Assembly (NCBI GenBank): GCA_030550095.1
Contig: JAUQQA010000001.1
Coordinates: 62,001-126,000, forward strand
Length of the DNA: 64,000 nucleotides
DNA from: Chloroflexota bacterium
GTDB taxonomy: Bacteria; Chloroflexota; Anaerolineae; J036; Brachytrichaceae
Reading direction: 5' to 3'
Position 1 is the first letter of the stretch. Each line of letters opens with the position of its first letter. The notes under the pieces are model-generated. The model had not been told where the DNA came from. It saw only the letters and a list, made by a program, of their open reading frames with translations, and searched no databases. The translations under genes were made by a program, and so were the position numbers. This document shows, piece after piece, positions 1 to 64,000 of the stretch.

Positions 1-313
<313 letters not shown>

Positions 314-3028
314 TTAGGGTGAAAACAATGATAGCCCACGCGCTGCATTTTTGACGCGCCACCGGCGGCGCAGCATGAGCGCGGCAACGCCGACGCCCCA
401 AAGCACGCCGCCGACAGCGCTCATCCCGAGGCCCACGCGCACACTGATCGGTTGATACACCAGCTCCACCTGCCGCGCATCGGGAGGCAACACCACCGCG
501 CGGAAAAGGTCATCCACACACTCCACAGACACCAGCGCGCCGTCCACGTTCGCAAGCCAACCTGGGTAACACGCATCACGCACGATCAAGCGCGCAGCAT
601 CTGCACTTGCTGGCAAACGCAACACAAGGCGCTCTGGCGCATCTACGACAACCGCGCCCCCAAGGGCATGTAGATCCGCCAACGAACCATCACGGCGCTG
701 CAACGCGAAGCGCGAAGGCGCGCGCGTGTTTTCGTACACCTTCACGTCGCCTGAGTGCACCACGCGCAGGCGATCGCCCCACACATGCTGCGCCCAAAAG
801 CTCCCGTCGCGCTCATCAACGCTCGTCACGCCGTTGAGCACAAGCCCAAGGCGGAGTGGCTCCAACGTGAGCTGCACGGGCAGGCGATCCTCCCCCCACG
901 CCAAACGCGCCAGCCAGTAGGGCGGCTCGCTGCGCTGCGCGCTCACGCTGAAGCGCAACACGCTACCGTCATCAAACACCAGGCGCGCGCGCGCGAGCAA
1001 ATCGCCCGCTTGAGCTTCGGGTGCGCGGAAGACCAACCCCAACGCCGTTGCGCGAAACGGCTCAAGCGGCAACGTGAGTGAGGCGCTCACAGGCTGGGCA
1101 ATGAGCAGGTCGTAATACACGCCGTCGAAGAAGCGATCTGCCGTTTTGTCGGCGATCACGTAGCGCACTGCCATGGCGTCTAACCAATCGCCACTGGGCA
1201 CGGCGGAGAGGAACTCGCGCAAGCGACCATCCAGCCCACCCGTAGGCAACGCAGCAAAGCGCTGCACGAAAGCAACGTAGCGCCGCAACGGCAACAATCC
1301 GCCGTCATAGCCATCTACGCTGTAGAGCCGATACCACAACGCCAAGTTCGGCGAGAGGATCTCCTTGTGTTTGCTGGCGATGAGGCGGTCGTAAACCTCA
1401 TCAGCGGTGAGATGCGCGCTGTAGATCAGCTCCTGCTCCGCCTTGTCTCCGGGATCGAAGAAGAGCGAGGAGAGCGCCAAGACGCGCGCGTTTGGGTCAT
1501 TGGCATGCGCGCGCAAAAACAACGTGCTCGGGCGCAACGAGGTGAGTGCTTGGCGATCGCTTGCGCGCGCGTAGGGCTGGAATTGCGCTGCAACGAGCAA
1601 CTCTGCGCTGAGCAGCGCCACCGCCCACCGTCCTGCTGCGCCGTGCGCACGCGCACCCAAGACGCCACCACCCGCAAGACACACCGCGCCGGCGATCGCG
1701 CTCAAGAGCCAACCCAGCAACACTGCGCGCGTCGGGAACACCGCATACTCCGCTTCTGGCGAAAGGCGCACGCCCAGCACGATTAACGCGATCACGCCGA
1801 GCACCAAGCTGATCCACGCGATCACAAGCTTTGGCACCGCGCCTGCCGCCAACCCTTCTTGCAGCCGCTGCACGCCCAGCCCAACGAGCAACGACGCCCC
1901 AAGCGCAAACATCACGAGCCAGCGCGCCTGCGCACGAAACAAGTTGAAGCCCGGCATCCAACGGTAGAGCACGCCAAACAGCGGCGTCGCCACGCCGAGC
2001 GCGAGCACCACCCCAAGCCCCACGAGCACCAACCCCAGCCACCATGCGCGCAAGTGCTCGCGCAGCGCAGCGAGGCCACCGATGAGCATCAGCGTCAAAC
2101 CGACGCCGCCGAGATACGCAACATACTCGGGGAACAGCGGGTCGCCGTACGTCGGCAACAGCGCGCGACCGATCACCCACGGGCGCCACGAAAACGACGC
2201 TGCCTCGTTGAACGGCAAGCCACCCGCACGCGCTGACTCGCGCGCCAGCTCGAGCGCAGGCATCCACTGCGCAGCGCTGATCAACACCGCCAACGCCCCA
2301 CCCAGCACCAATGCGATCAGCGGCGCCAGCGCTCGCACCTTTGCGTCGCCCACGCGCCATCGCGTGAGCGCAGCAACCAAGCCTACTATCCCCAACACAA
2401 CCAGGCTGATGTAGAGCGACTGCGCATGACCTGCGAACAATTGGAGCGCAAGCAACGGCGCGAGCACCAATCCAGCACGTCCCCAGCCGGTGCGCTCCGC
2501 ACGCCACACCACCGCACACGCCCACGGCAACCACGCCAGCCCTTGCAGTTGATTCAAGTGCTCTGCCTGTGCGCCGAGGTATCCCCCCAATCCAAACGCG
2601 ATGGCGGTCGCCGTCGAAGCGGAGTTGCTTAGCTGCAACGCCCAGCGCGCAAGCACAAACGCACCCCACGCCGCGATGAGCAAGTGCAACGCAATGCTCC
2701 AGCTCACTGCGCGATCCGTAGGCACCCAAGACAGGAGCACGTTGAACGGATAAAAGAAGCCCACTTGCACATTGGCAAGAAACGGCGCGCCCATGAACGT
2801 GTGGGGATTCCACAGCGGCAATCGCCCTTCGCGGACCGCCTGCGCTGCGTAGTCGCGCAGCGGGTAAAAGTAGAGCAACAGATCACCGCGCGCGATCACA
2901 CGCTCGCCTAGCGTGAGCTTCCACGTAGCAATCCCCACCAACGCAGCCAGCCCAAGCAACGCCCACACCGTCAAAGCACGTTCCAATCGCACGTGACGAG
3001 TGTACGAGGGGAAAGCCGCATCGCGCAT
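314..3028 (-). CDS. YfhO-family polytopic membrane protein
   Basis: Large integral membrane protein (904 aa from the chosen start) of the YfhO type, a GT-C-like fold thought to act in cell-surface glycosylation. The N-terminal third has the signature region GDLLLYFYPLRDYA, then PLWNPHTFMGAPFLANVQ, as in YfhO, followed by about ten hydrophobic segments. The C-terminal third is a soluble, probably extracytoplasmic, domain, with a last transmembrane segment close to the C terminus (MSAVGGVLWGVGVAALML). The frame stays open upstream to 3325, but that stretch lies over the SCP2 gene on the other strand and has no membrane-protein character, so I start at ATG 3028 (MRDAAFPSYTR); ATGs at 3052 and 3055 are alternatives. 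Substrate is unknown. Confidence 0.85.
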   Translation of the reverse strand: MRDAAFPSYTRHVRLERALTVWALLGLAALVGIATWKLTLGERVIARGDLLLYFYPLRDYAAQAVREGRLPLWNPHTFMGAPFLANVQVGFFYPFNVLLSWVPTDRAVSWSIALHLLIAAWGAFVLARWALQLSNSASTATAIAFGLGGYLGAQAEHLNQLQGLAWLPWACAVVWRAERTGWGRAGLVLAPLLALQLFAGHAQSLYISLVVLGIVGLVAALTRWRVGDAKVRALAPLIALVLGGALAVLISAAQWMPALELARESARAGGLPFNEAASFSWRPWVIGRALLPTYGDPLFPEYVAYLGGVGLTLMLIGGLAALREHLRAWWLGLVLVGLGVVLALGVATPLFGVLYRWMPGFNLFRAQARWLVMFALGASLLVGLGVQRLQEGLAAGAVPKLVIAWISLVLGVIALIVLGVRLSPEAEYAVFPTRAVLLGWLLSAIAGAVCLAGGGVLGARAHGAAGRWAVALLSAELLVAAQFQPYARASDRQALTSLRPSTLFLRAHANDPNARVLALSSLFFDPGDKAEQELIYSAHLTADEVYDRLIASKHKEILSPNLALWYRLYSVDGYDGGLLPLRRYVAFVQRFAALPTGGLDGRLREFLSAVPSGDWLDAMAVRYVIADKTADRFFDGVYYDLLIAQPVSASLTLPLEPFRATALGLVFRAPEAQAGDLLARARLVFDDGSVLRFSVSAQRSEPPYWLARLAWGEDRLPVQLTLEPLRLGLVLNGVTSVDERDGSFWAQHVWGDRLRVVHSGDVKVYENTRAPSRFALQRRDGSLADLHALGGAVVVDAPERLVLRLPASADAARLIVRDACYPGWLANVDGALVSVECVDDLFRAVVLPPDARQVELVYQPISVRVGLGMSAVGGVLWGVGVAALMLRRRWRVKNAARGLSLFSP

Positions 3029-3039
3029 GAAGCGCTCGG

Positions 3040-3045
3040 TATACT
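3040..3045 (+). promoter_or_regulatory. Putative -10 box (TATACT) for the SCP2 gene
   Basis: TATACT ends 8 nt before the ATG at 3054, and no Shine-Dalgarno lies between. Transcription would start at or next to the start codon (leaderless mRNA). No clear -35 is visible. Confidence 0.5.
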
Positions 3046-3053
3046 TTCGCATC

Positions 3054-3395
3054 ATGCCATCCACGGAGCAAACGCAAATGACGGTGCTCGAATCCTTGCA
3101 GCAGATGATGCAGCGCTTCAACCCAGCGCTGGCGAAAGGCGTGAACGCAGTGATCCAGCTCAATGCCTCTGGCGAAGGCGGCGGGCAATACGTGCTCTCG
3201 ATCCGTGAGGGCGAAGCAAGCCTGGCAGAAGGCACCGCCGAAAAGCCAACGGTCACGATCAACGTCGCAGCAAACGATTGGGTGGACATTGTGACTGGCA
3301 AGCTCGACCCCACACGCGCCTTCATGAGCGGTCGGCTGCGTATCGCGGGCGACCTTGCGCTGATGATGCGCTTTCAGCGGATGTTCCTTGGATGA
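3054..3395 (+). CDS. SCP2 sterol-binding-domain protein
   Basis: Small soluble protein (113 aa) consisting of one SCP2-like lipid-binding domain. It shows the family's pattern: amphipathic helix (LQQMMQRFNPALAKG), a strand with a GGGQYVLSI-type turn, the segment PTVTINVAANDWVDIVTGKLDP, and the terminal MSGRLRIAGDLALMMRF, which matches the 'G.l.i.Gd...' tail of bacterial stand-alone SCP2 proteins. Its ligand is unknown. ATG 3054 follows a -10-like TATACT at leaderless distance; a second ATG at 3078 is possible. The stop overlaps the next start (ATGA), so the two are translationally coupled. Confidence 0.85.
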   Translation: MPSTEQTQMTVLESLQQMMQRFNPALAKGVNAVIQLNASGEGGGQYVLSIREGEASLAEGTAEKPTVTINVAANDWVDIVTGKLDPTRAFMSGRLRIAGDLALMMRFQRMFLG

Positions 3396-4222
3396 ACGTC
3401 GCCCTCTCTCCACTCGTGCGACTCGCTGAAGCGCTCAACGTTGCCGACGCAGCGAGCACGCGCTCTCTTCTCGACCCTCAGGCGACTTGGATTCTGGACG
3501 GCGAAAGCCAGCCCGCTATTGACGTGCTGCAAGGCTGGTTGCCACCACGCGCCTTTGCGCGCATTTATCTGCGCCGCGCTTTTGCGGACGCAGACGACCC
3601 GCACTGGTGGGCAGGCGAGTGGGTGTTCCGCATCAGCACCGACGGGCGCACTTGGCAGGAAGTAGAACAAGGCGTGATCGCGCACACCCAGGGCGAACGC
3701 ATCATCTGGATGCGCTTGCACAGCGACCCTAGCACCCTCCGCACCGTCACGCCTGAGACGCCACTGCGCCCCGAACTCATGCCAGCTAACTTACCGCAGC
3801 CTGTGCGTTTCATGAGCCGCGAAGAAAAACTCGCCCTCCACTTCCGACACACGCGCGCGGGTTGGGCAAGCGGCAACGCGGAGGTGGTGGTGAGCTGCCA
3901 CGCGCCTCAGAGCTTCATCCAAACACCGCTGGAAGTCGTGCGGGGACACGAAGCACTGCGCCAAGCAGTGCACGCTTACGCCGAGAACTACGCAGACACG
4001 ACGGTCGAAGTGCATCACGTGGTGCACAACGGCGCCTGGCTCGCCATCCAGCAGACGTGGACGTGCACGAACCGCAAAACTGGCGTCCGCGCCAGCGATC
4101 AAGACCTCAACATCGGCATCGTGCAAGACGGCGTTTTCTACCGCTGGCGGGAATACTACGACAGCCGCACCTCTGCGCAGACGCGCGAGCAAACCGTGTT
4201 TGGTCACTCGCCAGCGCGCTAA
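3392..4222 (+). CDS. NTF2/SnoaL-like protein, probable two-domain
   Basis: A 276-residue soluble protein. The C-terminal half (about residues 135-276) looks like a SnoaL/NTF2-fold domain: helix EEKLALHFRHTRAGWASGN, then DTTVEVHHVVHNGAWLAIQQTWT and DLNIGIVQDGVFYRWREYYD. The N-terminal half has the same order of elements (a helix, DPQATWILDG, a WVFRISTDGR strand) and may be a degenerate second copy. The start ATG 3392 overlaps the SCP2 stop by ATGA. A longer reading from 3278 would lie inside the SCP2 gene and is rejected. The function is unknown. Fusion of a hydrophobic-ligand-binding SCP2 gene with an NTF2-fold gene in one operon suggests a small-molecule role, but that is inference. Confidence 0.7.
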   Translation: MNVALSPLVRLAEALNVADAASTRSLLDPQATWILDGESQPAIDVLQGWLPPRAFARIYLRRAFADADDPHWWAGEWVFRISTDGRTWQEVEQGVIAHTQGERIIWMRLHSDPSTLRTVTPETPLRPELMPANLPQPVRFMSREEKLALHFRHTRAGWASGNAEVVVSCHAPQSFIQTPLEVVRGHEALRQAVHAYAENYADTTVEVHHVVHNGAWLAIQQTWTCTNRKTGVRASDQDLNIGIVQDGVFYRWREYYDSRTSAQTREQTVFGHSPAR

Positions 4223-4233
4223 CGGACTGCTGC

Positions 4234-5175
4234 TCACACCCGACGCCGAGGGTCCAAGGCATCGCGCAAGCCATCGCCAAGCAAATTGAAGCCCAACACA
4301 GTGAGCATGATCGCAGCGCCGGGGAAAAAGACCAAGTGCGGCGCGTTGAACACGCTGTTGCGCTCCTCGCCCAACATCAACCCCCACTCTGGCGTTGGCG
4401 GCTGCGCGCCTAAGCCGAGGAACGAAAGCCCCGCTGCATCGAGGATCGCCGTTGCGATCCCCAAGGCGGCAACAACAACTAGCGGCGTGAGCGCGTTGGG
4501 CAAGATGCGCACGAAGAGAATGCGCACATCTGAAGCGCCCAGCGCACGTGAGGCTAACACGTAGTCCATCTCCTTCACGCTGAGCACACTCGCGCGCACC
4601 ACGCGCGCATACACGGGGATGGAGACAATCGCAACCGCGATGAGCGTGTTGATCAAACCTGTGCCCAGAACGCTCACGATCGCAATCGCAAGCAGCAAAC
4701 TGGGAAACGCCAACAGCACGTCCATCGCGCGCATGATGAGCGCATCTGCCCAGCCGCCAAGATAGCCAGCAACCGCACCCAGCAACGCCCCGATCACCAC
4801 TGCAACCCCTGTGGTCACAAAGCCGATCTGAAGCGACAGCCGCGCGCCATACACCACACGTGAGAACAAATCACGAAAGTTGCTGTCTAAACCCATGAGG
4901 AGTTGGGGCTTGCTTGGATCGCAGCCGAGCACGTGAATGCACGGAGGGCTGCGGCGGCGCAGCCCGGGCTGACGGATCTGCTGGTCGTAAGCGTAGGGCG
5001 CGATCACATCGGCAAACACCGCAACGAACACCAACGCAGCGAGGATGCTCATCCCCAGCTGCGCTGAGCGGTTCTGCAACAGGCGACGCAAAGCACGCGC
5101 CAATGGTGAGCGCCCGCGCTCAGCGCTCACGCGGAGCGCTGAGGCTTCAGCACGGGCAGGGGCGAGTTCTGCCAT
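4234..5175 (-). CDS. dppC: Peptide/nickel ABC transporter permease, DppC type
   Basis: Inner-membrane subunit (313 aa) of a family-5 oligopeptide importer. It begins with a cytoplasmic tail, a first membrane span (MSILAALVFVAVFADVIAPYA), the HVLGCDP..LLMGLD segment typical of DppC/OppC, then five further spans. The EAA loop that docks on the ATPase is present (EMDYVLASRALGASDVRI..ILPN). The ATG at 5175 lies 4 nt beyond the stop of dppB, so both are co-translated. The gene ends convergent to the NTF2-like gene 11 nt away. No ATP-binding subunit follows, so the transporter must borrow ATPases encoded elsewhere. Confidence 0.93.
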   Translation of the reverse strand: MAELAPARAEASALRVSAERGRSPLARALRRLLQNRSAQLGMSILAALVFVAVFADVIAPYAYDQQIRQPGLRRRSPPCIHVLGCDPSKPQLLMGLDSNFRDLFSRVVYGARLSLQIGFVTTGVAVVIGALLGAVAGYLGGWADALIMRAMDVLLAFPSLLLAIAIVSVLGTGLINTLIAVAIVSIPVYARVVRASVLSVKEMDYVLASRALGASDVRILFVRILPNALTPLVVVAALGIATAILDAAGLSFLGLGAQPPTPEWGLMLGEERNSVFNAPHLVFFPGAAIMLTVLGFNLLGDGLRDALDPRRRV

Positions 5176-5179
5176 TGAG

Positions 5180-6256
5180 TCAGTGTAGCCGAATCCGCGG
5201 ATCGAGAAACGCGTAGCTCACATCCACGATCAAGTTGATCACCACAAAGATCAGCGCGATGATCAGCGTGAAGGCTTGCACGACTGGATAATCGCGCGCG
5301 ATGATCGCGTCCACCATCTGCGTGCCAACGCCGGGCAAGCTGAAGACGGTTTCCGTGAGCACGGCCCCTGAGAGCAAGCTGCCCACCTGCAAGCCGACCA
5401 CGGTTACCACAGGCACAAGCGCATTGCGCAAGACATGGCGTAGAACGACCCACTGCTCAGCGAGTCCCTTCGCGCGCGCAGTGCGCACGAACTCCTGAGC
5501 CATCACGTCCAACATCGCGCCGCGCGTCATGCGTGCAATCACCGCGAGCGAGATTGTGCCCACAGCGACAGCCGGCAAGATCAAGTGCCGCAGTGCATCC
5601 AAGAACACGTCCCAACGCCCCTGCAACGCCGCATTGAGCAAAACCGTGTTCGAGAGCAACAGCAGCGCAAAACGCGCAACCCCTTGTGCGTCTTCCAAAC
5701 CCCACGCCTTAAGCAGGCTCGGCAAATCGGTGCCTGGTGTGAGTCGTCCAGAGGGGGGGAGCTGAAACGGCGTGCCGCGCAGCGCCAATGCAAAAACATA
5801 GGCGAGCATCAAGCCAAGCCAAAACACGGGCATCGAGACGCCGAGGTTCGCCAAGACCATGGCGCCGACGTCAACGAGCGAGTTGTGCTTCACCGCGCTG
5901 ATCACGCCAAGGAGCACGCCAAACGAAACAGCAAACAGCGTCGCGCATAGGGTTAACTCGAGAGTCATCGGCAGGCGTTCGGCGACGACTTCGACCACAG
6001 GGCGCCCCGTCTTAATCGAAGTGCCGAGATCGCCCTGCAACACGCTGCCCACGTAACGGACGAACTGCACTGGGATTGGGTCGTCCAAGCCAAAACGCTC
6101 CCGGAATGCCGCGCACTTTGCTTCTGTCGCCCGCTCGCCCAACATCACCTTGCAGGGGTCACCTGGGATCAAGCGCAGCAGGGTAAAAGTCACCAACAAA
6201 ATGCCCATCATGACGGGCATGAGCAACACGAGGCGACGCAAGACAAAGCGCAGCAT
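5180..6256 (-). CDS. dppB: Peptide/nickel ABC transporter permease, DppB type
   Basis: Partner membrane subunit (358 aa). The N terminus MLRFVLRRLVLLMPVMMG is typical of DppB; it is followed by LIPGDPCKVMLGERAT, the periplasmic loop with GDLGTSI and RLPMTLELTL, and a C-terminal permease core. The EAA motif EFVRTARAKGLAEQWVVLRH precedes the last spans, which end in YAFLDPRIRLH. I start at ATG 6256; an upstream reading to 6304 would run through the hairpin behind the binding-protein gene. It is the middle gene of the binding protein, dppB, dppC order. Confidence 0.93.
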   Translation of the reverse strand: MLRFVLRRLVLLMPVMMGILLVTFTLLRLIPGDPCKVMLGERATEAKCAAFRERFGLDDPIPVQFVRYVGSVLQGDLGTSIKTGRPVVEVVAERLPMTLELTLCATLFAVSFGVLLGVISAVKHNSLVDVGAMVLANLGVSMPVFWLGLMLAYVFALALRGTPFQLPPSGRLTPGTDLPSLLKAWGLEDAQGVARFALLLLSNTVLLNAALQGRWDVFLDALRHLILPAVAVGTISLAVIARMTRGAMLDVMAQEFVRTARAKGLAEQWVVLRHVLRNALVPVVTVVGLQVGSLLSGAVLTETVFSLPGVGTQMVDAIIARDYPVVQAFTLIIALIFVVINLIVDVSYAFLDPRIRLH

Positions 6257-6271
6257 GACGCGAACGTTAGC

Positions 6272-6306
6272 TGTTGGGTTGCCCGCCCAAAGCGGACAAC
6301 CCAACA
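6272..6306. other. Hairpin between binding-protein and permease genes
   Basis: A perfect 10-bp inverted repeat, tgttgggttg at 6272-6281 and caacccaaca at 6297-6306, continues after one mismatch into a 4-bp inner stem with a 5-nt loop. It lies between the binding-protein stop (6325) and dppB start (6256). No T-tract follows on the minus strand, so it looks like a 3'-end stabiliser or partial attenuator rather than a full terminator, as known for binding-protein-dependent operons. Confidence 0.7.
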
Positions 6307-6324
6307 GACGCTACCTTGCGGCGT

Positions 6325-8064
6325 TCACTTGCTGTTGAGGAAGGAGCCGAAGTAAGCCGTCCAGTACTCGAAAGTGCCGGTGCGGCCTTTGTGGTTCGGG
6401 TTAGCAGCATCCCACATCGCGGCGAAGGTTGCGATCACATCGCGGGCCTCGAATGTGGCGCCGTTGTGGAACTTCACCCCCTTGCGCAACTTGAATGTCC
6501 ACTCAGTGAGATCGGCATTGGACTCGTAGCTCTCCGCTAACGCGGGTTGGAGTTCCGCGGTGCCGATCTTGAAGGTGAGCAACGGCTCGAAGATCTGCGC
6601 GCACGCGGTGAAGGTTTCTCCGTCGCTTTCATCGGCGCAATACAAGCTGATTGGCTCGGCGTTTTGCACGAACACAAAGCGTTCGCGCGGCACCTTCATC
6701 GCGGCAAACACCAACGCGCTCACGGGGTTCACGTGCGCACCTTCCACGTCCGCGCGATAGGCATAGGCCACGCCGCCGTGTGCAACCGGGATCATCGGCA
6801 CGTACTTCTTGAGCAATTCGTTCACCTTGTCGTATGCCGCCTGGCGCTTTGCGAGATCAGCCGTGGAAGCGCCCTCGCGCAGCGCAGCCACGATGTCGTC
6901 ATAGGGCTTGCCGAATTGTTGGTTTTGCGGGCCAAAGTGATAGTCTAGGAAGTTAGTCGCATCGGGATAATCGGCGCCCCAACCGAGCAAGTAGAACGGC
7001 TCTTTGCCAGCGGTCACAGAGTCGAGGAACGCGCCAGACTCTTTCACCTCGATCTTCACATTGACGCCGATCTCCTTGAGCTGCGCTTGAATCTCCTGTG
7101 CGACAGCGCCGGGGTTTGGCAAGTAGCCGCGCACCACATCGCGGTAGGAGAGCGTGACTTCAAGATTTTCCTTGCCCGCTTCCTTGAGCAGCGCCTTGGC
7201 TTTCTCAGGGTTGTATTCGTGCCAAGGGATGTTTGGCGAGGCCCCCACCGCGAAGCTATCGGGGACGAAGCTAATCGCCACCTTCGAGCCGCGCGGATAG
7301 TAATCGCGCACGATGCGCTCGCGGTCAATGCCGTACGCAAACGCAAGGCGCACACGATCATCGTCGAAGGGCGGAATGGTGTTGTTGAAGCCGATGTAGA
7401 AGATGTTAGGCTGGCTGATCTCGACCAACTGCAACGCCGGGTCTTTCTCCACAGTCTCAAAATCCTCAGGCCCGACGTTGGCGATGCCATCGGCGTTCCC
7501 TGATTGCAGCTCGAGCAGCCGCTGCGCCGCCTCTTTAGACCAGCGTAGGACGACGGTGGGTGTCTTTGCCTTTTCACCCCAGTAGTCGCTGAACGCTTCA
7601 AAAGTGAGGCCTTCACCGCGCTTCCACTCGCGCAGTTTGTAAGGCCCTGTGCCTACTGGGTTGTTGCTGATCGCGTTGCTATCGCCTCCAGTCTGGTTGA
7701 GATAGTCTGAGTCAAGAATCGCAAACGAGTCGCCCGCAAGCTTGAACGGCAGCGCTGGATCAGGCGCACAAAGCGTGATCTTCACGGTGTAGTCATCCAC
7801 TGCCTCGATGGACTTGATGCTGCCACCGTAGTTGCAGTCTGGGGCTTCCACCTTAGTTGGCACTTCTGCTGCAGGCGCCGCGGTTGGCTCGGCAGGCGCG
7901 GCTGTGGGCGCTTCAGTCGGTGCCTGCGCGGGTGGAGGCGGCATGGTTGGTTCGGACGCAGGTGGCTGCGGAGCAGCGGTGGGCGTTGTGGCGCATGCAG
8001 AAAGCGCCAGCGCCGCCGTCGCAAGAAGCGAGAGCACACGCAAACGAGAGGCACTTGTTGACAT
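6325..8064 (-). CDS. Peptide ABC transporter binding lipoprotein, circularly permuted
   Basis: Family-5 solute-binding lipoprotein (579 aa). A signal peptide ends in the lipobox LSAC (Cys24), and a Pro/Thr/Ala linker runs to about residue 75. The fold then begins in the middle. Residues 77-455 correspond to the usual part from KSIEAVDDYTVKITL through NPVGTGPYKL, FDDDRVRLAFAYGIDRE and EYNPEKAKALLKEAG to the normal C-terminal end (VEGAHVNPV). Residues 463-579 hold what normally starts the mature protein: FVFVQNAEPISLYCADES, then IFEPLLTFK, PALAESYESNAD, WTFKLRKGVKFHNGATFEARDV and FEYWTAYFGSFLN. Compared with DppA order this is a circular permutation without loss; the folded part is about 500 residues, as usual. 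AGGAGG stands 6 nt before ATG 8064. It heads the dppB-dppC operon. Confidence 0.92.
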   Translation of the reverse strand: MSTSASRLRVLSLLATAALALSACATTPTAAPQPPASEPTMPPPPAQAPTEAPTAAPAEPTAAPAAEVPTKVEAPDCNYGGSIKSIEAVDDYTVKITLCAPDPALPFKLAGDSFAILDSDYLNQTGGDSNAISNNPVGTGPYKLREWKRGEGLTFEAFSDYWGEKAKTPTVVLRWSKEAAQRLLELQSGNADGIANVGPEDFETVEKDPALQLVEISQPNIFYIGFNNTIPPFDDDRVRLAFAYGIDRERIVRDYYPRGSKVAISFVPDSFAVGASPNIPWHEYNPEKAKALLKEAGKENLEVTLSYRDVVRGYLPNPGAVAQEIQAQLKEIGVNVKIEVKESGAFLDSVTAGKEPFYLLGWGADYPDATNFLDYHFGPQNQQFGKPYDDIVAALREGASTADLAKRQAAYDKVNELLKKYVPMIPVAHGGVAYAYRADVEGAHVNPVSALVFAAMKVPRERFVFVQNAEPISLYCADESDGETFTACAQIFEPLLTFKIGTAELQPALAESYESNADLTEWTFKLRKGVKFHNGATFEARDVIATFAAMWDAANPNHKGRTGTFEYWTAYFGSFLNSK

Positions 8065-8086
8065 GGATAAACCTCCTTCTTGAGCT

Positions 8087-8111
8087 CGCTACGTGTAGCG
8101 AAGGAATTATC
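8087..8111 (-). promoter_or_regulatory. Putative promoter/operator of the peptide transporter operon
   Basis: On the minus strand GATAAT (8106-8111) is a plausible -10. Just downstream, where the transcript would start, lies a perfect 6-bp palindrome cgctac-gt-gtagcg (8087-8100). Its place at +1 to +13, in the divergent gap shared with the SDR gene, fits a repressor operator. No strong -35 is visible. Confidence 0.45.
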
Positions 8112-8139
8112 ATCGAAGTAGCATCTTTTGGGCAAGGCG

Positions 8140-8871
8140 ATGGAGATCCGCGATTGCGTCGTCCTTATCACAGGCGCCGCGCAGCGCGTTGGGCGTGCTG
8201 TGGCGTTGGACTTAGCCGCACACGGCGCGCGCGTAGCATTCAGCTACTATGTCGAAGATGAACCCTGGCGTGAGACCCTCGCTGAGCTACGCGCCCGCAG
8301 TGGCGATGCCTTCGCCATGCGTGCAGATGTCACCGATCTCGAACAAGCGCGCGCGCTGGTCGCTGCAACCGTCGCGCACTTCGGGCGCGTGGACGTGCTG
8401 ATCAACAACGCCTCGATCTGGCTGCATCGCCCTGCGCTTGAGTTGCGCGAGAGCGATTGGGATGCTACGTTCGCCGTGAACGCGAAGGCGCCTTTCTTCC
8501 TTGCCCAAGCCATCGCGCCCCACATGTTGCGCCAAGGGCGCGGCGTGATCCTCAACATCACGGATCTCTCCGCCTTTCAGGCGTGGACGGGCTACGCGCA
8601 TCACGCCGCGAGCAAGGCAGCGCTCGTGGCGCTCACGCGCGTCCTGGCGCTCGAATGGGCGCCGACCATCCGCGTCAACGCCATCGCACCAGGAACCGTG
8701 TTGCTCCCAGAGAACGCCGACGCAGCAAAGCGCCAGTGGGCTATTGAGAAGTCTGCGCTCAAACGCATCGGCGACCCAAGCGATGTGGCGCGCACGGTGC
8801 GCTTCTTGATCGAAGAGGACTTCGCCACGGGCGCCGTGTATTTCGTGGACGGTGGGCGTTCGCTGGTGTAA
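8140..8871 (+). CDS. SDR oxidoreductase, pteridine-reductase-like
   Basis: Short-chain dehydrogenase/reductase (243 aa). The cofactor loop TGAAQRVGRA has the TGxxxRxG form seen in pteridine reductases (PTR1/FolM), which use NADPH to reduce biopterin or folate. NNASIW and the C-terminal YFVDGGRSLV are also in place. The catalytic region reads D142 ... H155-AAS-K159. The D-13-residue-Y-4-K spacing matches PTR1 (Asp181/Tyr194/Lys198), but the Tyr position is His (codon CAC at 8602-8604); a nearby Tyr152 is three residues upstream. I start at ATG 8140 rather than TTG 8128. Only 11 nt separate its stop from hypE. It could have lost normal activity or use another proton donor. Confidence 0.85.
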   Translation: MEIRDCVVLITGAAQRVGRAVALDLAAHGARVAFSYYVEDEPWRETLAELRARSGDAFAMRADVTDLEQARALVAATVAHFGRVDVLINNASIWLHRPALELRESDWDATFAVNAKAPFFLAQAIAPHMLRQGRGVILNITDLSAFQAWTGYAHHAASKAALVALTRVLALEWAPTIRVNAIAPGTVLLPENADAAKRQWAIEKSALKRIGDPSDVARTVRFLIEEDFATGAVYFVDGGRSLV

Positions 8872-8882
8872 AACGCGCCATC

Positions 8883-9956
8883 ATGGAGACCTCAGCTTCA
8901 AAGCGAGAAAGTGCTTTCTTCTTTGAATGCCCGCTGCCACTGCGCGACTACCCCACCGTAACCCTGGGGCACGGCAGCGGCGGTAGGCTTTCCGCCGATC
9001 TCGTGGAGCATCTCTTCTTGCCCGCCTTCGACAACGCAGCCTTGCGCGCGCGCGGCGATGGCGCTGTGATCAGCATAGCAGACATGCGCCTAGCCATCTC
9101 GACCGACTCTTTCGTCGTGCGCCCGCTCTTTTTCCCCGGCGGCAACATCGGCGAGCTTGCCGTGAACGGCACGGTTAACGACCTCGCCATGTGCGGCGCG
9201 GTGCCGCTGCACCTCTCAGCAAGCTTCATCCTCGAAGAAGGCTTCGAGTTGGCTCAGCTCAACGCCATCGCGCACGCGATGGGCGAAGCCGCCGCGCGCG
9301 CTGGCGTCAGCATCGTCACGGGAGACACCAAAGTAGTGGAAAAAGGGCATGGCGATGGCGTGTTCATCAACACCACGGGCATTGGCGTGATCCCCGCTGG
9401 CGTGCACCTCGCAGCAGAGCGCGTGCGCACGGGCGATGTGGTGTTGCTCAGCGGCACCATCGGCGATCACGGCATGGCGATCATGAGCGTGCGCGAAGGG
9501 TTAGCATTCGAAGCGCCGATCCAAAGCGACACCGCCCCGCTGCATACGCTTGTGCAAGCGCTGTTGCACCTCAACGCCGAGGCAGTGCACCTGATGCGCG
9601 ACCCCACGCGCGGCGGCGTCGCAGCGGCGCTCAACGAGATCGCCCAACAAGCGCGAGTCGGCATTGTGCTGGATGAGCGCGCGATCCCAGTTCGCCCCGC
9701 TGTAAGCGCAGCATGTGAGATGTTGGGGCTGGACCCGCTCTACGTGGCCAACGAGGGAAAGCTCATCGCTATCGTCGCGCGTGAACACGCCGAGGCAATG
9801 CTTGCAGCCCTGCGCGCGCATCCGCTCGGCGAGGCAGCCGCCATCATCGGCGAAGTCACCGACCAACACCCTGGCTTGGTGGCCATGCGCACGCGCATCG
9901 GCGCTACACGCGTTGTGCCCATGCCGCAAGGCGAGTTGCTCCCGCGCATTTGCTGA
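8883..9956 (+). CDS. hypE: Hydrogenase maturation protein HypE
   Basis: HypE (357 aa) dehydrates the thiocarboxamide on its own C-terminal Cys to thiocyanate, giving the cyanide ligands of the NiFe-hydrogenase iron. The sequence has the family's landmarks: LGHGSGGRLSADLVEHLF near the N terminus, the ATP-binding ISTDSFVV and IGELAVNGTVNDLAMCGA, VTGDTKVVEKGHGDG, LLSGTIGDHGMAIM, MRDPTRGGVAAALNEI, and the essential terminal LPRIC. A roughly 20-residue N-terminal extension precedes the conserved part. No hydrogenase or other hyp gene is in the window; the neighbour is an SDR gene 11 nt upstream, so hyp partners must lie elsewhere or the gene is an orphan. Confidence 0.95.
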   Translation: METSASKRESAFFFECPLPLRDYPTVTLGHGSGGRLSADLVEHLFLPAFDNAALRARGDGAVISIADMRLAISTDSFVVRPLFFPGGNIGELAVNGTVNDLAMCGAVPLHLSASFILEEGFELAQLNAIAHAMGEAAARAGVSIVTGDTKVVEKGHGDGVFINTTGIGVIPAGVHLAAERVRTGDVVLLSGTIGDHGMAIMSVREGLAFEAPIQSDTAPLHTLVQALLHLNAEAVHLMRDPTRGGVAAALNEIAQQARVGIVLDERAIPVRPAVSAACEMLGLDPLYVANEGKLIAIVAREHAEAMLAALRAHPLGEAAAIIGEVTDQHPGLVAMRTRIGATRVVPMPQGELLPRIC

Positions 9957-9970
9957 GCTGACCTGCTGCG

Positions 9971-10744
9971 CTAGGCGCCTACTTTCTCTTCGGGGTCGAG
10001 CAGCGCCGGGACCGCCGCATTGCGCCGCGCCAAGGCAGCCAGCACAATGCTCAAGCCGTAGAGCAACATCAAGGGCACCATCACCAAGCTCATATTGATA
10101 GGGTCAGGCGTGGGCGTAATGAGCGCAGCAAGCACAGCAATGATGACTACTGCCCAACGCCAATGGCGCACGAGCACACGCGCGTTCAGCACGTTCGCCT
10201 TCGCCAGCACGAACACAATCAGCGGCATCTCGAAGGCCAGCCCCATCCAAAACATCACGCCCGCCACGAACGGGATGTAGTCATCCGGCGTGAGCGCCAC
10301 CGTGAACACGCTGGGAAAAATGCTGGTCAAAAAGCCCACCGCCGCCGGCAGCATGATGAAAAACGCAAACGCGGCGCCGAGGATGAACAACCCAAAACCA
10401 AACGGCAGCGCGATCAGCACCCAGCGCCGCTCATGTGGCAACAGCCCAGGGAAGACAAACGCCAAGATTTGATACAGCACCACTGGCGAGGCGAGAATGG
10501 CGCCAAAGGTCACCGACACAACAAAGACATTGGTCAATGGCGAAAGCGGGTTGGTGACCAGCAGTTGCTTTGAGGGCCCGTAGGGACTCAACAGGAATTT
10601 GAGGATTTGCTCGGAGAGCACCAACCCGATCACCGCACCCACTGCGAGCGCAATGAAGGATTTGATCAAGCGCTCCCGCAGCTCAGCGAGGTGCTCCATG
10701 AGGGTCATGCCCTCGTCAGGCGCTGGCTTCGCATTCCGAGCCAT
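9971..10744 (-). CDS. tatC: Twin-arginine translocase subunit TatC
   Basis: TatC (257 aa) is the membrane receptor for twin-arginine signal peptides. The N terminus contains MTLMEHLAELRERLIKSF, the most conserved part of the family, followed by six membrane spans with the characteristic periplasmic segment ahead of ILASPVVLYQILAFVFPGLLPHERR and FEMPLIVFVLAKANVLNAR. It is convergent with hypE and divergent from the Uma2 gene. No tatA/tatB is adjacent. The Rieske protein at 44865-45620 carries an RR motif and is a likely substrate. Confidence 0.95.
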   Translation of the reverse strand: MARNAKPAPDEGMTLMEHLAELRERLIKSFIALAVGAVIGLVLSEQILKFLLSPYGPSKQLLVTNPLSPLTNVFVVSVTFGAILASPVVLYQILAFVFPGLLPHERRWVLIALPFGFGLFILGAAFAFFIMLPAAVGFLTSIFPSVFTVALTPDDYIPFVAGVMFWMGLAFEMPLIVFVLAKANVLNARVLVRHWRWAVVIIAVLAALITPTPDPINMSLVMVPLMLLYGLSIVLAALARRNAAVPALLDPEEKVGA

Positions 10745-10789
10745 ACGCGGCTAGTGTACTGCGCCTGCGCGCAGCCCCGCGGGCGCACG

Positions 10790-10795
10790 TACAAT
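10790..10795 (+). promoter_or_regulatory. Putative -10 box (TACAAT) for the Uma2 gene
   Basis: TACAAT ends 8 nt before the ATG at 10804 with no Shine-Dalgarno between, so the transcript is probably leaderless. Confidence 0.5.
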
Positions 10796-10803
10796 GACTC
10801 ATC

Positions 10804-11610
10804 ATGACGCTCGAGGCAACTGCCCCTCCCGCAGCAGAAACTGCTGCCGACCGTCCCGTGCGCGTCGGGGAACGCCCACCGTGGATCACGCCCGAACAAT
10901 GGGCGGAATATCAGCGCGTCATGCAATCCTTGGTCACCGAGGATGATGAGCCTGTGGACAACATCTTCTCCGCCAAGCAACAGCCGCTGCTCGTAGATGC
11001 GCTTTACACCAGCTGGTCACACCCCACCGAAGGCAAGCGCTTCCTAGCGCTTGCTAACGTGGGCGTGTTCTATAGCTTATACGCCGCGCCGCTTGTGCCC
11101 GATTTTCTGCTCGGCATCGGCATCGAGCCGCTGCAGGACGTGTGGCAGAAAGAGGGACGGTCGTACTTCACGTGGATCTTCGGCAAAGCGCCCGACGTGA
11201 TCGTGGAGATCGTCTCGAACCGCGAGGGTGGCGAGCTGGATCGCAAAGCGCGCATCTACGCCGATATTGGCGTGCGCTACTACTTGGTGTATGACCCGCA
11301 GCAGTGGTTGATGAAAGAACCGCTGCGCGTTATGGCGAACGCGCGCGGCGCATGGCAGAGCGTCGAGCCTGAGGCGTTGGCACCGTTGGGATTGAGCGTC
11401 ACGCTTTGGGAAGGCAATTACGAGGGCATTCAAGCCACTTGGTTGCGCTGGTGCGATCCACAAGGCAACCTGTTGCTCATCGGCAGAGAACTCGCTGAGG
11501 TTGAGCGACAGCGCGCCGAAGCTGAACGACAGCGCGCCGAAGCCGAGCGCCAACGCGCGGAGCGGCTCGCGGCGAAGCTGCGCGCGCTCGGCATTGACCC
11601 AGAAGCTTGA
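10804..11610 (+). CDS. Uma2 family (DUF820) endonuclease-like protein
   Basis: A 268-residue protein with a PD-(D/E)XK nuclease-like core of the Uma2/DUF820 type. The core reads PDVIVEIVSNREGGELDRKARIYADIGVRYYLVYDP, giving the usual Asp, Glu and Lys. An approximately 55-residue N-terminal extension (RVGERPPWITPEQWAEYQ) and a C-terminal coiled coil with three ERQRAEA heptads (residues about 233-253) flank it. The last residues LRALGIDPEA recur in this family. Such genes are often expanded in Chloroflexota and Cyanobacteria; their cellular role is not established. It ends 9 nt before the aldehyde dehydrogenase gene. Confidence 0.85.
   Translation: MTLEATAPPAAETAADRPVRVGERPPWITPEQWAEYQRVMQSLVTEDDEPVDNIFSAKQQPLLVDALYTSWSHPTEGKRFLALANVGVFYSLYAAPLVPDFLLGIGIEPLQDVWQKEGRSYFTWIFGKAPDVIVEIVSNREGGELDRKARIYADIGVRYYLVYDPQQWLMKEPLRVMANARGAWQSVEPEALAPLGLSVTLWEGNYEGIQATWLRWCDPQGNLLLIGRELAEVERQRAEAERQRAEAERQRAERLAAKLRALGIDPEA
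11500..11562 (+). repeat. Three imperfect 21-bp tandem repeats
   Basis: Units at 11500-11520, 11521-11541 and 11542-11562 encode successive (V/A)ERQRAE heptads of the Uma2 coiled-coil tail. The first two differ at two or three positions; the third is more diverged. Confidence 0.85.
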
Positions 11611-11619
11611 ACAGGACCC

Positions 11620-13152
11620 ATGCCCACCGCACAATCCATCCTCAAGCATCTCGGCATCCAAGAGACGAACTACGGTGCTTGCGCCGGCGGTGATTGGCTT
11701 CATGAAGCCGAGGGCGAAGTGTTGGTCTCGGTGAACCCGACCACCAACCTGCCGCTGGCGCGCGTGATCCAAGCCACACCCGCTGGCTACGACGCCGTGG
11801 TGCGGCGCGCGCAGGTGACCTTCCTCGAATGGCGCGAGCGCCCAGCACCTAAGCGCGGCGAGTTCATTCGCGACCTCGGCACCGTGCTCCGAGAGTACAA
11901 AGAGCCGCTCGGCGACCTCGTCTCGCTGGAGATGGGCAAAATCCGCGCCGAGGGGCACGGCGAAGTGCAGGAGATGATCGACATCTGCGACTTCGCGGTG
12001 GGGCTTTCGCGCCAACTCTACGGCTTGACCATGCACAGCGAGCGCCCCGACCACCGCATGTACGAGCAGTGGCACCCGCTCGGCGTGATCGGTGTAATCA
12101 CCGCGTTTAACTTCCCCGTCGCGGTCTGGAGCTGGAACGCCATCATCGCCGCGGTCTGCGGCGATACTGTGGTGTGGAAACCCTCACCCCTAGTGCCGCT
12201 GTGCGCCATTGCCGTGCAGCACCTCTGCAACCGCGTCGCCGCCGACCACAACGCGCTTGGCGTGTTCAACTTGGTCATTGGACCAAACGAGAGCATCGGC
12301 GAGGCAATGCTTGCAGACACGCGCCTGCCGCTGATCAGCTTCACTGGCAGCACCGCCGTCGGGCGACACGTCGCGCAGCGCGTCGGCGAGCGTCTCGGGC
12401 GGGCCTTGCTGGAGCTGGGCGGTAACAACGCCATCATCGTGCACGAGGACGCCGACCTCGATCTCGCCGTGCGCGCGATCACCTTCGCCGCGCTGGGCAC
12501 CGCCGGGCAGCGCTGCACCACCACGCGCCGCCTGATCGTCCACCGCAACGTGAAAGCTGCGCTGCTGGAACGCCTGATCCGCGCCTATGCCCAAGCGCGC
12601 GAGCGCATGGGCGACCCACTCGCCGAGGGGACGCTGATCGGCCCGCTCGCTGCGCCGCGCTACGTCGAGGCCTTCCTAGCAGCAGTGGCACAAGCAAAAG
12701 CCGAGGGTGGCAAAGTGCTCTTCGGGGGCAAAACACGCCCCGAGCTAGGCCCCAACTTCGTTGAGCCGACCATCATCGAGATGCCCTGGCAGACACCCAT
12801 CGTGCGCAAAGAGACCTTTGCACCCATCCTCTACGTCGTCGAGTATGACACGCTCGAGCGCGCGATCGCGCTTAACAACGAGGTGCCTCAAGGGCTTTCT
12901 TCCGCGATCTTCACCAACAGCCTGCGCGCCAGCGAGCGCTTCCTCAGCGCTGCGGGCAGCGATTGCGGCATTGCCAACGTTAACATCGGCACCAGCGGCG
13001 CGGAGATCGGCGGCGCATTCGGCGGCGAGAAAGACACCGGCGGCGGGCGCGAGAGCGGCAGCGACGCCTGGAAAAACTATATGCGCCGACAAACTTGCAC
13101 GATCAACTTCGGCACCGCCCTGCCGCTTGCCCAAGGCATCCGCTTCGAGTAA
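11620..13152 (+). CDS. Aldehyde dehydrogenase, ALDH7 (antiquitin/AmaB) type
   Basis: NAD-dependent aldehyde dehydrogenase (510 aa) of the ALDH7 group, which oxidises alpha-aminoadipate semialdehyde (or its cyclic form, piperideine-6-carboxylate) in lysine degradation. Landmarks: ITAFNFPVAVWSWNAIIA with the catalytic Asn, ISFTGSTAVGRHVA for cofactor binding, LELGGNNAIIV with the general base Glu, and GTAGQRCTTTRR, whose Cys (residue 299) is the nucleophile. The C-terminal GGEKDTGGGRESGSDAWKNYMRRQT is typical of ALDH7. Length equals the family's. It may be co-transcribed with the Uma2 gene. Substrate is inferred from the subfamily only. Confidence 0.93.
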   Translation: MPTAQSILKHLGIQETNYGACAGGDWLHEAEGEVLVSVNPTTNLPLARVIQATPAGYDAVVRRAQVTFLEWRERPAPKRGEFIRDLGTVLREYKEPLGDLVSLEMGKIRAEGHGEVQEMIDICDFAVGLSRQLYGLTMHSERPDHRMYEQWHPLGVIGVITAFNFPVAVWSWNAIIAAVCGDTVVWKPSPLVPLCAIAVQHLCNRVAADHNALGVFNLVIGPNESIGEAMLADTRLPLISFTGSTAVGRHVAQRVGERLGRALLELGGNNAIIVHEDADLDLAVRAITFAALGTAGQRCTTTRRLIVHRNVKAALLERLIRAYAQARERMGDPLAEGTLIGPLAAPRYVEAFLAAVAQAKAEGGKVLFGGKTRPELGPNFVEPTIIEMPWQTPIVRKETFAPILYVVEYDTLERAIALNNEVPQGLSSAIFTNSLRASERFLSAAGSDCGIANVNIGTSGAEIGGAFGGEKDTGGGRESGSDAWKNYMRRQTCTINFGTALPLAQGIRFE

Positions 13153-13155
13153 AAT
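13150..13155 (+). promoter_or_regulatory. Putative -10 box (TAAAAT) for tRNA-Ser
   Basis: TAAAAT begins with the TAA stop codon of the aldehyde dehydrogenase gene and lies 16 nt before the mature 5' end of tRNA-Ser. Confidence 0.5.
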
Positions 13156-13171
13156 TAGCGCTGCTCCACGC

Positions 13172-13260
13172 GGAGAGATGCCGGAGTGGTCGAACGGGGC
13201 GGTCTCGAAAACCGCTGTGGGGCTTAGTCCTCACCGTGAGTTCGAATCTCACTCTCTCCG
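13172..13260 (+). tRNA. tRNA-Ser (anticodon CGA)
   Basis: Class II tRNA of 89 nt. The acceptor stem GGAGAGA/TCTCTCC is followed by discriminator G at 13260. The anticodon stem GCGGT/ACCGC carries loop CTCGAAA with anticodon CGA, there is a long variable arm, and the T-arm GTGAG-TTCGAAT-CTCAC is perfect. No CCA is encoded. Confidence 0.97.
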
Positions 13261-13273
13261 CCTGAGCGCTTCA

Positions 13274-13303
13274 CGCTGCACCCGAGGTGTGCAGCGTTTT
13301 TGT
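13274..13303 (+). terminator. Rho-independent terminator after tRNA-Ser
   Basis: Perfect 8-bp stem CGCTGCAC (13274-13281)/GTGCAGCG (13289-13296) with a 7-nt loop, followed by TTTTTGTT. Confidence 0.9.
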
Positions 13304-13324
13304 TACCGCGTTGCCCCTGCGCGG

Positions 13325-13330
13325 TAAACT
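13325..13330 (+). promoter_or_regulatory. Putative -10 box (TAAACT) for rmd-gmd
   Basis: TAAACT lies just behind the tRNA terminator and ends 12 nt before the rmd ATG at 13343; there is no Shine-Dalgarno. This would give a leader of only a few nucleotides. Confidence 0.45.
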
Positions 13331-13342
13331 TGCGCGCGTCAC

Positions 13343-15288
<1,946 letters not shown>

Positions 15289-15291
15289 CCG

Positions 15292-15297
15292 TACAAT
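15292..15297 (+). promoter_or_regulatory. Putative -10 box (TACAAT) for the phosphohexomutase gene
   Basis: TACAAT follows the gmd stop by a few bases and precedes the ATG at 15330 by 32 nt. A GGAG at 15318-15321 serves as ribosome site, so this transcript would have a normal leader. Confidence 0.45.
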
Positions 15298-15329
15298 CGC
15301 AACAAACTCGCGCACATGGAGAACCCCCT

Positions 15330-16754
15330 ATGAGCGACATCAAGTTCGGCACTGATGGCTGGCGCGGGCGCATCGCTGAAGATTACACGTTCGCTAACGT
15401 GCGACGCTGCGCACAGGGCTTCGCGCAATACATCCTCGCCCGCGCGCCTAAGGGCAAAAAGCCCGCAGTCGTGATCGGATACGACAAGCGCTTTCAAAGC
15501 GAGGACTTCGCCGCAGCCGCCGCGGAAGTGCTCGCGGCAAACGGCATCAAGGTCTGGCTCACCGACGGCGCAACGCCCACGCCAACCATCGCCTTCGCCG
15601 TCACCGCCAAAGGCGCACTCGGCGCGATCAACATCACCGCTAGCCACAACCCACCCCAAGACAACGGCTTTAAAGTGCGCGGCAGCACAGGCGGCGCCGT
15701 GGACCCCGAAGGCCTCAAGGAGATCGAGGCAAACATCCCAGCGCCCAACCAGGCTGTGCCCACGATGGACTTCGACGCAGCGGTGAAGAAAGGCCTGATC
15801 GAGCGCTTTGACCCCAGCGCAGAATACATTCAGCAACTCAAGCGCCTCGTGAAGATCAAGCCAATCAAAGACGCAGGCTTGAAGATCGTCGTGGACGCGA
15901 TGTGGGGCAACGGCGCCGGCTGGCTCCCGCGCCTGATCGGCGGCGGGAAAACGGTGCTGCACGAAATCCACAACACGCGCAACCCCATCTTCCCCGAAAT
16001 GCGCCGCCCTGAGCCGATCCCACCCAACGTGGATGTAGGCCTGCGCACCACCAAGCAACTGGGCTACGACGCTTGCTGCATCACCGATGGCGATGCCGAC
16101 CGTTGCGGCTTCGGCGACGAGAACGGGCGCTTCATCAACCAGCTTTGGGTGTATGGGCTGCTCGCGCTTTACCTGCTGGAGATCCGCGGCAAGCGCGGCG
16201 CCATCGTGAAGACGCTGAGCACCACAAGCATGTTGGAGAAGCTCGGCAAGCTCTACAACGTGCCCGTTTATGAGACCGGCGTAGGGTTCAAATACGTCGC
16301 GCCAAAGATGCTGGAGACCAACGCCATGATCGGCGGCGAAGAAAGCGGCGGCTTCGCTTTCGGCGGACATGTGCCCGAGCGCGATGGCATCCTCGCCAAC
16401 CTGTTCCTGCTCGACTTCATGGTGCAGACCGGCAAGAAGCCCAGCGAACTTGTGGAGATGCTGTTTGAGAAAGTCGGGCCGCATTACTACGACCGCATTG
16501 ACGTGCCGATTGACGCCGCCAAGCGCGAAGCGATCAAGGCGAAACTCGCGCAAGCGCAGCCTGCGCGCATCGCTGGCGTCGAAGTCATTGGCAAGAACAC
16601 CACCGATGGCTACAAATTCTTGCTCGCCGATGGCGGCTGGTTGCTGATTCGCATGAGCGGCACGGAGCCGCTGATGCGCATCTACTGCGAGACCACCAAG
16701 AAGAAGCTGGTGCGCGCGATCCTGGAGGACGGCGCTAAGCTCGCGCAGGTGTGA
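15330..16754 (+). CDS. Phosphoglucomutase/phosphomannomutase family protein
   Basis: Alpha-D-phosphohexomutase (474 aa). The four family signatures are present: the active Ser in [15 protein letters not shown], the Mg loop [14 protein letters not shown], the sugar loop [13 protein letters not shown], and the phosphate loop [15 protein letters not shown]. It begins [18 protein letters not shown]. The enzyme interconverts the 1- and 6-phosphates of mannose or glucose; the neighbouring gmd/rmd pair suggests a role as phosphomannomutase for GDP-mannose, but the sequence alone does not fix the sugar. The stop overlaps the GTG of tatD. Confidence 0.92.
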
Positions 16755-17530
16755 CGCGCCACGTGCTGACCGACACGCACTGCCACCTCGACACACCCGC
16801 GTTCGACACCGACCGCGAGGCGGTGTTCGCTCGCGCGCACGAGGCAGGCATAGCGCGTTTCGTCAACCCCGCCTACGACCTGGAGAGCAGTCGGCGCGCG
16901 GTTGCATTGGCGCAGGCGCGCGCCGACGTGTTTGCCGCCGTCGGCATCCACCCGAACGACGCCACAACCTTCAGCGAGACAGCGCTCGACGCCCTACGTG
17001 CGCTCGCGCAGCAACCGCGCGTCGTCGCCATCGGTGAGATTGGGCTGGACTACCACTGGAACGTGGCAACGCCTAAGCAACAAGCCGAGGCTTTCATCGC
17101 ACAGCTCAACCTTGCGCGCGACTTAGCGCTGCCCGTGATCATCCACTGCCGCGAGGCATACGACGACTGCCTTGCGCTGCTGGAGGCGCACGGGCGCGAT
17201 CTGCCGCTGGTGATGCACGCCTTCGGCGGCGCGCTGCATCACGCGCGCAAAGCGCTCGACCTTGGCTACTTCATCGGCATCGGCGGACCCGTCACCTACC
17301 CCAAGGCGCACGCGCTGCGCGAAATCGTCACCTACGTGCCGCTTGAGCGCCTGCTGCTCGAGACCGATTCGCCCTACTTGCCGCCGCAAGGCAAACGCGG
17401 CACGCGCAACGAGCCAGCTTACTTGGCGATCGTCGCGCGCGCGATCGCGGAGATGCGGCACCTTGCGCTCGAAGCCCTTGCAGCACAAACCTCGCACAAC
17501 GCCCACACCTTGTTTCGCTTACCTGCATGA
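16751..17530 (+). CDS. tatD: TatD family metal-dependent hydrolase
   Basis: TatD-type DNase (259 aa, usual length). Metal and catalytic residues are visible in order: HxH in LTDTHCHLD, Glu in [10 protein letters not shown], His in [13 protein letters not shown], His in [11 protein letters not shown], and the final Asp in [22 protein letters not shown]. The start is GTG at 16751, overlapping the mutase stop (GTGA), so it is translated as the last gene of that operon. It ends convergent to korB, with a long hairpin between them. Confidence 0.93.
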
Positions 17531-17534
17531 AAGC

Positions 17535-17565
17535 GCGACGCGCTGGGGCGCTTCCAGCGCGTCGC
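17535..17565. terminator. Hairpin between convergent tatD and korB
   Basis: Perfect 12-bp stem gcgacgcgctgg (17535-17546)/ccagcgcgtcgc (17554-17565) with a 7-nt loop, in the 65-nt gap between two converging genes. The T-tracts are weak on both sides, so it is a probable bidirectional terminator or end-stabilising hairpin. Confidence 0.6.
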
Positions 17566-17595
17566 TTCCGCTTGTGCGCAAAGGGATCGTTCTCG

Positions 17596-18678
17596 CTACA
17601 TCATCGAGCGCATGATTTGCTCCAAGCTCTCGCGCGAGGGGCGCAGCTTGGACTCTGGCAAGTAAGCAAGTGGCGTATCGCCAAGGCGGAACGTCTCGGC
17701 GAGGTTCGGGCGCTCGGTGTTGATGTAAATCAAGCCTGTGATGAAGAGCTGCTTGTCGTGCGCTTCCATCAACAGGCGCAGCGCTGCTTCTTTGTCGGTG
17801 GGGTCATGGCTGCCGTCCAGCTTCTTCAGCAAGATCTTCGAGCCGTCGAACATCTCAACCTCTTTCACCTCGCCCGGCTCGTACTCCACGCGGATCTCCT
17901 CCTGCGCCATGATGAAGCCGAAGTCGTTGATGCGCTCATCGTGGCTCTTGCCCCAAGAGTAGCTCTTGGTGGAATCCTCGTGGTTGTTAAACGTGACGCA
18001 CGGGCTGATGATGTCGATCACGGCGGTGCCGCGGAAGCTGAACGCTGCCTTGAGCAGCTCCACCACCTGCTTGGGATCGCCCGCGAACGAACGCGCGACG
18101 AACCCTGCGCCCGCCACAATGGCGAGGTGGCAAAGGTCGAGCGGTGGAAACTCGTTCACGCCAGCGTGCTTTAACTCTTGCCCCAAGTCGGCTGTTGCCG
18201 AGAACTGCCCCTTGGTCAAGCCATACACGCCGTTGTTTTCAATGATGTACACCATGCGCAGGTTGCGGCGGATGACGTGCAAGAATTGCCCGATGCCGAT
18301 GCTGCCTGTGTCACCATCGCCGCTGACGCCAAGCCCGAGCAACTTGTGATTTGCGAGCAACGCGCCCTGCGCCACCGAGGGCATACGCCCGTGCAGGGCA
18401 TTGAAGCCGAAGGAGCGGCTGAGGAAGTAGGCAGGCGATTTGCTGCTGCATCCGATGCCGCTGAACTTCACAATGTTCTCTGGCTTCAGCCCCAACTCGT
18501 AGCACGCCGTGATGATCTGCGAGGAGATCGAGTCGTGGCCGCAGCCGTTGCACAAGGTGGACTCTAAACCCTTGTAGTCTAGCTTGCTCAAGCCGATACT
18601 GTTGAGCGCAGCGGCGCGCACGGGCGCGGCTTTCGTCGCTGCGCCGTTGCCGCCGTTTGCAGTCGTCGCAATTGCCAT
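17596..18678 (-). CDS. korB: 2-oxoacid:ferredoxin oxidoreductase, beta subunit
   Basis: Thiamine-diphosphate subunit (360 aa) of a 2-oxoacid:ferredoxin oxidoreductase, most like the 2-oxoglutarate (Kor) type. The TPP motif runs from GDGDTGSIG to ENNGVYGLTKGQ. Four Cys for a 4Fe-4S cluster are visible in STLCNGCGHD, GIGCSSK and ISPCVTFNN. A roughly 30-residue Ala-rich N-terminal stretch precedes the conserved part. Its ATG lies 3 nt behind the korA stop, so both are one operon. No separate ferredoxin-like delta subunit is nearby, in line with the two-subunit class of enzyme. Confidence 0.93.
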   Translation of the reverse strand: MAIATTANGGNGAATKAAPVRAAALNSIGLSKLDYKGLESTLCNGCGHDSISSQIITACYELGLKPENIVKFSGIGCSSKSPAYFLSRSFGFNALHGRMPSVAQGALLANHKLLGLGVSGDGDTGSIGIGQFLHVIRRNLRMVYIIENNGVYGLTKGQFSATADLGQELKHAGVNEFPPLDLCHLAIVAGAGFVARSFAGDPKQVVELLKAAFSFRGTAVIDIISPCVTFNNHEDSTKSYSWGKSHDERINDFGFIMAQEEIRVEYEPGEVKEVEMFDGSKILLKKLDGSHDPTDKEAALRLLMEAHDKQLFITGLIYINTERPNLAETFRLGDTPLAYLPESKLRPSRESLEQIMRSMM

Positions 18679-18681
18679 GGG

Positions 18682-20556
18682 CTAATCCTCCTGCTTGTAG
18701 GTTTCCTGATATGCAATCGCCTCGCTGATCCAGCGCGCGGAGAGCGGCAGGCCGTCGAGCTTGTGAATCGAGCGCACCTTTGCCGCCTCCTTTGGCGCGT
18801 GGAGCTGCACCAGTTGCGCCAACTGCCCTTCGGCGTTGATCTCCACGACGTAGATGCGCTTGTGCGCAACAAGGAACAACGTGGTGTCCTCGTTCATTGG
18901 CAGCGCGCGCAACCGCAGGTAGGAAGTGAGGATGCCTTGCTTGCGCAGCAGATCGCGCGCCTCCTGGATGGCGGGGTCGGTCGAGCCGAAGCCGATGATG
19001 CCCACCTCTGCCTCTGGGTCGAGGTCCACCACGGGGCGCGGCATGAGCTTGCGCGCCGTCTCAAACTTGCGCTGCAGGCGCAGCATGTTGTTCTCCCAAT
19101 CCTCCGGCCGCTCGGAGAGCAACGCGCGCTCGTTGTGACCCGAGCCGCGCGTGAAGTAAGCCGCGAACGGGCTTTGGTTGCCGGGGAGCGTTCGCCAACC
19201 GATCCCGTCACCGTCCACGTCCTTGTAGCGCGCGAACCCTTTGGTGGCGTTCACCTGCTCCTCCGTGAGCACCTTGCCACGATCCATGGGCTGATCGGGA
19301 TACTCAAACGGCGGGCTCATCCATTGGTTCATGCCGAGGTCGAGATCGCTCAGCACGAAGATGGGCGTTTGCAAGCGCTCCGCGAGGTCGAACGCGCGCC
19401 AGCCGAACTCAAAGCATTCGGCGACGTTGCCCGGCAGCAACACAGGGTGCTTTGCGTCACCGTGACCGAGATAGTGCACCTTGAGGATGTCACCCTGTGA
19501 GGTGCGTGTGGGCAGACCAGTTGCAGGACCGACGCGCTGCACGTCCCAGATCACAGCGGGGATCTCGGCGAAGAAGCCCAAGCCAGCAAATTCCGCCATG
19601 AGCGAGATGCCAGGACCTGAGGTGCTGGTCATGGCGCGCGCACCTGCCCATCCCGCGCCCATCACCATGCCCAGCGCCGCCAGCTCATCCTCGGCTTGCA
19701 CGATGGCGTAGGTGGGGCGCTTTGTCTCGGGGTCGAGGCGCAACTTGGGCAAATACTGATACAGCGCATCGGCAAGGCTGGTCGCCGGGGTAATGGGATA
19801 CCACGAGACGAAGCTGACACCGCCATAAATCGCGCCGAGCGCGGCTGCGGTGTTGCCGTCAATGAGGATCATCCCTTTGGTCTTGTCCATGCGCTCGACG
19901 CGGTAGGGATCGGTCTTGACGAGATGCTCAGAGGCCCACGCCATTGCCGCGCGCACCACGCGCATGTTGGATTCGACCGGCTTCTGCTTGCCTTTGAAGT
20001 GGTGCAGGAGCGCAGCTTCGATCTCGTTCACGTCGATCCCGAGCAAGTAACACAGCGCGCCCACATACACCATGTTCGCTACGTAGGTGCGCAGTTTAGG
20101 GTCGCTCTCGTGTGCGCGCGCCAGCTCCTTAACAGGGATGGCGTAGTAGTGGATGTCGTCGCGCTGGATCGGCAAGCCGATGTCGTCGGCGTAAATGAAC
20201 ACGCCACCAGGCGCGACAGCAGCGTGGTCTTCCAGCGACGATTCAGGGTTCAGCGAGACGACGATCTCGTTGACGTCGCGGCGAGCGATGTAGCCGTCTC
20301 TGCTGACGCGGATGAAGTACCACGTGGGTCTTCCCTGAATGTTCGAGGGGAAGACGTTTTTGCCACTCACGGGGATGCCCATGCGGAAGAGGGCGCGCAA
20401 CAACGCCAGGTTGGCGGTTTGGCTGCCCGAGCCGTTCTTGGTGGCGACCATGATCGAGAAGTCGTTGACGATTGGCTCGGTCACGGGCGGCACACGCGGC
20501 TGCGGGTTCACGCCAATTTCCTGAGGCGTTAGGGGAGAAGCGAAGTCTCTTAACAT
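18682..20556 (-). CDS. korA: 2-oxoacid:ferredoxin oxidoreductase, fused gamma-alpha subunit
   Basis: KorA (624 aa) carries the gamma domain first (NDFSIMVATKNGSGSQTANL ... MGIPVSGKNVFPSNIQGRPTW, to about residue 220) and then the alpha domain. The latter has YPITPATSLADAL, QAEDELAALGMVMGAGWAGA, and TSTSGPGISLMAEFAGLG, which form the pyruvate/oxoglutarate-binding site. The enzyme oxidises a 2-oxoacid with CoA to an acyl-CoA, CO2 and reduced ferredoxin, or runs in reverse. I start at ATG 20556 (MLRDFASPLTPQ), which has AAGGAG 9 nt upstream; ATG or other starts to 20595 lack a site. A GntR regulator gene precedes it by 39 nt on the same strand. Confidence 0.93.
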   Translation of the reverse strand: MLRDFASPLTPQEIGVNPQPRVPPVTEPIVNDFSIMVATKNGSGSQTANLALLRALFRMGIPVSGKNVFPSNIQGRPTWYFIRVSRDGYIARRDVNEIVVSLNPESSLEDHAAVAPGGVFIYADDIGLPIQRDDIHYYAIPVKELARAHESDPKLRTYVANMVYVGALCYLLGIDVNEIEAALLHHFKGKQKPVESNMRVVRAAMAWASEHLVKTDPYRVERMDKTKGMILIDGNTAAALGAIYGGVSFVSWYPITPATSLADALYQYLPKLRLDPETKRPTYAIVQAEDELAALGMVMGAGWAGARAMTSTSGPGISLMAEFAGLGFFAEIPAVIWDVQRVGPATGLPTRTSQGDILKVHYLGHGDAKHPVLLPGNVAECFEFGWRAFDLAERLQTPIFVLSDLDLGMNQWMSPPFEYPDQPMDRGKVLTEEQVNATKGFARYKDVDGDGIGWRTLPGNQSPFAAYFTRGSGHNERALLSERPEDWENNMLRLQRKFETARKLMPRPVVDLDPEAEVGIIGFGSTDPAIQEARDLLRKQGILTSYLRLRALPMNEDTTLFLVAHKRIYVVEINAEGQLAQLVQLHAPKEAAKVRSIHKLDGLPLSARWISEAIAYQETYKQED

Positions 20557-20595
20557 CGGATTACACTCCTTGAACCGTCTCGGGTTCAGGTGCAA

Positions 20596-21327
20596 CTAGC
20601 TTTCTGCAACTTGCGGTTGCTCCACTTTGGAGAATGAGGGCACCGTGCTACGTCGTTGGGTGCGTGGCGTCGGCCGGCGCTGAAGCAGCTTGGTATGCTG
20701 AATGAGCAGTTGGTGCGCCTTGTCCACCTCGCCAGCGATGATCGCCTCAACGATGCCTTCGTGATACGTCCAAACCTCGTGTAGGTAGTCGTAGTCTGAG
20801 AACACGCTCAGCCCCTCGGCTTCGTAAGCATCCCAATACGCTTCGAGCAAGCCTTTCACGAAAGGATTGTTCAGCCGCCGAAAGATGGTGAGGTGTAGCG
20901 CGCGATGCTCGGGGTGCGGGATGCGCGGCGGGTGCTCCTCGAGCTTCTGCCAAGCGCGCGCTATCAGCTCGCGCAACTCTCGGTGATCCTCAGGGGTGAG
21001 CAGCGCGACCGCTTCGTGAAAGAAGGCAAACTCCACGTGGTTGCGCAGCTCGCTATACGCCTCGAAGAGGTGACGATTGCAGGCGAGCGCGAACATCAAG
21101 CTGGCGCGCACCGCGGGCGCAAAGTCATACTCCATCACGCGGATGCCCGTGCGCGGCCGCACCTCAACCAAGCCAAGCACACGCGCCACCTCAAGCTGCT
21201 CGCGCAACTTGCCGATGCTCACGTCTAACTCGTCGCTGAGTTTCTCCAGCGGCGGAAGCTGATCGCCTGGCTTCAAGCACCGGCTCGTGATGTAGTCAAG
21301 AAGTTCAGATTCATACGCGCGCGGCAT
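20596..21327 (-). CDS. GntR/FadR-family transcriptional regulator
   Basis: A 243-residue regulator. The N-terminal winged helix reads PGDQLPPLEKLSDELDVSIGKLREQLEVARVLGLVEVRPRTGIRV. The C-terminal all-helical FCD-type effector domain has conserved acidic and His residues (HPEHRALHLTIF, HEGIVEAIIAGEVDKAHQLL) likely to hold a metal. It lies 39 nt ahead of korA on the same strand, so it probably controls its own operon in answer to an organic acid. ATG 21327 is chosen over TTG 21342. No clear Shine-Dalgarno is seen. Confidence 0.88.
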   Translation of the reverse strand: MPRAYESELLDYITSRCLKPGDQLPPLEKLSDELDVSIGKLREQLEVARVLGLVEVRPRTGIRVMEYDFAPAVRASLMFALACNRHLFEAYSELRNHVEFAFFHEAVALLTPEDHRELRELIARAWQKLEEHPPRIPHPEHRALHLTIFRRLNNPFVKGLLEAYWDAYEAEGLSVFSDYDYLHEVWTYHEGIVEAIIAGEVDKAHQLLIQHTKLLQRRPTPRTQRRSTVPSFSKVEQPQVAES

Positions 21328-21378
21328 ACTCAAAACATCCAACTATTCAGATTCATCATACTTATCGTGCTAGCGAGC

Positions 21379-21409
21379 ATTCTATTGAGCCGCACTGAGT
21401 TGTCAACTA
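21379..21409 (-). promoter_or_regulatory. Promoter of the gntR-korA-korB operon with palindrome
   Basis: Minus strand: TTGACA (21401-21406), 16-nt spacer, TAGAAT (21379-21384). The -35 is overlapped by an 11-bp palindrome agttg-t-caact (21399-21409). This is the best sigma-A promoter near the operon, and the palindrome is a candidate autoregulatory site for the GntR protein. Confidence 0.65.
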
Positions 21410-21464
21410 GGCGCGTTGCTTTTTAAGGTTTTCAGCATGCTCAAAAGAGTTGTTGAGCGGCTTA

Positions 21465-21500
21465 AAACAAAAGCCCCTGCGCCTGAGGAGCGCAGGGGCT
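21465..21500 (-). terminator. Terminator of the amino-acid binding protein gene
   Basis: Perfect 11-bp stem agcccctgcgc (21472-21482)/gcgcaggggct (21490-21500) with 7-nt loop. On the minus strand it is followed by a TTTTGTTTT tract. It lies 24 nt past the stop at 21524. Confidence 0.92.
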
Positions 21501-21523
21501 GAGCGCGCTTGCAAGTGAAGGCT

Positions 21524-22699
21524 TCAACGGAATGGCGGTGCGTAGAGCAAGCCACCTTTCAGATACGACTCGTTTGGACCGCGCGGGATGTAGGTCTTGG
21601 TGTTGGGTCCAAGGTTGCGGTCATAGATCTCGGCGTAGTTGCCCACCAGCTTGATGATGTTGTATGCCCAATCCTTGCTCAAGCCGAGCTTTGCGCCCAG
21701 ATCGATCTTCTCGTCGGTGCCGAGCAAGCGCTTCACCTCGGGGCGCGTATCCTTCTCGCGCACCTCGTCCACGTTTTGCGAGGTGATGCCGAATTCCTCA
21801 GCGGCGAAGGTGACGAACACGGTCCATTGCACGATGTCGAACCACTGGTCATCTCCCTGGCGCACCATTGGACCGAGCGGCTCTTTGGAGAGCGTGACGT
21901 CGAGGATCACGTGATCGTCGGGGTTGGGAAGCACCGAGCGGCGCGAGACCAAACCGGACTTGTCTGTGGTCACAGCATCGCAGCGGCCTTCGGAGTAAGC
22001 AGCGAAGGTGCTGTTCGCGTCCTCAAACACCGCGGGGGTGTATTGCAAGCCGCGCGCCGCCATTTGGTCGGCGAGGTTCAGCTCGGTGGTCGTGCCCTTC
22101 TGCACACAGATCGTGGCACCGTTCAGATCTTCGAGCTTGGTGATGCCGGAGTCCTTCGGCACCATGATGCCCTGACCATCATAGAACGTGGTGGCGACAA
22201 AGTTGCTGCCGTTGTCGGTGTCGCGCGTGAGCGTCCACGTGGTGTTGCGGATGAGCACGTCAATCTCACCGCTCTGGAGCGCTGCGAAGCGCTGCTCCGC
22301 GGTGAGCGGGCGATACTCCACCTTGTTCACGTCGCCGAAGATCGCTGCTGCCAGCGCCTTGCAGTAGTCAATGTCGAACCCGCTGAAGTTGCCGTTCGGG
22401 TCCACAAAGCCAAAGCCGGGCACTTGGCTGTTTACGCCGCAGATCAGCTTGCCGCGATCGCGAATCGCCTTGAGCGTCGCCCCAAAGCCTGAAGGCACAG
22501 TGGGCGCGGGCGTTGCCGCTGGTGCAGGCGATTCCGCTGGCACAACCGTGACGGGCACCTCGACGACACGGGTGACCTCAACCACGCGCGTCACCTCAAC
22601 GGTCTGGGGTTGCCCTTGTTGCGCGGCAGGCGCAGCACATGCGGCGAGCAGCAACGCAGCAGCAGTGAGCCAAGCGAATGGTTGATGATGGAACTTCAT
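21524..22699 (-). CDS. Amino-acid ABC transporter binding lipoprotein, AapJ-like
   Basis: Family-3 solute-binding lipoprotein (391 aa) close to general L-amino-acid binding proteins (AapJ/BztA). A signal peptide ends in LLLAAC (Cys20), followed by a linker with VEVTRVVEVTRVVEV, common in Chloroflexota binding proteins. The fold then starts at TLKAIRDRGKLICGVNSQVPG. Ligand-site segments FSGFDIDYCKALAAAIFGD, LIRNTTWTLTRDT and GATICVQKGTTTELNLADQ are in place. I start at ATG 22699, with GGAGGG 7 nt upstream; the earlier in-frame start at 22732 has none. No permease or ATPase is adjacent, so it is an orphan binding protein transcribed alone (own promoter and terminator). Confidence 0.92.
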   Translation of the reverse strand: MKFHHQPFAWLTAAALLLAACAAPAAQQGQPQTVEVTRVVEVTRVVEVPVTVVPAESPAPAATPAPTVPSGFGATLKAIRDRGKLICGVNSQVPGFGFVDPNGNFSGFDIDYCKALAAAIFGDVNKVEYRPLTAEQRFAALQSGEIDVLIRNTTWTLTRDTDNGSNFVATTFYDGQGIMVPKDSGITKLEDLNGATICVQKGTTTELNLADQMAARGLQYTPAVFEDANSTFAAYSEGRCDAVTTDKSGLVSRRSVLPNPDDHVILDVTLSKEPLGPMVRQGDDQWFDIVQWTVFVTFAAEEFGITSQNVDEVREKDTRPEVKRLLGTDEKIDLGAKLGLSKDWAYNIIKLVGNYAEIYDRNLGPNTKTYIPRGPNESYLKGGLLYAPPFR

Positions 22700-22741
22700 T
22701 TGATCCCTCCGTGATACAAATTGCCCATTCAAGCCTTGGAG

Positions 22742-22747
22742 ATTATA
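22742..22747 (-). promoter_or_regulatory. -10 box (TATAAT) of the amino-acid binding protein gene
   Basis: Consensus TATAAT on the minus strand, 42 nt before ATG 22699, in the 82-nt gap to the alcohol dehydrogenase gene. The -35 is weak. Confidence 0.6.
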
Positions 22748-22781
22748 AGCGGGGAAACGCGTGCCCGTTAACCACCCAGCC

Positions 22782-23801
22782 TCATGGCTCGAGGATCACC
22801 TTCACGGCTTCGCGCTGGTGAATGAGCCTGAGCGCCTCTGCCATGTGCGCCAGCGGCAGCGTGTGGGTGATCACGGGCGCTGTGCGCACCAGATCACGCG
22901 CGATCAGGTCGAGGCTCGCCTCGAAGTCGTCCCATGTGTAGCAAAAGCTGCCTTCGACGCGCAGCTCCTTGCGGATGATCTGCGCGGGGTCGAACTGCGC
23001 ATGTTCGTGAAAAATGCCAAGCAGCAACACGCGCGCCCCGGGCGCTGCGACGCGGAACACGTCGTGGAACACCTCAGGCTTGCCCGTCGCTTCAATCACG
23101 ACGGAAGGCATCGCGCCATGGTTGGCCTCGCGCACAGCCGAGACAAGGTCTTGCGCCTGCGCCGATTCGATCACGGCGTCCGCGCCTGTGCGCAAAGCGA
23201 TCTCAGCGCGCAAGCCTCGCCGTGGCGTAATGGCGATCACGCGCCGAACGCCATGCGCGCGCACCGCTTGCAAAGCGTAAAGCCCTATTGGGCCCAAGCC
23301 GAAGATCGCCACGTCGTCTTGCGGCTGAAGATTCAGCCGACGAATGCCGCGGTACGACGACGCCACAGGATCAACCGAGGCGCCATCAGCGAAGCTGAGG
23401 TGATCGGGCAGGCGATGTAGCGTTTTCTCTGGCGCGAGCACATACTCGGCAAACGCGCCGTTGATGTGAATGCCGATCTCGGTGATGTGCGGGCACAGGT
23501 TCTCTTCGCCGCGCCGACACGCGGCACACGTGCCACAGCCGATCACTAACCCGACCGCGACGCGCTCACCAACATGCCACGCCTGCACGCCTTCGCCGAG
23601 CGCATCAATCTCGCCTGCGAACTCATGCCCGGGGATCAGCGGATAGGGCACTTTGCGGATGCCCTCGAAGATGGGGATGTCGGTGCCGCAGATGCCCACT
23701 GCGCGCACGCGCACGCGCACCCACCCCGGTGGCGGCTGCGGAACAGGCACTTCGCGCAGCGCAAACCCTGGCCCTGGTCCCTCTTTGACAACGGCTAGCA
23801 T
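22782..23801 (-). CDS. Zinc-dependent alcohol dehydrogenase (MDR family)
   Basis: Medium-chain zinc dehydrogenase (339 aa from ATG 23801; GTG 23822, overlapping the aminotransferase stop as GTGA, is an alternative). The catalytic zinc site is AVGICGTDIPI (Cys), GHEFAGEI (His-Glu). The structural zinc Cys cluster is GCGTCAACRRGEENLC. The NAD-binding loop is IFGLGPIGLYALQA. The sequence is closest to polyol/threonine-dehydrogenase-like enzymes that oxidise a secondary alcohol; substrate is not clear. Its coupling to the aminotransferase suggests that both act on one small metabolite. Confidence 0.9.
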   Translation of the reverse strand: MLAVVKEGPGPGFALREVPVPQPPPGWVRVRVRAVGICGTDIPIFEGIRKVPYPLIPGHEFAGEIDALGEGVQAWHVGERVAVGLVIGCGTCAACRRGEENLCPHITEIGIHINGAFAEYVLAPEKTLHRLPDHLSFADGASVDPVASSYRGIRRLNLQPQDDVAIFGLGPIGLYALQAVRAHGVRRVIAITPRRGLRAEIALRTGADAVIESAQAQDLVSAVREANHGAMPSVVIEATGKPEVFHDVFRVAAPGARVLLLGIFHEHAQFDPAQIIRKELRVEGSFCYTWDDFEASLDLIARDLVRTAPVITHTLPLAHMAEALRLIHQREAVKVILEP

Positions 23802-23818
23802 CGTCAGCACGCGCGCGC

Positions 23819-25159
23819 TCACACGGCTTTCAGCGCCTCGGTGACCAAGCCGACCACTTCATCCGCCTGCTGCTCGGTGAGGATGAGCGCTGGTGCGAAA
23901 CGCAGCGCGCTTGGACCGCACTTCGTCATCACCACGCCGTGCTTCGCCAGCGACTTGATCACCTGCTTCACTCGTTCGGTGCTGATCGGCTGGTTGTGCT
24001 CGTCCACCAAGTCCACCGCGACCATCAACCCTTTGCCGCGCACCTCGCCGATCATAGGGACCTCCGCGCGCGCTGCCTCAAAGCCCTGCATCAGCCGTCG
24101 CCCAACGCGCACAGCGTTCTCGAGCAAGTTCTCCTCGCGCATGATGGCGATCGTCTCCAGGCCGGCGCGGCAGGCGATCGGGTTTCCACCGAAGGTGCTC
24201 CCGTGGGCGCCGGGCCACCAGCGGTTCATGATCTCCGCGCGCGCCACCACCCCGCCAAGCGGCAGCCCGCCGCCGATCGCCTTGCCGAGCGCGACAATGT
24301 CCGGCACGATGCCGCTGTGCTCGAACGCAAACCAACGCCCTGTTCGCCCCAGCCCTGTTTGCACTTCGTCCACGATCAGCAGCGCGCCTGTGCGATCGCA
24401 GATCGCGCGCAGTGTGGGGAGAAAATCATCGGGCGGGACGATGTAGCCGCCTTCGCCTGCAATCGGCTCGACGAGGATCGCGGCGAGATCGTCAGGGTGC
24501 ACTAACTTCTCGAGCGTGAGCTGGATGAACGCCTTCCACTGTCCGCAACACGTTTGCGGTGTGCGCGAGCCGTGACCAAAGGGGCAGCGGCTGCAATGGG
24601 GATACGGCACGTGTTCAACGCCCGTGAGCAAGCCCGCGAGATGGCGTCGGTAGGCGCTGCTGCTGCCTGTCGCCGCGAGCGCGCCCATCGGCCGCCCGTG
24701 GAAGCCATCCATGAACGCAAGCACCATGCTCCGCCCAGTGGCGACGCGCGCGAGCTTGAGCGCCGTCTCCACCGCCTCACTGCCGCTGTTGACGAGCAAC
24801 ACCTTGCCCTTGTCGAGTGGCTCCGGCATCAGGCTCAACAACGTCTCCGCCATCTCGACGTAGGGCGCCATGTAGCCGACATGCGCCGCGGCGTGGATAA
24901 GCGTTTGCGCTTGTTCGGCAATCGCCCTCACCACGCGTGGGTGCGAGTGCCCAACATTCATCGTGGCGATGCCTGCGGCCATGTCATAGTAGCGCTTGCC
25001 TTCAAAGTCGTATAAGAACACGCCTTCGCCGCGCGCAAACGCCACATCGGTGTAGCGGTAGATCGCGGGGCTGACGACTTCACGATCGCGCGCAATGAGC
25101 GACTCCGAGGTCCAGTGCACCGTGCCGTTGAGCGTGAGGGCGTCTTGTTCGAGCGTCAT
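23819..25159 (-). CDS. Class III pyridoxal-phosphate aminotransferase
   Basis: Fold-type I aminotransferase (446 aa from ATG 25159) like 4-aminobutyrate or ornithine/acetylornithine-type enzymes. Landmarks: GKRYYDMAAGIATMNVGHSHPRVV, LLVNSGSEAVETALKLAR, DGFHGRPMGALAATGS, VEPIAGEGGYIVPP, IVDEVQTGLGRTGRWFAFE with the PLP-ring Asp, and the Schiff-base Lys in DIVALGKAIGGGLPLGG. An unusual Cys-rich insert (PHCSRCPFGH ... TCCGQW, about residues 182-206) occurs in some GabT relatives. An AGGAGG lies about 23 nt before the ATG, too far for a good site. It is followed by the alcohol dehydrogenase gene with overlap. Confidence 0.9.
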   Translation of the reverse strand: MTLEQDALTLNGTVHWTSESLIARDREVVSPAIYRYTDVAFARGEGVFLYDFEGKRYYDMAAGIATMNVGHSHPRVVRAIAEQAQTLIHAAAHVGYMAPYVEMAETLLSLMPEPLDKGKVLLVNSGSEAVETALKLARVATGRSMVLAFMDGFHGRPMGALAATGSSSAYRRHLAGLLTGVEHVPYPHCSRCPFGHGSRTPQTCCGQWKAFIQLTLEKLVHPDDLAAILVEPIAGEGGYIVPPDDFLPTLRAICDRTGALLIVDEVQTGLGRTGRWFAFEHSGIVPDIVALGKAIGGGLPLGGVVARAEIMNRWWPGAHGSTFGGNPIACRAGLETIAIMREENLLENAVRVGRRLMQGFEAARAEVPMIGEVRGKGLMVAVDLVDEHNQPISTERVKQVIKSLAKHGVVMTKCGPSALRFAPALILTEQQADEVVGLVTEALKAV

Positions 25160-25210
25160 AGCACTGCCAAGCGTACCTGCTTCCTCCTGCTTTCGCAAGG
25201 GCGGCTTAGC

Positions 25211-26191
25211 TCACGTTGTTGCAAGCGCGGCTTCCGATGCCAGCGACAGCCGCGGCAGTTGCAACAGCAACACATCGAACGCAAGGCGCGCGTTCACGTT
25301 TGCCTCGAGGCGCGCGAGTGTGCGCGCGAGCAAGCGCAGCCAATGCGCCACTTCCGCAAGCGGCACCGCAGCCCAGAGCGCGCGCACCAGCGGCAGGCGA
25401 TCGCTGTTCAACACTTCAGCTTCTGGTGCGACATGCAAGCGAGCAACATCGCGCCACAAAAGCATCCAGTCCAAAAGCACAGCGCGCTGCTCCTCAAGCG
25501 AAAGGCGCGCCAGCGCTTCAGCATAAGCGAAGCGATCAGTGTAGCCCGCTTGCACAAGGCGTTGGAGATCATCCAAACGCTGCGCGCGCGCCTCTAGCAG
25601 CGACGGCTCTGCCGCCGCGCGCAACGCCCAGCCCACGCGTCCGCGTGAGAGGCGCGCGATGAACCAAGCGCGCTCATGCGCAACGCCGCGCTCGATTAAT
25701 GCCTCTGCAATCTGCGCGATGGGCACGGGACGCAGCGCCAACACTTGGCAACGCGAGACAATCGTGGGCAACAGCAGCTCAGCTACCGGCGCGATGAGCA
25801 CGATCACCACCGCAGGCGGGGGTTCCTCAAGCGTCTTGAGCAGCGCGTTTTGGCTCGATTCGGTCATGGATTGCGCTTCGTCAATCACCAACACGCGATG
25901 TGCCGCTTCAACAGGTGCGAGGGTGATCGCATGAAGCGCCGCGCGCACTGCCTCAACCTTGATGCTGTCGCCGTCTGGCTCCAACCAAAGCAGATCAGGA
26001 TGCTTTCCCGTCTCCACCAGGCGTTGCGCGCGCGGTGTCTCACCAAGCAAAGCGGCTGCCAACGCGCGCGCAAGCGTTGCCTTGCCGACCTGCGCTGGAC
26101 CGACGAACAGGTGCGCCTGGGCGAGCGTGCCCTGCGCCAGCGCCGCACGCAACCGACGCACCGCCCACTGGTGACCGACGACAGACCACAT
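25211..26191 (-). CDS. holB: DNA polymerase III subunit delta prime
   Basis: Clamp-loader subunit (326 aa). It begins MWSVVGHQWAVRRLRAALAQ, then HLFVGPAQVGKATLARALAAAL, a Walker-A-like loop with GxxxxGK kept (GPAQVGK), and VLVIDEAQSMTESSQNALLKTLEEPPPAVVIVLI, followed by the SRC arginine-finger motif TIVSRCQVLAL. The Cys zinc ligands typical of DnaX and of many delta-prime proteins are not evident. The start at 26191 overlaps the DUF4126 stop as TGATG; the reading frame open to 26467 lies inside that gene and is rejected. Confidence 0.9.
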   Translation of the reverse strand: MWSVVGHQWAVRRLRAALAQGTLAQAHLFVGPAQVGKATLARALAAALLGETPRAQRLVETGKHPDLLWLEPDGDSIKVEAVRAALHAITLAPVEAAHRVLVIDEAQSMTESSQNALLKTLEEPPPAVVIVLIAPVAELLLPTIVSRCQVLALRPVPIAQIAEALIERGVAHERAWFIARLSRGRVGWALRAAAEPSLLEARAQRLDDLQRLVQAGYTDRFAYAEALARLSLEEQRAVLLDWMLLWRDVARLHVAPEAEVLNSDRLPLVRALWAAVPLAEVAHWLRLLARTLARLEANVNARLAFDVLLLQLPRLSLASEAALATT

Positions 26192-26760
26192 CACCGCGCT
26201 GCGCGCGCGTGCGTTGCCCGCCGTGCGCGCTGAACGGCTCGGTAGCCCACGAAGGCGATCAGCAGCACAAAGAGCACCAGCAACACCGGCGCGAAGATCG
26301 CCAGCAGCGTCGTGAACGCCGAAGTCGCATCCTCGGCGAGGCTCACCACGGGCGCGCCAATGCCCATCGTCGCCGCGTTGATCGCAGGGCGCGCAGCGGC
26401 TTTCGCCGAATGTGCCCCAAACGCCGTCACCAACCCCAGGATGAGCGCCAACGTCGGGTCGAGCCAACTCACCGCCCCTGTGTTTGCCGCAAAGAGAACG
26501 GCACCCGCAGCAGGGCGGACGAAGGTTTGGATCAAGTCGTTCACGTGATCGACCGCTGGGACTTTATCCGCCACAAACTCGATCGCGCCGAGCAGCGCCA
26601 ACGCAACAATGACCGGTACGCTCGCCAAGACATCGAAAGGCTCGCGCAACTCTAGCAACCCTGCTCTCGCCAACACAGCGACGATGAGCAAAGGAATGTA
26701 GGCGTTCAAGCCAGCCGCACCCGCTAGCCCAAACGCGCTGATCAGGCTCGCCACACTCAT
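26191..26760 (-). CDS. DUF4126 membrane protein
   Basis: A 189-residue inner-membrane protein with about five hydrophobic segments. It begins SVASLISAFGLAGAAGLNAYIPLL, which with FVADKVPAVDHVNDLIQTFVRP (residues about 65-86) is the hallmark of DUF4126. The function of the family is unknown. ATG 26760 has AGGAGG about 6 nt upstream. It is the first gene of a pair with holB. Confidence 0.88.
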   Translation of the reverse strand: MSVASLISAFGLAGAAGLNAYIPLLIVAVLARAGLLELREPFDVLASVPVIVALALLGAIEFVADKVPAVDHVNDLIQTFVRPAAGAVLFAANTGAVSWLDPTLALILGLVTAFGAHSAKAAARPAINAATMGIGAPVVSLAEDATSAFTTLLAIFAPVLLVLFVLLIAFVGYRAVQRARRATHARAAR

Positions 26761-26879
26761 GGTCTTCCTCCTGAGCAATTCTTCCCGGCCCGACGTGCGC
26801 CCATGCAAGCATGTTCAGCAATCGTTCACCGCAGTGTAACGCACTTTGTTTGTAGGTCTCCCAAGCGGCGCATCTGTGC

Positions 26880-26885
26880 TAAAAT
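26880..26885 (+). promoter_or_regulatory. Putative -10 box (TAAAAT) for tRNA-Gln
   Basis: TAAAAT 17 nt before the mature tRNA 5' end, mirroring the position of the tRNA-Ser promoter. The rest of the gap 26761-26902 shows nothing else I can name. Confidence 0.55.
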
Positions 26886-26902
26886 AAGCGCACAATTGAA
26901 TT

Positions 26903-26974
26903 TGGGGAGTGGCCAAGCGGTAAGGCACCTGACTCTGGATCAGGGGATCGTTGGTTCGAATCCAACCTCCCCAG
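26903..26974 (+). tRNA. tRNA-Gln (anticodon CTG)
   Basis: Acceptor TGGGGAG/CTCCCCA with the U1-A72 pair usual for tRNA-Gln, discriminator G. The anticodon arm is CCTGA-CTCTGGA-TCAGG with CTG, and the T-arm GTTGG-TTCGAAT-CCAAC is perfect. No CCA is encoded. Confidence 0.97.
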
Positions 26975-26987
26975 TTGGCTCAGCAAA

Positions 26988-27024
26988 GCAGAATTGCGCG
27001 CAAGCCGATTCTGCGTTTTTGTTT
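26988..27024 (+). terminator. Terminator of tRNA-Gln, abutting glmU
   Basis: Stem gcagaat (26988-26994)/attctgc (27008-27014), 13-nt loop, followed by gTTTTTgTTT to 27024. The T-tract ends two bases before the glmU ATG. Confidence 0.75.
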
Positions 27025-27026
27025 CC

Positions 27027-28415
27027 ATGACGCCAGAACCATCTGACGGCGACTTGCGGCAAGCCACATGCGCGGTGGTGTTGGCGGCGGGGCTTGGCAC
27101 GCGCATGAAGTCTGCCTTGCCTAAGGTGTTGCATCCCCTCTGCGGCTTGCCGATGATCGCCTACCCGCTGCGCGCGCTCACGGAAGCAGGCATCCCCTCA
27201 ATCTTCGTGGTGCACAACCCCGCGCTGGTCTCCTTGCGTGAGCATCTCGGTCAGAACGTTGTGCTTGTTCCCCAATCGCCGCCGCTCGGCACAGCGCATG
27301 CTGTCCAACAGGCACAACCCTACGCCCAAGGCTTTGCCGAGGTGATGGTACTCAACGGAGACACCCCGCTCATCCAACCCGAAACCATCCGCGCCTTGGT
27401 GCAAGCGCGCCGCGCAGCCGACGCAGCGGTTGCGCTGCTCACTATGACGCCCGCAAACCCGCAGGGCCTGGGGCGCATCGTGCGCAGCGAGGATGGCGCT
27501 CGCGTGCGCGCCATCGTCGAAGAAGTGGATTGCACCCCCGAGCAGCGCCGCATCCGCGAAGTGAACGCGGGCGCGTATTGCTTCGACGGAACGTGGGTGT
27601 GGTCGGCGCTGGCGCGCGTGCAGCCCAACCCGCGCAAGGGCGAGTATTTCCTCACCGACCTCGTTGCTCTTGCCAACGCAGAAGGTCGCGCGGTTGTCGC
27701 CGTAACAGTGCCTGAGGAAGAAGGGCTTGGCATCAACACGCGCGCCGAGCTTGCACGCGCCGAAGCCGTGCTGCGGCAGCGCATCAACACTCAACACATG
27801 CTTAACGGTGTGACGATCGTTGATCCTGCCACCACATACATCGAGGCGACGGTGCAAATCGCGCAAGATACGGTGATCTTCCCCAACACCTTCTTGCGCG
27901 GCAACACCGTGATCGGCGAAGGGTGTGAGATCGGTCCGAACAGCATGTTGGTTGACGCGCAGATCGGGCGCCGCGTGCGCATCACCTACTCCGTCATCGA
28001 GCATTCGCGCTTGGACGACGACGCCGACGCTGGGCCTTTTGCGCATATCCGCGGCGGCGCGCACATCGGCCCGCGCGTGCACATCGGCAACTTTGCAGAA
28101 GTGAAGAACAGCGTGCTCGGCGCAGAGACCAAGATGGGGCACTTCAGCTACGTGGGCGACGCAACGATCGGCGCTGGCGTGAACATCGGCGCGGGCACGA
28201 TCACGTGCAACTACGATGGTGAGCGCAAACACCCGACGCACATCGGCGACGGCGCCTTCATCGGCAGCGACACGATGCTTGTCGCTCCGGTGCGCATCGG
28301 CGAAGGAGCCAAAACCGGTGCTGGCGCAGTGGTGACCAAAGACGTGCCGCCGCACACGCTCGCGGTTGGCGTGCCGGCGCGCCCCATTCGCCGCTTGCGC
28401 CCCAACGAGGACTAG
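27027..28415 (+). CDS. glmU: Bifunctional GlmU (GlcNAc-1-P uridyltransferase / GlcN-1-P acetyltransferase)
   Basis: GlmU (462 aa, usual length) makes UDP-GlcNAc for peptidoglycan. The N-terminal nucleotidyltransferase has VVLAAGLGTRMKSALPKVLHPLCG, VLVPQSPPLGTAHAVQQ and LNGDTPLI. A linker helix (residues about 240-260) follows, then the left-handed beta-helix acetyltransferase with hexapeptides, the active His/Lys region GNFAEVKNSVLG, the segment NIGAGTITCNYDGERKH and SDTMLVAPVRIGEGAKTGAGAVV. The ATG at 27027 is required to keep the GxGTRMxS loop; the in-frame TTG 26994 would lie in the terminator stem. There is no obvious Shine-Dalgarno, and the terminator of tRNA-Gln stands immediately upstream. 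Confidence 0.95.
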   Translation: MTPEPSDGDLRQATCAVVLAAGLGTRMKSALPKVLHPLCGLPMIAYPLRALTEAGIPSIFVVHNPALVSLREHLGQNVVLVPQSPPLGTAHAVQQAQPYAQGFAEVMVLNGDTPLIQPETIRALVQARRAADAAVALLTMTPANPQGLGRIVRSEDGARVRAIVEEVDCTPEQRRIREVNAGAYCFDGTWVWSALARVQPNPRKGEYFLTDLVALANAEGRAVVAVTVPEEEGLGINTRAELARAEAVLRQRINTQHMLNGVTIVDPATTYIEATVQIAQDTVIFPNTFLRGNTVIGEGCEIGPNSMLVDAQIGRRVRITYSVIEHSRLDDDADAGPFAHIRGGAHIGPRVHIGNFAEVKNSVLGAETKMGHFSYVGDATIGAGVNIGAGTITCNYDGERKHPTHIGDGAFIGSDTMLVAPVRIGEGAKTGAGAVVTKDVPPHTLAVGVPARPIRRLRPNED

Positions 28416-28422
28416 GGCTGCG

Positions 28423-29799
28423 ATGGACGTTGCGTTATTCCTGATCGCCTCTGGCTTCCGCGCCTTCTTCGCCCTCGCCCGCAGCGCGCTGATCAACATG
28501 CGCCGCCCTCGGCTGATCGAGCTGGAGCATCGCGGCTTAGCCTCGGCGCGATTGGTGCATCAGCTCGTCGAGCACTCAAGCCGATTACTTGCGACGGCTG
28601 AGATCGGCGCCCTCTTCAGCCTGGTCTTCGCCGCTGGCTTGGGCACGCTCGCGTTCGTGCCGCCCTTGCACCACCAACTCATCGCGCTCGCCTTGCCCGA
28701 AGACGCGGCGCGCGTCCTCGCTTTTGTCGGCGTCATGATCATCGTCGCGCTGTTTCTCTTCGTCGTGGGGCGACTGGTGCCCGAGGCGCTCGCGCTGCGC
28801 TACACCGAGACGCTCGCGCTGGCGCTCGTGTATCCAATGCAGGCATTTAGCCTCGGGCTAACGCCGTTCGTGCGCTTTGCGGTGACGCTCAGCAACTGGC
28901 TGGCGATCCCGATGGGCGGGCAAAAGCGTGAAGGCGCCGCGCTGATTACCGAAGAGGAGATCAAAACGCTAGTGGACGCGAGCGAGGAAGAGGGGCTGAT
29001 CGAAGAGGAAGAAAAAGCCATGATCCTCTCGGTGCTCGACTTCGGCGACACCATCGCGCGCGAGGTGATGGTGCCGCGGCTGGACATCGTTGCGCTGGAG
29101 GTGAACACGCCCTTCGACCAAGCCCTGGACACTGTGATCGCGGCGGGACACTCGCGCATCCCGGTTTACCGCGAGACGATTGACGACATCATCGGCATCC
29201 TCTACGCCAAAGACCTGCTCAAGCAACTGCGCGACGGCAACAAGCCGCCCCTCGAGCAAATGCTGCGCCCTGTGATCTTCACGCCAGAATCCAAGCGCGT
29301 CAGCGAGCTGCTGCAAGAGCTGCAAAAGGCGCGCGTGCACATGGCGATCGTGGTGGACGAGTTCGGCGGCACGGCGGGCTTGGTGACCATCGAGGATATT
29401 CTCGAGGAGATCGTCGGCGAGATCCGCGACGAGTTCGACACCGAAGAGCCTGAGGCATATCCGCTCCCCGATCAGAACGGCTACCTCTTCAAAGCAAGCA
29501 TCAACCTTGAGGACGCAGGCAAAGTGTTGCAGGTGGACTTCCCCGAAGGTGAAAGCGACACACTCGGCGGGTTCGTGTACGACCAGCTCGGCAGGGTGCC
29601 GCAAGTGGGCGAACAGGTGCGGTGGGGCAATTGGCTGATCGAGGTGCAAGAGGTGAAGGACCGGCGCATCCTCAAGCTCAAGGCAACACGCGTGCCCGAA
29701 ACGGAAGCCGCCGAGAAAGAGACCCACACGCACGTGCCATCTGCCGAATCAAACAGCAACGGCAAGCAGCCGTTGCGCACGCGCGAAGCACAAGCGTGA
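28423..29799 (+). CDS. CNNM/CorC-type hemolysin family protein
   Basis: Membrane protein (458 aa) of the CNNM/UPF0053 family, linked to Mg/Co export or Mg homeostasis. Order: N-terminal DUF21 transmembrane domain (ALINMRRPRLIELEHRG and three to four hydrophobic spans, to about residue 190), a CBS pair (EVMVPRLDIVALEVNTPFDQAL ... AAGHSRIPVYRETIDDIIGILYAKDLL; KARVHMAIVVDEFGGTAGLVTIEDILEEIVGEIRDEFD), and a CorC_HlyC domain (residues about 350-430). It ends with a charged tail. It starts 7 nt after glmU and is likely in the same operon. Confidence 0.93.
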   Translation: MDVALFLIASGFRAFFALARSALINMRRPRLIELEHRGLASARLVHQLVEHSSRLLATAEIGALFSLVFAAGLGTLAFVPPLHHQLIALALPEDAARVLAFVGVMIIVALFLFVVGRLVPEALALRYTETLALALVYPMQAFSLGLTPFVRFAVTLSNWLAIPMGGQKREGAALITEEEIKTLVDASEEEGLIEEEEKAMILSVLDFGDTIAREVMVPRLDIVALEVNTPFDQALDTVIAAGHSRIPVYRETIDDIIGILYAKDLLKQLRDGNKPPLEQMLRPVIFTPESKRVSELLQELQKARVHMAIVVDEFGGTAGLVTIEDILEEIVGEIRDEFDTEEPEAYPLPDQNGYLFKASINLEDAGKVLQVDFPEGESDTLGGFVYDQLGRVPQVGEQVRWGNWLIEVQEVKDRRILKLKATRVPETEAAEKETHTHVPSAESNSNGKQPLRTREAQA

Positions 29800-29806
29800 C
29801 TGCACC

Positions 29807-30505
29807 ATGCCGCGCCTTGGGATCTCCGCACGACGTGCGCTTGAATCGAGCCTTGCCCGAGTGCTCGGCGCGCGTCTTCAGCCTTCAACCGTGCTCGAGG
29901 CTTTGTTGCAAGCACTCGAGGAAGCACACGATGCACCCCCCACGGCGTTTCACATCGCACTGCACCCCGCCGACTACCAGGCATTGCTCACCTTGCAGCC
30001 AACCGCTGCTGAGGCGCTGGCTGAAATCGCGCGGCTTGTGATGCTGCACTTCGGGTGGACACCCGAGCTGCCGCCGCGCGTGTGGCTATACGCGGACGCA
30101 AGCGTAGCACCGTCTGCTGTGCGTGTGCAGGCACACAGCATCACAGAAGCCCCAGACGCGACAACCTCCAAGCCCACCACCAACCTGCCGCGCCGCCCGT
30201 TCATCATCACGCCAGACGGGCGGCACATTCCGCTTGCTGCCAAGCGCATCCGCGTCGGGCGCGCGCAGGATAACGACGTGATTCTCGACGATCTACGCGT
30301 CTCGCGTCATCATCTCGAGCTGCGCTGGCAGGAGGAAATGCAGCGCTTTCTTGCTGTTGATCTCGGCAGCGCAGGCGGCACACGGCTAAACGGCGAACCG
30401 ATCCAACAGTGCACGCTCGAGCCTGGCGACGTCCTCTCCCTCGCCGGCGTGACGATCATCTACGGCGAGGCAGAAGGCCCCTCAGCGACGCAGAAAGTGA
30501 AGTGA
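29807..30505 (+). CDS. DUF3662/FHA-domain protein
   Basis: A 232-residue cytoplasmic protein. The N-terminal 100 residues (RRALESSLARVLGARLQPSTVLEAL ... FHIALHPADYQAL) resemble the DUF3662 domain found before FHA in FhaA-type proteins. The C-terminal FHA domain (about 143-225) has the phosphothreonine-binding residues: GRAQDNDVILDD, VSRHHLEL, and GTRLNGEPI. It should bind a Thr-phosphorylated partner; no kinase gene is in the window. It follows the CNNM gene by 7 nt and is the last gene before a 580-bp gene-poor stretch. Confidence 0.85.
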   Translation: MPRLGISARRALESSLARVLGARLQPSTVLEALLQALEEAHDAPPTAFHIALHPADYQALLTLQPTAAEALAEIARLVMLHFGWTPELPPRVWLYADASVAPSAVRVQAHSITEAPDATTSKPTTNLPRRPFIITPDGRHIPLAAKRIRVGRAQDNDVILDDLRVSRHHLELRWQEEMQRFLAVDLGSAGGTRLNGEPIQQCTLEPGDVLSLAGVTIIYGEAEGPSATQKVK

Positions 30506-30515
30506 AAAATGTCTA

Positions 30516-30742
30516 AGCTACCCCTGCAAGGACTGCTGCCGCTTCCACATACCTAACCCCAAACCGCATGGCTACAACACCACCACGCGCCAGCAGGCTG
30601 TCGCCATGGCAGCGGACGGGCACAGCAATCGCAGCATCGCACGCGCGTTGCAATCAACCATCAACCTATCGCCAACTGGGTCAAGACAGCAGCAACGCAA
30701 GCCAAATCTGCAAGGTTGAACGAAGCAGCCGCTGCTTTCTGA
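30516..30742 (+). pseudogene. Remnant of an IS1-like transposase (InsA-type zinc/HTH part)
   Basis: From the codons at 30519 one reads YPCKDCCRFHIPNPKPHGYN, then TTTRQQAVAMAADGHSNRSI and ARAL. This matches the end of the CKDC zinc finger, the PKPHGY linker and the helix-turn-helix of IS1/InsA-type transposases. After about 30630 a one-base indel shifts the frame to IANWVKTAATQAKSARLNEA, the recognition helix with its NWV motif, ending at TGA 30740-30742. The 5' zinc finger and the catalytic (InsB) part are missing. No inverted repeats are recognisable, so it is an old relic. Confidence 0.7.
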
Positions 30743-30763
30743 GCTTCGCGGTGATGCACGCGC

Positions 30764-30895
30764 TTAGCCCACAGGCACTTTAGCCGTTGGTGATGTGTAG
30801 CCACTCCCTTCTGCTTCACCAAGAGAGATGTGTTTCTTTGGAACAGCAAGTACTAGCAATAGCAAACTAAGCACTAAAACTAATGCAAACTTCAT
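30764..30895 (-). CDS. Small ORF, 43 aa, probable secreted or membrane peptide
   Basis: ATG 30895, stop TAA 30764-30766. The product begins MKFALVLVLSLLLLVLAVPK, a compact signal-peptide- or membrane-anchor-like N terminus, followed by a short polar tail KHISLGEAEGSGYTSPTAK. The minus strand has GGGGGAG six nt before the ATG, a good ribosome site, better than most genes in the window. Base composition is clearly AT-richer than the surroundings. I do not recognise a family. It lies between the transposase relic and gyrA, so it could be foreign or decayed. Confidence 0.45.
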   Translation of the reverse strand: MKFALVLVLSLLLLVLAVPKKHISLGEAEGSGYTSPTAKVPVG

Positions 30896-31065
30896 GCGCT
30901 GCTCCCCCTGCTTAGCGCGGCTTCACCTATATCAAAACTCATCGTTGATTTAGCCACGCGCATTGGATGCTTGAGTTGCATTCAAAAACCGAGCACAGTT
31001 CTCTACACCTTTGCTGACCGCATTGGATTGATGCTCGCTAGCTACAGCTAGGGCTGCATACTCCC
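30896..31065. other. Gene-free, AT-richer stretch before gyrA
   Basis: No gene is apparent. The 10-mer cgcattggat occurs twice exactly 60 bp apart (30959-30968 and 31019-31028). The segment would hold the 5' regions of the small ORF (minus) and of gyrA (plus). Confidence 0.5.
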
Positions 31066-31071
31066 TATAAT
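31066..31071 (+). promoter_or_regulatory. -10 box (TATAAT) of gyrA
   Basis: Consensus TATAAT ending 14 nt before the gyrA ATG (31086). The leader would be about 7 nt, and no Shine-Dalgarno is visible. Confidence 0.65.
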
Positions 31072-31085
31072 CGGATAACCTTCCC

Positions 31086-33677
31086 ATGGCCCGCAAGAAG
31101 CAAGCAACCGCCGCGCTAGGCAACGGCACGCAGCTCACGCTTGAGACGATAGAAGACAACCGCTACGGGCGCATCCGCCTCGCCGACATCAACGCGGAGA
31201 TGCAGAGCAGCTACCTCTCCTACGCGATGTCGGTGATCGTCAGCCGCGCGCTGCCCGACGCGCGCGACGGGCTGAAACCCGTGCAGCGGCGCATCCTCTA
31301 CGTGATGTACGACACGGGCTTGCGCCCTGATGCCCCCTACCGCAAGAGCGCACGCATCGTCGGCGACGTGCTCGGCAAATACCATCCCCACGGCGATCAA
31401 CCTGTGTACGAAGCGATGGCGCGCATGGCGCAGGACTTCTCCATGCGCTACGCATTGATCGATGGGCAGGGCAACTTCGGCAGCGTGGACGGCGACCCGC
31501 CCGCAGCCATGCGCTACACCGAAGCACGCCTGAGCGCGCTGGCGATGGAGATGTTGGCGGACCTTGAAAAGAACACGGTGGACTTCACCGACAATTACGA
31601 CGGCACCCACCGTGAACCCACCGTGTTGCCAGCCGCGCTCCCTAACCTGATCCTCAACGGCGCCACTGGCATCGCCGTCGGCATGGCGACGAACATCCCA
31701 CCGCACAACCTCGGCGAGGTCGTAGATGCGCTCGTGTTCATGCTCGACCGCATCGCGGAGAAGCGCGGCGCCGCTAAGCGCATGCAAGAGGGCGAAGTGC
31801 CCGAGGCCGAAGTGGACGTTGATGAACTCATGCGCTTCATCAAGGGTCCAGACTTCCCCACGGGTGGCTTGGTCTTCCGCTACGACGACAAGACCGAGGG
31901 CGGCGACGCGATCCGCACTGCCTACGCCACAGGACGCGGCAAGATCATCGTGCAGGCGCGCGCCCACATCGAAGAAGGCACGCGCGGGCGCACGCACATC
32001 ATCATCACCGAGTTGCCCTACGCCGTCAACAAAAGCGCGCTGATCGAGCGCATCGCGGAGCTGGTGCGCGACGAAAAGATCACCGGCATCACCGACATCC
32101 ATGACGAAAGCGACCGTCGCGGCATGCGGATCGTGATAGACATCGCCAAAGGTGAAGACCCGCGCAAAGTGCTCGCTGCGCTCTACAAACACACCGCGAT
32201 GCGCACGGCGTTCGGCGTGATCATGCTGGCGCTCGTGGACGGCGAGCCGCGCGTGTTGCCGCTGCGCAAGCTGCTCCAGGTGTTCATCGAGCACCGCGTG
32301 AGCGTGGTCAAGCGCCGCAGCGCCTTTGATCTTGAAGAAGCACAACGCCGCGCCCACATCCTAGAAGGATTGGTGCGCGCGCTGGACATGATCGACGCGA
32401 TCATCAAGCTCATCCGCAGCGCGCGCGACACGGAGGCAGCGCGTAAGGGCCTGATCACCACCTTTAAGTTCACGGAAGCCCAAGCGCAGGCGATCCTCGA
32501 AATGCCCCTCCGCCGCCTCACGCAGCTCGACCGCAAGAAGCTCGAAGAAGAGCTTGCCGAGAAACGCAAGTTGATCCGTTACCTCGAAGACCTGCTCAAG
32601 CACCCGATCAAAATCTTGGGCGTCATCAAAGAGGAGCTACTTGCGTTGAAGCAGAGATATGGCGACCCGCGCCGAACCGTGATTGTTGGCGAGACAACAC
32701 GCGGCAAACGCAAGGTGGTCTCAGGCGAGGACTTCCCGCTCACTGCGCACGAAGCCATCGGTGATGAAACCGCCTACGTGGTGGTGAGCGCGAACGGCAA
32801 GGTGGGGCGCCTTGCCCACGCACCGCGCTTCACGAGCACAACCGAAGTGCCGCCCATCGCCGTCGTGCGCGCCAGCACGCGCGCCATGCTCTACATCGTC
32901 GGCGCTTCGGGCAAGGGCGTGGCGTTGAGCATCGGCACCTTGCCCCAAGAGGACCCCACCCAAGGGCAAGGCGTTGCCCTGAGCAGCATCAGCCCCTTTG
33001 CCGAAGGCGATGCCGTGATCGGCGCTTTCGCAGTCGATCGCACTGCCCTGAAGAAAGGCGAAGAAGAGAGCGGCCCCTTCATGCTCTGCGTCACGGCGGC
33101 TGGCATGGTGAAGCGCAGCAGCGTTGCGCTGTTGCCCGGCGCCAACGCACAAAGCTTCACCGCGATCAGCGTGAGCACAGGCGACCGCGCGGTGAGCGTT
33201 CTACTAGCGAACGGCGACGAGGACGTGTTGCTGCTCACGCGCCAAGGCATGGCGATCCGCTTTGCGCAAGCCGAGGTGCGCCCCATGGGACTAGTGGCTG
33301 GCGGTGTCGTGGGGATCAAGTTGGGCACAGGCGACGAGGTCGTCAGCGCTGCGCTGATCCCGCCCAAGGAGAAAGCACGCGAGTTAGTGCTCGCCACGAG
33401 CGATGGGCGCGCTAAGCGCGTCGCGCTGAAGGAGTTCCCCGTGCAAGGGCGCGCAGGCAAAGGCGTGATTGCGGCGAAGCAGAACGGCGCACGCCTCATC
33501 GGCGGCGTGCTCGCTGCGCCAGAGGACACCATGATCTTCATCAGCGCGAAAGGGCACGTGAAGATGCTCAAAGCAAAACAGGTGAGCCGGCACGGGCGCG
33601 CAGCCCTCGGCGAAGCCGCGATTGCGCTAGGCGCGAAAGATGCACTTGTAGGTGCACTGCTCATGCCAAACGTGTGA
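31086..33677 (+). CDS. gyrA: DNA gyrase subunit A
   Basis: Catalytic subunit of gyrase (863 aa). The breakage-reunion domain starts at [20 protein letters not shown] and [19 protein letters not shown]. The active Tyr is residue 144 in [10 protein letters not shown]. The quinolone pocket reads GDQPVYE (residues 103-109), with Gln105 at the E. coli Ser83 position and Glu109 at the Asp87 position. The C-terminal beta-pinwheel carries a degenerate GyrA box, [11 protein letters not shown] in place of QRRGGKG, which favours gyrase over ParC. Length fits GyrA. gyrB is not in the window. The gene stands alone between an AT-rich gap and the SAM riboswitch. Confidence 0.93.
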
Positions 33678-33712
33678 ACCCGCGCCACAATCTTAAAAAG
33701 CAACGCAAGCCC

Positions 33713-33740
33713 TTGACAAATCCGCGTCATTCTGTATTCT
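33713..33740 (+). promoter_or_regulatory. Promoter of the metY-metX operon
   Basis: TTGACA (33713-33718), 16-nt spacer, TATTCT (33735-33740): the best consensus promoter on the plus strand of the window. The expected start point falls in a 7-bp inverted repeat cttgtcc/ggacaag (33739-33745 and 33752-33758). Confidence 0.75.
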
Positions 33741-33775
33741 TGTCCGTCGTTGGACAAGTGAATAGCCCTTGAGCG

Positions 33776-33874
<99 letters not shown>

Positions 33875-33895
33875 GTTGCGACGATTCGCCGATGA

Positions 33896-33936
33896 ATCGC
33901 CCTCTTGTCTACCAGCGCAAGAGGGCGATTTCCTTT
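33896..33936 (+). terminator. Riboswitch-controlled terminator
   Basis: Perfect 12-bp stem atcgccctcttg (33896-33907)/caagagggcgat (33918-33929), 10-nt loop, followed by the pyrimidine/T-rich ttcctttcc. It stands 21 nt past the aptamer, consistent with the OFF-state terminator. The remaining 33937-34019 is leader with AAGGAG before metY. Confidence 0.8.
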
Positions 33937-34019
33937 CCAACAGACGCACGCTGCGTTGTGGGCGACGCGCGGCGCAGCGTCTGATCGGTGAATTGTCGCC
34001 CGCGAAAGGAGCAAGAGCG

Positions 34020-35348
34020 ATGTCCGACACACCACACAAGTTCCACTTCGACACGCTGCTGCTGCATGGCGGCACGCAGCCCGATCCGACGACCGGCGCA
34101 CGCGCCGTGCCGATTTACCAAACCACGTCCTACCAGTTCCGCGACACCGACCACGCAGCCAACCTTTTTGCTCTCAAAGAGTTGGGCAACATTTACACGC
34201 GCATCATGAACCCCACCAACGACGTGGTGGAGCAACGCATCGCGGCGCTGGAGGGTGGCGTAGGCGCGCTGGTGCTCAGCTCGGGCCAAGCTGCCGAGAC
34301 GTTCGCTATTCTCAACTTGGCGCAGGCAGGCGACCACATCGTTAGCTCTGCCTCGCTCTACGGCGGCACGTACAACCTGTTTCACTACACCTTGCCCAAG
34401 CTGGGCATCGAAGTGACGTTTGTGGATCCCAGCGACCCAGAGAACTTCCGCCGCGCGATCCGCCCGAACACCAAAGCAATCTACGGCGAAAGCGTCGGCA
34501 ACCCCAAGCTCGACATCTTCCCCTTCGAGGAAGTGGCGCAGATCGCGCACGAGAACAGCCTGCCGCTGATCATTGACAACACCACCCCCACACCTTATCT
34601 GCTGCGCCCGATCGAGTGGGGCGCCGACATTGTGGTGCACTCAACCACGAAGTACATCGGCGGACACGGCTTGAGCATCGGCGGCGTGATCGTGGACGGC
34701 GGCACGTTCGACTGGAGCAAAAGCTGGCGCCACGAAGCCTACTTCAACAAGCCCGACCCCAGCTATCACGGCTTGGTGTATTCCGAGCTGGGGCGCGCCG
34801 CGTACATCCTGAAGGCACGGCTTACATTGCTGCGCGACATCGGCGCATGCCAATCGCCGTTCAACTCGTTCCTCAACATCATCGGCTTGGAGACGCTGCA
34901 CGTGCGCATGGAGCGGCACATCCAAAACGCAAACGCCGTCGCCGAGTTTCTCTCCAAGCACCCTCACGTCTCGTGGGTGATCCACCCAAGCTTGCCTGAC
35001 TACCCTCACAAGGATCGCTTGCAAAAGTACGCCCCTAAGGGCGTGACGGCACTTGTGGGCTTCGGTATCAAAGGCGGACGTGAGGCAGGGCGTCAGTTCA
35101 TCAACCACCTCAAGCTCTTCTCGCACGTCGCCAACATCGGCGATGCCAAATCACTCGCCATTCACCCAGCGACCACAACGCACTCACAGCTCACACCCGA
35201 GGAGCAGTTGGCGACAGGCGTGACCGACGACTTCATCCGTCTAAGCATTGGGCTTGAGGACATCCGCGACATCCTTTGGGATCTCGACCAGGCGCTTGAG
35301 GCTGCGGTGTCCATCGTCGGCAACGGACGCAAGACCTTCGCCACTTAA
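34020..35348 (+). CDS. metY: O-acetylhomoserine sulfhydrylase (aminocarboxypropyltransferase)
   Basis: PLP enzyme (442 aa) of the Cys/Met metabolism family; MetY makes homocysteine from O-acetylhomoserine and sulfide. Landmarks: [102 protein letters not shown] with the PLP-Lys, and the C-terminal [19 protein letters not shown]. The start ATG 34020 has AAGGAG about 9 nt upstream; the open frame further upstream runs through the riboswitch and is not coding. It is the first gene of a SAM-regulated pair with metX. Confidence 0.95.
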
Positions 35349-35395
35349 ACTCACTGACTGGCAAGCGCTGCCGACTTGTGACCTGCTGACTTGCA

Positions 35396-36562
35396 ATGAG
35401 TGACCTGATCGTTCAGACGCAGTACTTCCACTACCCAGGCGAGATCACGTTGCAGAGCGGCGCAAAGCTCGGTCCGCTGACCATCGCCTACGAAACCTAC
35501 GGTGAGCTGAACGCCGACCGCAGCAACGCGATCCTGATCTGCCATGCTTGGAGCGGCGATGCACATGCTGCGGGGAAACATTCCCCAGACGACCCCAAGC
35601 CAGGGTGGTGGGATAACGCCATTGGTCCTGGCAAGGCGTTCGACACCGACAAGTACTTCATCGTTTGCTCGAACGTGATCGGGGGATGCGGCGGCAGCAC
35701 GGGGCCTTCTTCAATCAACCCACGCACGGGCAAGCCGTATGGCTTGAGCTTCCCCATCGTCACCATTGCCGACATGGTGCAAGCGCAGGCGCTGCTCACC
35801 GATCACCTCGGCATCGAACGCTGGTTGTGCGTTGCAGGCGGCAGCATGGGCGGCATGCAAGCGCTGCAATGGACGGTCTCTTACCCTGAGCGCGTGCGCA
35901 GCGCGATCTTGCTAGCGACCACAGCGCGCCTCTCGCCGCAGACCATCGCGCTGAACGCCGTGCCGCGCCAAGCAATTTACGCCGACCCCAACTGGAACAA
36001 CGGCGACTATTACGACAAAACACCACCTGTGGCGGGGCTGGCGGTCGCCCGCATGATCGGACACATCACCTTCTTGAGCGACGCCTCGATGCGCGAAAAG
36101 TTCGGTCGGCGGCTGCGCAACGGCAACACCTACGGCTACTCGCTCGCGCCCGAGTTCGAGGTGGAGAGTTACCTGAACTACCGCGGGCAATCGTTCACCA
36201 AGCGCTTTGACGCCAACTCATTCATCTACCTCAGCAAAGCCATGGACTACTTCGACTTGTCCTATGGCTTGCCCTCGCTTGCCGATGCCTTCCGCAAGGT
36301 CACGGCAAAGTTCTTGGTGGTAAGCTACACCTCGGACTGGCTCTATCCGCCGTGGCAGTCGAAGGAGCTGGTGCGCGCGCTGCTGCAAAACGACATTGAC
36401 GTGACCTACGTTGAGATTGAGAGCAACTACGGGCACGATGCCTTTCTCATCGAGGTGGACCGGCTTGCGGAGTTAACGCGCGTGTTCCTGGCACGGGTGG
36501 AGAACGAAGGCAAACAACGCGCCGCCCTGCCTCTCACCAACGGCAAGACTTCTCACGCATGA
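35396..36562 (+). CDS. metX: Homoserine O-acetyltransferase
   Basis: Alpha/beta-hydrolase (388 aa) that acylates homoserine, giving the substrate of MetY. It has LTIAYETYGELNADRSNAILICHAWSGDAHA, the WWDNAIGPGKAFDTDKYFIVC segment, GGCGGSTGPSSINP, the nucleophile Ser in VAGGSMGGMQALQW, and the final Asp and His in SYTSDWLYPPWQSKEL and YGHDAFLIEVDRL. Acetyl rather than succinyl donor is the usual reading of this family and agrees with MetY, but it is inferred. It follows metY by 47 nt with no terminator between, so it shares the riboswitch. Confidence 0.93.
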   Translation: MSDLIVQTQYFHYPGEITLQSGAKLGPLTIAYETYGELNADRSNAILICHAWSGDAHAAGKHSPDDPKPGWWDNAIGPGKAFDTDKYFIVCSNVIGGCGGSTGPSSINPRTGKPYGLSFPIVTIADMVQAQALLTDHLGIERWLCVAGGSMGGMQALQWTVSYPERVRSAILLATTARLSPQTIALNAVPRQAIYADPNWNNGDYYDKTPPVAGLAVARMIGHITFLSDASMREKFGRRLRNGNTYGYSLAPEFEVESYLNYRGQSFTKRFDANSFIYLSKAMDYFDLSYGLPSLADAFRKVTAKFLVVSYTSDWLYPPWQSKELVRALLQNDIDVTYVEIESNYGHDAFLIEVDRLAELTRVFLARVENEGKQRAALPLTNGKTSHA

Positions 36563-36567
36563 CATCA

Positions 36568-36611
36568 GCAGCGCCGAGGGACAAGGCGCGGGCGCATTCC
36601 CTCGGCGCTGC
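36568..36611 (+). terminator. Strong hairpin at the end of the met operon
   Basis: Perfect 14-bp inverted repeat gcagcgccgaggga (36568-36581)/tccctcggcgctgc (36598-36611), loop 16 nt, starting 6 nt past the metX stop. No T-tract follows, so it is either a factor-dependent terminator or a 3'-end stabiliser. Confidence 0.65.
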
Positions 36612-36639
36612 AGTGGTAGGCTGGATGTTGCGCTTGTAT

Positions 36640-36668
36640 TTGCGCAATCGTTCTCCCCTCGATACAAT
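36640..36668 (+). promoter_or_regulatory. Promoter of the duplicated-domain lipoprotein gene
   Basis: TTGCGC (36640-36645), 17-nt spacer, TACAAT (36663-36668), 33 nt before the ATG at 36702. AGGAGG stands 5 nt before the start codon. Confidence 0.6.
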
Positions 36669-36701
36669 GCCAGAGGAGAAACCCAACCTAGGAGGACCTT
36701 C

Positions 36702-37613
36702 ATGCACACTCGCGCACCGGCTCGGCTTGTTGCCGCGCTTTCTGCGGCTGCATTGCTGCTTAGCGGCTGCGGCAGTGATTTCCGCCTTGCGCTGCCGCGC
36801 ATCATCGTCGAGTTTGACGCCGAGGGCTACCCAAGCGTGATCGGCATCAGCGGGCGCACCTTCGGCGCGCAGGTGCTTGCGCCCTCGCTGGTGCAGCAGA
36901 TCACGCAGTCCAACATTCAGCACATCGAGCTTGCCTGGCGCCCTGAGGGCGTGTTCCTCTGGGCAAACGCTAAACCGCTCACCGGGCTTACTTTGAGCGA
37001 GCAATCCTTCAACGTAGTCACTGAGCTAGTGAAACGCTTCGGCATCGCAAACCCCAGCGAAGACCCGGTAGCAGGATTGGGTTTGTGGCTAGCGCGTGTG
37101 TTGCAGCTCAACGTTGTGCTGAAATTTCCCGTCCAGCCCGGCAGTAGCGAAGTGCCGTTGCGCGATGAGCGTGCGCCGTTGCCGATGGGCGGTTCGAACG
37201 TCGCACCTGCATCCATTATCGGGCTTAAGCTTGCTTTCGACGAAAACGGTGTGCCCTCATTCGCTGGCGTCTCCTTTACGGAGCTACAACGCTTAGCCGG
37301 CGTTGATCTCAGCGCTGCCTTCCTCCCGCGCGATGTTGTGCAGCAGCTCGTCGCCGCTGGCATCCAGCACATCACCATCCGCACTAGCCCCGAAGGGATC
37401 AAGCTATGGGTAAACGCTGACCCAGTGACCACGCTCATGTGGAGCGAGGAGATGCTCACCAACACCGCCGAAACCGTGAGCAGCTTGCAGTTGCTTGACC
37501 CAGCCGTGGCAGCGGTCGTCAAGCAGTTTGTGCCTCTCGCAAACCGCCTCGATGCGAACATTGTGCTGCGCTTTCCCACTGGCGGCGCCGCGCCCATCCC
37601 TGAGCCGAACTAA
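36702..37613 (+). CDS. Lipoprotein with an internally duplicated domain
   Basis: A 303-residue lipoprotein of unknown function. The signal peptide ends in LLLSGC (Cys23). The mature part consists of two related copies, about residues 34-144 and 174-293, joined by a Pro/Gly-rich linker. The copies share an opening strand (IIVEFDAEGYPSVIGIS / LKLAFDENGVPSFAGVS), the central block IQHIELAWRPEGVFLWANA against IQHITIRTSPEGIKLWVNA, and the closing LNVVLKFPV against ANIVLRFPT. I know no named family for the repeat. It has its own promoter, ribosome site and terminator, so it is a monocistronic surface protein. Confidence 0.8.
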   Translation: MHTRAPARLVAALSAAALLLSGCGSDFRLALPRIIVEFDAEGYPSVIGISGRTFGAQVLAPSLVQQITQSNIQHIELAWRPEGVFLWANAKPLTGLTLSEQSFNVVTELVKRFGIANPSEDPVAGLGLWLARVLQLNVVLKFPVQPGSSEVPLRDERAPLPMGGSNVAPASIIGLKLAFDENGVPSFAGVSFTELQRLAGVDLSAAFLPRDVVQQLVAAGIQHITIRTSPEGIKLWVNADPVTTLMWSEEMLTNTAETVSSLQLLDPAVAAVVKQFVPLANRLDANIVLRFPTGGAAPIPEPN

Positions 37614-37646
37614 GAGACGCTCGTAGCCTTTTTGCCAAACACATCC

Positions 37647-37680
37647 GCCCTCACGATGATCTCCGTGAGGGCTTTTATTT
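37647..37680 (+). terminator. Rho-independent terminator of the lipoprotein gene
   Basis: Perfect 9-bp stem gccctcacg (37647-37655)/cgtgagggc (37664-37672), 8-nt loop, then TTTTATTT. Confidence 0.92.
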
Positions 37681-37689
37681 GCTAAACGC

Positions 37690-39297
37690 TCATCGAGAGC
37701 GCCACAACTGAAGGCTCACCCCCCAAGGTTCAAGCTGCACATGTTGCGCCTGCGCCTCTGCGCCAAGCAGAGACGTTGGCTCACCGCGCAAAGGACGCGG
37801 CGCGCGCTCGATTGGCACGCGCACCGCCTGCGGCTCTGCACTGAAGTTGAAGATCACCAGCGCAACTTCTGATCCATCCCAACGCCAAAGACCTAAGCAA
37901 ACCGATGCGCATCCTTCGACCTCGTCGAGCAATTGAAAGCTCGTCGCGCGCAACGAAGGATGTTCACGGCGCAAGCGCCCGAGACGGCGATAGAAGTTGA
38001 GCAACGAATCTGGGTCGCCCTCCTGCTCTTCTACCGAGACGCCATCGTACGGGCGATTGTGGCGATCGGCTGGGCGGAACCAGCGCGTCATTCCTGGTCC
38101 TTCTTCAGCCGCGTACCAATCCATCGGCTCGCGGCGATACTCGTCGTAAGCAGCACCCTGCCCTTTTGTGCCGCGCATCCCGATCTCCTCGCCGTAGTAG
38201 ATGATGGGAATGCCTGGCATCAGGAATGCAGCCGCTGCCATGAGACGCATACGCGCGGGATCGCCTTGCACCGCAGAAGCGATGCGATTTGTGTCATGAT
38301 TCGAGGGGAAACGCACAATCTGCGCGCCGCGCGGGTACAGACGCTGCATCGCACCCAGCGCCCCATACAACACGCTCGGCGGCAGCTGACCGTTAATCAC
38401 GCCGCCACCGTTCACGTTGTCGCCCCCTGTCATGAGCAGGTACCAAGGGAAATCGAACAGCGCGTCGAAGCCATCGAGGAAGTATTGCTGCAACACCGCG
38501 GTTTGCCCATCCCAAACCTCGCCAAGGAGCACAGCATCGGGGTATTGCGTCTTCACCGCTGCGCGCAACTCGCCCCAAAACCAATGCTCCACGCCGCGCG
38601 CGTAATCACACCGCAGCCCATCCACGCCCAGCTCCAGCCAGAACAACGCCGCGCGGATGAGATACTCGCGCACGGCGCGATTGCTGTGGTTCCACTCGGG
38701 AAGATAGCCCGTGCCGAAAAACGACGCGTAGGTGCGATTTTGCGCATCCTTGAAAAGAAACCAATCCGTGTAGGGTGAGCTGGGATTGAGGTACGCGTCT
38801 TTGAAGTAGGGGTGTGCCAATGAGGTGTGGTTTGCGACGTAGTCCACGATCAAGCGCATGTCGCGCTGCTTAAGCTCCACCAACAGCGCCTTGAAGTCTT
38901 CCAGCGTGCCGAACTCTGGATTAACCTCGAAGTAATCCACCACGTCGTAGCCGTGGTAACTCGTCGCCGGGTAGTGCGGGTTAAGCCAAATCGTATCCAC
39001 CCCAAGCGACTGGATGTAATCGAGCTTCTGGCGAATGCCGTTCAAGTCGCCGATGCCGTCGCCGTCGGAATCGTAAAAACTGCGCGGGAAAATTTGGTAA
39101 AGCGTTGCTTCGTTAAACCAGGCGGGCGTCTCGATGAGCGGGCGCCGATCGGGCGTTGGGGTGCGCTGAGGCTGTGCACGCGCGGCTGGGGAGGGCGTCG
39201 GCGCGGGCGACGGCGGTGCAGGTGCCTGGGGCACCCCTGCACACGCCGCGAGCAGCAGCACCAAGCCCACCCAGATGCTCCTCCATTTCGTCTTCAT
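37690..39297 (-). CDS. GH13 alpha-amylase-family lipoprotein
   Basis: Secreted, lipid-anchored glycoside hydrolase (535 aa). A signal peptide ends in LLLAAC (Cys19) and is followed by a short Pro/Thr linker. The GH13 barrel starts at ATLYQIFPRSFYDSDGDGIGDLNGI. Conserved regions: LIVDYVANHTS; VDGLRCDYARG with the nucleophile Asp; AVLLGEVWD with the acid/base Glu; VRFPSNHDTNRI with the third Asp. A small C-terminal beta domain closes it. The DxDGDGxGD loop is a calcium site typical of oligo-1,6-/alpha-amylase-like members. Specificity is not clear. I start at ATG 39297; the open frame upstream has no signal peptide character. Confidence 0.9.
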   Translation of the reverse strand: MKTKWRSIWVGLVLLLAACAGVPQAPAPPSPAPTPSPAARAQPQRTPTPDRRPLIETPAWFNEATLYQIFPRSFYDSDGDGIGDLNGIRQKLDYIQSLGVDTIWLNPHYPATSYHGYDVVDYFEVNPEFGTLEDFKALLVELKQRDMRLIVDYVANHTSLAHPYFKDAYLNPSSPYTDWFLFKDAQNRTYASFFGTGYLPEWNHSNRAVREYLIRAALFWLELGVDGLRCDYARGVEHWFWGELRAAVKTQYPDAVLLGEVWDGQTAVLQQYFLDGFDALFDFPWYLLMTGGDNVNGGGVINGQLPPSVLYGALGAMQRLYPRGAQIVRFPSNHDTNRIASAVQGDPARMRLMAAAAFLMPGIPIIYYGEEIGMRGTKGQGAAYDEYRREPMDWYAAEEGPGMTRWFRPADRHNRPYDGVSVEEQEGDPDSLLNFYRRLGRLRREHPSLRATSFQLLDEVEGCASVCLGLWRWDGSEVALVIFNFSAEPQAVRVPIERAPRPLRGEPTSLLGAEAQAQHVQLEPWGVSLQLWRSR

Positions 39298-39344
39298 GCA
39301 GTGGAGCAGTGTAAAGCCATCCAGCACAGGCGCAAGTGCGCAGT

Positions 39345-39878
39345 TCAAGCAGTAGGTGGCAGGCGCGCCCAGCGCACTGAGCGGAATGTCACCAAGCGGT
39401 TGACGACGTAGTTCCAGACCATGACGATCAACGCAGAAACCGCCTTGGTGAGGTTCAAGCCAATCACCGCGCTGCCGACCAGGAAGCTGATCGGCGCGTA
39501 GAACAGGAACAGCACCGCCTCGTTGATGCCCAGCCCCATTGCGTTCACGGCGAGAAACACGGGCATCTGCTTGCGCTTCTTCACGTGGCGCGCCTCGGGG
39601 TACACCCATAGGCGGTTCCAGATGTAGTTGTGCGTCGCCGCGGTGACGAACGCCACGCCGACCGCGATCGGCTCATACACATGCAGCCCGTGCGCCAGCA
39701 GGTTGAGCAAGCCGTAGTCCACGATCAAGCCAAGAAAGCCCACGATGGCAAACTTCACAAAGCGCTTGACCTCAGGCTTGTTCGTGCGGGCAATTCCGTA
39801 TAGGCGCGTTTGCTTGACCGGCTCAGGCACCAGCCGGCTCACCTGCGGCTTGTGCTTGAAGATCGCGGACATGGGCAT
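39345..39878 (-). CDS. GtrA-family membrane protein
   Basis: A 177-residue GtrA-like protein with four membrane spans, starting after a basic 35-residue tail: RFVKFAIVGFLGLIVDYGLLNLL, FVTAATHNYIWNRLWVY, and VMVWNYVVNRLVTF, the repeated N-Y-x-x-N-R pattern of the family. GtrA proteins are thought to flip undecaprenyl-linked sugars or assist polysaccharide synthesis. The ATG at 39878 lies inside the end of the S9 peptidase gene (56-bp overlap in another frame); later starts would cut into the first span's flank. Confidence 0.82.
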   Translation of the reverse strand: MPMSAIFKHKPQVSRLVPEPVKQTRLYGIARTNKPEVKRFVKFAIVGFLGLIVDYGLLNLLAHGLHVYEPIAVGVAFVTAATHNYIWNRLWVYPEARHVKKRKQMPVFLAVNAMGLGINEAVLFLFYAPISFLVGSAVIGLNLTKAVSALIVMVWNYVVNRLVTFRSVRWARLPPTA

Positions 39879-41928
39879 GTGTATTAAACCACTGAATGAT
39901 GCGCCGGATGCGCTCGATCCGATGATTCGGCTCGCCGCTGCGTGAAAGCTCGTGCCCTTCGCGGGGCCAGCGGATCAGCTCCACCGTCTTGCCCATGAGC
40001 TTGAGGGCTTGGAAGAGCTGCTCTGCCTGCTCGATGGGCACGCGGTAATCTTGTTCACTGTGTTCGATCAAGAGGGGCGTTTGGATGTTGGGCGCCAGCG
40101 AGATGGGTGACATGGCCCATAGCCGCTGCACATCGTCCCACGGCGTGATGCCGCCTGCTTCACGATCGTTGAAGAAAGGCACATCGGTGGTGTTGCGCAT
40201 GGAGACGAGGTTGTACACCCCCCGCTGAGCGCACGCCGCAGCAAAACGATGGTCCTTCCCGATGATCCACGCGGTGAGGTAGCCGGCGTAGCTGCCACCC
40301 GTGATGCACAGGCGCTGAGTGTCCACGTAGGGGCGCTCGCAGAGCAAATCCACGCCGCGCAGCACATCACGCATGGGGCCATCCCCCCAATCGCCGCGAT
40401 TGGCATGCCAAAACGCGCGCCCGTACCCATCCGAACCGCGCGGATTGCAGAAGAAGACCAGATAACCCGCGCTCAGCATGGTCTGGAACTCATGCCACAT
40501 GCTGCGCGTCGAAGGTCCCCACATCACATGCGGGCCGCCGTGCATTTGCACCACCAGCGGATAGCGCCGCGAGGGATCGAAGTCCGCGGGTTTGAGCAGC
40601 CAGCCCTGGATAGTACGACCTTCTACGCGGTAGCGCAGCGGCTCCACACTGCCCACTGCATGCGCTTCGAGAAAGCGCGCGTTTGGGCGGTAAAGCGGAC
40701 GCGTGCGTCCGTCGTGCTCCAGCAGATACAACGCGCTTGGGTCTTGCGGTGTGCTGGCGGCAAACACCACCCGCCCATCGGGGAGCACGTCGAAGCTCGT
40801 GATCTCATGCACAGCGCGCGTGAGCTGCTCAGGCTGTGGCGTCGTTTCCTCGCCATCTTGGGGCACGCGCACGCGCCAAAGCTGCACGTTGCCTTCGCTT
40901 TGCAGGGTGAAGTAGAGATAAGCGCCGTCTGGGCTCCAGCGAAACTCGCCCAACGTGCGGTCGAGCGCGGCGGTGAGATCGATCACGCGCTCCCCGCGCG
41001 TGCTTCGGATGGCCAACGTCGCTGGTTGATACGCGGCGGGGTCATCCTCGGAGCGCTCAAAGGCGATCCAGCGTCCATCTGGCGAGGGTAAGGGGTTGTA
41101 ACAAGAGAACCCTTTGAGCGCCCAACGGCGCACGATCGGCGTCTTGCCGCGCGGGTCCAGGCGTACAAGGTCCACGTAGCGGAACAACTCGCCGCTCTCT
41201 GGGTCACGGCTGTAGGTGCTGTAGATCGTCTTGCCGTCCGCACTCCACTGTGGCGCACCGAAGTTCTGCCAGGTTTCGCGCGGGGTAAGCCGTCTTGGCT
41301 TTGGTGCGTTTGTGCGCTCTGCGTCCTGCGGCATGGGCACGACGTAAACGTGCGCGTAGCGGTCGTCAATGAAAGTCGTGCCTGTGCGATAGGGCACGCG
41401 GCGGATCACGCGCGGGTCGAGGCGCAACTCCTCCTCGTGCTGCTTCTGCTCCTTCTCCCGCTTCAGCGTCCAGGCGTCCTTGAACGGCGCAGGTGTTTCC
41501 GCCGCAGGAGCGGCATCTTCGGCATCACACTCATCGGGTCGCATTTTTGCCGTGAACGCAACCTGGCGCGCGTCAGGCGACCAACTGAACGCTTCGATGC
41601 CATTAAGGTGAGCGATCACAAGGCGTGCCTCGCCGCCACCGAGCGGCAATGCGTAGATCGCGGGCTTCTCCCCACGCCCGGAGATGAACCCCAACCAACG
41701 CCCATCGGGCGACCAACGTGGGTGAGTGTCCTTGTTTCCCGCTGTGAAGGGCTGCGGCACGGCGCGCGGTTGTGTGAGGTCAAGCACCCACACGTTGCGC
41801 ACATAGGTGTTGTTGGCACGGTCCACGCTCACGCGCACGAAGGCCACACGCTGACCATCAGGCGAGACACGCACATCATCGAGCAAGACGAGATCGCAAA
41901 GATGTTCCGGCGTGATAGGCGCTTTCAT
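39823..41928 (-). CDS. S9-family peptidase (acylaminoacyl-peptidase-like)
   Basis: Prolyl-oligopeptidase-family serine peptidase (701 aa). The N-terminal half is a beta-propeller with TolB/DPP-like blades (WSPDGRWLGFISGRG, WSPDARQVAFTAK, WSADGKTIYST, SPDGRWIAFERSED, WSPDGAYLYFTLQ). The C-terminal alpha/beta-hydrolase domain (about residue 440 on) has RYPLVVQMHGGPHVMWG, the catalytic Ser in CITGGSYAGYLTAW, Asp in LLIEHSEQDYRVPIEQ and His in RWPREGHELSRSG. No signal peptide, so cytoplasmic. A TATAGC/TTGGAT pair at 41992-42018 on the minus strand may be its promoter; the rest of the gap to 42070 holds nothing obvious. Confidence 0.92.
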   Translation of the reverse strand: MKAPITPEHLCDLVLLDDVRVSPDGQRVAFVRVSVDRANNTYVRNVWVLDLTQPRAVPQPFTAGNKDTHPRWSPDGRWLGFISGRGEKPAIYALPLGGGEARLVIAHLNGIEAFSWSPDARQVAFTAKMRPDECDAEDAAPAAETPAPFKDAWTLKREKEQKQHEEELRLDPRVIRRVPYRTGTTFIDDRYAHVYVVPMPQDAERTNAPKPRRLTPRETWQNFGAPQWSADGKTIYSTYSRDPESGELFRYVDLVRLDPRGKTPIVRRWALKGFSCYNPLPSPDGRWIAFERSEDDPAAYQPATLAIRSTRGERVIDLTAALDRTLGEFRWSPDGAYLYFTLQSEGNVQLWRVRVPQDGEETTPQPEQLTRAVHEITSFDVLPDGRVVFAASTPQDPSALYLLEHDGRTRPLYRPNARFLEAHAVGSVEPLRYRVEGRTIQGWLLKPADFDPSRRYPLVVQMHGGPHVMWGPSTRSMWHEFQTMLSAGYLVFFCNPRGSDGYGRAFWHANRGDWGDGPMRDVLRGVDLLCERPYVDTQRLCITGGSYAGYLTAWIIGKDHRFAAACAQRGVYNLVSMRNTTDVPFFNDREAGGITPWDDVQRLWAMSPISLAPNIQTPLLIEHSEQDYRVPIEQAEQLFQALKLMGKTVELIRWPREGHELSRSGEPNHRIERIRRIIQWFNTHAHVRDLQAQAAGEPAGA

Positions 41929-42070
41929 CGTTGTGCGATGGATGTGTGTTGATCATGCCACACTGCACACCGGCTGCCTTAGGCGAAGATCGCTATACTC
42001 ACTGTTGCCCAAATCCAATATGTTGGAAGGTGAAAACAGAACAGCAAGTGGTAGCAGCGGCGTCCTGATA

Positions 42071-42107
42071 ACAAAACAGGGGAGCAAGCGCTTCGCCTGC
42101 TCCCCTG
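42071..42107 (-). terminator. Terminator of the Rieske/cytochrome bc operon
   Basis: Perfect 10-bp stem caggggagca (42077-42086)/tgctcccctg (42098-42107) with additional inner GCG/CGC pairs. On the minus strand a TTTTGT tract follows. It lies 15 nt past the cytochrome c stop. Confidence 0.9.
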
Positions 42108-42122
42108 CGTTTGCTCAGGGCA

Positions 42123-43082
42123 TCAACGCAGCGTGGTCAAGTAGTCCACCAGCTTCTCGAGGTCTTCTTTCGAGATGGTCTCCCCGTAGTTCTGCGGCAT
42201 CACATTTGCTGGGCAAGGCCCTTGCGGGCACTTAGGCGCGATGTAAGCGTTGGGGTACAAGATGGACTGGCGAATGTATTCCTCGGGCGTGGTTGCTGGT
42301 GGTTGACCCTTTACGTTGTTCTTGTAATCGTCGCTGGCGATGCGCTCCTGCGCGACGGTGTAAATCCTGCTCAGGCTCGGACCGACCGCGCCCTGGTTGC
42401 CCACGCCGCGGATTGCGTGGCAGGCTGTACAACCCGCTTGCAAATAGACCTGCTTGCCTCGCTCTTGTGCTTCCGTGAGCGGCACAGGCGTCGGCCGCGG
42501 TCCCTGCCCCTCACCCGGCGCTGGCGGGAGCACTGCCTGATCGTCGGACAGCGGGTTGAGCGACCAGTTCACGATGAACGCGGTGACGTCTCGGATCTGG
42601 TCGGGGCGCAGCGGACCACCATGGCGATCCAAGAACGGCGGGTGGTTGACATCCCACACGTTGCTCGTGCGGATTGGGATGCCTGCCTCGGTGACGGCAA
42701 TGATGTAACTCTCCAGCGTCCCCACCCAACCAATCTCCTGGAGACGCTTGCTGGGCACGACCTGCTGGTAAGTCACACGACCATCCGTCTCCTCGCGCAA
42801 CGTGCGCCGACCGACGAACGATTCCGCTGCCAAAGTGGGGCCCAGTCCCTCTACGCCTTCGCCGTTCACACCGTGGCAGCGGGCACATTGATCAGCGTAC
42901 ACCTTTGCCCCTGCCTCGATCGCGCGCGCGCGGAAGTTGGTGTCGCGGCGGTTGAGCGCGGTCTGATCGCTAATTGCAACGTAGGTGCACACGCTGAGCA
43001 TCACCAGCATAGAGATGATGCCCGCAAGGATGCGCACTGTGAAACTTGGCCTGAAGGTGATGATCTTCTTGACGATGCTCAT
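42123..43082 (-). CDS. Membrane-anchored dihaem cytochrome c
   Basis: A 319-residue cytochrome with one N-terminal membrane anchor (about residues 16-38) and two c-type haem sites, CARCH (residues 66-70) and CTACH (218-222). The first domain contains GEGVEGLGPTLAAESFVGRRT, and the second ends with Met in PANVMPQNYG as probable sixth ligand. It is the third gene of the Rieske-cytochrome b-cytochrome c operon and so most likely replaces cytochrome c1/f as electron acceptor of the quinol-oxidising complex. It follows the cytochrome b gene by 72 nt. Confidence 0.93.
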   Translation of the reverse strand: MSIVKKIITFRPSFTVRILAGIISMLVMLSVCTYVAISDQTALNRRDTNFRARAIEAGAKVYADQCARCHGVNGEGVEGLGPTLAAESFVGRRTLREETDGRVTYQQVVPSKRLQEIGWVGTLESYIIAVTEAGIPIRTSNVWDVNHPPFLDRHGGPLRPDQIRDVTAFIVNWSLNPLSDDQAVLPPAPGEGQGPRPTPVPLTEAQERGKQVYLQAGCTACHAIRGVGNQGAVGPSLSRIYTVAQERIASDDYKNNVKGQPPATTPEEYIRQSILYPNAYIAPKCPQGPCPANVMPQNYGETISKEDLEKLVDYLTTLR

Positions 43083-43154
43083 GGATGCAGCTTCATTCAG
43101 CTAAACAGGCGTGGGCACGCCTGAGGAACACACGGCGCACCCACGCCTCTGAGA

Positions 43155-44843
43155 TCACTCGGAGTAGCCAGAAAGCGCGTGCAGGTAGGTGGACTTCAGG
43201 AACTGCGTCGCGCGGCCCGTATCGTCCGTGTAGTCAATCTTGATGGCGACGTAGCGCAAGTTCTCTTGCACCTGCTTCACCTCAACCACCGCCGTCGCCT
43301 CTGGCGAGAGCTTCTTCCCCAACGGGTCAGCATTCGCCTTGCGATGCTCCATGCTCGCGTGGATGGCGCGGATCAGGCGGTCGAAGTTCGGGTTGCCCGT
43401 GTTTGGCTCTGCGCTCACGGTCCACGTGCCGACTACGTAGTCCTCATACGGCAGCGCGCGCACAGGACCAACGCCCTCGTCGGGGATGAACTCTTGACCC
43501 ACCTCCGACGCTGGGTCGCCGCCAACGTAGCCGAAGCCGGTGATCGGCACGCCCGTCGGGATGCCCGCGAAGGAGAGATAGATGATCGCGGCTGCGAACA
43601 GCGCGCCGAGCGTGAGCATCACCTTGCGGTCGCCGTAGCGGCGGCTGGGGTTGGGGTCAATGTAGGGAATGATGAACAGGATGCCGATCATCAGCGGACC
43701 GACGATCACGCCCCAGAACACCTTTGGCGTCAGCCCCAGCACGTTCGCGAAGAACTTGTCCACTTCCGTGGCGATGGGGCCGGGCAGGAAGGGGATCATG
43801 TGCGGCACCTTGAGCAGGCCCTGCAGCCAGTAGAAGTACCACGGCGCCACCGTGTGGTTCGGCGTGACGAGCGGGTCCGCGTGATGCTCCAGAGGCGCGC
43901 CCTTATACCAGGTGACCACCGAGAGCGCCATGAAGGCAAATGCCACGCCCATGTACATCAGCTCGTTGGTGAGGATGTCGGGCAGGAAGGGCACGCGCTT
44001 CTCAGGCGGCACCTTGCGCGCGTTGTCCTCACCGACTGGCTCCATCTCGGGCGGCAAGCTGATGCCGTAGCGCACCACCTTGTAGTAGTGCACCGCCACG
44101 AAGATCACGCCCAACAGCGGCAGCAGCACAACATGCAGCAAGTAGAAGCGCAGCAAACCGCTCGCACCGATGTCGGGCGCGCCGCGCAGCAACAGGTTCA
44201 GCTCATATCCGATGAGCGGCACCGCGTCCGCCATCGAGGTGCCGATGGTCACCGCCCAGAACGCTAGCTGGTCCCATGGCAGCAGGTAGCCGCTGAACGA
44301 GAGGAACAGCGTGATCACCAGCAGCACCACGCCAGTGAACCAGGTGAACTGACGCGGCTTCTTGTAGGAGCCTGTGACGAACGTGCGCACCATGTGGAGC
44401 GTGACCACAATCACCATCGCCTCTGCGCCGAGACGGTGCAGGTCGCGCACGAACTTGCCGAAGGGCACGTTCGTCAGGATGTCGATCATGTTCTGGTAAG
44501 CGTAGGTCGGCGACGGCGTGTAGAAGATCATCAGGAAGATGCCCGTGATGATCTCGAACATGAAGAAGATCGCCGACAAGAAGCCCAAGCGGAAGGTCGG
44601 GTACAGCGTTGTGACGGCTTCGTGATAGAACGAGGGGCGAATGTGGAACCAGAAGCCTTCCGTGTGGGGCTTCACGCGCGGGTTGGGCTTGGGCGGCGGA
44701 TCGCCGCGCAGGATGCCGCGCACGTCATTCCACGACAAGCCCGCGGTGAACCGCGTGAACCCGTCGTCTAGACGCTGGGCAATTGTCGCCCGCAGCCCTG
44801 TGGTCCGAATTTGTTTCACCAACTTTTCGCCAACAATCGCCAT
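43155..44843 (-). CDS. Cytochrome b (fused b6/subunit IV type)
   Basis: Quinol-oxidising cytochrome b (562 aa). Haem ligands are His136/His150 (13 residues between) and His237/His252 (14 between); the latter spacing is of the b6 type. The Qo-site motif is APWY (residues 333-336, context NHTVAPWYFYW) where most homologues have PEWY or PDWY. Eight membrane spans are visible. The subunit-IV part continues in the same chain, and a C-terminal soluble extension of about 110 residues (from GEFIP-like EVGQEFIPDEG) follows, not found in b6 or mitochondrial b. The Rieske gene precedes it by 21 nt. Confidence 0.95.
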   Translation of the reverse strand: MAIVGEKLVKQIRTTGLRATIAQRLDDGFTRFTAGLSWNDVRGILRGDPPPKPNPRVKPHTEGFWFHIRPSFYHEAVTTLYPTFRLGFLSAIFFMFEIITGIFLMIFYTPSPTYAYQNMIDILTNVPFGKFVRDLHRLGAEAMVIVVTLHMVRTFVTGSYKKPRQFTWFTGVVLLVITLFLSFSGYLLPWDQLAFWAVTIGTSMADAVPLIGYELNLLLRGAPDIGASGLLRFYLLHVVLLPLLGVIFVAVHYYKVVRYGISLPPEMEPVGEDNARKVPPEKRVPFLPDILTNELMYMGVAFAFMALSVVTWYKGAPLEHHADPLVTPNHTVAPWYFYWLQGLLKVPHMIPFLPGPIATEVDKFFANVLGLTPKVFWGVIVGPLMIGILFIIPYIDPNPSRRYGDRKVMLTLGALFAAAIIYLSFAGIPTGVPITGFGYVGGDPASEVGQEFIPDEGVGPVRALPYEDYVVGTWTVSAEPNTGNPNFDRLIRAIHASMEHRKANADPLGKKLSPEATAVVEVKQVQENLRYVAIKIDYTDDTGRATQFLKSTYLHALSGYSE

Positions 44844-44864
44844 AGCAACACTCTCCTCCTTCGT

Positions 44865-45620
44865 TCAGAAGTGCGGATCACCGAGGATCTTCCTGCCGGT
44901 GTTCACGCGCACGGTGGCGGCGTTGGGCGGCAATGGGATGAAGTCACCGTTGGGCGACTCAGCGATGACGTTGCCCGCCTCGTCGAGGATCTCAAACGCG
45001 AAGCGGTCGAGGTTGCGCGGTGCAGGGCCGGCAATCCACGTTCCATCCAGTTGGAATTGCGATCCGTGGCAAGGGCAAGCGAAAATCTTCGAGGCTTCGT
45101 TCCAGAAGTAAATGCAGCCCAAGTGCGTGCAAATCTTGTAGATGGCGGCAATGCCCTCATCCACGTGCACGAGCCAGAATTTGCCAGCGTTGTTCGAGAC
45201 GGGCGCTTCGTTTGGTTGCGGATACTCGCTGGCAGGCACGCTGATCTTGCCGCCAAACTCGCCCTCGCGGAAGCGAGGCATGGCGAACAAGAAGGTGATG
45301 CCGCCGAACTGCGCCAAGAACAACGCCATCGAGGCGCCCCAGACGTAGTTCAAAAACTCGCGCCGCGTGATGCCCTTTGGCGGCGCAGCAGGCGCGGCTT
45401 CTTCTTTCGCAGCAGGTGCTTTGGGTGCTGCCGCAGCCGGCTTCGCCGCAGCAGCGGGCGCAGTGGGTTTCGGCGCTGCTGCACTGCCTGGGGCAGGCTT
45501 CGCAACGCCCGCAGGCGTTGGCGCTGCGCTCTGCGCCGGTGCTGCTGGCTTCGGCTCAGGCGTCGCACCTGTTGCACTCTCAGCCGCGCTGGTTGGTCGT
45601 GGTTCCATTGTCTCTGCCAT
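44865..45620 (-). CDS. Rieske iron-sulfur protein
   Basis: Rieske subunit (251 aa). 2Fe-2S ligands: Cys164 and His166 in CTHLGC, Cys182 and His185 in CPCHGS; Cys169 and Cys184 form the disulfide. An unusually long Ala/Pro/Lys-rich tail (residues 1-82) precedes a twin-arginine sequence TRREFLNY and a membrane span (91-114), so the tail stays in the cytoplasm and the protein is a probable Tat substrate. It is the first gene of the bc operon. ATG 45620 has GAGGGA upstream. Confidence 0.95.
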   Translation of the reverse strand: MAETMEPRPTSAAESATGATPEPKPAAPAQSAAPTPAGVAKPAPGSAAAPKPTAPAAAAKPAAAAPKAPAAKEEAAPAAPPKGITRREFLNYVWGASMALFLAQFGGITFLFAMPRFREGEFGGKISVPASEYPQPNEAPVSNNAGKFWLVHVDEGIAAIYKICTHLGCIYFWNEASKIFACPCHGSQFQLDGTWIAGPAPRNLDRFAFEILDEAGNVIAESPNGDFIPLPPNAATVRVNTGRKILGDPHF

Positions 45621-45675
45621 GGATTACATCCCTCGTGACGCTCAACGCGCGTTTTGCCTAGAAAGTCCGCGCGCG

Positions 45676-45681
45676 ACTATA
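45676..45681 (-). promoter_or_regulatory. Extended -10 promoter of the Rieske/bc operon
   Basis: Minus strand TGaTATAGT, an extended -10, lies 55 nt before the Rieske ATG in the 120-nt gap to uppP. The -35 is weak, as usual for this type. Confidence 0.6.
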
Positions 45682-45741
45682 TCACGCCCTGCTGCTTCGC
45701 GTCCAGTGAATTTCTTTCATCTCTCAGGGTGATACCTTTCA

Positions 45742-46554
45742 TTAGCGCAGCCAACCCACCGCAGCCAAAGCGATCACGACAACCCCAGCTACGATGCGAT
45801 ACCACCCAAAGGGCTTGAGGCTGTAACGCGCGACGTAGGCGAGAAACGCCTTCACCACAAGCAAGGCGACGAGAAACGACACCCCAAAGCCCACACCAAA
45901 CGCCATGCCCCACTCCGCCGGGATGCGGTCGAGCGCGCGCACCAAGCTATACACGCTCGCCGCGCCAAGCGTGGGGATCGAGAGGTAAAACGAGAACCGC
46001 AGCGCCGTCGGGCGATCCATGCCGACGAGCATCCCGCCCAAGATCGTGGCTGCGGCGCGTGAGACGCCCGGGACGAGTGAGAGCACCTGGGCAAGCCCCA
46101 CGCCCAGCGCATCACGCAACGTCACCATCTCCACATGGTGCACGCGCGGTTGGCGCTGCCGCGTCTCGATCCACAGCATCGCTGCCCCGCCGACAATGAG
46201 CGCTAACGCAACCGTCCACGGCGAGAAGAGATGCGCCTCGATCCAGTCGTCGAATACGACGCCGACCAGCGCCGCAGGCAAAAAGGCAACCAACACGCCG
46301 AGCAACAGCACGCGCGCCTGCACCTCACGCGCAGCGCGACGCAGCAGCGCTAGCAAATCGCGCGCGAAATACACCACCACCGCGAGGATCGCGCCGAGCT
46401 GGATGAAAATCTCAAACGCCACCTCGACCTCGCGTGGGATCACCAGCGCGCGCCCAACAACGATGAGGTGTCCCGTGGACGAGACAGGCAGGAACTCCGT
46501 CAGCCCCTCAACAATGCCCATCACGACCGCTTTGAGCAGCAAAGACCAATCCAT
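45742..46554 (-). CDS. uppP: Undecaprenyl-diphosphatase
   Basis: UppP/BacA (270 aa) recycles undecaprenyl pyrophosphate and can confer bacitracin resistance. The active region GIVEGLTEFLPVSSTGHLIV is at the N terminus, and the second motif reads SLVPGVSRAAATILGGMLVGMDR, with Ala where PGxSRS usually has Ser. Eight spans are visible. It follows prsW by 18 nt on the same strand and probably shares its promoter. It is the only cell-wall lipid gene nearby. Confidence 0.95.
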   Translation of the reverse strand: MDWSLLLKAVVMGIVEGLTEFLPVSSTGHLIVVGRALVIPREVEVAFEIFIQLGAILAVVVYFARDLLALLRRAAREVQARVLLLGVLVAFLPAALVGVVFDDWIEAHLFSPWTVALALIVGGAAMLWIETRQRQPRVHHVEMVTLRDALGVGLAQVLSLVPGVSRAAATILGGMLVGMDRPTALRFSFYLSIPTLGAASVYSLVRALDRIPAEWGMAFGVGFGVSFLVALLVVKAFLAYVARYSLKPFGWYRIVAGVVVIALAAVGWLR

Positions 46555-46572
46555 CGTGTGTTCCTTATAGAT

Positions 46573-47523
46573 TCAGACAACGAGATGTGGATACGAAAAG
46601 CGACGCAGCACCTTGCGCCACTGTTCTAGCTCTTCGGGGATGACATACTCGCCATAGTGCAGTTGCTGCTTTTTGCGCTGCGCTAGCTCAGCAGCTGCCT
46701 GAAGAAAAGCGCGATGCGGCTGCGGCAGATCGCTCACACGCTTGAACGTCGTGAGCGCGGCATAGGCTTGCGGCGAAAGCGTGTGTGGCACTTCATCCGC
46801 AAGGTAGGTGCGGAACATCTCGTGATCGTGGTGGCGGCTGACGAAGCGCAAGCCCACCATCAGCGCGATCAGCACGGCGTAGTTCAACATCGTGGCGCAG
46901 AGCGTTTGCGGACCGATCAGGTCTGCCAACACAAGCGAGCCGTTGTGCACTGCGTGCGCAACAATCGCAGCCGCGAATCCGCCGCCGACGTAAAGCGTCT
47001 TCAGCGCGGGCAGCCGCGCGTAGCGCGCCAGCCCGAAGCCGATCCCCACGAGCGAGGTCCAGAAGCCGTGCATGAAGCCGAACACGATCACGCGCAGCAG
47101 GAACAGCCGCACCCACTCCTCAAACGATTCAGTGTTCGCCAGATACAGAATGTTCTCGATGTACGCAAAACCAAAGCCGACCGTCGAGCCATACACAATG
47201 CCATCCACCCAGCCATCAAACTCACGGCGCCGCCACGCGTAAATCATGGCGACTGCTAACCCCTTGGCGATTTCCTCAGTGATCGGCGCGTAGAGGATCG
47301 CGCCAATCGAAGCCGCACCTCTCTCGCCGAGCAACAGTGCTGTGGGCACCTGCAAGAAGAGCTGCGCGATGAGCGCAAGCAACGCCGCCGGCGCCATCCC
47401 CCACAAGAAAGCCGCGACGAGATACTTCGGCGGCTCTTTCTCAAAGTGATCGATGCTGCGCACCAACGCAGCGTAGAGCGCTGTCGGCACCGCAACCAAC
47501 GCCGCAGAAAGCACAAGCGGCAT
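46573..47523 (-). CDS. PrsW-family intramembrane metalloprotease
   Basis: A 316-residue polytopic protein of the PrsW/Rce1 (CPBP-related) type. The catalytic pattern is visible: APITEEIAKGLAV (EExxK), GFGFAYIENILYL (ExxxN), FGFMHGFWTSLVGIGFG (His) and VAHAVHNGSL (His). Related proteases cleave anti-sigma factors in the membrane; a broken ECF sigma factor gene is divergently placed next to it. ATG 47523 has a TGcTAGAAT extended -10 about 9 nt upstream and no Shine-Dalgarno. Confidence 0.92.
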   Translation of the reverse strand: MPLVLSAALVAVPTALYAALVRSIDHFEKEPPKYLVAAFLWGMAPAALLALIAQLFLQVPTALLLGERGAASIGAILYAPITEEIAKGLAVAMIYAWRRREFDGWVDGIVYGSTVGFGFAYIENILYLANTESFEEWVRLFLLRVIVFGFMHGFWTSLVGIGFGLARYARLPALKTLYVGGGFAAAIVAHAVHNGSLVLADLIGPQTLCATMLNYAVLIALMVGLRFVSRHHDHEMFRTYLADEVPHTLSPQAYAALTTFKRVSDLPQPHRAFLQAAAELAQRKKQQLHYGEYVIPEELEQWRKVLRRFSYPHLVV

Positions 47524-47532
47524 GACGTGCGG

Positions 47533-47538
47533 ATTCTA
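47533..47538 (-). promoter_or_regulatory. Extended -10 box of prsW
   Basis: Minus strand TGcTAGAAT; the hexamer ends 9 nt before the prsW ATG, a leaderless arrangement. A TATATC at 47569-47574 on the plus strand could serve the sigma gene (ATG 47589). Confidence 0.5.
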
Positions 47539-47588
47539 GCAAGCGAAACCAAAGTCGGAGCTCGAGCGTATATCTTGTTTGACGTGTG

Positions 47589-48281
47589 ATGACAGCGCTC
47601 AGCGAACGCGCGTTGCCTGCTTGGCGGTTCGACGCTGCCGCGGCTCGCCCTGCGCAGCTCAAGGAGCAAGCGCAGGCGCTCGCGATAGTGCGGGAGGTGA
47701 TCGCTGGCAACCGCGAGGCATTTCGCTGGGTGGTGGAGACCTACCAGAGCAGCGTGTATAACCTGGCGCTGCGCTTGCTCGGCGACCCTGCTGAAGCCGA
47801 GGACGTTACACAGGAGACGTTCGTGCGCGCCTACCTTCACCTCGGCAGCTACCAGGCAGAGTATCGCTTCAGGGCGTGGTTACTCTCCATCGCTGCACAT
47901 CTCTGCATTGACCGCCTGCGACGGCGCAAGCATGAACCCGCACTGCTAGAAGACGCTCCTGCTAGCGGCGAAGAAACGGAAACCGAAAACCGACGCGCGC
48001 TCATTGATCCCGCGCCGCTCCCCGACGGTGCTCGTCCCGGCGGCGATCCTCGGCTTTGCGGTCACGTTGGTGTTGATCCCCGTGGCGCTGGTGCTGGCGC
48101 TCCTCTATGCGTTTGCGATCGTTCTCGGCTGGGTCGTTTCGGCAGCTTTACTGGGCGAGCGGCTAACGCGTGCTTTGAAAGGCACGGGCTGGGCGCTTGC
48201 CGTGCAGGTAGGACTGGGCGCGTTGGTGCTTGCAGTGTTGGGCAACACGCCGTTCATTGGCGGGCTGATCGGCTTTCTTGA
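47589..48281 (+). pseudogene. ECF sigma factor, truncated after region 2
   Basis: The first 125 residues are a clear sigma-70 region 2: AIVREVIAGNREAFRWVVETYQ, NLALRLLGDPAEAEDVTQET, FVRAYLHLGSYQ, FRAWLLSIAAHLCIDRLRRRK. After a short linker (to about 48000) similarity ends. There is no region 4 (-35-binding helix-turn-helix), and the frame runs on as Gly/Arg/Ala-rich sequence across another coding frame (48004-48393). The gene is thus cut by a deletion or misjoin. The truncated product could still bind core polymerase, but as a sigma factor it should be dead. The ATG at 47589 follows a GTG at 47586. Confidence 0.75.
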
Positions 48282-48393
48282 GGCTTCGCTGGGGCTTGGC
48301 GCGCTGATCCTCACGCGACTGGGCACGCAGGCTTATGCTGCCGCTGCTCCCGCTGCGCCCTCGTCCACGTCGAACACGCCAACGAGCGCGTGA
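48004..48393 (+). pseudogene. 3' fragment of a membrane-protein gene
   Basis: In the +1 frame relative to the sigma gene, from about 48018, one reads PTVLVPAAILGFAVTLVLIP then ALVLALLYAFAIVLGWVVSA, LLGERLTRALK, LGNTPFIGGLIGFLEASLGLG and LGTQAY. This is a chain of membrane spans like the C-terminal region of certain Chloroflexota membrane or bactofilin-associated proteins (an impression, not a search result). It has no start of its own except a TTG in the junction, so it looks like the surviving end of a gene whose beginning was deleted together with the end of the sigma factor gene. Confidence 0.6.
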
Positions 48394-48412
48394 GCACCCA
48401 ACAAAGCAAACA

Positions 48413-48438
48413 CGGGTGTTGGGGTTTCCCAACACCCG
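48413..48438. terminator. Bidirectional terminator between the fragment and groEL
   Basis: Perfect 11-bp stem cgggtgttggg (48413-48423)/cccaacacccg (48428-48438) with a 4-nt loop. T-rich tracts follow on both strands (TTGTTGTTT on plus, TGTTTGCTTTGTT on minus), so it can stop both the truncated genes and groEL. Confidence 0.88.
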
Positions 48439-48464
48439 CGTTGTTGTTTGGTGTGTCCCGAGCT

Positions 48465-50111
<1,647 letters not shown>

Positions 50112-50130
50112 TTAGCTAGGAATTGGGGGA

Positions 50131-50457
50131 TCACTCGATCACTGCGAGGATGTCGCTCTCCTTGAGGATGAGGTACTTCTTGCCTTCGATCTTGATCTCG
50201 GTGCCCGCATACTTGGCGTAGAGGACTTGGTCGCCGACCTTCACATCCATGGGGATCACCTTCCCCTCGTCATCCTTACGCCCAGGGCCGACGGCCAGTA
50301 CCACGCCTTTCTGCGGCTTTTCCTTTGCCGTCTCGGGCAGCACCAACTTGCCGCCAGCAAAGGTAACCTCTTCCTCCTCCACTGGCTCCACCAAGACGCG
50401 ATCCGCCAGTGGGCGAACGTTGACCTTGAGTTCCACCGTGTCGGCTTTCTTCGCCAT
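50131..50457 (-). CDS. groES: Co-chaperonin GroES
   Basis: 10-kDa co-chaperonin (108 aa). [45 protein letters not shown] covers the dome strands and mobile loop, and [25 protein letters not shown] the C-terminal part. I start at ATG 50457 ([11 protein letters not shown]), with GGAGGG 7 nt upstream; the earlier in-frame ATG has none. The first 12 residues are an extra basic tail. First gene of the groES-groEL operon. Confidence 0.96.
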
Positions 50458-50513
50458 ACGCTGACCCTCCACACAGGCTGGCTGGATTGTGCGCGATCCA
50501 CATTAGCACTGCG

Positions 50514-50540
50514 TTAGCACTTAAGGTATTTAAGTGCTAA
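50514..50540. promoter_or_regulatory. CIRCE element (HrcA operator)
   Basis: TTAGCACTT-N9-AAGTGCTAA, a perfect 9-9-9 inverted repeat differing from consensus TTAGCACTC/GAGTGCTAA only at the innermost base of each arm. An extra left half-site TTAGCACTG lies at 50503-50511. HrcA is expected to repress groES-groEL here and release it on heat shock; hrcA is not in the window. Confidence 0.93.
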
Positions 50541-50552
50541 ATCGCGGCGCGA

Positions 50553-50582
50553 ATGTTAGCACACTCGATTCGAGAGTGTCAA
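50553..50582 (-). promoter_or_regulatory. Promoter of groES-groEL
   Basis: Minus strand TTGACA (50577-50582), 18-nt spacer, TAACAT (50553-50558). The CIRCE lies just downstream of the expected start point. The promoter spacer is itself an inverted repeat (acactc ... gagtgt, 50561-50579). Confidence 0.7.
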
Positions 50583-50601
50583 GAGGAATCGCGCGGTGCG
50601 C

Positions 50602-50607
50602 GATAAT
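50602..50607 (+). promoter_or_regulatory. Putative -10 box (GATAAT) of thpR
   Basis: GATAAT ends 14 nt before the thpR ATG (50622), back to back with the groES promoter. No Shine-Dalgarno. Confidence 0.4.
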
Positions 50608-50621
50608 CGCGCACACATCCG

Positions 50622-51170
50622 ATGCGCGCGTTTCTTGCTCTTGTGCCCGATGCTGCCGCGCTCGAAGTGCTACGCGCCTACCAGCAACAGCTCGTGCAAA
50701 CGCCGTGGGCGCATCAGGTGAAGTGGGTGAGCGCAAACCATTGGCATCTCACCGTGCGCTTTCTCGGCGAGATTACCAACGCGCAACGTTTGCAGTTTGC
50801 GCGCATGCTGAGCGCAGCGTTGCGCGAGCAAAGCGTTCCCCCGATCCACGCGCAGTTCAGCCAACCGCAGTTCTTCCCCTCACCACGCCAACCGCGCGTG
50901 ATCGCGTGCCTCGTGCAGGCAACGCCGGCGTTGCAGCAGCTCGCTGCGCTTGCGGAGCGTTTGGCACAGCGCATTGGGCTGCCACCAGAGCGCAAACCGT
51001 TCAACGGGCACATCACACTGGGGCGCACGCGCGAGGCCTTCCCAGGCGCCGTGAAGTTGCCCTTTGAGGAGAGCTACGCGCCTTTCGTTGCCAACAGCGT
51101 GGTGCTGTTCAAGAGCGAGTTGACGCCGAGCGGCCCGATCTACACCACGCTCGACGTTTTCCCACTGTGA
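50622..51170 (+). CDS. thpR: RNA 2',3'-cyclic phosphodiesterase
   Basis: 2H phosphoesterase (182 aa), formerly called 2'-5' RNA ligase. Both HxTx motifs are present: NHWHLTVRFLG (about residues 41-51) and FNGHITLGRTRE (about 126-137). The last strand SELTPSGPIYTTL is typical. It opens 2',3'-cyclic phosphate RNA ends; the cellular target is not known. It is divergent from groES and convergent with recG, 16 nt apart. Confidence 0.93.
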   Translation: MRAFLALVPDAAALEVLRAYQQQLVQTPWAHQVKWVSANHWHLTVRFLGEITNAQRLQFARMLSAALREQSVPPIHAQFSQPQFFPSPRQPRVIACLVQATPALQQLAALAERLAQRIGLPPERKPFNGHITLGRTREAFPGAVKLPFEESYAPFVANSVVLFKSELTPSGPIYTTLDVFPL

Positions 51171-51186
51171 GGCTGCGCGCGCAGCG

Positions 51187-53685
51187 TTAGGTGGTCTCGG
51201 CTTCGGCGCGGAAGCGCACCTCGACCTTTGCCTTCAACAGCGGGTGCGCGGAGAGATCGGGGTCTTCTTGCAGCAGGCGCTCGGCAAAGGCGCGCGCTTG
51301 CTCGAGCAAGTCGCGATCGTGCACATTCACGAGGCGCAGTTCAGGCTCGCCGCTTTGGCGCGTGCCGAAAAAGTCGCCAGGGCCGCGCAGCTCGAGGTCA
51401 ATCTCAGCGAGTTTAAAGCCGTCGTGCGTGTTCACGATGGCTTGCAGGCGCTGGTCAGCGAGATCGTTGCTGCTATCTGCAAACAGCAGGCAGTAGGATT
51501 GGTGCTCACCGCGCCCGACACGACCGCGAAACTGATGCAACTGCGCCAAGCCGAAACGGTTGGCGCCCTCGATCAGCATCACCGTCGCGTTCGGCACGTC
51601 AATGCCGACTTCGACCACTGCTGTCGAGACCAACACCTGCGTTTCGCCGCGCGCGAACGCCTGCATGGCGGCTTCTTTTTCGGCGGGCTTCATCTTGCCG
51701 TGGAGCAAGCCGAGGCGGTAGCCAGGGAAGACCTCACGCTGCAAGCGCTCGTACTCCTCGACGGCAGCCTTCGCCTCCACCTTCTCGCTTTCTTCGACGA
51801 GTGGGCAGATCACGTAGGCTTGGCGGCCTTGGTCGAGCTGGTGGCGCACGAACTGGTAAGCGCGCTCACGCTCGGTGGGCGCGATCCAGTAGGTCTTTAC
51901 GGGTTGTCGTCCGGGCGGCATTTCGTCGAGCACCGTGTTGTCGAGGTCGCCGTAAAGCGTGAGCGCAAGCGTGCGCGGGATCGGCGTGGCGCTCATGATC
52001 AGCGTGTGGGGGTTGAGCGCGCCAGCTTTGCGGCGCAGCGCTGCACGTTGCTCCACGCCGAAACGATGTTGCTCGTCCACCACCACAAAGCCGAGCTGCT
52101 TGAAAACCACGCCTTCCTGGATCAGCGCATGCGTGCCGATCGCGATGGGGATCGTGCCTTCGCTCAAGCCTTCGTACACTGCACGGCGCTCGCTAGATTT
52201 CACGCTGCCCGTGAGCAGCGCAAGCTCGAGAGGCGGCAGCGCGCCTGCCTCAGCGAAGCGCTGGAACAAGCGCGTGAGGTTCTTGTGATGTTGCTCGGCG
52301 AGGATTTCCGTGGGCGCCATCAGCGCGGCTTGCGCGCCTGCTGCGACCGCAAGCGCCATGCCGAGCGCCGCGACGACCGTCTTGCCTGAGCCTACATCGC
52401 CTTGGAGCAAGCGGTGCATGGCGTTGGGGCGCGCGAGGTCGTCGGCAATCTCGCGGATGGCGCGGTGCTGCGCATTGGTGAGCGTGAAGGGCAGCGCGGC
52501 GATGAGGCGCTCGAGCAAGTCGGGCGGTGGCTGCAGCGGCAGCGCCGGCTCGTTGCGCCAAAGTTCGCGCTGTCGTAGCACGGCAAGCTGCAACTCAAAC
52601 AGCTCGTCGAAGGCGAGGCGACGGCGCGCGGCTTCCTGGGTGCGCATCGAGCGCGGGAAGTGAATCTCGCGCAGCGCCTCTTGGATCGGCATGAGATTCG
52701 CCTCGCGCAGCACAAACGCCGGTAGGTGCTCCGGCACGCGCGCAGGCCAATACTCCACCACGCGGCGCATCACGCGGCGCATGAGCAGCGGCTGTAGTCC
52801 CTCCGTCAGCCGATACACTGGCACGATGCTGCCGCCGATGATCCACTCGCGCTCGGCAGGCTCGTAGTGGGGGTTCTGAAACACCAATCGCCCGAGATAC
52901 TCGCCCACCTTGCCGCTGATCACCATCTCGCGGCCCACGGCGAACTGCTTGAGCAGGTTATCGGCGTAGCGCTCGGTGGTAAACCAGGTGCACTCAATGC
53001 TGCCTGAGGCGTCCTCGATGATCACGCGGATGATCACTTGCCCTGTGCGCGTTTGGAACTTGCGCGCCGAAGCCACGCGCCCAACGATGGTGACCTGCTC
53101 GCCATAGGTGAGCCGGTTGATGGTCTTCAGCGCGCTGTAGTCGTCGTAGCGCGTCGGGAAGTAGTAGAGCAAATCGCGGATCGTGTGCACGCCCAGCCGC
53201 GCGAGCTTTTGCGCGTTGAACTCGCCAATGCCGGCGATCGTGGTCACAGGCGCGTCGAGGCTCACGTTGGGCACGCTGCGCGGCGGTGTGCTGCGTCGAG
53301 GCGCGGAGGTGCTTGGCGCAGGCGGCGCGGGCTTCGGCGGCGAAGGCGCTGCGGGCACGCTTTGCGGCGGATCAGCCGTTGCCGCGATGGAAGGCGCAGC
53401 CGCTGGCGCAGTTGAAGGCGCAAGGCGCACCACCGGCGAGCGGAGCTGAGCCATGAGCGCGTCGAGCATAGCGCGGCGGCGGCTCACGTCCTCACAGGCG
53501 CTGTACTCGCGCATCTGCTGCGCGATCGTCATCGCCCAATCCTTGTCCAAGTTGGCGCGCTCCGCGAAGGCGAGCCACGTGTTGGCGAACGAATGCAAGC
53601 CGCGCGTGACTGCTTTGTCTTGGTAACCTGTCTGCGCCTCTAGGCGGAGGATTTTGAGCAGTTTCTCGGTCGCAGAATTTGGCAT
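51187..53685 (-). CDS. recG: ATP-dependent DNA helicase RecG
   Basis: Branch-migrating helicase (832 aa) for stalled forks and recombination. After an N-terminal extension of about 165 residues, including an Ala/Pro/Ser-rich linker, comes the wedge domain (GIGEFNAQKLARLGVHTIRDLLYYFPTRYDDYS, GQVIIRVIIEDASGSIECTWF). The motor follows: Walker A LLQGDVGSGKTVVAALG, motif II VVDEQHRFGVEQR, motif III MSATPIPRTLALTLYGD, and the TRG region MLIEGANRFGLAQLHQFRGRVGRGEHQSYC. The extension is found in several Chloroflexota and Gram-positive RecG proteins. Flanked by converging thpR and a divergent membrane-protein gene. Confidence 0.95.
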   Translation of the reverse strand: MPNSATEKLLKILRLEAQTGYQDKAVTRGLHSFANTWLAFAERANLDKDWAMTIAQQMREYSACEDVSRRRAMLDALMAQLRSPVVRLAPSTAPAAAPSIAATADPPQSVPAAPSPPKPAPPAPSTSAPRRSTPPRSVPNVSLDAPVTTIAGIGEFNAQKLARLGVHTIRDLLYYFPTRYDDYSALKTINRLTYGEQVTIVGRVASARKFQTRTGQVIIRVIIEDASGSIECTWFTTERYADNLLKQFAVGREMVISGKVGEYLGRLVFQNPHYEPAEREWIIGGSIVPVYRLTEGLQPLLMRRVMRRVVEYWPARVPEHLPAFVLREANLMPIQEALREIHFPRSMRTQEAARRRLAFDELFELQLAVLRQRELWRNEPALPLQPPPDLLERLIAALPFTLTNAQHRAIREIADDLARPNAMHRLLQGDVGSGKTVVAALGMALAVAAGAQAALMAPTEILAEQHHKNLTRLFQRFAEAGALPPLELALLTGSVKSSERRAVYEGLSEGTIPIAIGTHALIQEGVVFKQLGFVVVDEQHRFGVEQRAALRRKAGALNPHTLIMSATPIPRTLALTLYGDLDNTVLDEMPPGRQPVKTYWIAPTERERAYQFVRHQLDQGRQAYVICPLVEESEKVEAKAAVEEYERLQREVFPGYRLGLLHGKMKPAEKEAAMQAFARGETQVLVSTAVVEVGIDVPNATVMLIEGANRFGLAQLHQFRGRVGRGEHQSYCLLFADSSNDLADQRLQAIVNTHDGFKLAEIDLELRGPGDFFGTRQSGEPELRLVNVHDRDLLEQARAFAERLLQEDPDLSAHPLLKAKVEVRFRAEAETT

Positions 53686-53730
53686 GGTGCAGAGCGCCTG
53701 CGCGCATGGGGATTATAGACGCGAGGGTGA

Positions 53731-53736
53731 TACACT
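53731..53736 (+). promoter_or_regulatory. Extended -10 box of the antiporter-like gene
   Basis: TGaTACACT; the hexamer ends 9 nt before the GTG at 53746, a leaderless arrangement with no Shine-Dalgarno. Confidence 0.5.
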
Positions 53737-53745
53737 CGGCGCGTT

Positions 53746-55302
53746 GTGTGGCACGTCGTTGTGGTGCTTGCGTTGCTGCTGTGGATGCCACTTGTGAGCG
53801 TCATTGCCGCTGCGCTGACGTGGCGTTGGCGCTTGCCTTCGGAGTCATGGCGCTGGGCTGCGATCCTCGCCGCTGCGGGCGCCGGCGCGTTGAGCCTCGT
53901 CGCCTTGCTTTTGCGCGAGCCGAGCGCGGTGCTAGGCGGCTGGTTGCCCGTCTCTGCGTTCGGCGCGCCGCTCGCGTTGCGGCTCACGCCGCTGTCCACG
54001 CTGCTGCTGCTGAGCTGGTTTGTGGTGCATCTCGACTCAGCGCTGCGCGCCTCTGCTTGGAACCACGCACAACTTTGGTGGCTCGCGCTGATGAGCAGCG
54101 CGTTGGGCTTGCTGGCAGCAGCAGGGAACTTGTTGGTGCTACTCATGGGCATCGTGCTCAGCGACCTGGTGTGGATGTGGCGACGCAGCAGCGATGCCGC
54201 TTCGCACGTCCAAGAGGCTCTCATCGCGCTTGCGCTGCGCACGGTCGGCACAACGCTGTTGGTGTTGGTGTTCGCGGGTCACTACACAACGCATCGTAGT
54301 GCCGAGCTGGGGCTGTTCCCCTTAGCGGACGAGCTTGCGCCTGTGGGCGCTGTGGTGCTCGGCTTGCGCCTCCTGTTTGCGCCGTTCGCGCGCTTTGCCA
54401 CGTCGCGCCCCGACACCACTCAGCAGTTTGCGCTTTTCACCACGCTGGTGCTGCAACATCGTCTCGCTGAAGCGGGCTGGGCTGCTTTGCCGTCGTGGTT
54501 CAGCGTTTGGGCTGCGCTGAGCATCGGGCAAAGCCTCACCCTTGCGCTTGGAGGGCGGGCACGCGCAGCGCATATGCTTCCTGTAGCAGCCGCAGCGCTG
54601 AGCGCAGCAGTTGGCGCACACACGGATAGCGCTGCTCAAGCCGCAGTGGCTTCGACATGGCTTGTCGGCTCGTCGCTCGCAACGCACGTGCCCTTGCGAC
54701 GCAATTCCATGCTCGATGGCATGCGGCGCCTTGTTGGCGCGAGCGCGCTCCTCGGGCTATCGTCTTTGCCGCTCTGGCGGATCAGCGGTGGACACGTCGT
54801 GCTGGGCATCACGGCGCTTGGGGTCGCTTTACTGCTTGCGCGCTCAACGCGCACCGCAATGCGCGCGTGGCGCGGCGCGCGTTTCATGCTGCCACAAACG
54901 CACCGCGCGCCTTGGGTGCTTACTTGGGCAGGCTTTTTGATGCTTGTGGGTGCACTTGTGGGCGCGGGGTTGGTGATGCTCACAAGCACGACATTGAGCG
55001 CGCCGCTTAACCCCGCGAGCGCAGCTTGGACATTCGCGGCGCTCGGTCTCGCCCTTGGTGGAGGATGGCTGCAAATGCAGCTAATGCGACGCGCACCGAG
55101 CGGACTGCGCTTTGTGCAAGCGGCAAGCCAACGCGCGATCGCCGTCGCTGATTTTGCTGTGGCGATCGCGCAAGGCGCCTTGCATCGTCTTAGCGCTCTC
55201 CCTGCGCGCTTCTTCGATCTGCTCGAGCGCGATGGTGCGCTTGCGTGGCTGATCGTTGTGGTGCTGCTTGTTGTGTTGATAAGCCGCGCGCAATCACCAT
55301 GA
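53746..55302 (+). CDS. Polytopic membrane protein, weakly NuoL/M-like
   Basis: A 518-residue membrane protein with about 14 hydrophobic segments. Parts recall proton-conducting (NuoL/NuoM/Mrp) subunits, such as a run of spans with LGLRLLFAPFARFATSRPDT in the place of the conserved loop, and WFVVHLDSALRAS near the lumenal entry. The charged residues essential for pumping in that family are not clearly kept, so the assignment is tentative. It is a stand-alone gene without other complex I or Mrp genes. It starts with GTG behind an extended -10, and its stop overlaps the DUF2085 gene (ATGA). Confidence 0.45.
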   Translation: MWHVVVVLALLLWMPLVSVIAAALTWRWRLPSESWRWAAILAAAGAGALSLVALLLREPSAVLGGWLPVSAFGAPLALRLTPLSTLLLLSWFVVHLDSALRASAWNHAQLWWLALMSSALGLLAAAGNLLVLLMGIVLSDLVWMWRRSSDAASHVQEALIALALRTVGTTLLVLVFAGHYTTHRSAELGLFPLADELAPVGAVVLGLRLLFAPFARFATSRPDTTQQFALFTTLVLQHRLAEAGWAALPSWFSVWAALSIGQSLTLALGGRARAAHMLPVAAAALSAAVGAHTDSAAQAAVASTWLVGSSLATHVPLRRNSMLDGMRRLVGASALLGLSSLPLWRISGGHVVLGITALGVALLLARSTRTAMRAWRGARFMLPQTHRAPWVLTWAGFLMLVGALVGAGLVMLTSTTLSAPLNPASAAWTFAALGLALGGGWLQMQLMRRAPSGLRFVQAASQRAIAVADFAVAIAQGALHRLSALPARFFDLLERDGALAWLIVVVLLVVLISRAQSP

Positions 55303-56087
55303 AGCTGCCGCTGCGCCCCCTTGGTTTGCTTAGCCTGCTGCTCGTGCTGATCGGCGCGATGTTCATGCCACACACCTGGCTGCGCGCGCTTGACTTTGTC
55401 GGCTACGCAGTGTGCCATCGCATCCCCGCACGCTCGTTTTTCGTCGCAGGGGAGCAATTACCGCTCTGCGCGCGCGACACGGGCATGTTCGGCGCCGCGC
55501 TGCTCCACCTCATCTTGCTCGCAACATCGCCGCGCGCCCGTGCTGCGCGTCTCCCGAGCGGCATTTGGCGGGTGGGCTTAGCTGCGCTCGCGTTTGCCTG
55601 GGCAGCAGATGGGCTGAACTCCTACGTGGCGCTGCTCACTGGGCAACCAATCGCCTACGCGCCGAGCAACACCCTGCGCCTGATCACAGGCGCCGGCATG
55701 GGGATCGTAATGAGCACGTTGCTGGTCTTGCTGTTCAACCAAGCCGTATGGGCAAAGCCCGATCCCGTTGCGCCTTTCGCGCGCGGGCGCGACGTTTGGC
55801 GACCCGTGCTCGCTGCTGGGGCGGTGATTGCGCTTTACCTTTGGCGCCCTGCTGTGCTCTACGGACCGCTGGTGATGCTGAGCGCGCTTGGCGTGATCGT
55901 GATGGTCGGGGTGCTGGTGGGGCTGATCGTGCTCGTTGCGATGAACCAGCACGGCAAAGTCACCACTGCGCGGGTGCTCCTCTTGCCGATGACGCTGGGC
56001 TTCATCCTCGGCACGGCAGGGCTGTTTGCGGCGGCTGAGGTGCGGCTGGCGCTGCTCGGACCAACCTTGCCGCTCAACGCGCCTTGA
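55299..56087 (+). CDS. DUF2085 membrane protein
   Basis: A 262-residue membrane protein with the DUF2085 signature FVGYAVCHRIPARSFFVAGEQLPLCARDTGMFGAALLHL (CHR...LPxCxRxTG), followed by about six more spans. The Cys and His residues suggest a metal or redox site, but the function is unknown. It begins at ATG 55299, overlapping the end of the preceding gene; the earlier frame start lies inside that gene. Translational coupling to an antiporter-like protein is the only hint at a role. Confidence 0.85.
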   Translation: MKLPLRPLGLLSLLLVLIGAMFMPHTWLRALDFVGYAVCHRIPARSFFVAGEQLPLCARDTGMFGAALLHLILLATSPRARAARLPSGIWRVGLAALAFAWAADGLNSYVALLTGQPIAYAPSNTLRLITGAGMGIVMSTLLVLLFNQAVWAKPDPVAPFARGRDVWRPVLAAGAVIALYLWRPAVLYGPLVMLSALGVIVMVGVLVGLIVLVAMNQHGKVTTARVLLLPMTLGFILGTAGLFAAAEVRLALLGPTLPLNAP

Positions 56088-56098
56088 GCAAGCGCGTG

Positions 56099-57457
56099 CT
56101 ACCGTCGCGCGATCTCGATGATCGGCTTCTGCGGCGGTTTGTCGTCACCAGCAACCGAGCCTTTGTTCGGTGGCGTGTAACGCGGCAAAATCTCGCGCGC
56201 TTGCACCATGATGCGCGTGAGCTTGGCGCTCAAGTCGGTGCGCTCCTGCTGCGCAAGCTGATCAGCGACCTGCGCCATGAGCGTGATGAGCCGGTCATCT
56301 GCCACCTCGCTGAATTCGCGCAGCAGCTTCTCGGTCTCATCAGGGTAGTTCGCCGCAAGCAGCATGTTGATCATTTGCAGCTCGGGCGGCTGGCGCTCGG
56401 CGATCACCTGCATCACAGCCTCGTAGGCTGCGTTGAGCGCGCGCAGTGCCTCTTGGTCGTTGCGCTGCTGCGCGGCTTGGAGATTGCCCTCCAGCAGCGA
56501 GAGCAACGCTTCGTCAATCTCCTCGGCGTGCTCGCGCGCGGTCTGCACAGGGTTAGGGCTTGTGGCGATTTGCTCGATCAGCGCCGCTTTTGCTTCTAAG
56601 AGCGCGCGCGAGGCGGCGTCGAGCTTGTCGCGGATCTCTTGGATCTCCTTGCGTAGCGCGATCAGGCGTTCGCGCTCGGCGTCGTCTTTTGCGTTGTCCA
56701 CGCGCGTGGTGAGCTGCTGGAAGAAGAGATAGTCGAGCAGTGGTCGCCCGAGCGCGATGAGCGTCTCGCGCGTTTGTGAGTCGGGCGCTTGGATGAGCTG
56801 CTCCAGCAACGTTTCGCGCGTTGGCGACTTGCGGAACGCCTCGAGCGCGTCCACACGCGCCTTCACCTTACGCCCGTAGGTCGTCTCTTCGAGCAAAAGC
56901 GATTGCAAGCCTGCCAGCGCCTGAGCGACGCGCTCGTTGCCAGCCGCGAGCGTATTTTCGATCGTGGCAGAGAGCAGCTCGAAGAACAGCTCGTCAATTT
57001 GGGCATCGTTACGGCGGATCTTCTCCAGCAGCACCTCGCGATCGGCGGTGCGAAGCAGATCGCGCAACAGGTCGGCGCGCGCTTGTTGCTCGCGCAGCGT
57101 CTCGGGGCTAATGCCGTCAGCCTCGAGGATCGCCTCGATCAGCGACTGCATGGAGAAGAAAATGCGCGGCTGGAGCAGATAAGCGCGCGGCGCATCTTCG
57201 GGCAGCCCGCGCATCGCCGCCTGGGTGAGCTGACCGATGATGCGTTGCTGCTCCAGGTCGGTCAACCCAATGCCCATCGGCATCAAGATCAAAGCGAGCT
57301 GCTTGGCAGGGTCGTGATACATGAAGGGCGCGGTGAGGTTGGTGAGTCGCCCCGAGAGCAACGCGGACTTCAAGGCAGGGTCGCGACCAACGTCAATGAT
57401 TTGAAGGGTAAGCGGTTGCTGATTGAGGGCGCTCCCGGGCGTAAATTGCTGAGTCAT
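56099..57457 (-). CDS. CpXC-related protein without the zinc finger
   Basis: A 452-residue, helix-rich cytoplasmic protein. The N-terminal segment (IIDVGRDPALKSALLSGRLT ... TAPFMYHDPAKQLALILMPMGIGL, EQQRIIGQLTQAAM, AYLLQPRIFFSMQSLIEAILEADG) matches what follows the CpXC zinc finger in the CpXC-domain proteins common in Chloroflexota. Here the Cys-x-x-Cys pairs that name the domain are missing; the chain runs straight from LLSGRL to APFMYHDP. The rest is a long charged helical region (about 170-420) with coiled-coil character. Function unknown. Converges with DUF2085. Confidence 0.65.
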   Translation of the reverse strand: MTQQFTPGSALNQQPLTLQIIDVGRDPALKSALLSGRLTNLTAPFMYHDPAKQLALILMPMGIGLTDLEQQRIIGQLTQAAMRGLPEDAPRAYLLQPRIFFSMQSLIEAILEADGISPETLREQQARADLLRDLLRTADREVLLEKIRRNDAQIDELFFELLSATIENTLAAGNERVAQALAGLQSLLLEETTYGRKVKARVDALEAFRKSPTRETLLEQLIQAPDSQTRETLIALGRPLLDYLFFQQLTTRVDNAKDDAERERLIALRKEIQEIRDKLDAASRALLEAKAALIEQIATSPNPVQTAREHAEEIDEALLSLLEGNLQAAQQRNDQEALRALNAAYEAVMQVIAERQPPELQMINMLLAANYPDETEKLLREFSEVADDRLITLMAQVADQLAQQERTDLSAKLTRIMVQAREILPRYTPPNKGSVAGDDKPPQKPIIEIARR

Positions 57458-57587
57458 GGGCTGTTAAACTCCTCGTGCACGAAACGCGCTGGATTATAGC
57501 CCACCGAATCATCAGCGCTAAATTTGCGCTAACCGCTGTTTGCTTTGCAAGCAGCATGGCAAAAGGCGCTATGCTCTGGGCAACACC

Positions 57588-58415
57588 ATGCGCATCACCA
57601 GCCTCACCAACCCGCGTGTGAAGCACGTGGTGGCGCTGCGCGACAAGCGCCAGCGCGACGAAGAAGGCTTGATGCTGATCGAGGGGTTCGATCCAATGGC
57701 GATGGCGCTGGCGTGTGGCGTGCGTTTGCAAACCGTGTTTGTGTGCCCCGAGCTGTTCAAGCCCGCCCATGCCCCTGATGATCACACGCGCTTGTTACAA
57801 CAAGCGCAAGCCAGCGGCGCGCTCATTATCGAGACCACGCGCCCCGTGTTCGAGAAAATGGCATACCGCGACGGCCCCGACGGCTGGCTAGCGATCGCGC
57901 CCAAGCCCGCGTTCGCCCTTTCGGCGATCCGACTGCCTGCTGATCAGCCGGCGCTGATCCTCGCCGCCGAAGCGGTGGAGAAACCCGGCAACCTCGGCGC
58001 CATGTTGCGCACGTGCGACGCCGCTGGCGTACATGCTTTCTTGTTCTGCGACCCCAAAGCCGACATCACTAACCCGAACGTAGTACGCGCCTCGCAAGGC
58101 GCGCTGTTCAGCGTGCCCGTGGCGCAGTGCAGCAATACTGAGGCGTTGCAGTGGCTGCGCGCGCACGGCGTGCGCATCGTGGCGAGCACGCCCAACCTCG
58201 TTGGCGGGAAGCCACCGCTGCCGTTCACGCAGTTTGACTTTCGTCAACCATGCGCCATCTTCGTCGGCGAGGAAAAATACGGGCTTTCCGACTTCTGGTT
58301 AACGCAAGCCGATGCCACCGTGCGCATCCCAATGTTCGGGCGCATTAACTCGCTCAACGTCTCGATCAGCGCCGCGCTGCTCGTCTATGAAGCCGTGCGT
58401 CAGCGGAAAGCATAA
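57588..58415 (+). CDS. TrmH/SpoU-family RNA methyltransferase
   Basis: SPOUT-class methyltransferase (275 aa) with an N-terminal RNA-binding substrate domain (SLTNPRVKHVVALRDKRQRDEEGLMLIEG) and the knotted catalytic domain. Motif 1 is AVEKPGNLGAMLRTCDAAGV, motif 2 is AIFVGEEKYGLSDFW, and motif 3 is RIPMFGRINSLNVSISAALLVYE. It modifies a 2'-OH of tRNA or rRNA; the position cannot be told. ATG 57588 follows a TATGCT by 12 nt; an earlier start at 57540 is not supported. The stop codon forms part of the next gene's -10. Confidence 0.92.
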   Translation: MRITSLTNPRVKHVVALRDKRQRDEEGLMLIEGFDPMAMALACGVRLQTVFVCPELFKPAHAPDDHTRLLQQAQASGALIIETTRPVFEKMAYRDGPDGWLAIAPKPAFALSAIRLPADQPALILAAEAVEKPGNLGAMLRTCDAAGVHAFLFCDPKADITNPNVVRASQGALFSVPVAQCSNTEALQWLRAHGVRIVASTPNLVGGKPPLPFTQFDFRQPCAIFVGEEKYGLSDFWLTQADATVRIPMFGRINSLNVSISAALLVYEAVRQRKA

Positions 58416-58418
58416 AAT
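58413..58418 (+). promoter_or_regulatory. Putative -10 box (TAAAAT) of the DUF3048 gene
   Basis: TAAAAT starts with the TAA stop codon of the methyltransferase gene and ends 7 nt before ATG 58426; leaderless arrangement. Confidence 0.5.
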
Positions 58419-58425
58419 TGCAACG

Positions 58426-59610
58426 ATGTTCAGCAACCGCATGTTTGCCCTGCGATGGGCGCTCGGGGTTGGAGGGTTTGCGCTTGCACTCACAGCGTGC
58501 GGTGGTCTTGCTGCGCCAGAGCCGACCCAAGCGCCTGTGCTCGTGACCATCTTCGCGCCGTCGCCCACAGACACGCCGCCATCCACATTCACCGCTGCTG
58601 TGCCGACCGACACGCCTGAGCCTCGCGCGGCTGGACCGGTTGGCGATGTTGCGCCAGCGCCGCTGGTGCTCGACGCCGAGGCCAATCCCTTCACGGGGCT
58701 GCGCCCGCAAGACCCCGCTGCGCTCCAGCGCCGACCGCTGCTGATCAAGGTGGCGAACACTGCCGTCGTGCGCCCGCAATCGGGCTTGGGCAGCGCCGAC
58801 GTAGTCGTGGAGCACCTCTCCGAGGGCGGCATCACGCGCTTCACCGCGCTTTACCTCACGAACGCACCTGAGAAGGTAGGCTCGGTGCGCAGTTGTCGCT
58901 TGATTGACATTGAGCTGCCGCAGATGTTCGACGCAGCGTTAGTGTGCTCGGGCACCAGCCCCGGCGTCAAGCCGCTGATACGGCGCTCGTGGGCGCACCA
59001 AAACAACTTGACGATGATCAGCGACTTCGGTCCGTTTGAGTGCCCCACCTGCCCCATGTTCCGCACGCGCGACCGCCAAGCGCCACACAACCTGTTTGCC
59101 AACACGCTGAACGCTTGGCGCGAGCTGGACAAGCGCGGCAAGAACACGCCGAGCACGTTCCGCGGCTGGTCGTTCACAGAGGCGCCGTCTAAGGGCAAGC
59201 CCACCACGCGCGTTGAGGTGGCTTACGCCTCTGGCACCGTGAGCTGGAGCTACGACCCGAGCAACGGCGTTTGGACGCGCGCCTTAGGCAAAGAGGTGCA
59301 AGTGGACGCGCTCAACCGCCAACCCATCGTTGCAGCAAATGTCGTGGTGCTCTACGCGCACCATCAGGTGACCGACATTCAAGAGGACGTCACCGGCGCG
59401 CGCTCGATCCAAATTCAAATTTGGGGCGAAGGTCCGCTGCGCGTGTTCCGTGATGGCGTGGAGATCGGCGGGCGATGGGTGCGCGACCCAACGCGCGTGG
59501 GCGGTTTCGAGTTCCGCGAGAGCAGCGGCGCGCGCATTCCGCTGAAGCCGGGCGCGACGTGGATCGAGGTCGTGCCGATCACGGGCGAGGTGCCTGTGAA
59601 CACACGCTGA
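58426..59610 (+). CDS. DUF3048 (YerB-like) lipoprotein
   Basis: A 394-residue lipoprotein: signal peptide ending in LALTAC, a short Pro/Thr linker, then the DUF3048 N-domain. Conserved stretches include NPFTGLRPQDPAALQRRPLL and IKVANTAVVRPQSGLGSADV, VVEHLSEGGITRFTALYL, VGSVRSCRLIDIELPQMFDA, and the C-terminal part NVVVLYAHHQVTDIQED with the closing GATWIEVVPI. Homologues (B. subtilis YerB) are cell-surface proteins of unknown function. It may be monocistronic behind its own -10. It is convergent with the LysM gene (6 nt). Confidence 0.9.
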   Translation: MFSNRMFALRWALGVGGFALALTACGGLAAPEPTQAPVLVTIFAPSPTDTPPSTFTAAVPTDTPEPRAAGPVGDVAPAPLVLDAEANPFTGLRPQDPAALQRRPLLIKVANTAVVRPQSGLGSADVVVEHLSEGGITRFTALYLTNAPEKVGSVRSCRLIDIELPQMFDAALVCSGTSPGVKPLIRRSWAHQNNLTMISDFGPFECPTCPMFRTRDRQAPHNLFANTLNAWRELDKRGKNTPSTFRGWSFTEAPSKGKPTTRVEVAYASGTVSWSYDPSNGVWTRALGKEVQVDALNRQPIVAANVVVLYAHHQVTDIQEDVTGARSIQIQIWGEGPLRVFRDGVEIGGRWVRDPTRVGGFEFRESSGARIPLKPGATWIEVVPITGEVPVNTR

Positions 59611-59616
59611 ACTCCG

Positions 59617-60351
59617 CTACGGAATGCGCAGCACTTGTCCTGGCACGATGAGGTTGGAACACAAGCCATTGGCTGCGCGCAGTGCTTCAACCGTTGTGCC
59701 GTAGCGCAAGGCGATGCGGAACAGGGTATCGCCCGGCTGGACGACGTAGGTGCGCACGCGACTGCTCCTCTGCCCTGCACACGTGATCACCGTCAGCCGT
59801 TGCCCCACGCGCAACGTCCGTGGGTCGCTGATGCCGTTTAGGCGCATGAGTGTTGCGATCGTAGTGTTGTAGCGCAACGCGATGCGGAAGAGGTTTTCGC
59901 CGCTGCGCACGACGTGAACAACCCGCCGATTACAGCCGACGCGCGCGCTGGTGCGCGGGGGAACCCGTGCCCCCACAGGAACAGGATCAGGCGCATCAGG
60001 AGGCGGCTGAGGCGCAGAGGCTGCAGCAGGTTGCTCTAGCTGCGGCGTTGGCAACGCAGCAGGTGCGCCAGCTTCAGCAGGCACTGGCTGCGGCTCTGTG
60101 ATGCTTGGCTCCGGCACGATCGGCGCGGGTTCAACGATGGGCGGCGGAGGCGGCGTGGGCACAAGGCGAGCAACCACTTCGGGGGCTGGCGTGGGCAATC
60201 CACGGCTCAAAGAGATGCTCAGCGCCCCCTGAGTGGCAAGCACCGCAAGCAACACCACAGGCACAGCGATAGCGACAACTAACCCAGTAGCTATCACCAA
60301 GCCCAGCTTGCTCCTCAGCGCAGCCCCGCGCAACAAGTTCTGAGCGCGCAT
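59617..60351 (-). CDS. Membrane-anchored protein with two LysM domains
   Basis: A 244-residue protein: a single N-terminal membrane span (about 16-39), a Pro/Glu/Ala-rich linker (52-135), and two C-terminal LysM domains (about 144-189, VVHVVRSGENLFRIALRYNT; and 200-244, TYVVQPGDTLFRIALRYGTT). It should bind peptidoglycan glycan strands from outside the membrane. No catalytic domain is present. Cys residues at 140, 191 and 231 may form a disulfide. Confidence 0.92.
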   Translation of the reverse strand: MRAQNLLRGAALRSKLGLVIATGLVVAIAVPVVLLAVLATQGALSISLSRGLPTPAPEVVARLVPTPPPPPIVEPAPIVPEPSITEPQPVPAEAGAPAALPTPQLEQPAAASAPQPPPDAPDPVPVGARVPPRTSARVGCNRRVVHVVRSGENLFRIALRYNTTIATLMRLNGISDPRTLRVGQRLTVITCAGQRSSRVRTYVVQPGDTLFRIALRYGTTVEALRAANGLCSNLIVPGQVLRIP

Positions 60352-60438
60352 TGATGCTAAGGTACACTATTCTCCACCAGATCGCAACAGGCGCGCTGTG
60401 CTTTGGATCGACCGCCCATTTCACTCGTGAGCAAGACC

Positions 60439-60960
60439 ATGCGAAGAGAAGAACCGCCTCGCCAAGAAGTCCTCACCTGGGCTGATGTTGAGATGCTGAT
60501 CGATCAACTCGTCCCACAAATCACGGGCACGTTCGACCTCCTCGTGATGATCACCCGCGGCGGGATCATCCCTGGTGGGATGCTCGCAGAAGCGCTCGAC
60601 ATCAGGAACATCTTGACCGCTGCTGTGGAGTTTCCTGCTGCCGATGTGCCGCGCCTGCTTGCGTGGCCCACGTTCTTGCAGTTTCCAGATGAATCGTTGA
60701 CGCGAGGGAAGCGTGTGCTGGTGGTGGACGATGTTTGGACGCACGGGCGGCATATCATGACTGTGCGCGGGCGCATCGAAGCCAGCGGCGCACTCGTGGA
60801 GACCGCCGTGCTGCACTATAAGCCGAGTCAATCGCTCTTCCCGCACCATCGTCCCACTTATTACGCTGCGGTGACCGATGCATACATCGTTTACCCCTGG
60901 GAGATCGACCGGCGCGCGCGCCCCTCTCGGTTGATGAATCCCCTACCCATGCCGTTTTAG
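60439..60960 (+). CDS. Phosphoribosyltransferase-family protein
   Basis: A 173-residue PRTase with the PRPP-binding motif KRVLVVDDVWTHGRHIMTVRGR and the upstream pyrophosphate loop segment LVMITRGGIIPGGMLAEALD. The C terminus YYAAVTDAYIVYPWEIDR resembles xanthine-guanine/hypoxanthine PRTases (Xpt/Gpt, or the archaeal type), so a purine salvage role is probable. ATG 60439 is used; GTG 60427 and TTG 60403 are in frame. A TACACT at 60363-60368 may be its promoter. The lamin-tail gene starts 5 nt behind its stop. Confidence 0.85.
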   Translation: MRREEPPRQEVLTWADVEMLIDQLVPQITGTFDLLVMITRGGIIPGGMLAEALDIRNILTAAVEFPAADVPRLLAWPTFLQFPDESLTRGKRVLVVDDVWTHGRHIMTVRGRIEASGALVETAVLHYKPSQSLFPHHRPTYYAAVTDAYIVYPWEIDRRARPSRLMNPLPMPF

Positions 60961-60965
60961 CAACC

Positions 60966-62156
60966 GTGGACGCTGACCTGCACAAGCTGCCGCCAAACAC
61001 GTGTCCCATCTGCCAACAGCCAGCACTCATGATGGAGGGCGAGGTGTGGCAATGCGCGTTCTGCGGCAGCGAATTGGAGTTTGACGCGCAGACGCGACGC
61101 GCGCGTTTGCGCTATGTGCCGCGCGTGTATGCGCCAATCGCGCGCGCCATCGGCACAGCATGGCTGACGCGCCGCGAGATGTTCCAGCGCGCCGCCCTCG
61201 CGGAGGTCGTCCCCCCTGCGCCGCCGCCGCTGCTCGCGCCGCTCGTTGCGCTCACGGCGGTTTCTGTGGTGGGGTTTGTTGTCCTCGCAGCAATCGCTGC
61301 TGCGCTGCTGCTGCAACCCGATCTTGAGCGCACCCGTCGCGCCATCGCTGCAGCATACGCGCGCGCGACGATCACTCCCGCCACGCCGAGCGTGGAAACG
61401 CCACCTGTCTCAGCGCTCATCTCCATGACCTCCGAGCCAACGCCAGATGCTTCTCCGGACACGCCGCCGACTGTTTCCAACGTGCCTGCGCCCGACTTCG
61501 TGCGGCCCACTGAGAACCTCGCGTCCGAGCCAGCCCTGCCGCCTTTCAACGATGCGCCTTTGCCCCCCACTGCACCACCTCAGCCGACGCCTTCCCTTCC
61601 TGTGTTCATCCCGCCGCAGCCCACGCCCCCGCCTACCTTCACGCCACAACCAACCACGCCACTACCGCAGATCACGCTGCCGCCCGCGCTGATCTCGCCG
61701 CTGCCCACACCCACCGCGCCGCCCGCGCCGACCGTACCTCTACCCACACCAACTCTTCCCTCACCTACGCCATCGCCCACCGCACTTCCCGCGACACCTG
61801 TGCCGCTCATCCGCATCGTCGAGGTCAAGCCACAAGGCGATCCCGCCATCAACGAGGCAGATGAGTACATCGCGCTGGAGAACATCGCGCCGAGCGCCGT
61901 GCTCATGGAGCGCTGGACGCTGCGCGTGTTTGCTCCGCCCGCGAGCAACGAGCTTGTGGCCCAGTTCACCTTCCCGCCGGGGTTCATCATGATCCCAGGG
62001 CAGCGCTGCCGCGTGTACACCAACCTCACCTTCGGCGCTGAGAACTGCGGCTTGAGCAACGGCTTCCGCAGCCCAACAGGCATCTTGCCGCCTAGCGGCG
62101 CGCGCATCGTGCTGAGCAACGAGCAGGGCGTTGAGCAAGCCAGCTACGTCTATTGA
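60966..62156 (+). CDS. Zinc-ribbon / membrane-span / lamin-tail-domain protein
   Basis: A 396-residue protein with an uncommon order of parts. A cytoplasmic zinc ribbon (CPIC 13-16, CAFC 30-33) leads, then one membrane span (about 89-116), then an extracytoplasmic Pro/Thr/Ser-rich linker of about 150 residues. A C-terminal lamin-tail-like domain (about 284-396: [70 protein letters not shown]) ends it. Lamin-tail domains bind DNA or protein on bacterial surfaces. Start is GTG 60966, 5 nt after the PRTase stop. The stop end overlaps the convergent dtd gene by 7 bp. Confidence 0.82.
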
Positions 62157-62599
62157 GGCGCGTCCACGATCAGCGTCACAGGGCCATCGTTCACAAGTTC
62201 CACTTGCATGTTGGCGCCGAAGACCCCAGTCTGCACGGGCACGCCCAAAGCGCGCAACCGCTCCACGAAATACGCGATGAGTGGCGCCGCGTGCTCGGGG
62301 CGTGCGGCTTCGGTGAAATCGGGGCGGCGCCCTTTGCGTGTCTGACCGTAGAGCGTGAATTGGCTCACCACAAGCGCAGCGCCGCCGACATCGAACAACG
62401 AGCGATCGAAGTGCGAGCTGCCATCCGTTGCTGGGAAGATGCGCAAGGTGGCGATCTTGTTGGCTAGCCAATCGGCTTGCGCGGGTGTGTCGTTGTGCGT
62501 CACGCCGACCAGCAGCAACACGCCTTGGTCAATGGCGCCCACAACCTCGCCGTTCACGCGCACCGCAGCACGCGCAACCCGTTGCAGAACAACGCGCAT
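62150..62599 (-). CDS. dtd: D-aminoacyl-tRNA deacylase
   Basis: Dtd (149 aa, usual length) removes D-amino acids (and Gly from tRNA-Ala) from mischarged tRNA. Signature segments: [40 protein letters not shown], the catalytic [17 protein letters not shown], and [10 protein letters not shown] with the cis Gly-Pro that keeps L-amino acids out. Convergent with and overlapping the lamin-tail gene. Confidence 0.96.
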
Positions 62600-62670
62600 A
62601 GCGCACAGACTGTACTACGACACCGCATCACCGCGCGACACTCACAAGCGCGCACCCGCGCACAAGCCGT

Positions 62671-62676
62671 TACAAT
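62671..62676 (+). promoter_or_regulatory. Putative -10 box (TACAAT) of the molybdenum hydroxylase operon
   Basis: TACAAT 52 nt before the FAD-subunit ATG. No convincing -35. Confidence 0.4.
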
Positions 62677-62728
62677 TCGCTCAAGCCCACAAGGCGCGCA
62701 CATTCCCAAAAGCCATGGAGTTCACGGC

Positions 62729-63607
62729 ATGAGCCGCTTCACCTATGCCCGCGCCCATTCCGTTGAGGAAGCCGTCGCGCTGCTCAGCGATCCAAACGAG
62801 AAAAGCGTGCCACTCGCAGGGGGCACAGACTTGCTGGTGAACATCCGCAAGGCGCCGCCGACCTTCACGCGCGTGGTGGATGTGCGCCGCGTGCCCGAGA
62901 TGCGCATCATCGAAGTGCGCGAGGCGCAGCTTGTGATCGGCGCCGCGGTGAGCTACACCGAACTTGCCGAAAGCGCGCTCGTGCAGCGCTACGCGACCTG
63001 TCTAGCACAAGCCGCGCGCACCGTGGGCGGGCCCGCGATTGCAAACATGGGCACCCTTGGCGGCAACATCGCCTCGGCTGCGCCTTGGGCAGACGCGCTC
63101 CCGCCGCTCATCTGCCTCGATGCTCACGCGCACCTGCGCAGCGTTGAGGGCGCGCGCAGCTTGCCCGTCGCCGAGTTGGTGCTTGCGCCAAATCAAACGC
63201 GCCTGCGCGCCAACGAGCTGATCACGCACTTCACATTGCCGCTCCCCGCGCCCGACGTGCAAAGTGTTTTCCTCAAAGTAGGACATCGCATCGCCCAGAC
63301 GCTCTCGCGCGCAAATCTTGCTGCCGCCATCGGACGCGATGCGACAGGGCGCATCGCTACTGCGCGTTTGGTAGTGGGCACCATCGTGCCAGTGGCCCAG
63401 CGCTTTGAGGAAGTAGAGTCGCTGTTAATCGGGCAACACCCATCCCCCGAGCTATTCGCCGAAGCAGCAGCGCGCGCCGCCGAGGGGCTCGTGCGCCGCG
63501 TCGGGAGGCACTGGGCAACGGAGTATGACACGCGCGTCTTAAAGGCGCTCGTTGTGCGCGCGCTGCGCGCAACAACCGCACCATCCCCAACGCCCGAGGG
63601 CGTCTAG
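62729..63607 (+). CDS. Xanthine dehydrogenase-family FAD-binding subunit
   Basis: Medium subunit (292 aa) of a molybdenum hydroxylase (xanthine dehydrogenase / CO dehydrogenase CoxM class). The FAD loop is VPLAGGTDLLVNIRK, and the second motif is TVGGPAIANMGTLGGNIASAAPWADALPPL. The last third is the CO_deh_flav_C domain (KVGHRIAQTLSRANLAAAI). ATG 62729 is the first start after the promoter-like box that keeps the conserved SRFTYARAHSVEEAVALL; no good ribosome site is visible. It is followed 27 nt later by the 2Fe-2S subunit. Substrate unknown. Confidence 0.92.
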   Translation: MSRFTYARAHSVEEAVALLSDPNEKSVPLAGGTDLLVNIRKAPPTFTRVVDVRRVPEMRIIEVREAQLVIGAAVSYTELAESALVQRYATCLAQAARTVGGPAIANMGTLGGNIASAAPWADALPPLICLDAHAHLRSVEGARSLPVAELVLAPNQTRLRANELITHFTLPLPAPDVQSVFLKVGHRIAQTLSRANLAAAIGRDATGRIATARLVVGTIVPVAQRFEEVESLLIGQHPSPELFAEAAARAAEGLVRRVGRHWATEYDTRVLKALVVRALRATTAPSPTPEGV

Positions 63608-63634
63608 CCAAGCTCGTTTGAGTGAGGAGGAAGC

Positions 63635-64000
63635 ATGGAGATCTCGCTTGTGCTCAACGGCAAGCCCATCACGGTAGAAGCACCCGCGCATATCACGCTG
63701 CTCGAGCTCCTGCGCGAATATCTGGAACTAACGGGAACGAAAGAGGGCTGTGACATCGGCGAATGCGGCGCGTGCGCCGTGATCATGGACGGCATGCTGG
63801 TGAACAGTTGTCTTGTGCTCGCGCCGCAGGCACATGGCAGCACGATCACCACCATCGAAGGGCTATGCAACGCAGACGGCAGCCTGAGCGACCTTCAGGA
63901 GAACTTCATCACCTACGGCGCCGTGCAGTGCGGCATTTGCATCCCCGGCATGATCGTCGCCGCCGAAGCGCTGCTGGCGAAGCACCCCACCCCCACTCGC
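63635..64000 (+). CDS. Molybdenum hydroxylase 2Fe-2S subunit, 3' part cut by window edge
   Basis: Small subunit (CoxS/XdhC class), 122 codons visible; the frame runs off the right edge. The plant-type 2Fe-2S ligands appear in KEGCDIGECGACAVIMDG and the fourth Cys in LVNSCLVLA; the second cluster begins with VQCGICIPGMIVAAEALL. GAGGAGG stands 6 nt before ATG 63635. Together with the FAD subunit it implies that a molybdopterin-binding large subunit follows outside the window. Confidence 0.95.
   Translation, partial: MEISLVLNGKPITVEAPAHITLLELLREYLELTGTKEGCDIGECGACAVIMDGMLVNSCLVLAPQAHGSTITTIEGLCNADGSLSDLQENFITYGAVQCGICIPGMIVAAEALLAKHPTPTR

Follow-up and report, generated by a model that had tools for sequence, protein, structure and literature searches.

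In GlnPQ-type transporters, tandem binding domains of normal order are fused to the permease. The only natural SBP with a permuted chain that we found in the literature is Tp0684 (MglB-2) of Treponema pallidum, a circularly permuted ABC binding lipoprotein placed in a "cluster Bc" (PMC4990184). Like the protein described here, Tp0684 is tethered to the membrane, and it still binds its ligand; it differs in having a type I, cluster B sugar-binding fold, with the cut and the joint elsewhere, and no series of independent cuts has been described for it. The closest described relative of our protein is DppA of SBP family 5 (PF00496, cluster C; structures 1dpe and 8z1y), in which R383 (R355 of the mature protein) binds the dipeptide carboxylate and D436 (mature D408) the amino group (PMC12136057; PMC8566422), both residues meeting the scoop loop of DppB (PMC12136057). 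The likeness to this family extends over every segment, at about 29-37% identity over both pieces of the chain, and the ligand-anchoring Arg and Asp and the DppB/DppC partners are common to both; however, in our protein the middle and C-terminal parts precede the N-terminal part, the native ends are fused, the anchor is attached at position 123 of mature DppA, and the tether is longer. As it matches family-5 proteins of cluster C in both sequence and structure, it fails the definition of cluster Bc (a cluster B fold with a permutation of the N-lobe).

The protein is encoded in the window, a 64,000-nucleotide stretch of a Chloroflexota genome, by an ORF of 579 codons running on the minus strand from 8064 to 6325; the plus strand across 6325-8064 is interrupted by stops. 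The chain begins with a signal peptide, MSTSASRLRVLSLLATAALALSAC (7993-8064), ending in the lipobox LSA-C24, which is retained in most complete relatives, and continues with a Pro/Ala/Thr-rich tether (residues 25-79; 7828-7992), both recognized from the sequence. Profile matches and the DppA alignment delimit the remaining two parts: the stretch of SBP family 5 from the middle to the C-terminus (residues 80-457, corresponding to DppA precursor 151-533; 6694-7827), with KSIEAVDDYTVKITL at residues 84-98 as predicted, and the N-terminal segment, which comes last (residues 458-579, DppA precursor 26-150; 6328-6693). The same strand carries genes for a DppB-like permease (5180-6304, identified from its ORF and sequence) and a DppC-like permease (4234-5175, identified likewise and by the position of DppC after DppB at related loci). 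According to the original prediction, the region encodes a circularly permuted family-5 protein in which a few residues (YGGSIKS/FGSFLNS) are doubled at the new ends. HMMs bear out the order of segments, whereas the doubling finds no support in the alignment to E. coli DppA.

The Pfam profile SBP_bac_5 matches the protein twice, first with profile positions 62-366 (residues 80-382) and then, C-terminally, with positions 1-56, for a score of 316 bits over the two stretches; a search of the genome with PF00496 placed these matches at 68919-69842 and then 68388-68555 of the contig, on the minus strand. Our own HMM of 514 positions, constructed from 72 relatives of normal order, matched the native protein at positions 137-511 (377 bits) and then 28-132 (105 bits, i-E 1e-33). 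When residues 458-579 were moved to the front in silico, a single match covering positions 30-509 of 514 was obtained, so that nothing is missing from the domain, as had been claimed. The same two blocks were recovered by phmmer against PDB and by alignment with E. coli DppA, the latter placing the cut between precursor positions 150 and 151 (122 and 123 of the mature protein) and the joint between positions 533 and 26 of the precursor, without an added linker. The order expected of SBP family 5 (N-terminal, middle, C-terminal) is replaced by middle, C-terminal, N-terminal in this protein and in its clade relatives. The cut-off of the NCBIfam DppA equivalog, a strict model for close DppA orthologs, is also missed (221.7 bits vs 1005). 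On sequence grounds, the window protein is a circular permutant that belongs to SBP family 5 by membership while failing its order criterion.

A normal N-terminal segment upstream of the gene would have refuted this interpretation. No second N-terminal SBP5 piece was detected among the ORFs beside the gene, the next one upstream being an SDR gene that starts at 8128, 64 bases away, and a genome-wide search with PF00496 revealed no orphan piece. It could still be argued that the order is an assembly or binning artefact, an assembler error at a repeat, since the assembly comprises 67 contigs and other SBP5 genes present in the genome might have confused it. However, the same order and cut recur in dozens of independently assembled genomes, among them four single-contig ones (G021, G036, G053, and G056), as well as in a 2.7 Mb contig of a Devosia isolate. 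We therefore reject this explanation as having practically no chance of being correct; the assembly breakpoint that had been named as a second refutation does not apply to an arrangement shared across the phylum.

Some 60 permuted relatives with the same order and cut, at 30-86% identity, were found in many families and several classes of Chloroflexota. Of 60 related genomes, about half contain collinear full-length homologs, with identities from 81% down to 30%; in a sample covering the whole phylum with its other classes, they are present in about 31 of 251 genomes (34 genomes were matched, of which two had only the normal-order part and one ended before the N-terminal segment). The original prediction had proposed looking for this order in other Chloroflexota, and such homologs, sharing the cut at identities down to 30% and residing partly in single-contig genomes, establish a true circular permutation. 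When all species genomes of GTDB were scanned, at least 80 loci were obtained. Among the matches listed with both pieces, permuted genes came from Chloroflexota (Caldilineales, Anaerolineales, Thermoflexales, and unclassified members) and from Devosia sp. FKR38, and about 70 of the listed loci, from many phyla, had normal order. Among the listed matches of a plasmid search there were only normal-order relatives, with two pieces each.

In a tree of reordered sequences, 34 permuted rows grouped as a single clade (93/95), which was recovered in 92% of bootstrap trees and lay within the normal-order proteins. FastTree analysis of 160 sequences kept together 65 of 65 permuted sequences for the N-terminal segment and 64 of 65 for the middle-C segment; the clade was less resolved in the tree of a short C-terminal fragment. 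A single origin of this family (family 1) is well supported by these sequence comparisons, strongly though not absolutely. The alphaproteobacterium Devosia sp. FKR38 has a permuted gene together with a full DppBCDF set (L101:5845-7518), and since its protein falls inside the Chloroflexota clade, beside a Chloroflexota row (100/99), the gene was most likely acquired by transfer. The permuted family is under strong purifying selection, with dN of 0.10-0.19 and dS above 1.4, at or near saturation. The permutation is ancient and widely distributed and apparently yields a functional protein, binding and transport data being absent.

The N-like segment at the C-terminus might instead have been captured from another SBP gene to replace a lost N-terminal segment, making the protein a chimera, a possibility that the authors of the Tp0684 study left open for their protein (PMC4990184). 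Parentage was assessed by ranking the identities of the N-terminal and middle-C pieces against 95 normal-order proteins. In the deep members L036, L031, L034, L035, and L037 the two rankings are correlated (rho 0.76-0.89), and largely the same Bacillota DppA-like proteins are top-ranked for both pieces, which indicates that both descend from the same parent gene. The weaker agreement in derived members (rho 0.35-0.57) leaves some room for the chimera, while the recovery of the permuted set as a clade in both segment trees counts against it. With both pieces tracking the same parents, we disfavour capture from another gene as an improbable origin and retain permutation of a single gene.

The AlphaFold model of the mature domain, which lacks any weak segment, has a pLDDT of 96.4 and a pTM of 0.92. 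Foldseek aligned about 385 of its 503 residues to DppA-type structures (1dpe, 3m8u, and 5f1q) with TM of 0.64-0.70, the best matches being DppA and GbpA; as the program aligns in chain order only, the superposition does not cover the relocated segment, and a remainder that is out of order is expected to give such a figure. By alignment, DppA R383 and D436 correspond to Arg312 (7129-7131) and Asp365 (6970-6972), and 30 of 31 sequences from the permuted family retain the pair. A DppB/C homolog adjoins 58 of 64 permuted members. The scoop loop of the DppB-like protein in the window retains the Glu-Arg pair (GER), and Glu with Arg or Lys occurs in 52 of 56 neighbouring DppB proteins. No ATPase genes adjoin the operon within the window; adjacent ATPases, as parts of full DppBCDF sets, occur in Devosia and Thermoflexales.

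The lack of adjacent ATPase genes in the window would also suit a lipoprotein that acts in sensing or scavenging and not in import, as would the fusion of some members to other SBPs and, in L238, the joining of the permuted SBP to an FHA domain and a transmembrane helix. Such a role nevertheless appears unlikely given the permease genes beside 58 of the 64 members, the conserved charges of the scoop loop, and the complete DppBCDF sets of Devosia and Thermoflexales. That the window protein works like DppA is inferred, with respect to both ligand and transport. Very probably, the protein arose by genuine circular permutation of a DppA-like dipeptide-binding lipoprotein (SBP family 5, cluster C) and is functional. 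Its native termini are fused directly to each other and its new ends lie between positions 122 and 123 of mature DppA; the permuted chain would still fold into the usual two-lobed clam. A dipeptide or short peptide, the ligand being inferred, may then be captured through the conserved Arg/Asp pair and passed to the adjoining DppB/DppC, in whose scoop loop the charged residues that contact this pair are retained; transport, the effect of the anchor and the evolutionary route are likewise inferences.

The lipid anchor of the window protein enters at position 123 of mature DppA, a position that, given the domain structure of OppA and DppA, is expected to lie in domain II (the small domain), the native N-terminus belonging to domain I. 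The shift of the anchor to the small domain is accordingly an inference from the location of the cut and from the domain limits of these proteins. Between the lipid cysteine and the domain, the median tether length is 56 aa in the permuted family vs 32 aa in normal-order SBP5 proteins of Chloroflexota and 19 aa elsewhere; the comparison uses fixed motifs and sets clade against clade, so it does not amount to many independent observations. The anchor and the longer Pro/Ala linker would now enter via a different lobe, and the new N-terminus may have become available for the attachment of further binding proteins, as seen in deep members. The authors of the Tp0684 study likewise tied the permutation to tethering (PMC4990184).

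Eight members (L025, L027, L030, L032, L035, L036, L038, and L096) have an SBP_bac_3 domain between the anchor and the permuted SBP5. A LivJ-like domain precedes the permuted SBP5 in L028, and L035 possesses both types. Several SBP domains per chain are also characteristic of GlnPQ-type transporters; the difference is that here the chain is a lipoprotein and the SBP_bac_3 or LivJ-like domain stands before a permuted SBP5. With the exception of the one in L096, which was acquired separately, the SBP_bac_3 domains of the fusions group in one clade (0.95) that branches in a similar way to the SBP5 part; for L031 and L026, an SBP_bac_3 of this type is encoded by a neighbouring gene of its own. It may be inferred that the association of SBP_bac_3 with the permuted SBP5 is old and was later lost in the lineage of the window protein. 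Other architectures include a CxxCH haem-binding (Dehyd-heme_bind) domain at about residues 121-185 of L027:250-3099, between the signal region and SBP_bac_3; an FHA-like domain and a transmembrane helix followed by the permuted SBP5 in L238:61-2547, which looks like a transmembrane peptide sensor; and SBP_bac_3 fused to an SBP5 of normal order (L249:1-2424), encoded beside a fused permuted gene in G032.

Further permutations of SBP family 5 were identified. The genome of the window protein itself encodes a member of family 2 (G000:C27:40577-42595; L006:115-2136), a protein of 673 aa with a lipobox, whose domain starts with HPILSDIRVRQAIAYC and ends with EHVDFNLNVR, the cut lying where the large lobe begins. 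Full-length family 2 proteins occur in about 20 genomes, and DppB adjoins 22 of 23 loci; these counts exclude L018, a truncated member of family 1. Family 3 is represented by a protein of 853 aa (L175:7195-9756; G053:C1:3775197-3777755), in which positions 146-354 of PF00496 stand ahead of positions 25-152, with a cut near profile position 146 and a C-terminal extension that has a weak Ig-like match. It is conserved in about 30 genomes, with DppB beside all 29 loci of 29. The permutation of family 3 is less certain, as the N-terminal match is weak (E 2.8e-8). In a tree of the stretch not interrupted by any permutation, families 2 and 3 are placed beside different normal-order proteins (0.98 and 0.99), which makes them separate permutation events.

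Damaged copies of family 2 exist. The split gene in G002 has a mid-gene frame break (between EYY and CQHR) and represents an error or decay, not a designed split; the copy at 2898 kb of G021:C1 has an internal deletion near a transposase and looks like a pseudogene. In the family 2 copy L176:4649-6016 the N half is deleted, near a transposase, and the gene is probably decaying.

A protein of Thermoflexales (L102:1164-2930) and its counterpart from another genome of the order (L236, 89% identical) belong inside family 1 (100/100), being cut at the family 2 site. In L102, the family 1 start YEAPNCDYGG is internal and joined to the old C-end via EVPPATATDTK; DppBCDF genes follow, and the model has a pLDDT of 91.8 and a pTM of 0.90. 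As judged from these features, the two are a re-permuted descendant of family 1. Connection of the old C-end with the N-end of the first permutation is the trace expected from the fusion of two tandem copies followed by trimming, and is the best evidence for a route of duplication, fusion and trimming. For the first event in the family of the window protein itself, an origin by duplication and trimming, as originally inferred, is plausible though not demonstrated. Elsewhere, two permuted SBP5 genes in tandem precede one DppBC pair (L098:5443-9309), an arrangement that could yield a further permutation.

To judge from the literature searched, recurrent permutation in SBP family 5 is new. The main claim of the original prediction holds and is larger in scope, the commonness of the arrangement and the existence of other permutations having been missed. 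In our opinion, Chloroflexota have probably opened the ring of this family at least four times, in three independent lineages at three places and once more by re-cutting a protein that had been permuted before, without loss of the ring closure or the peptide site. A large family from a common class of peptide-binding proteins is stably permuted in many genera, where previously a single cluster B protein was known in the literature searched. Profile tools conceal such proteins as two partial matches. The dependence of SBP function on the chain start and the anchor site becomes directly testable, the Devosia member providing a cultured host, and permuted SBP5 proteins are natural designs for permuted biosensors. 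If the repeated opening of the ring is true, the entry point of the lipid anchor, and the fusions made there, would be a variable and selected trait of peptide importers, with tandem binding proteins in one lineage.
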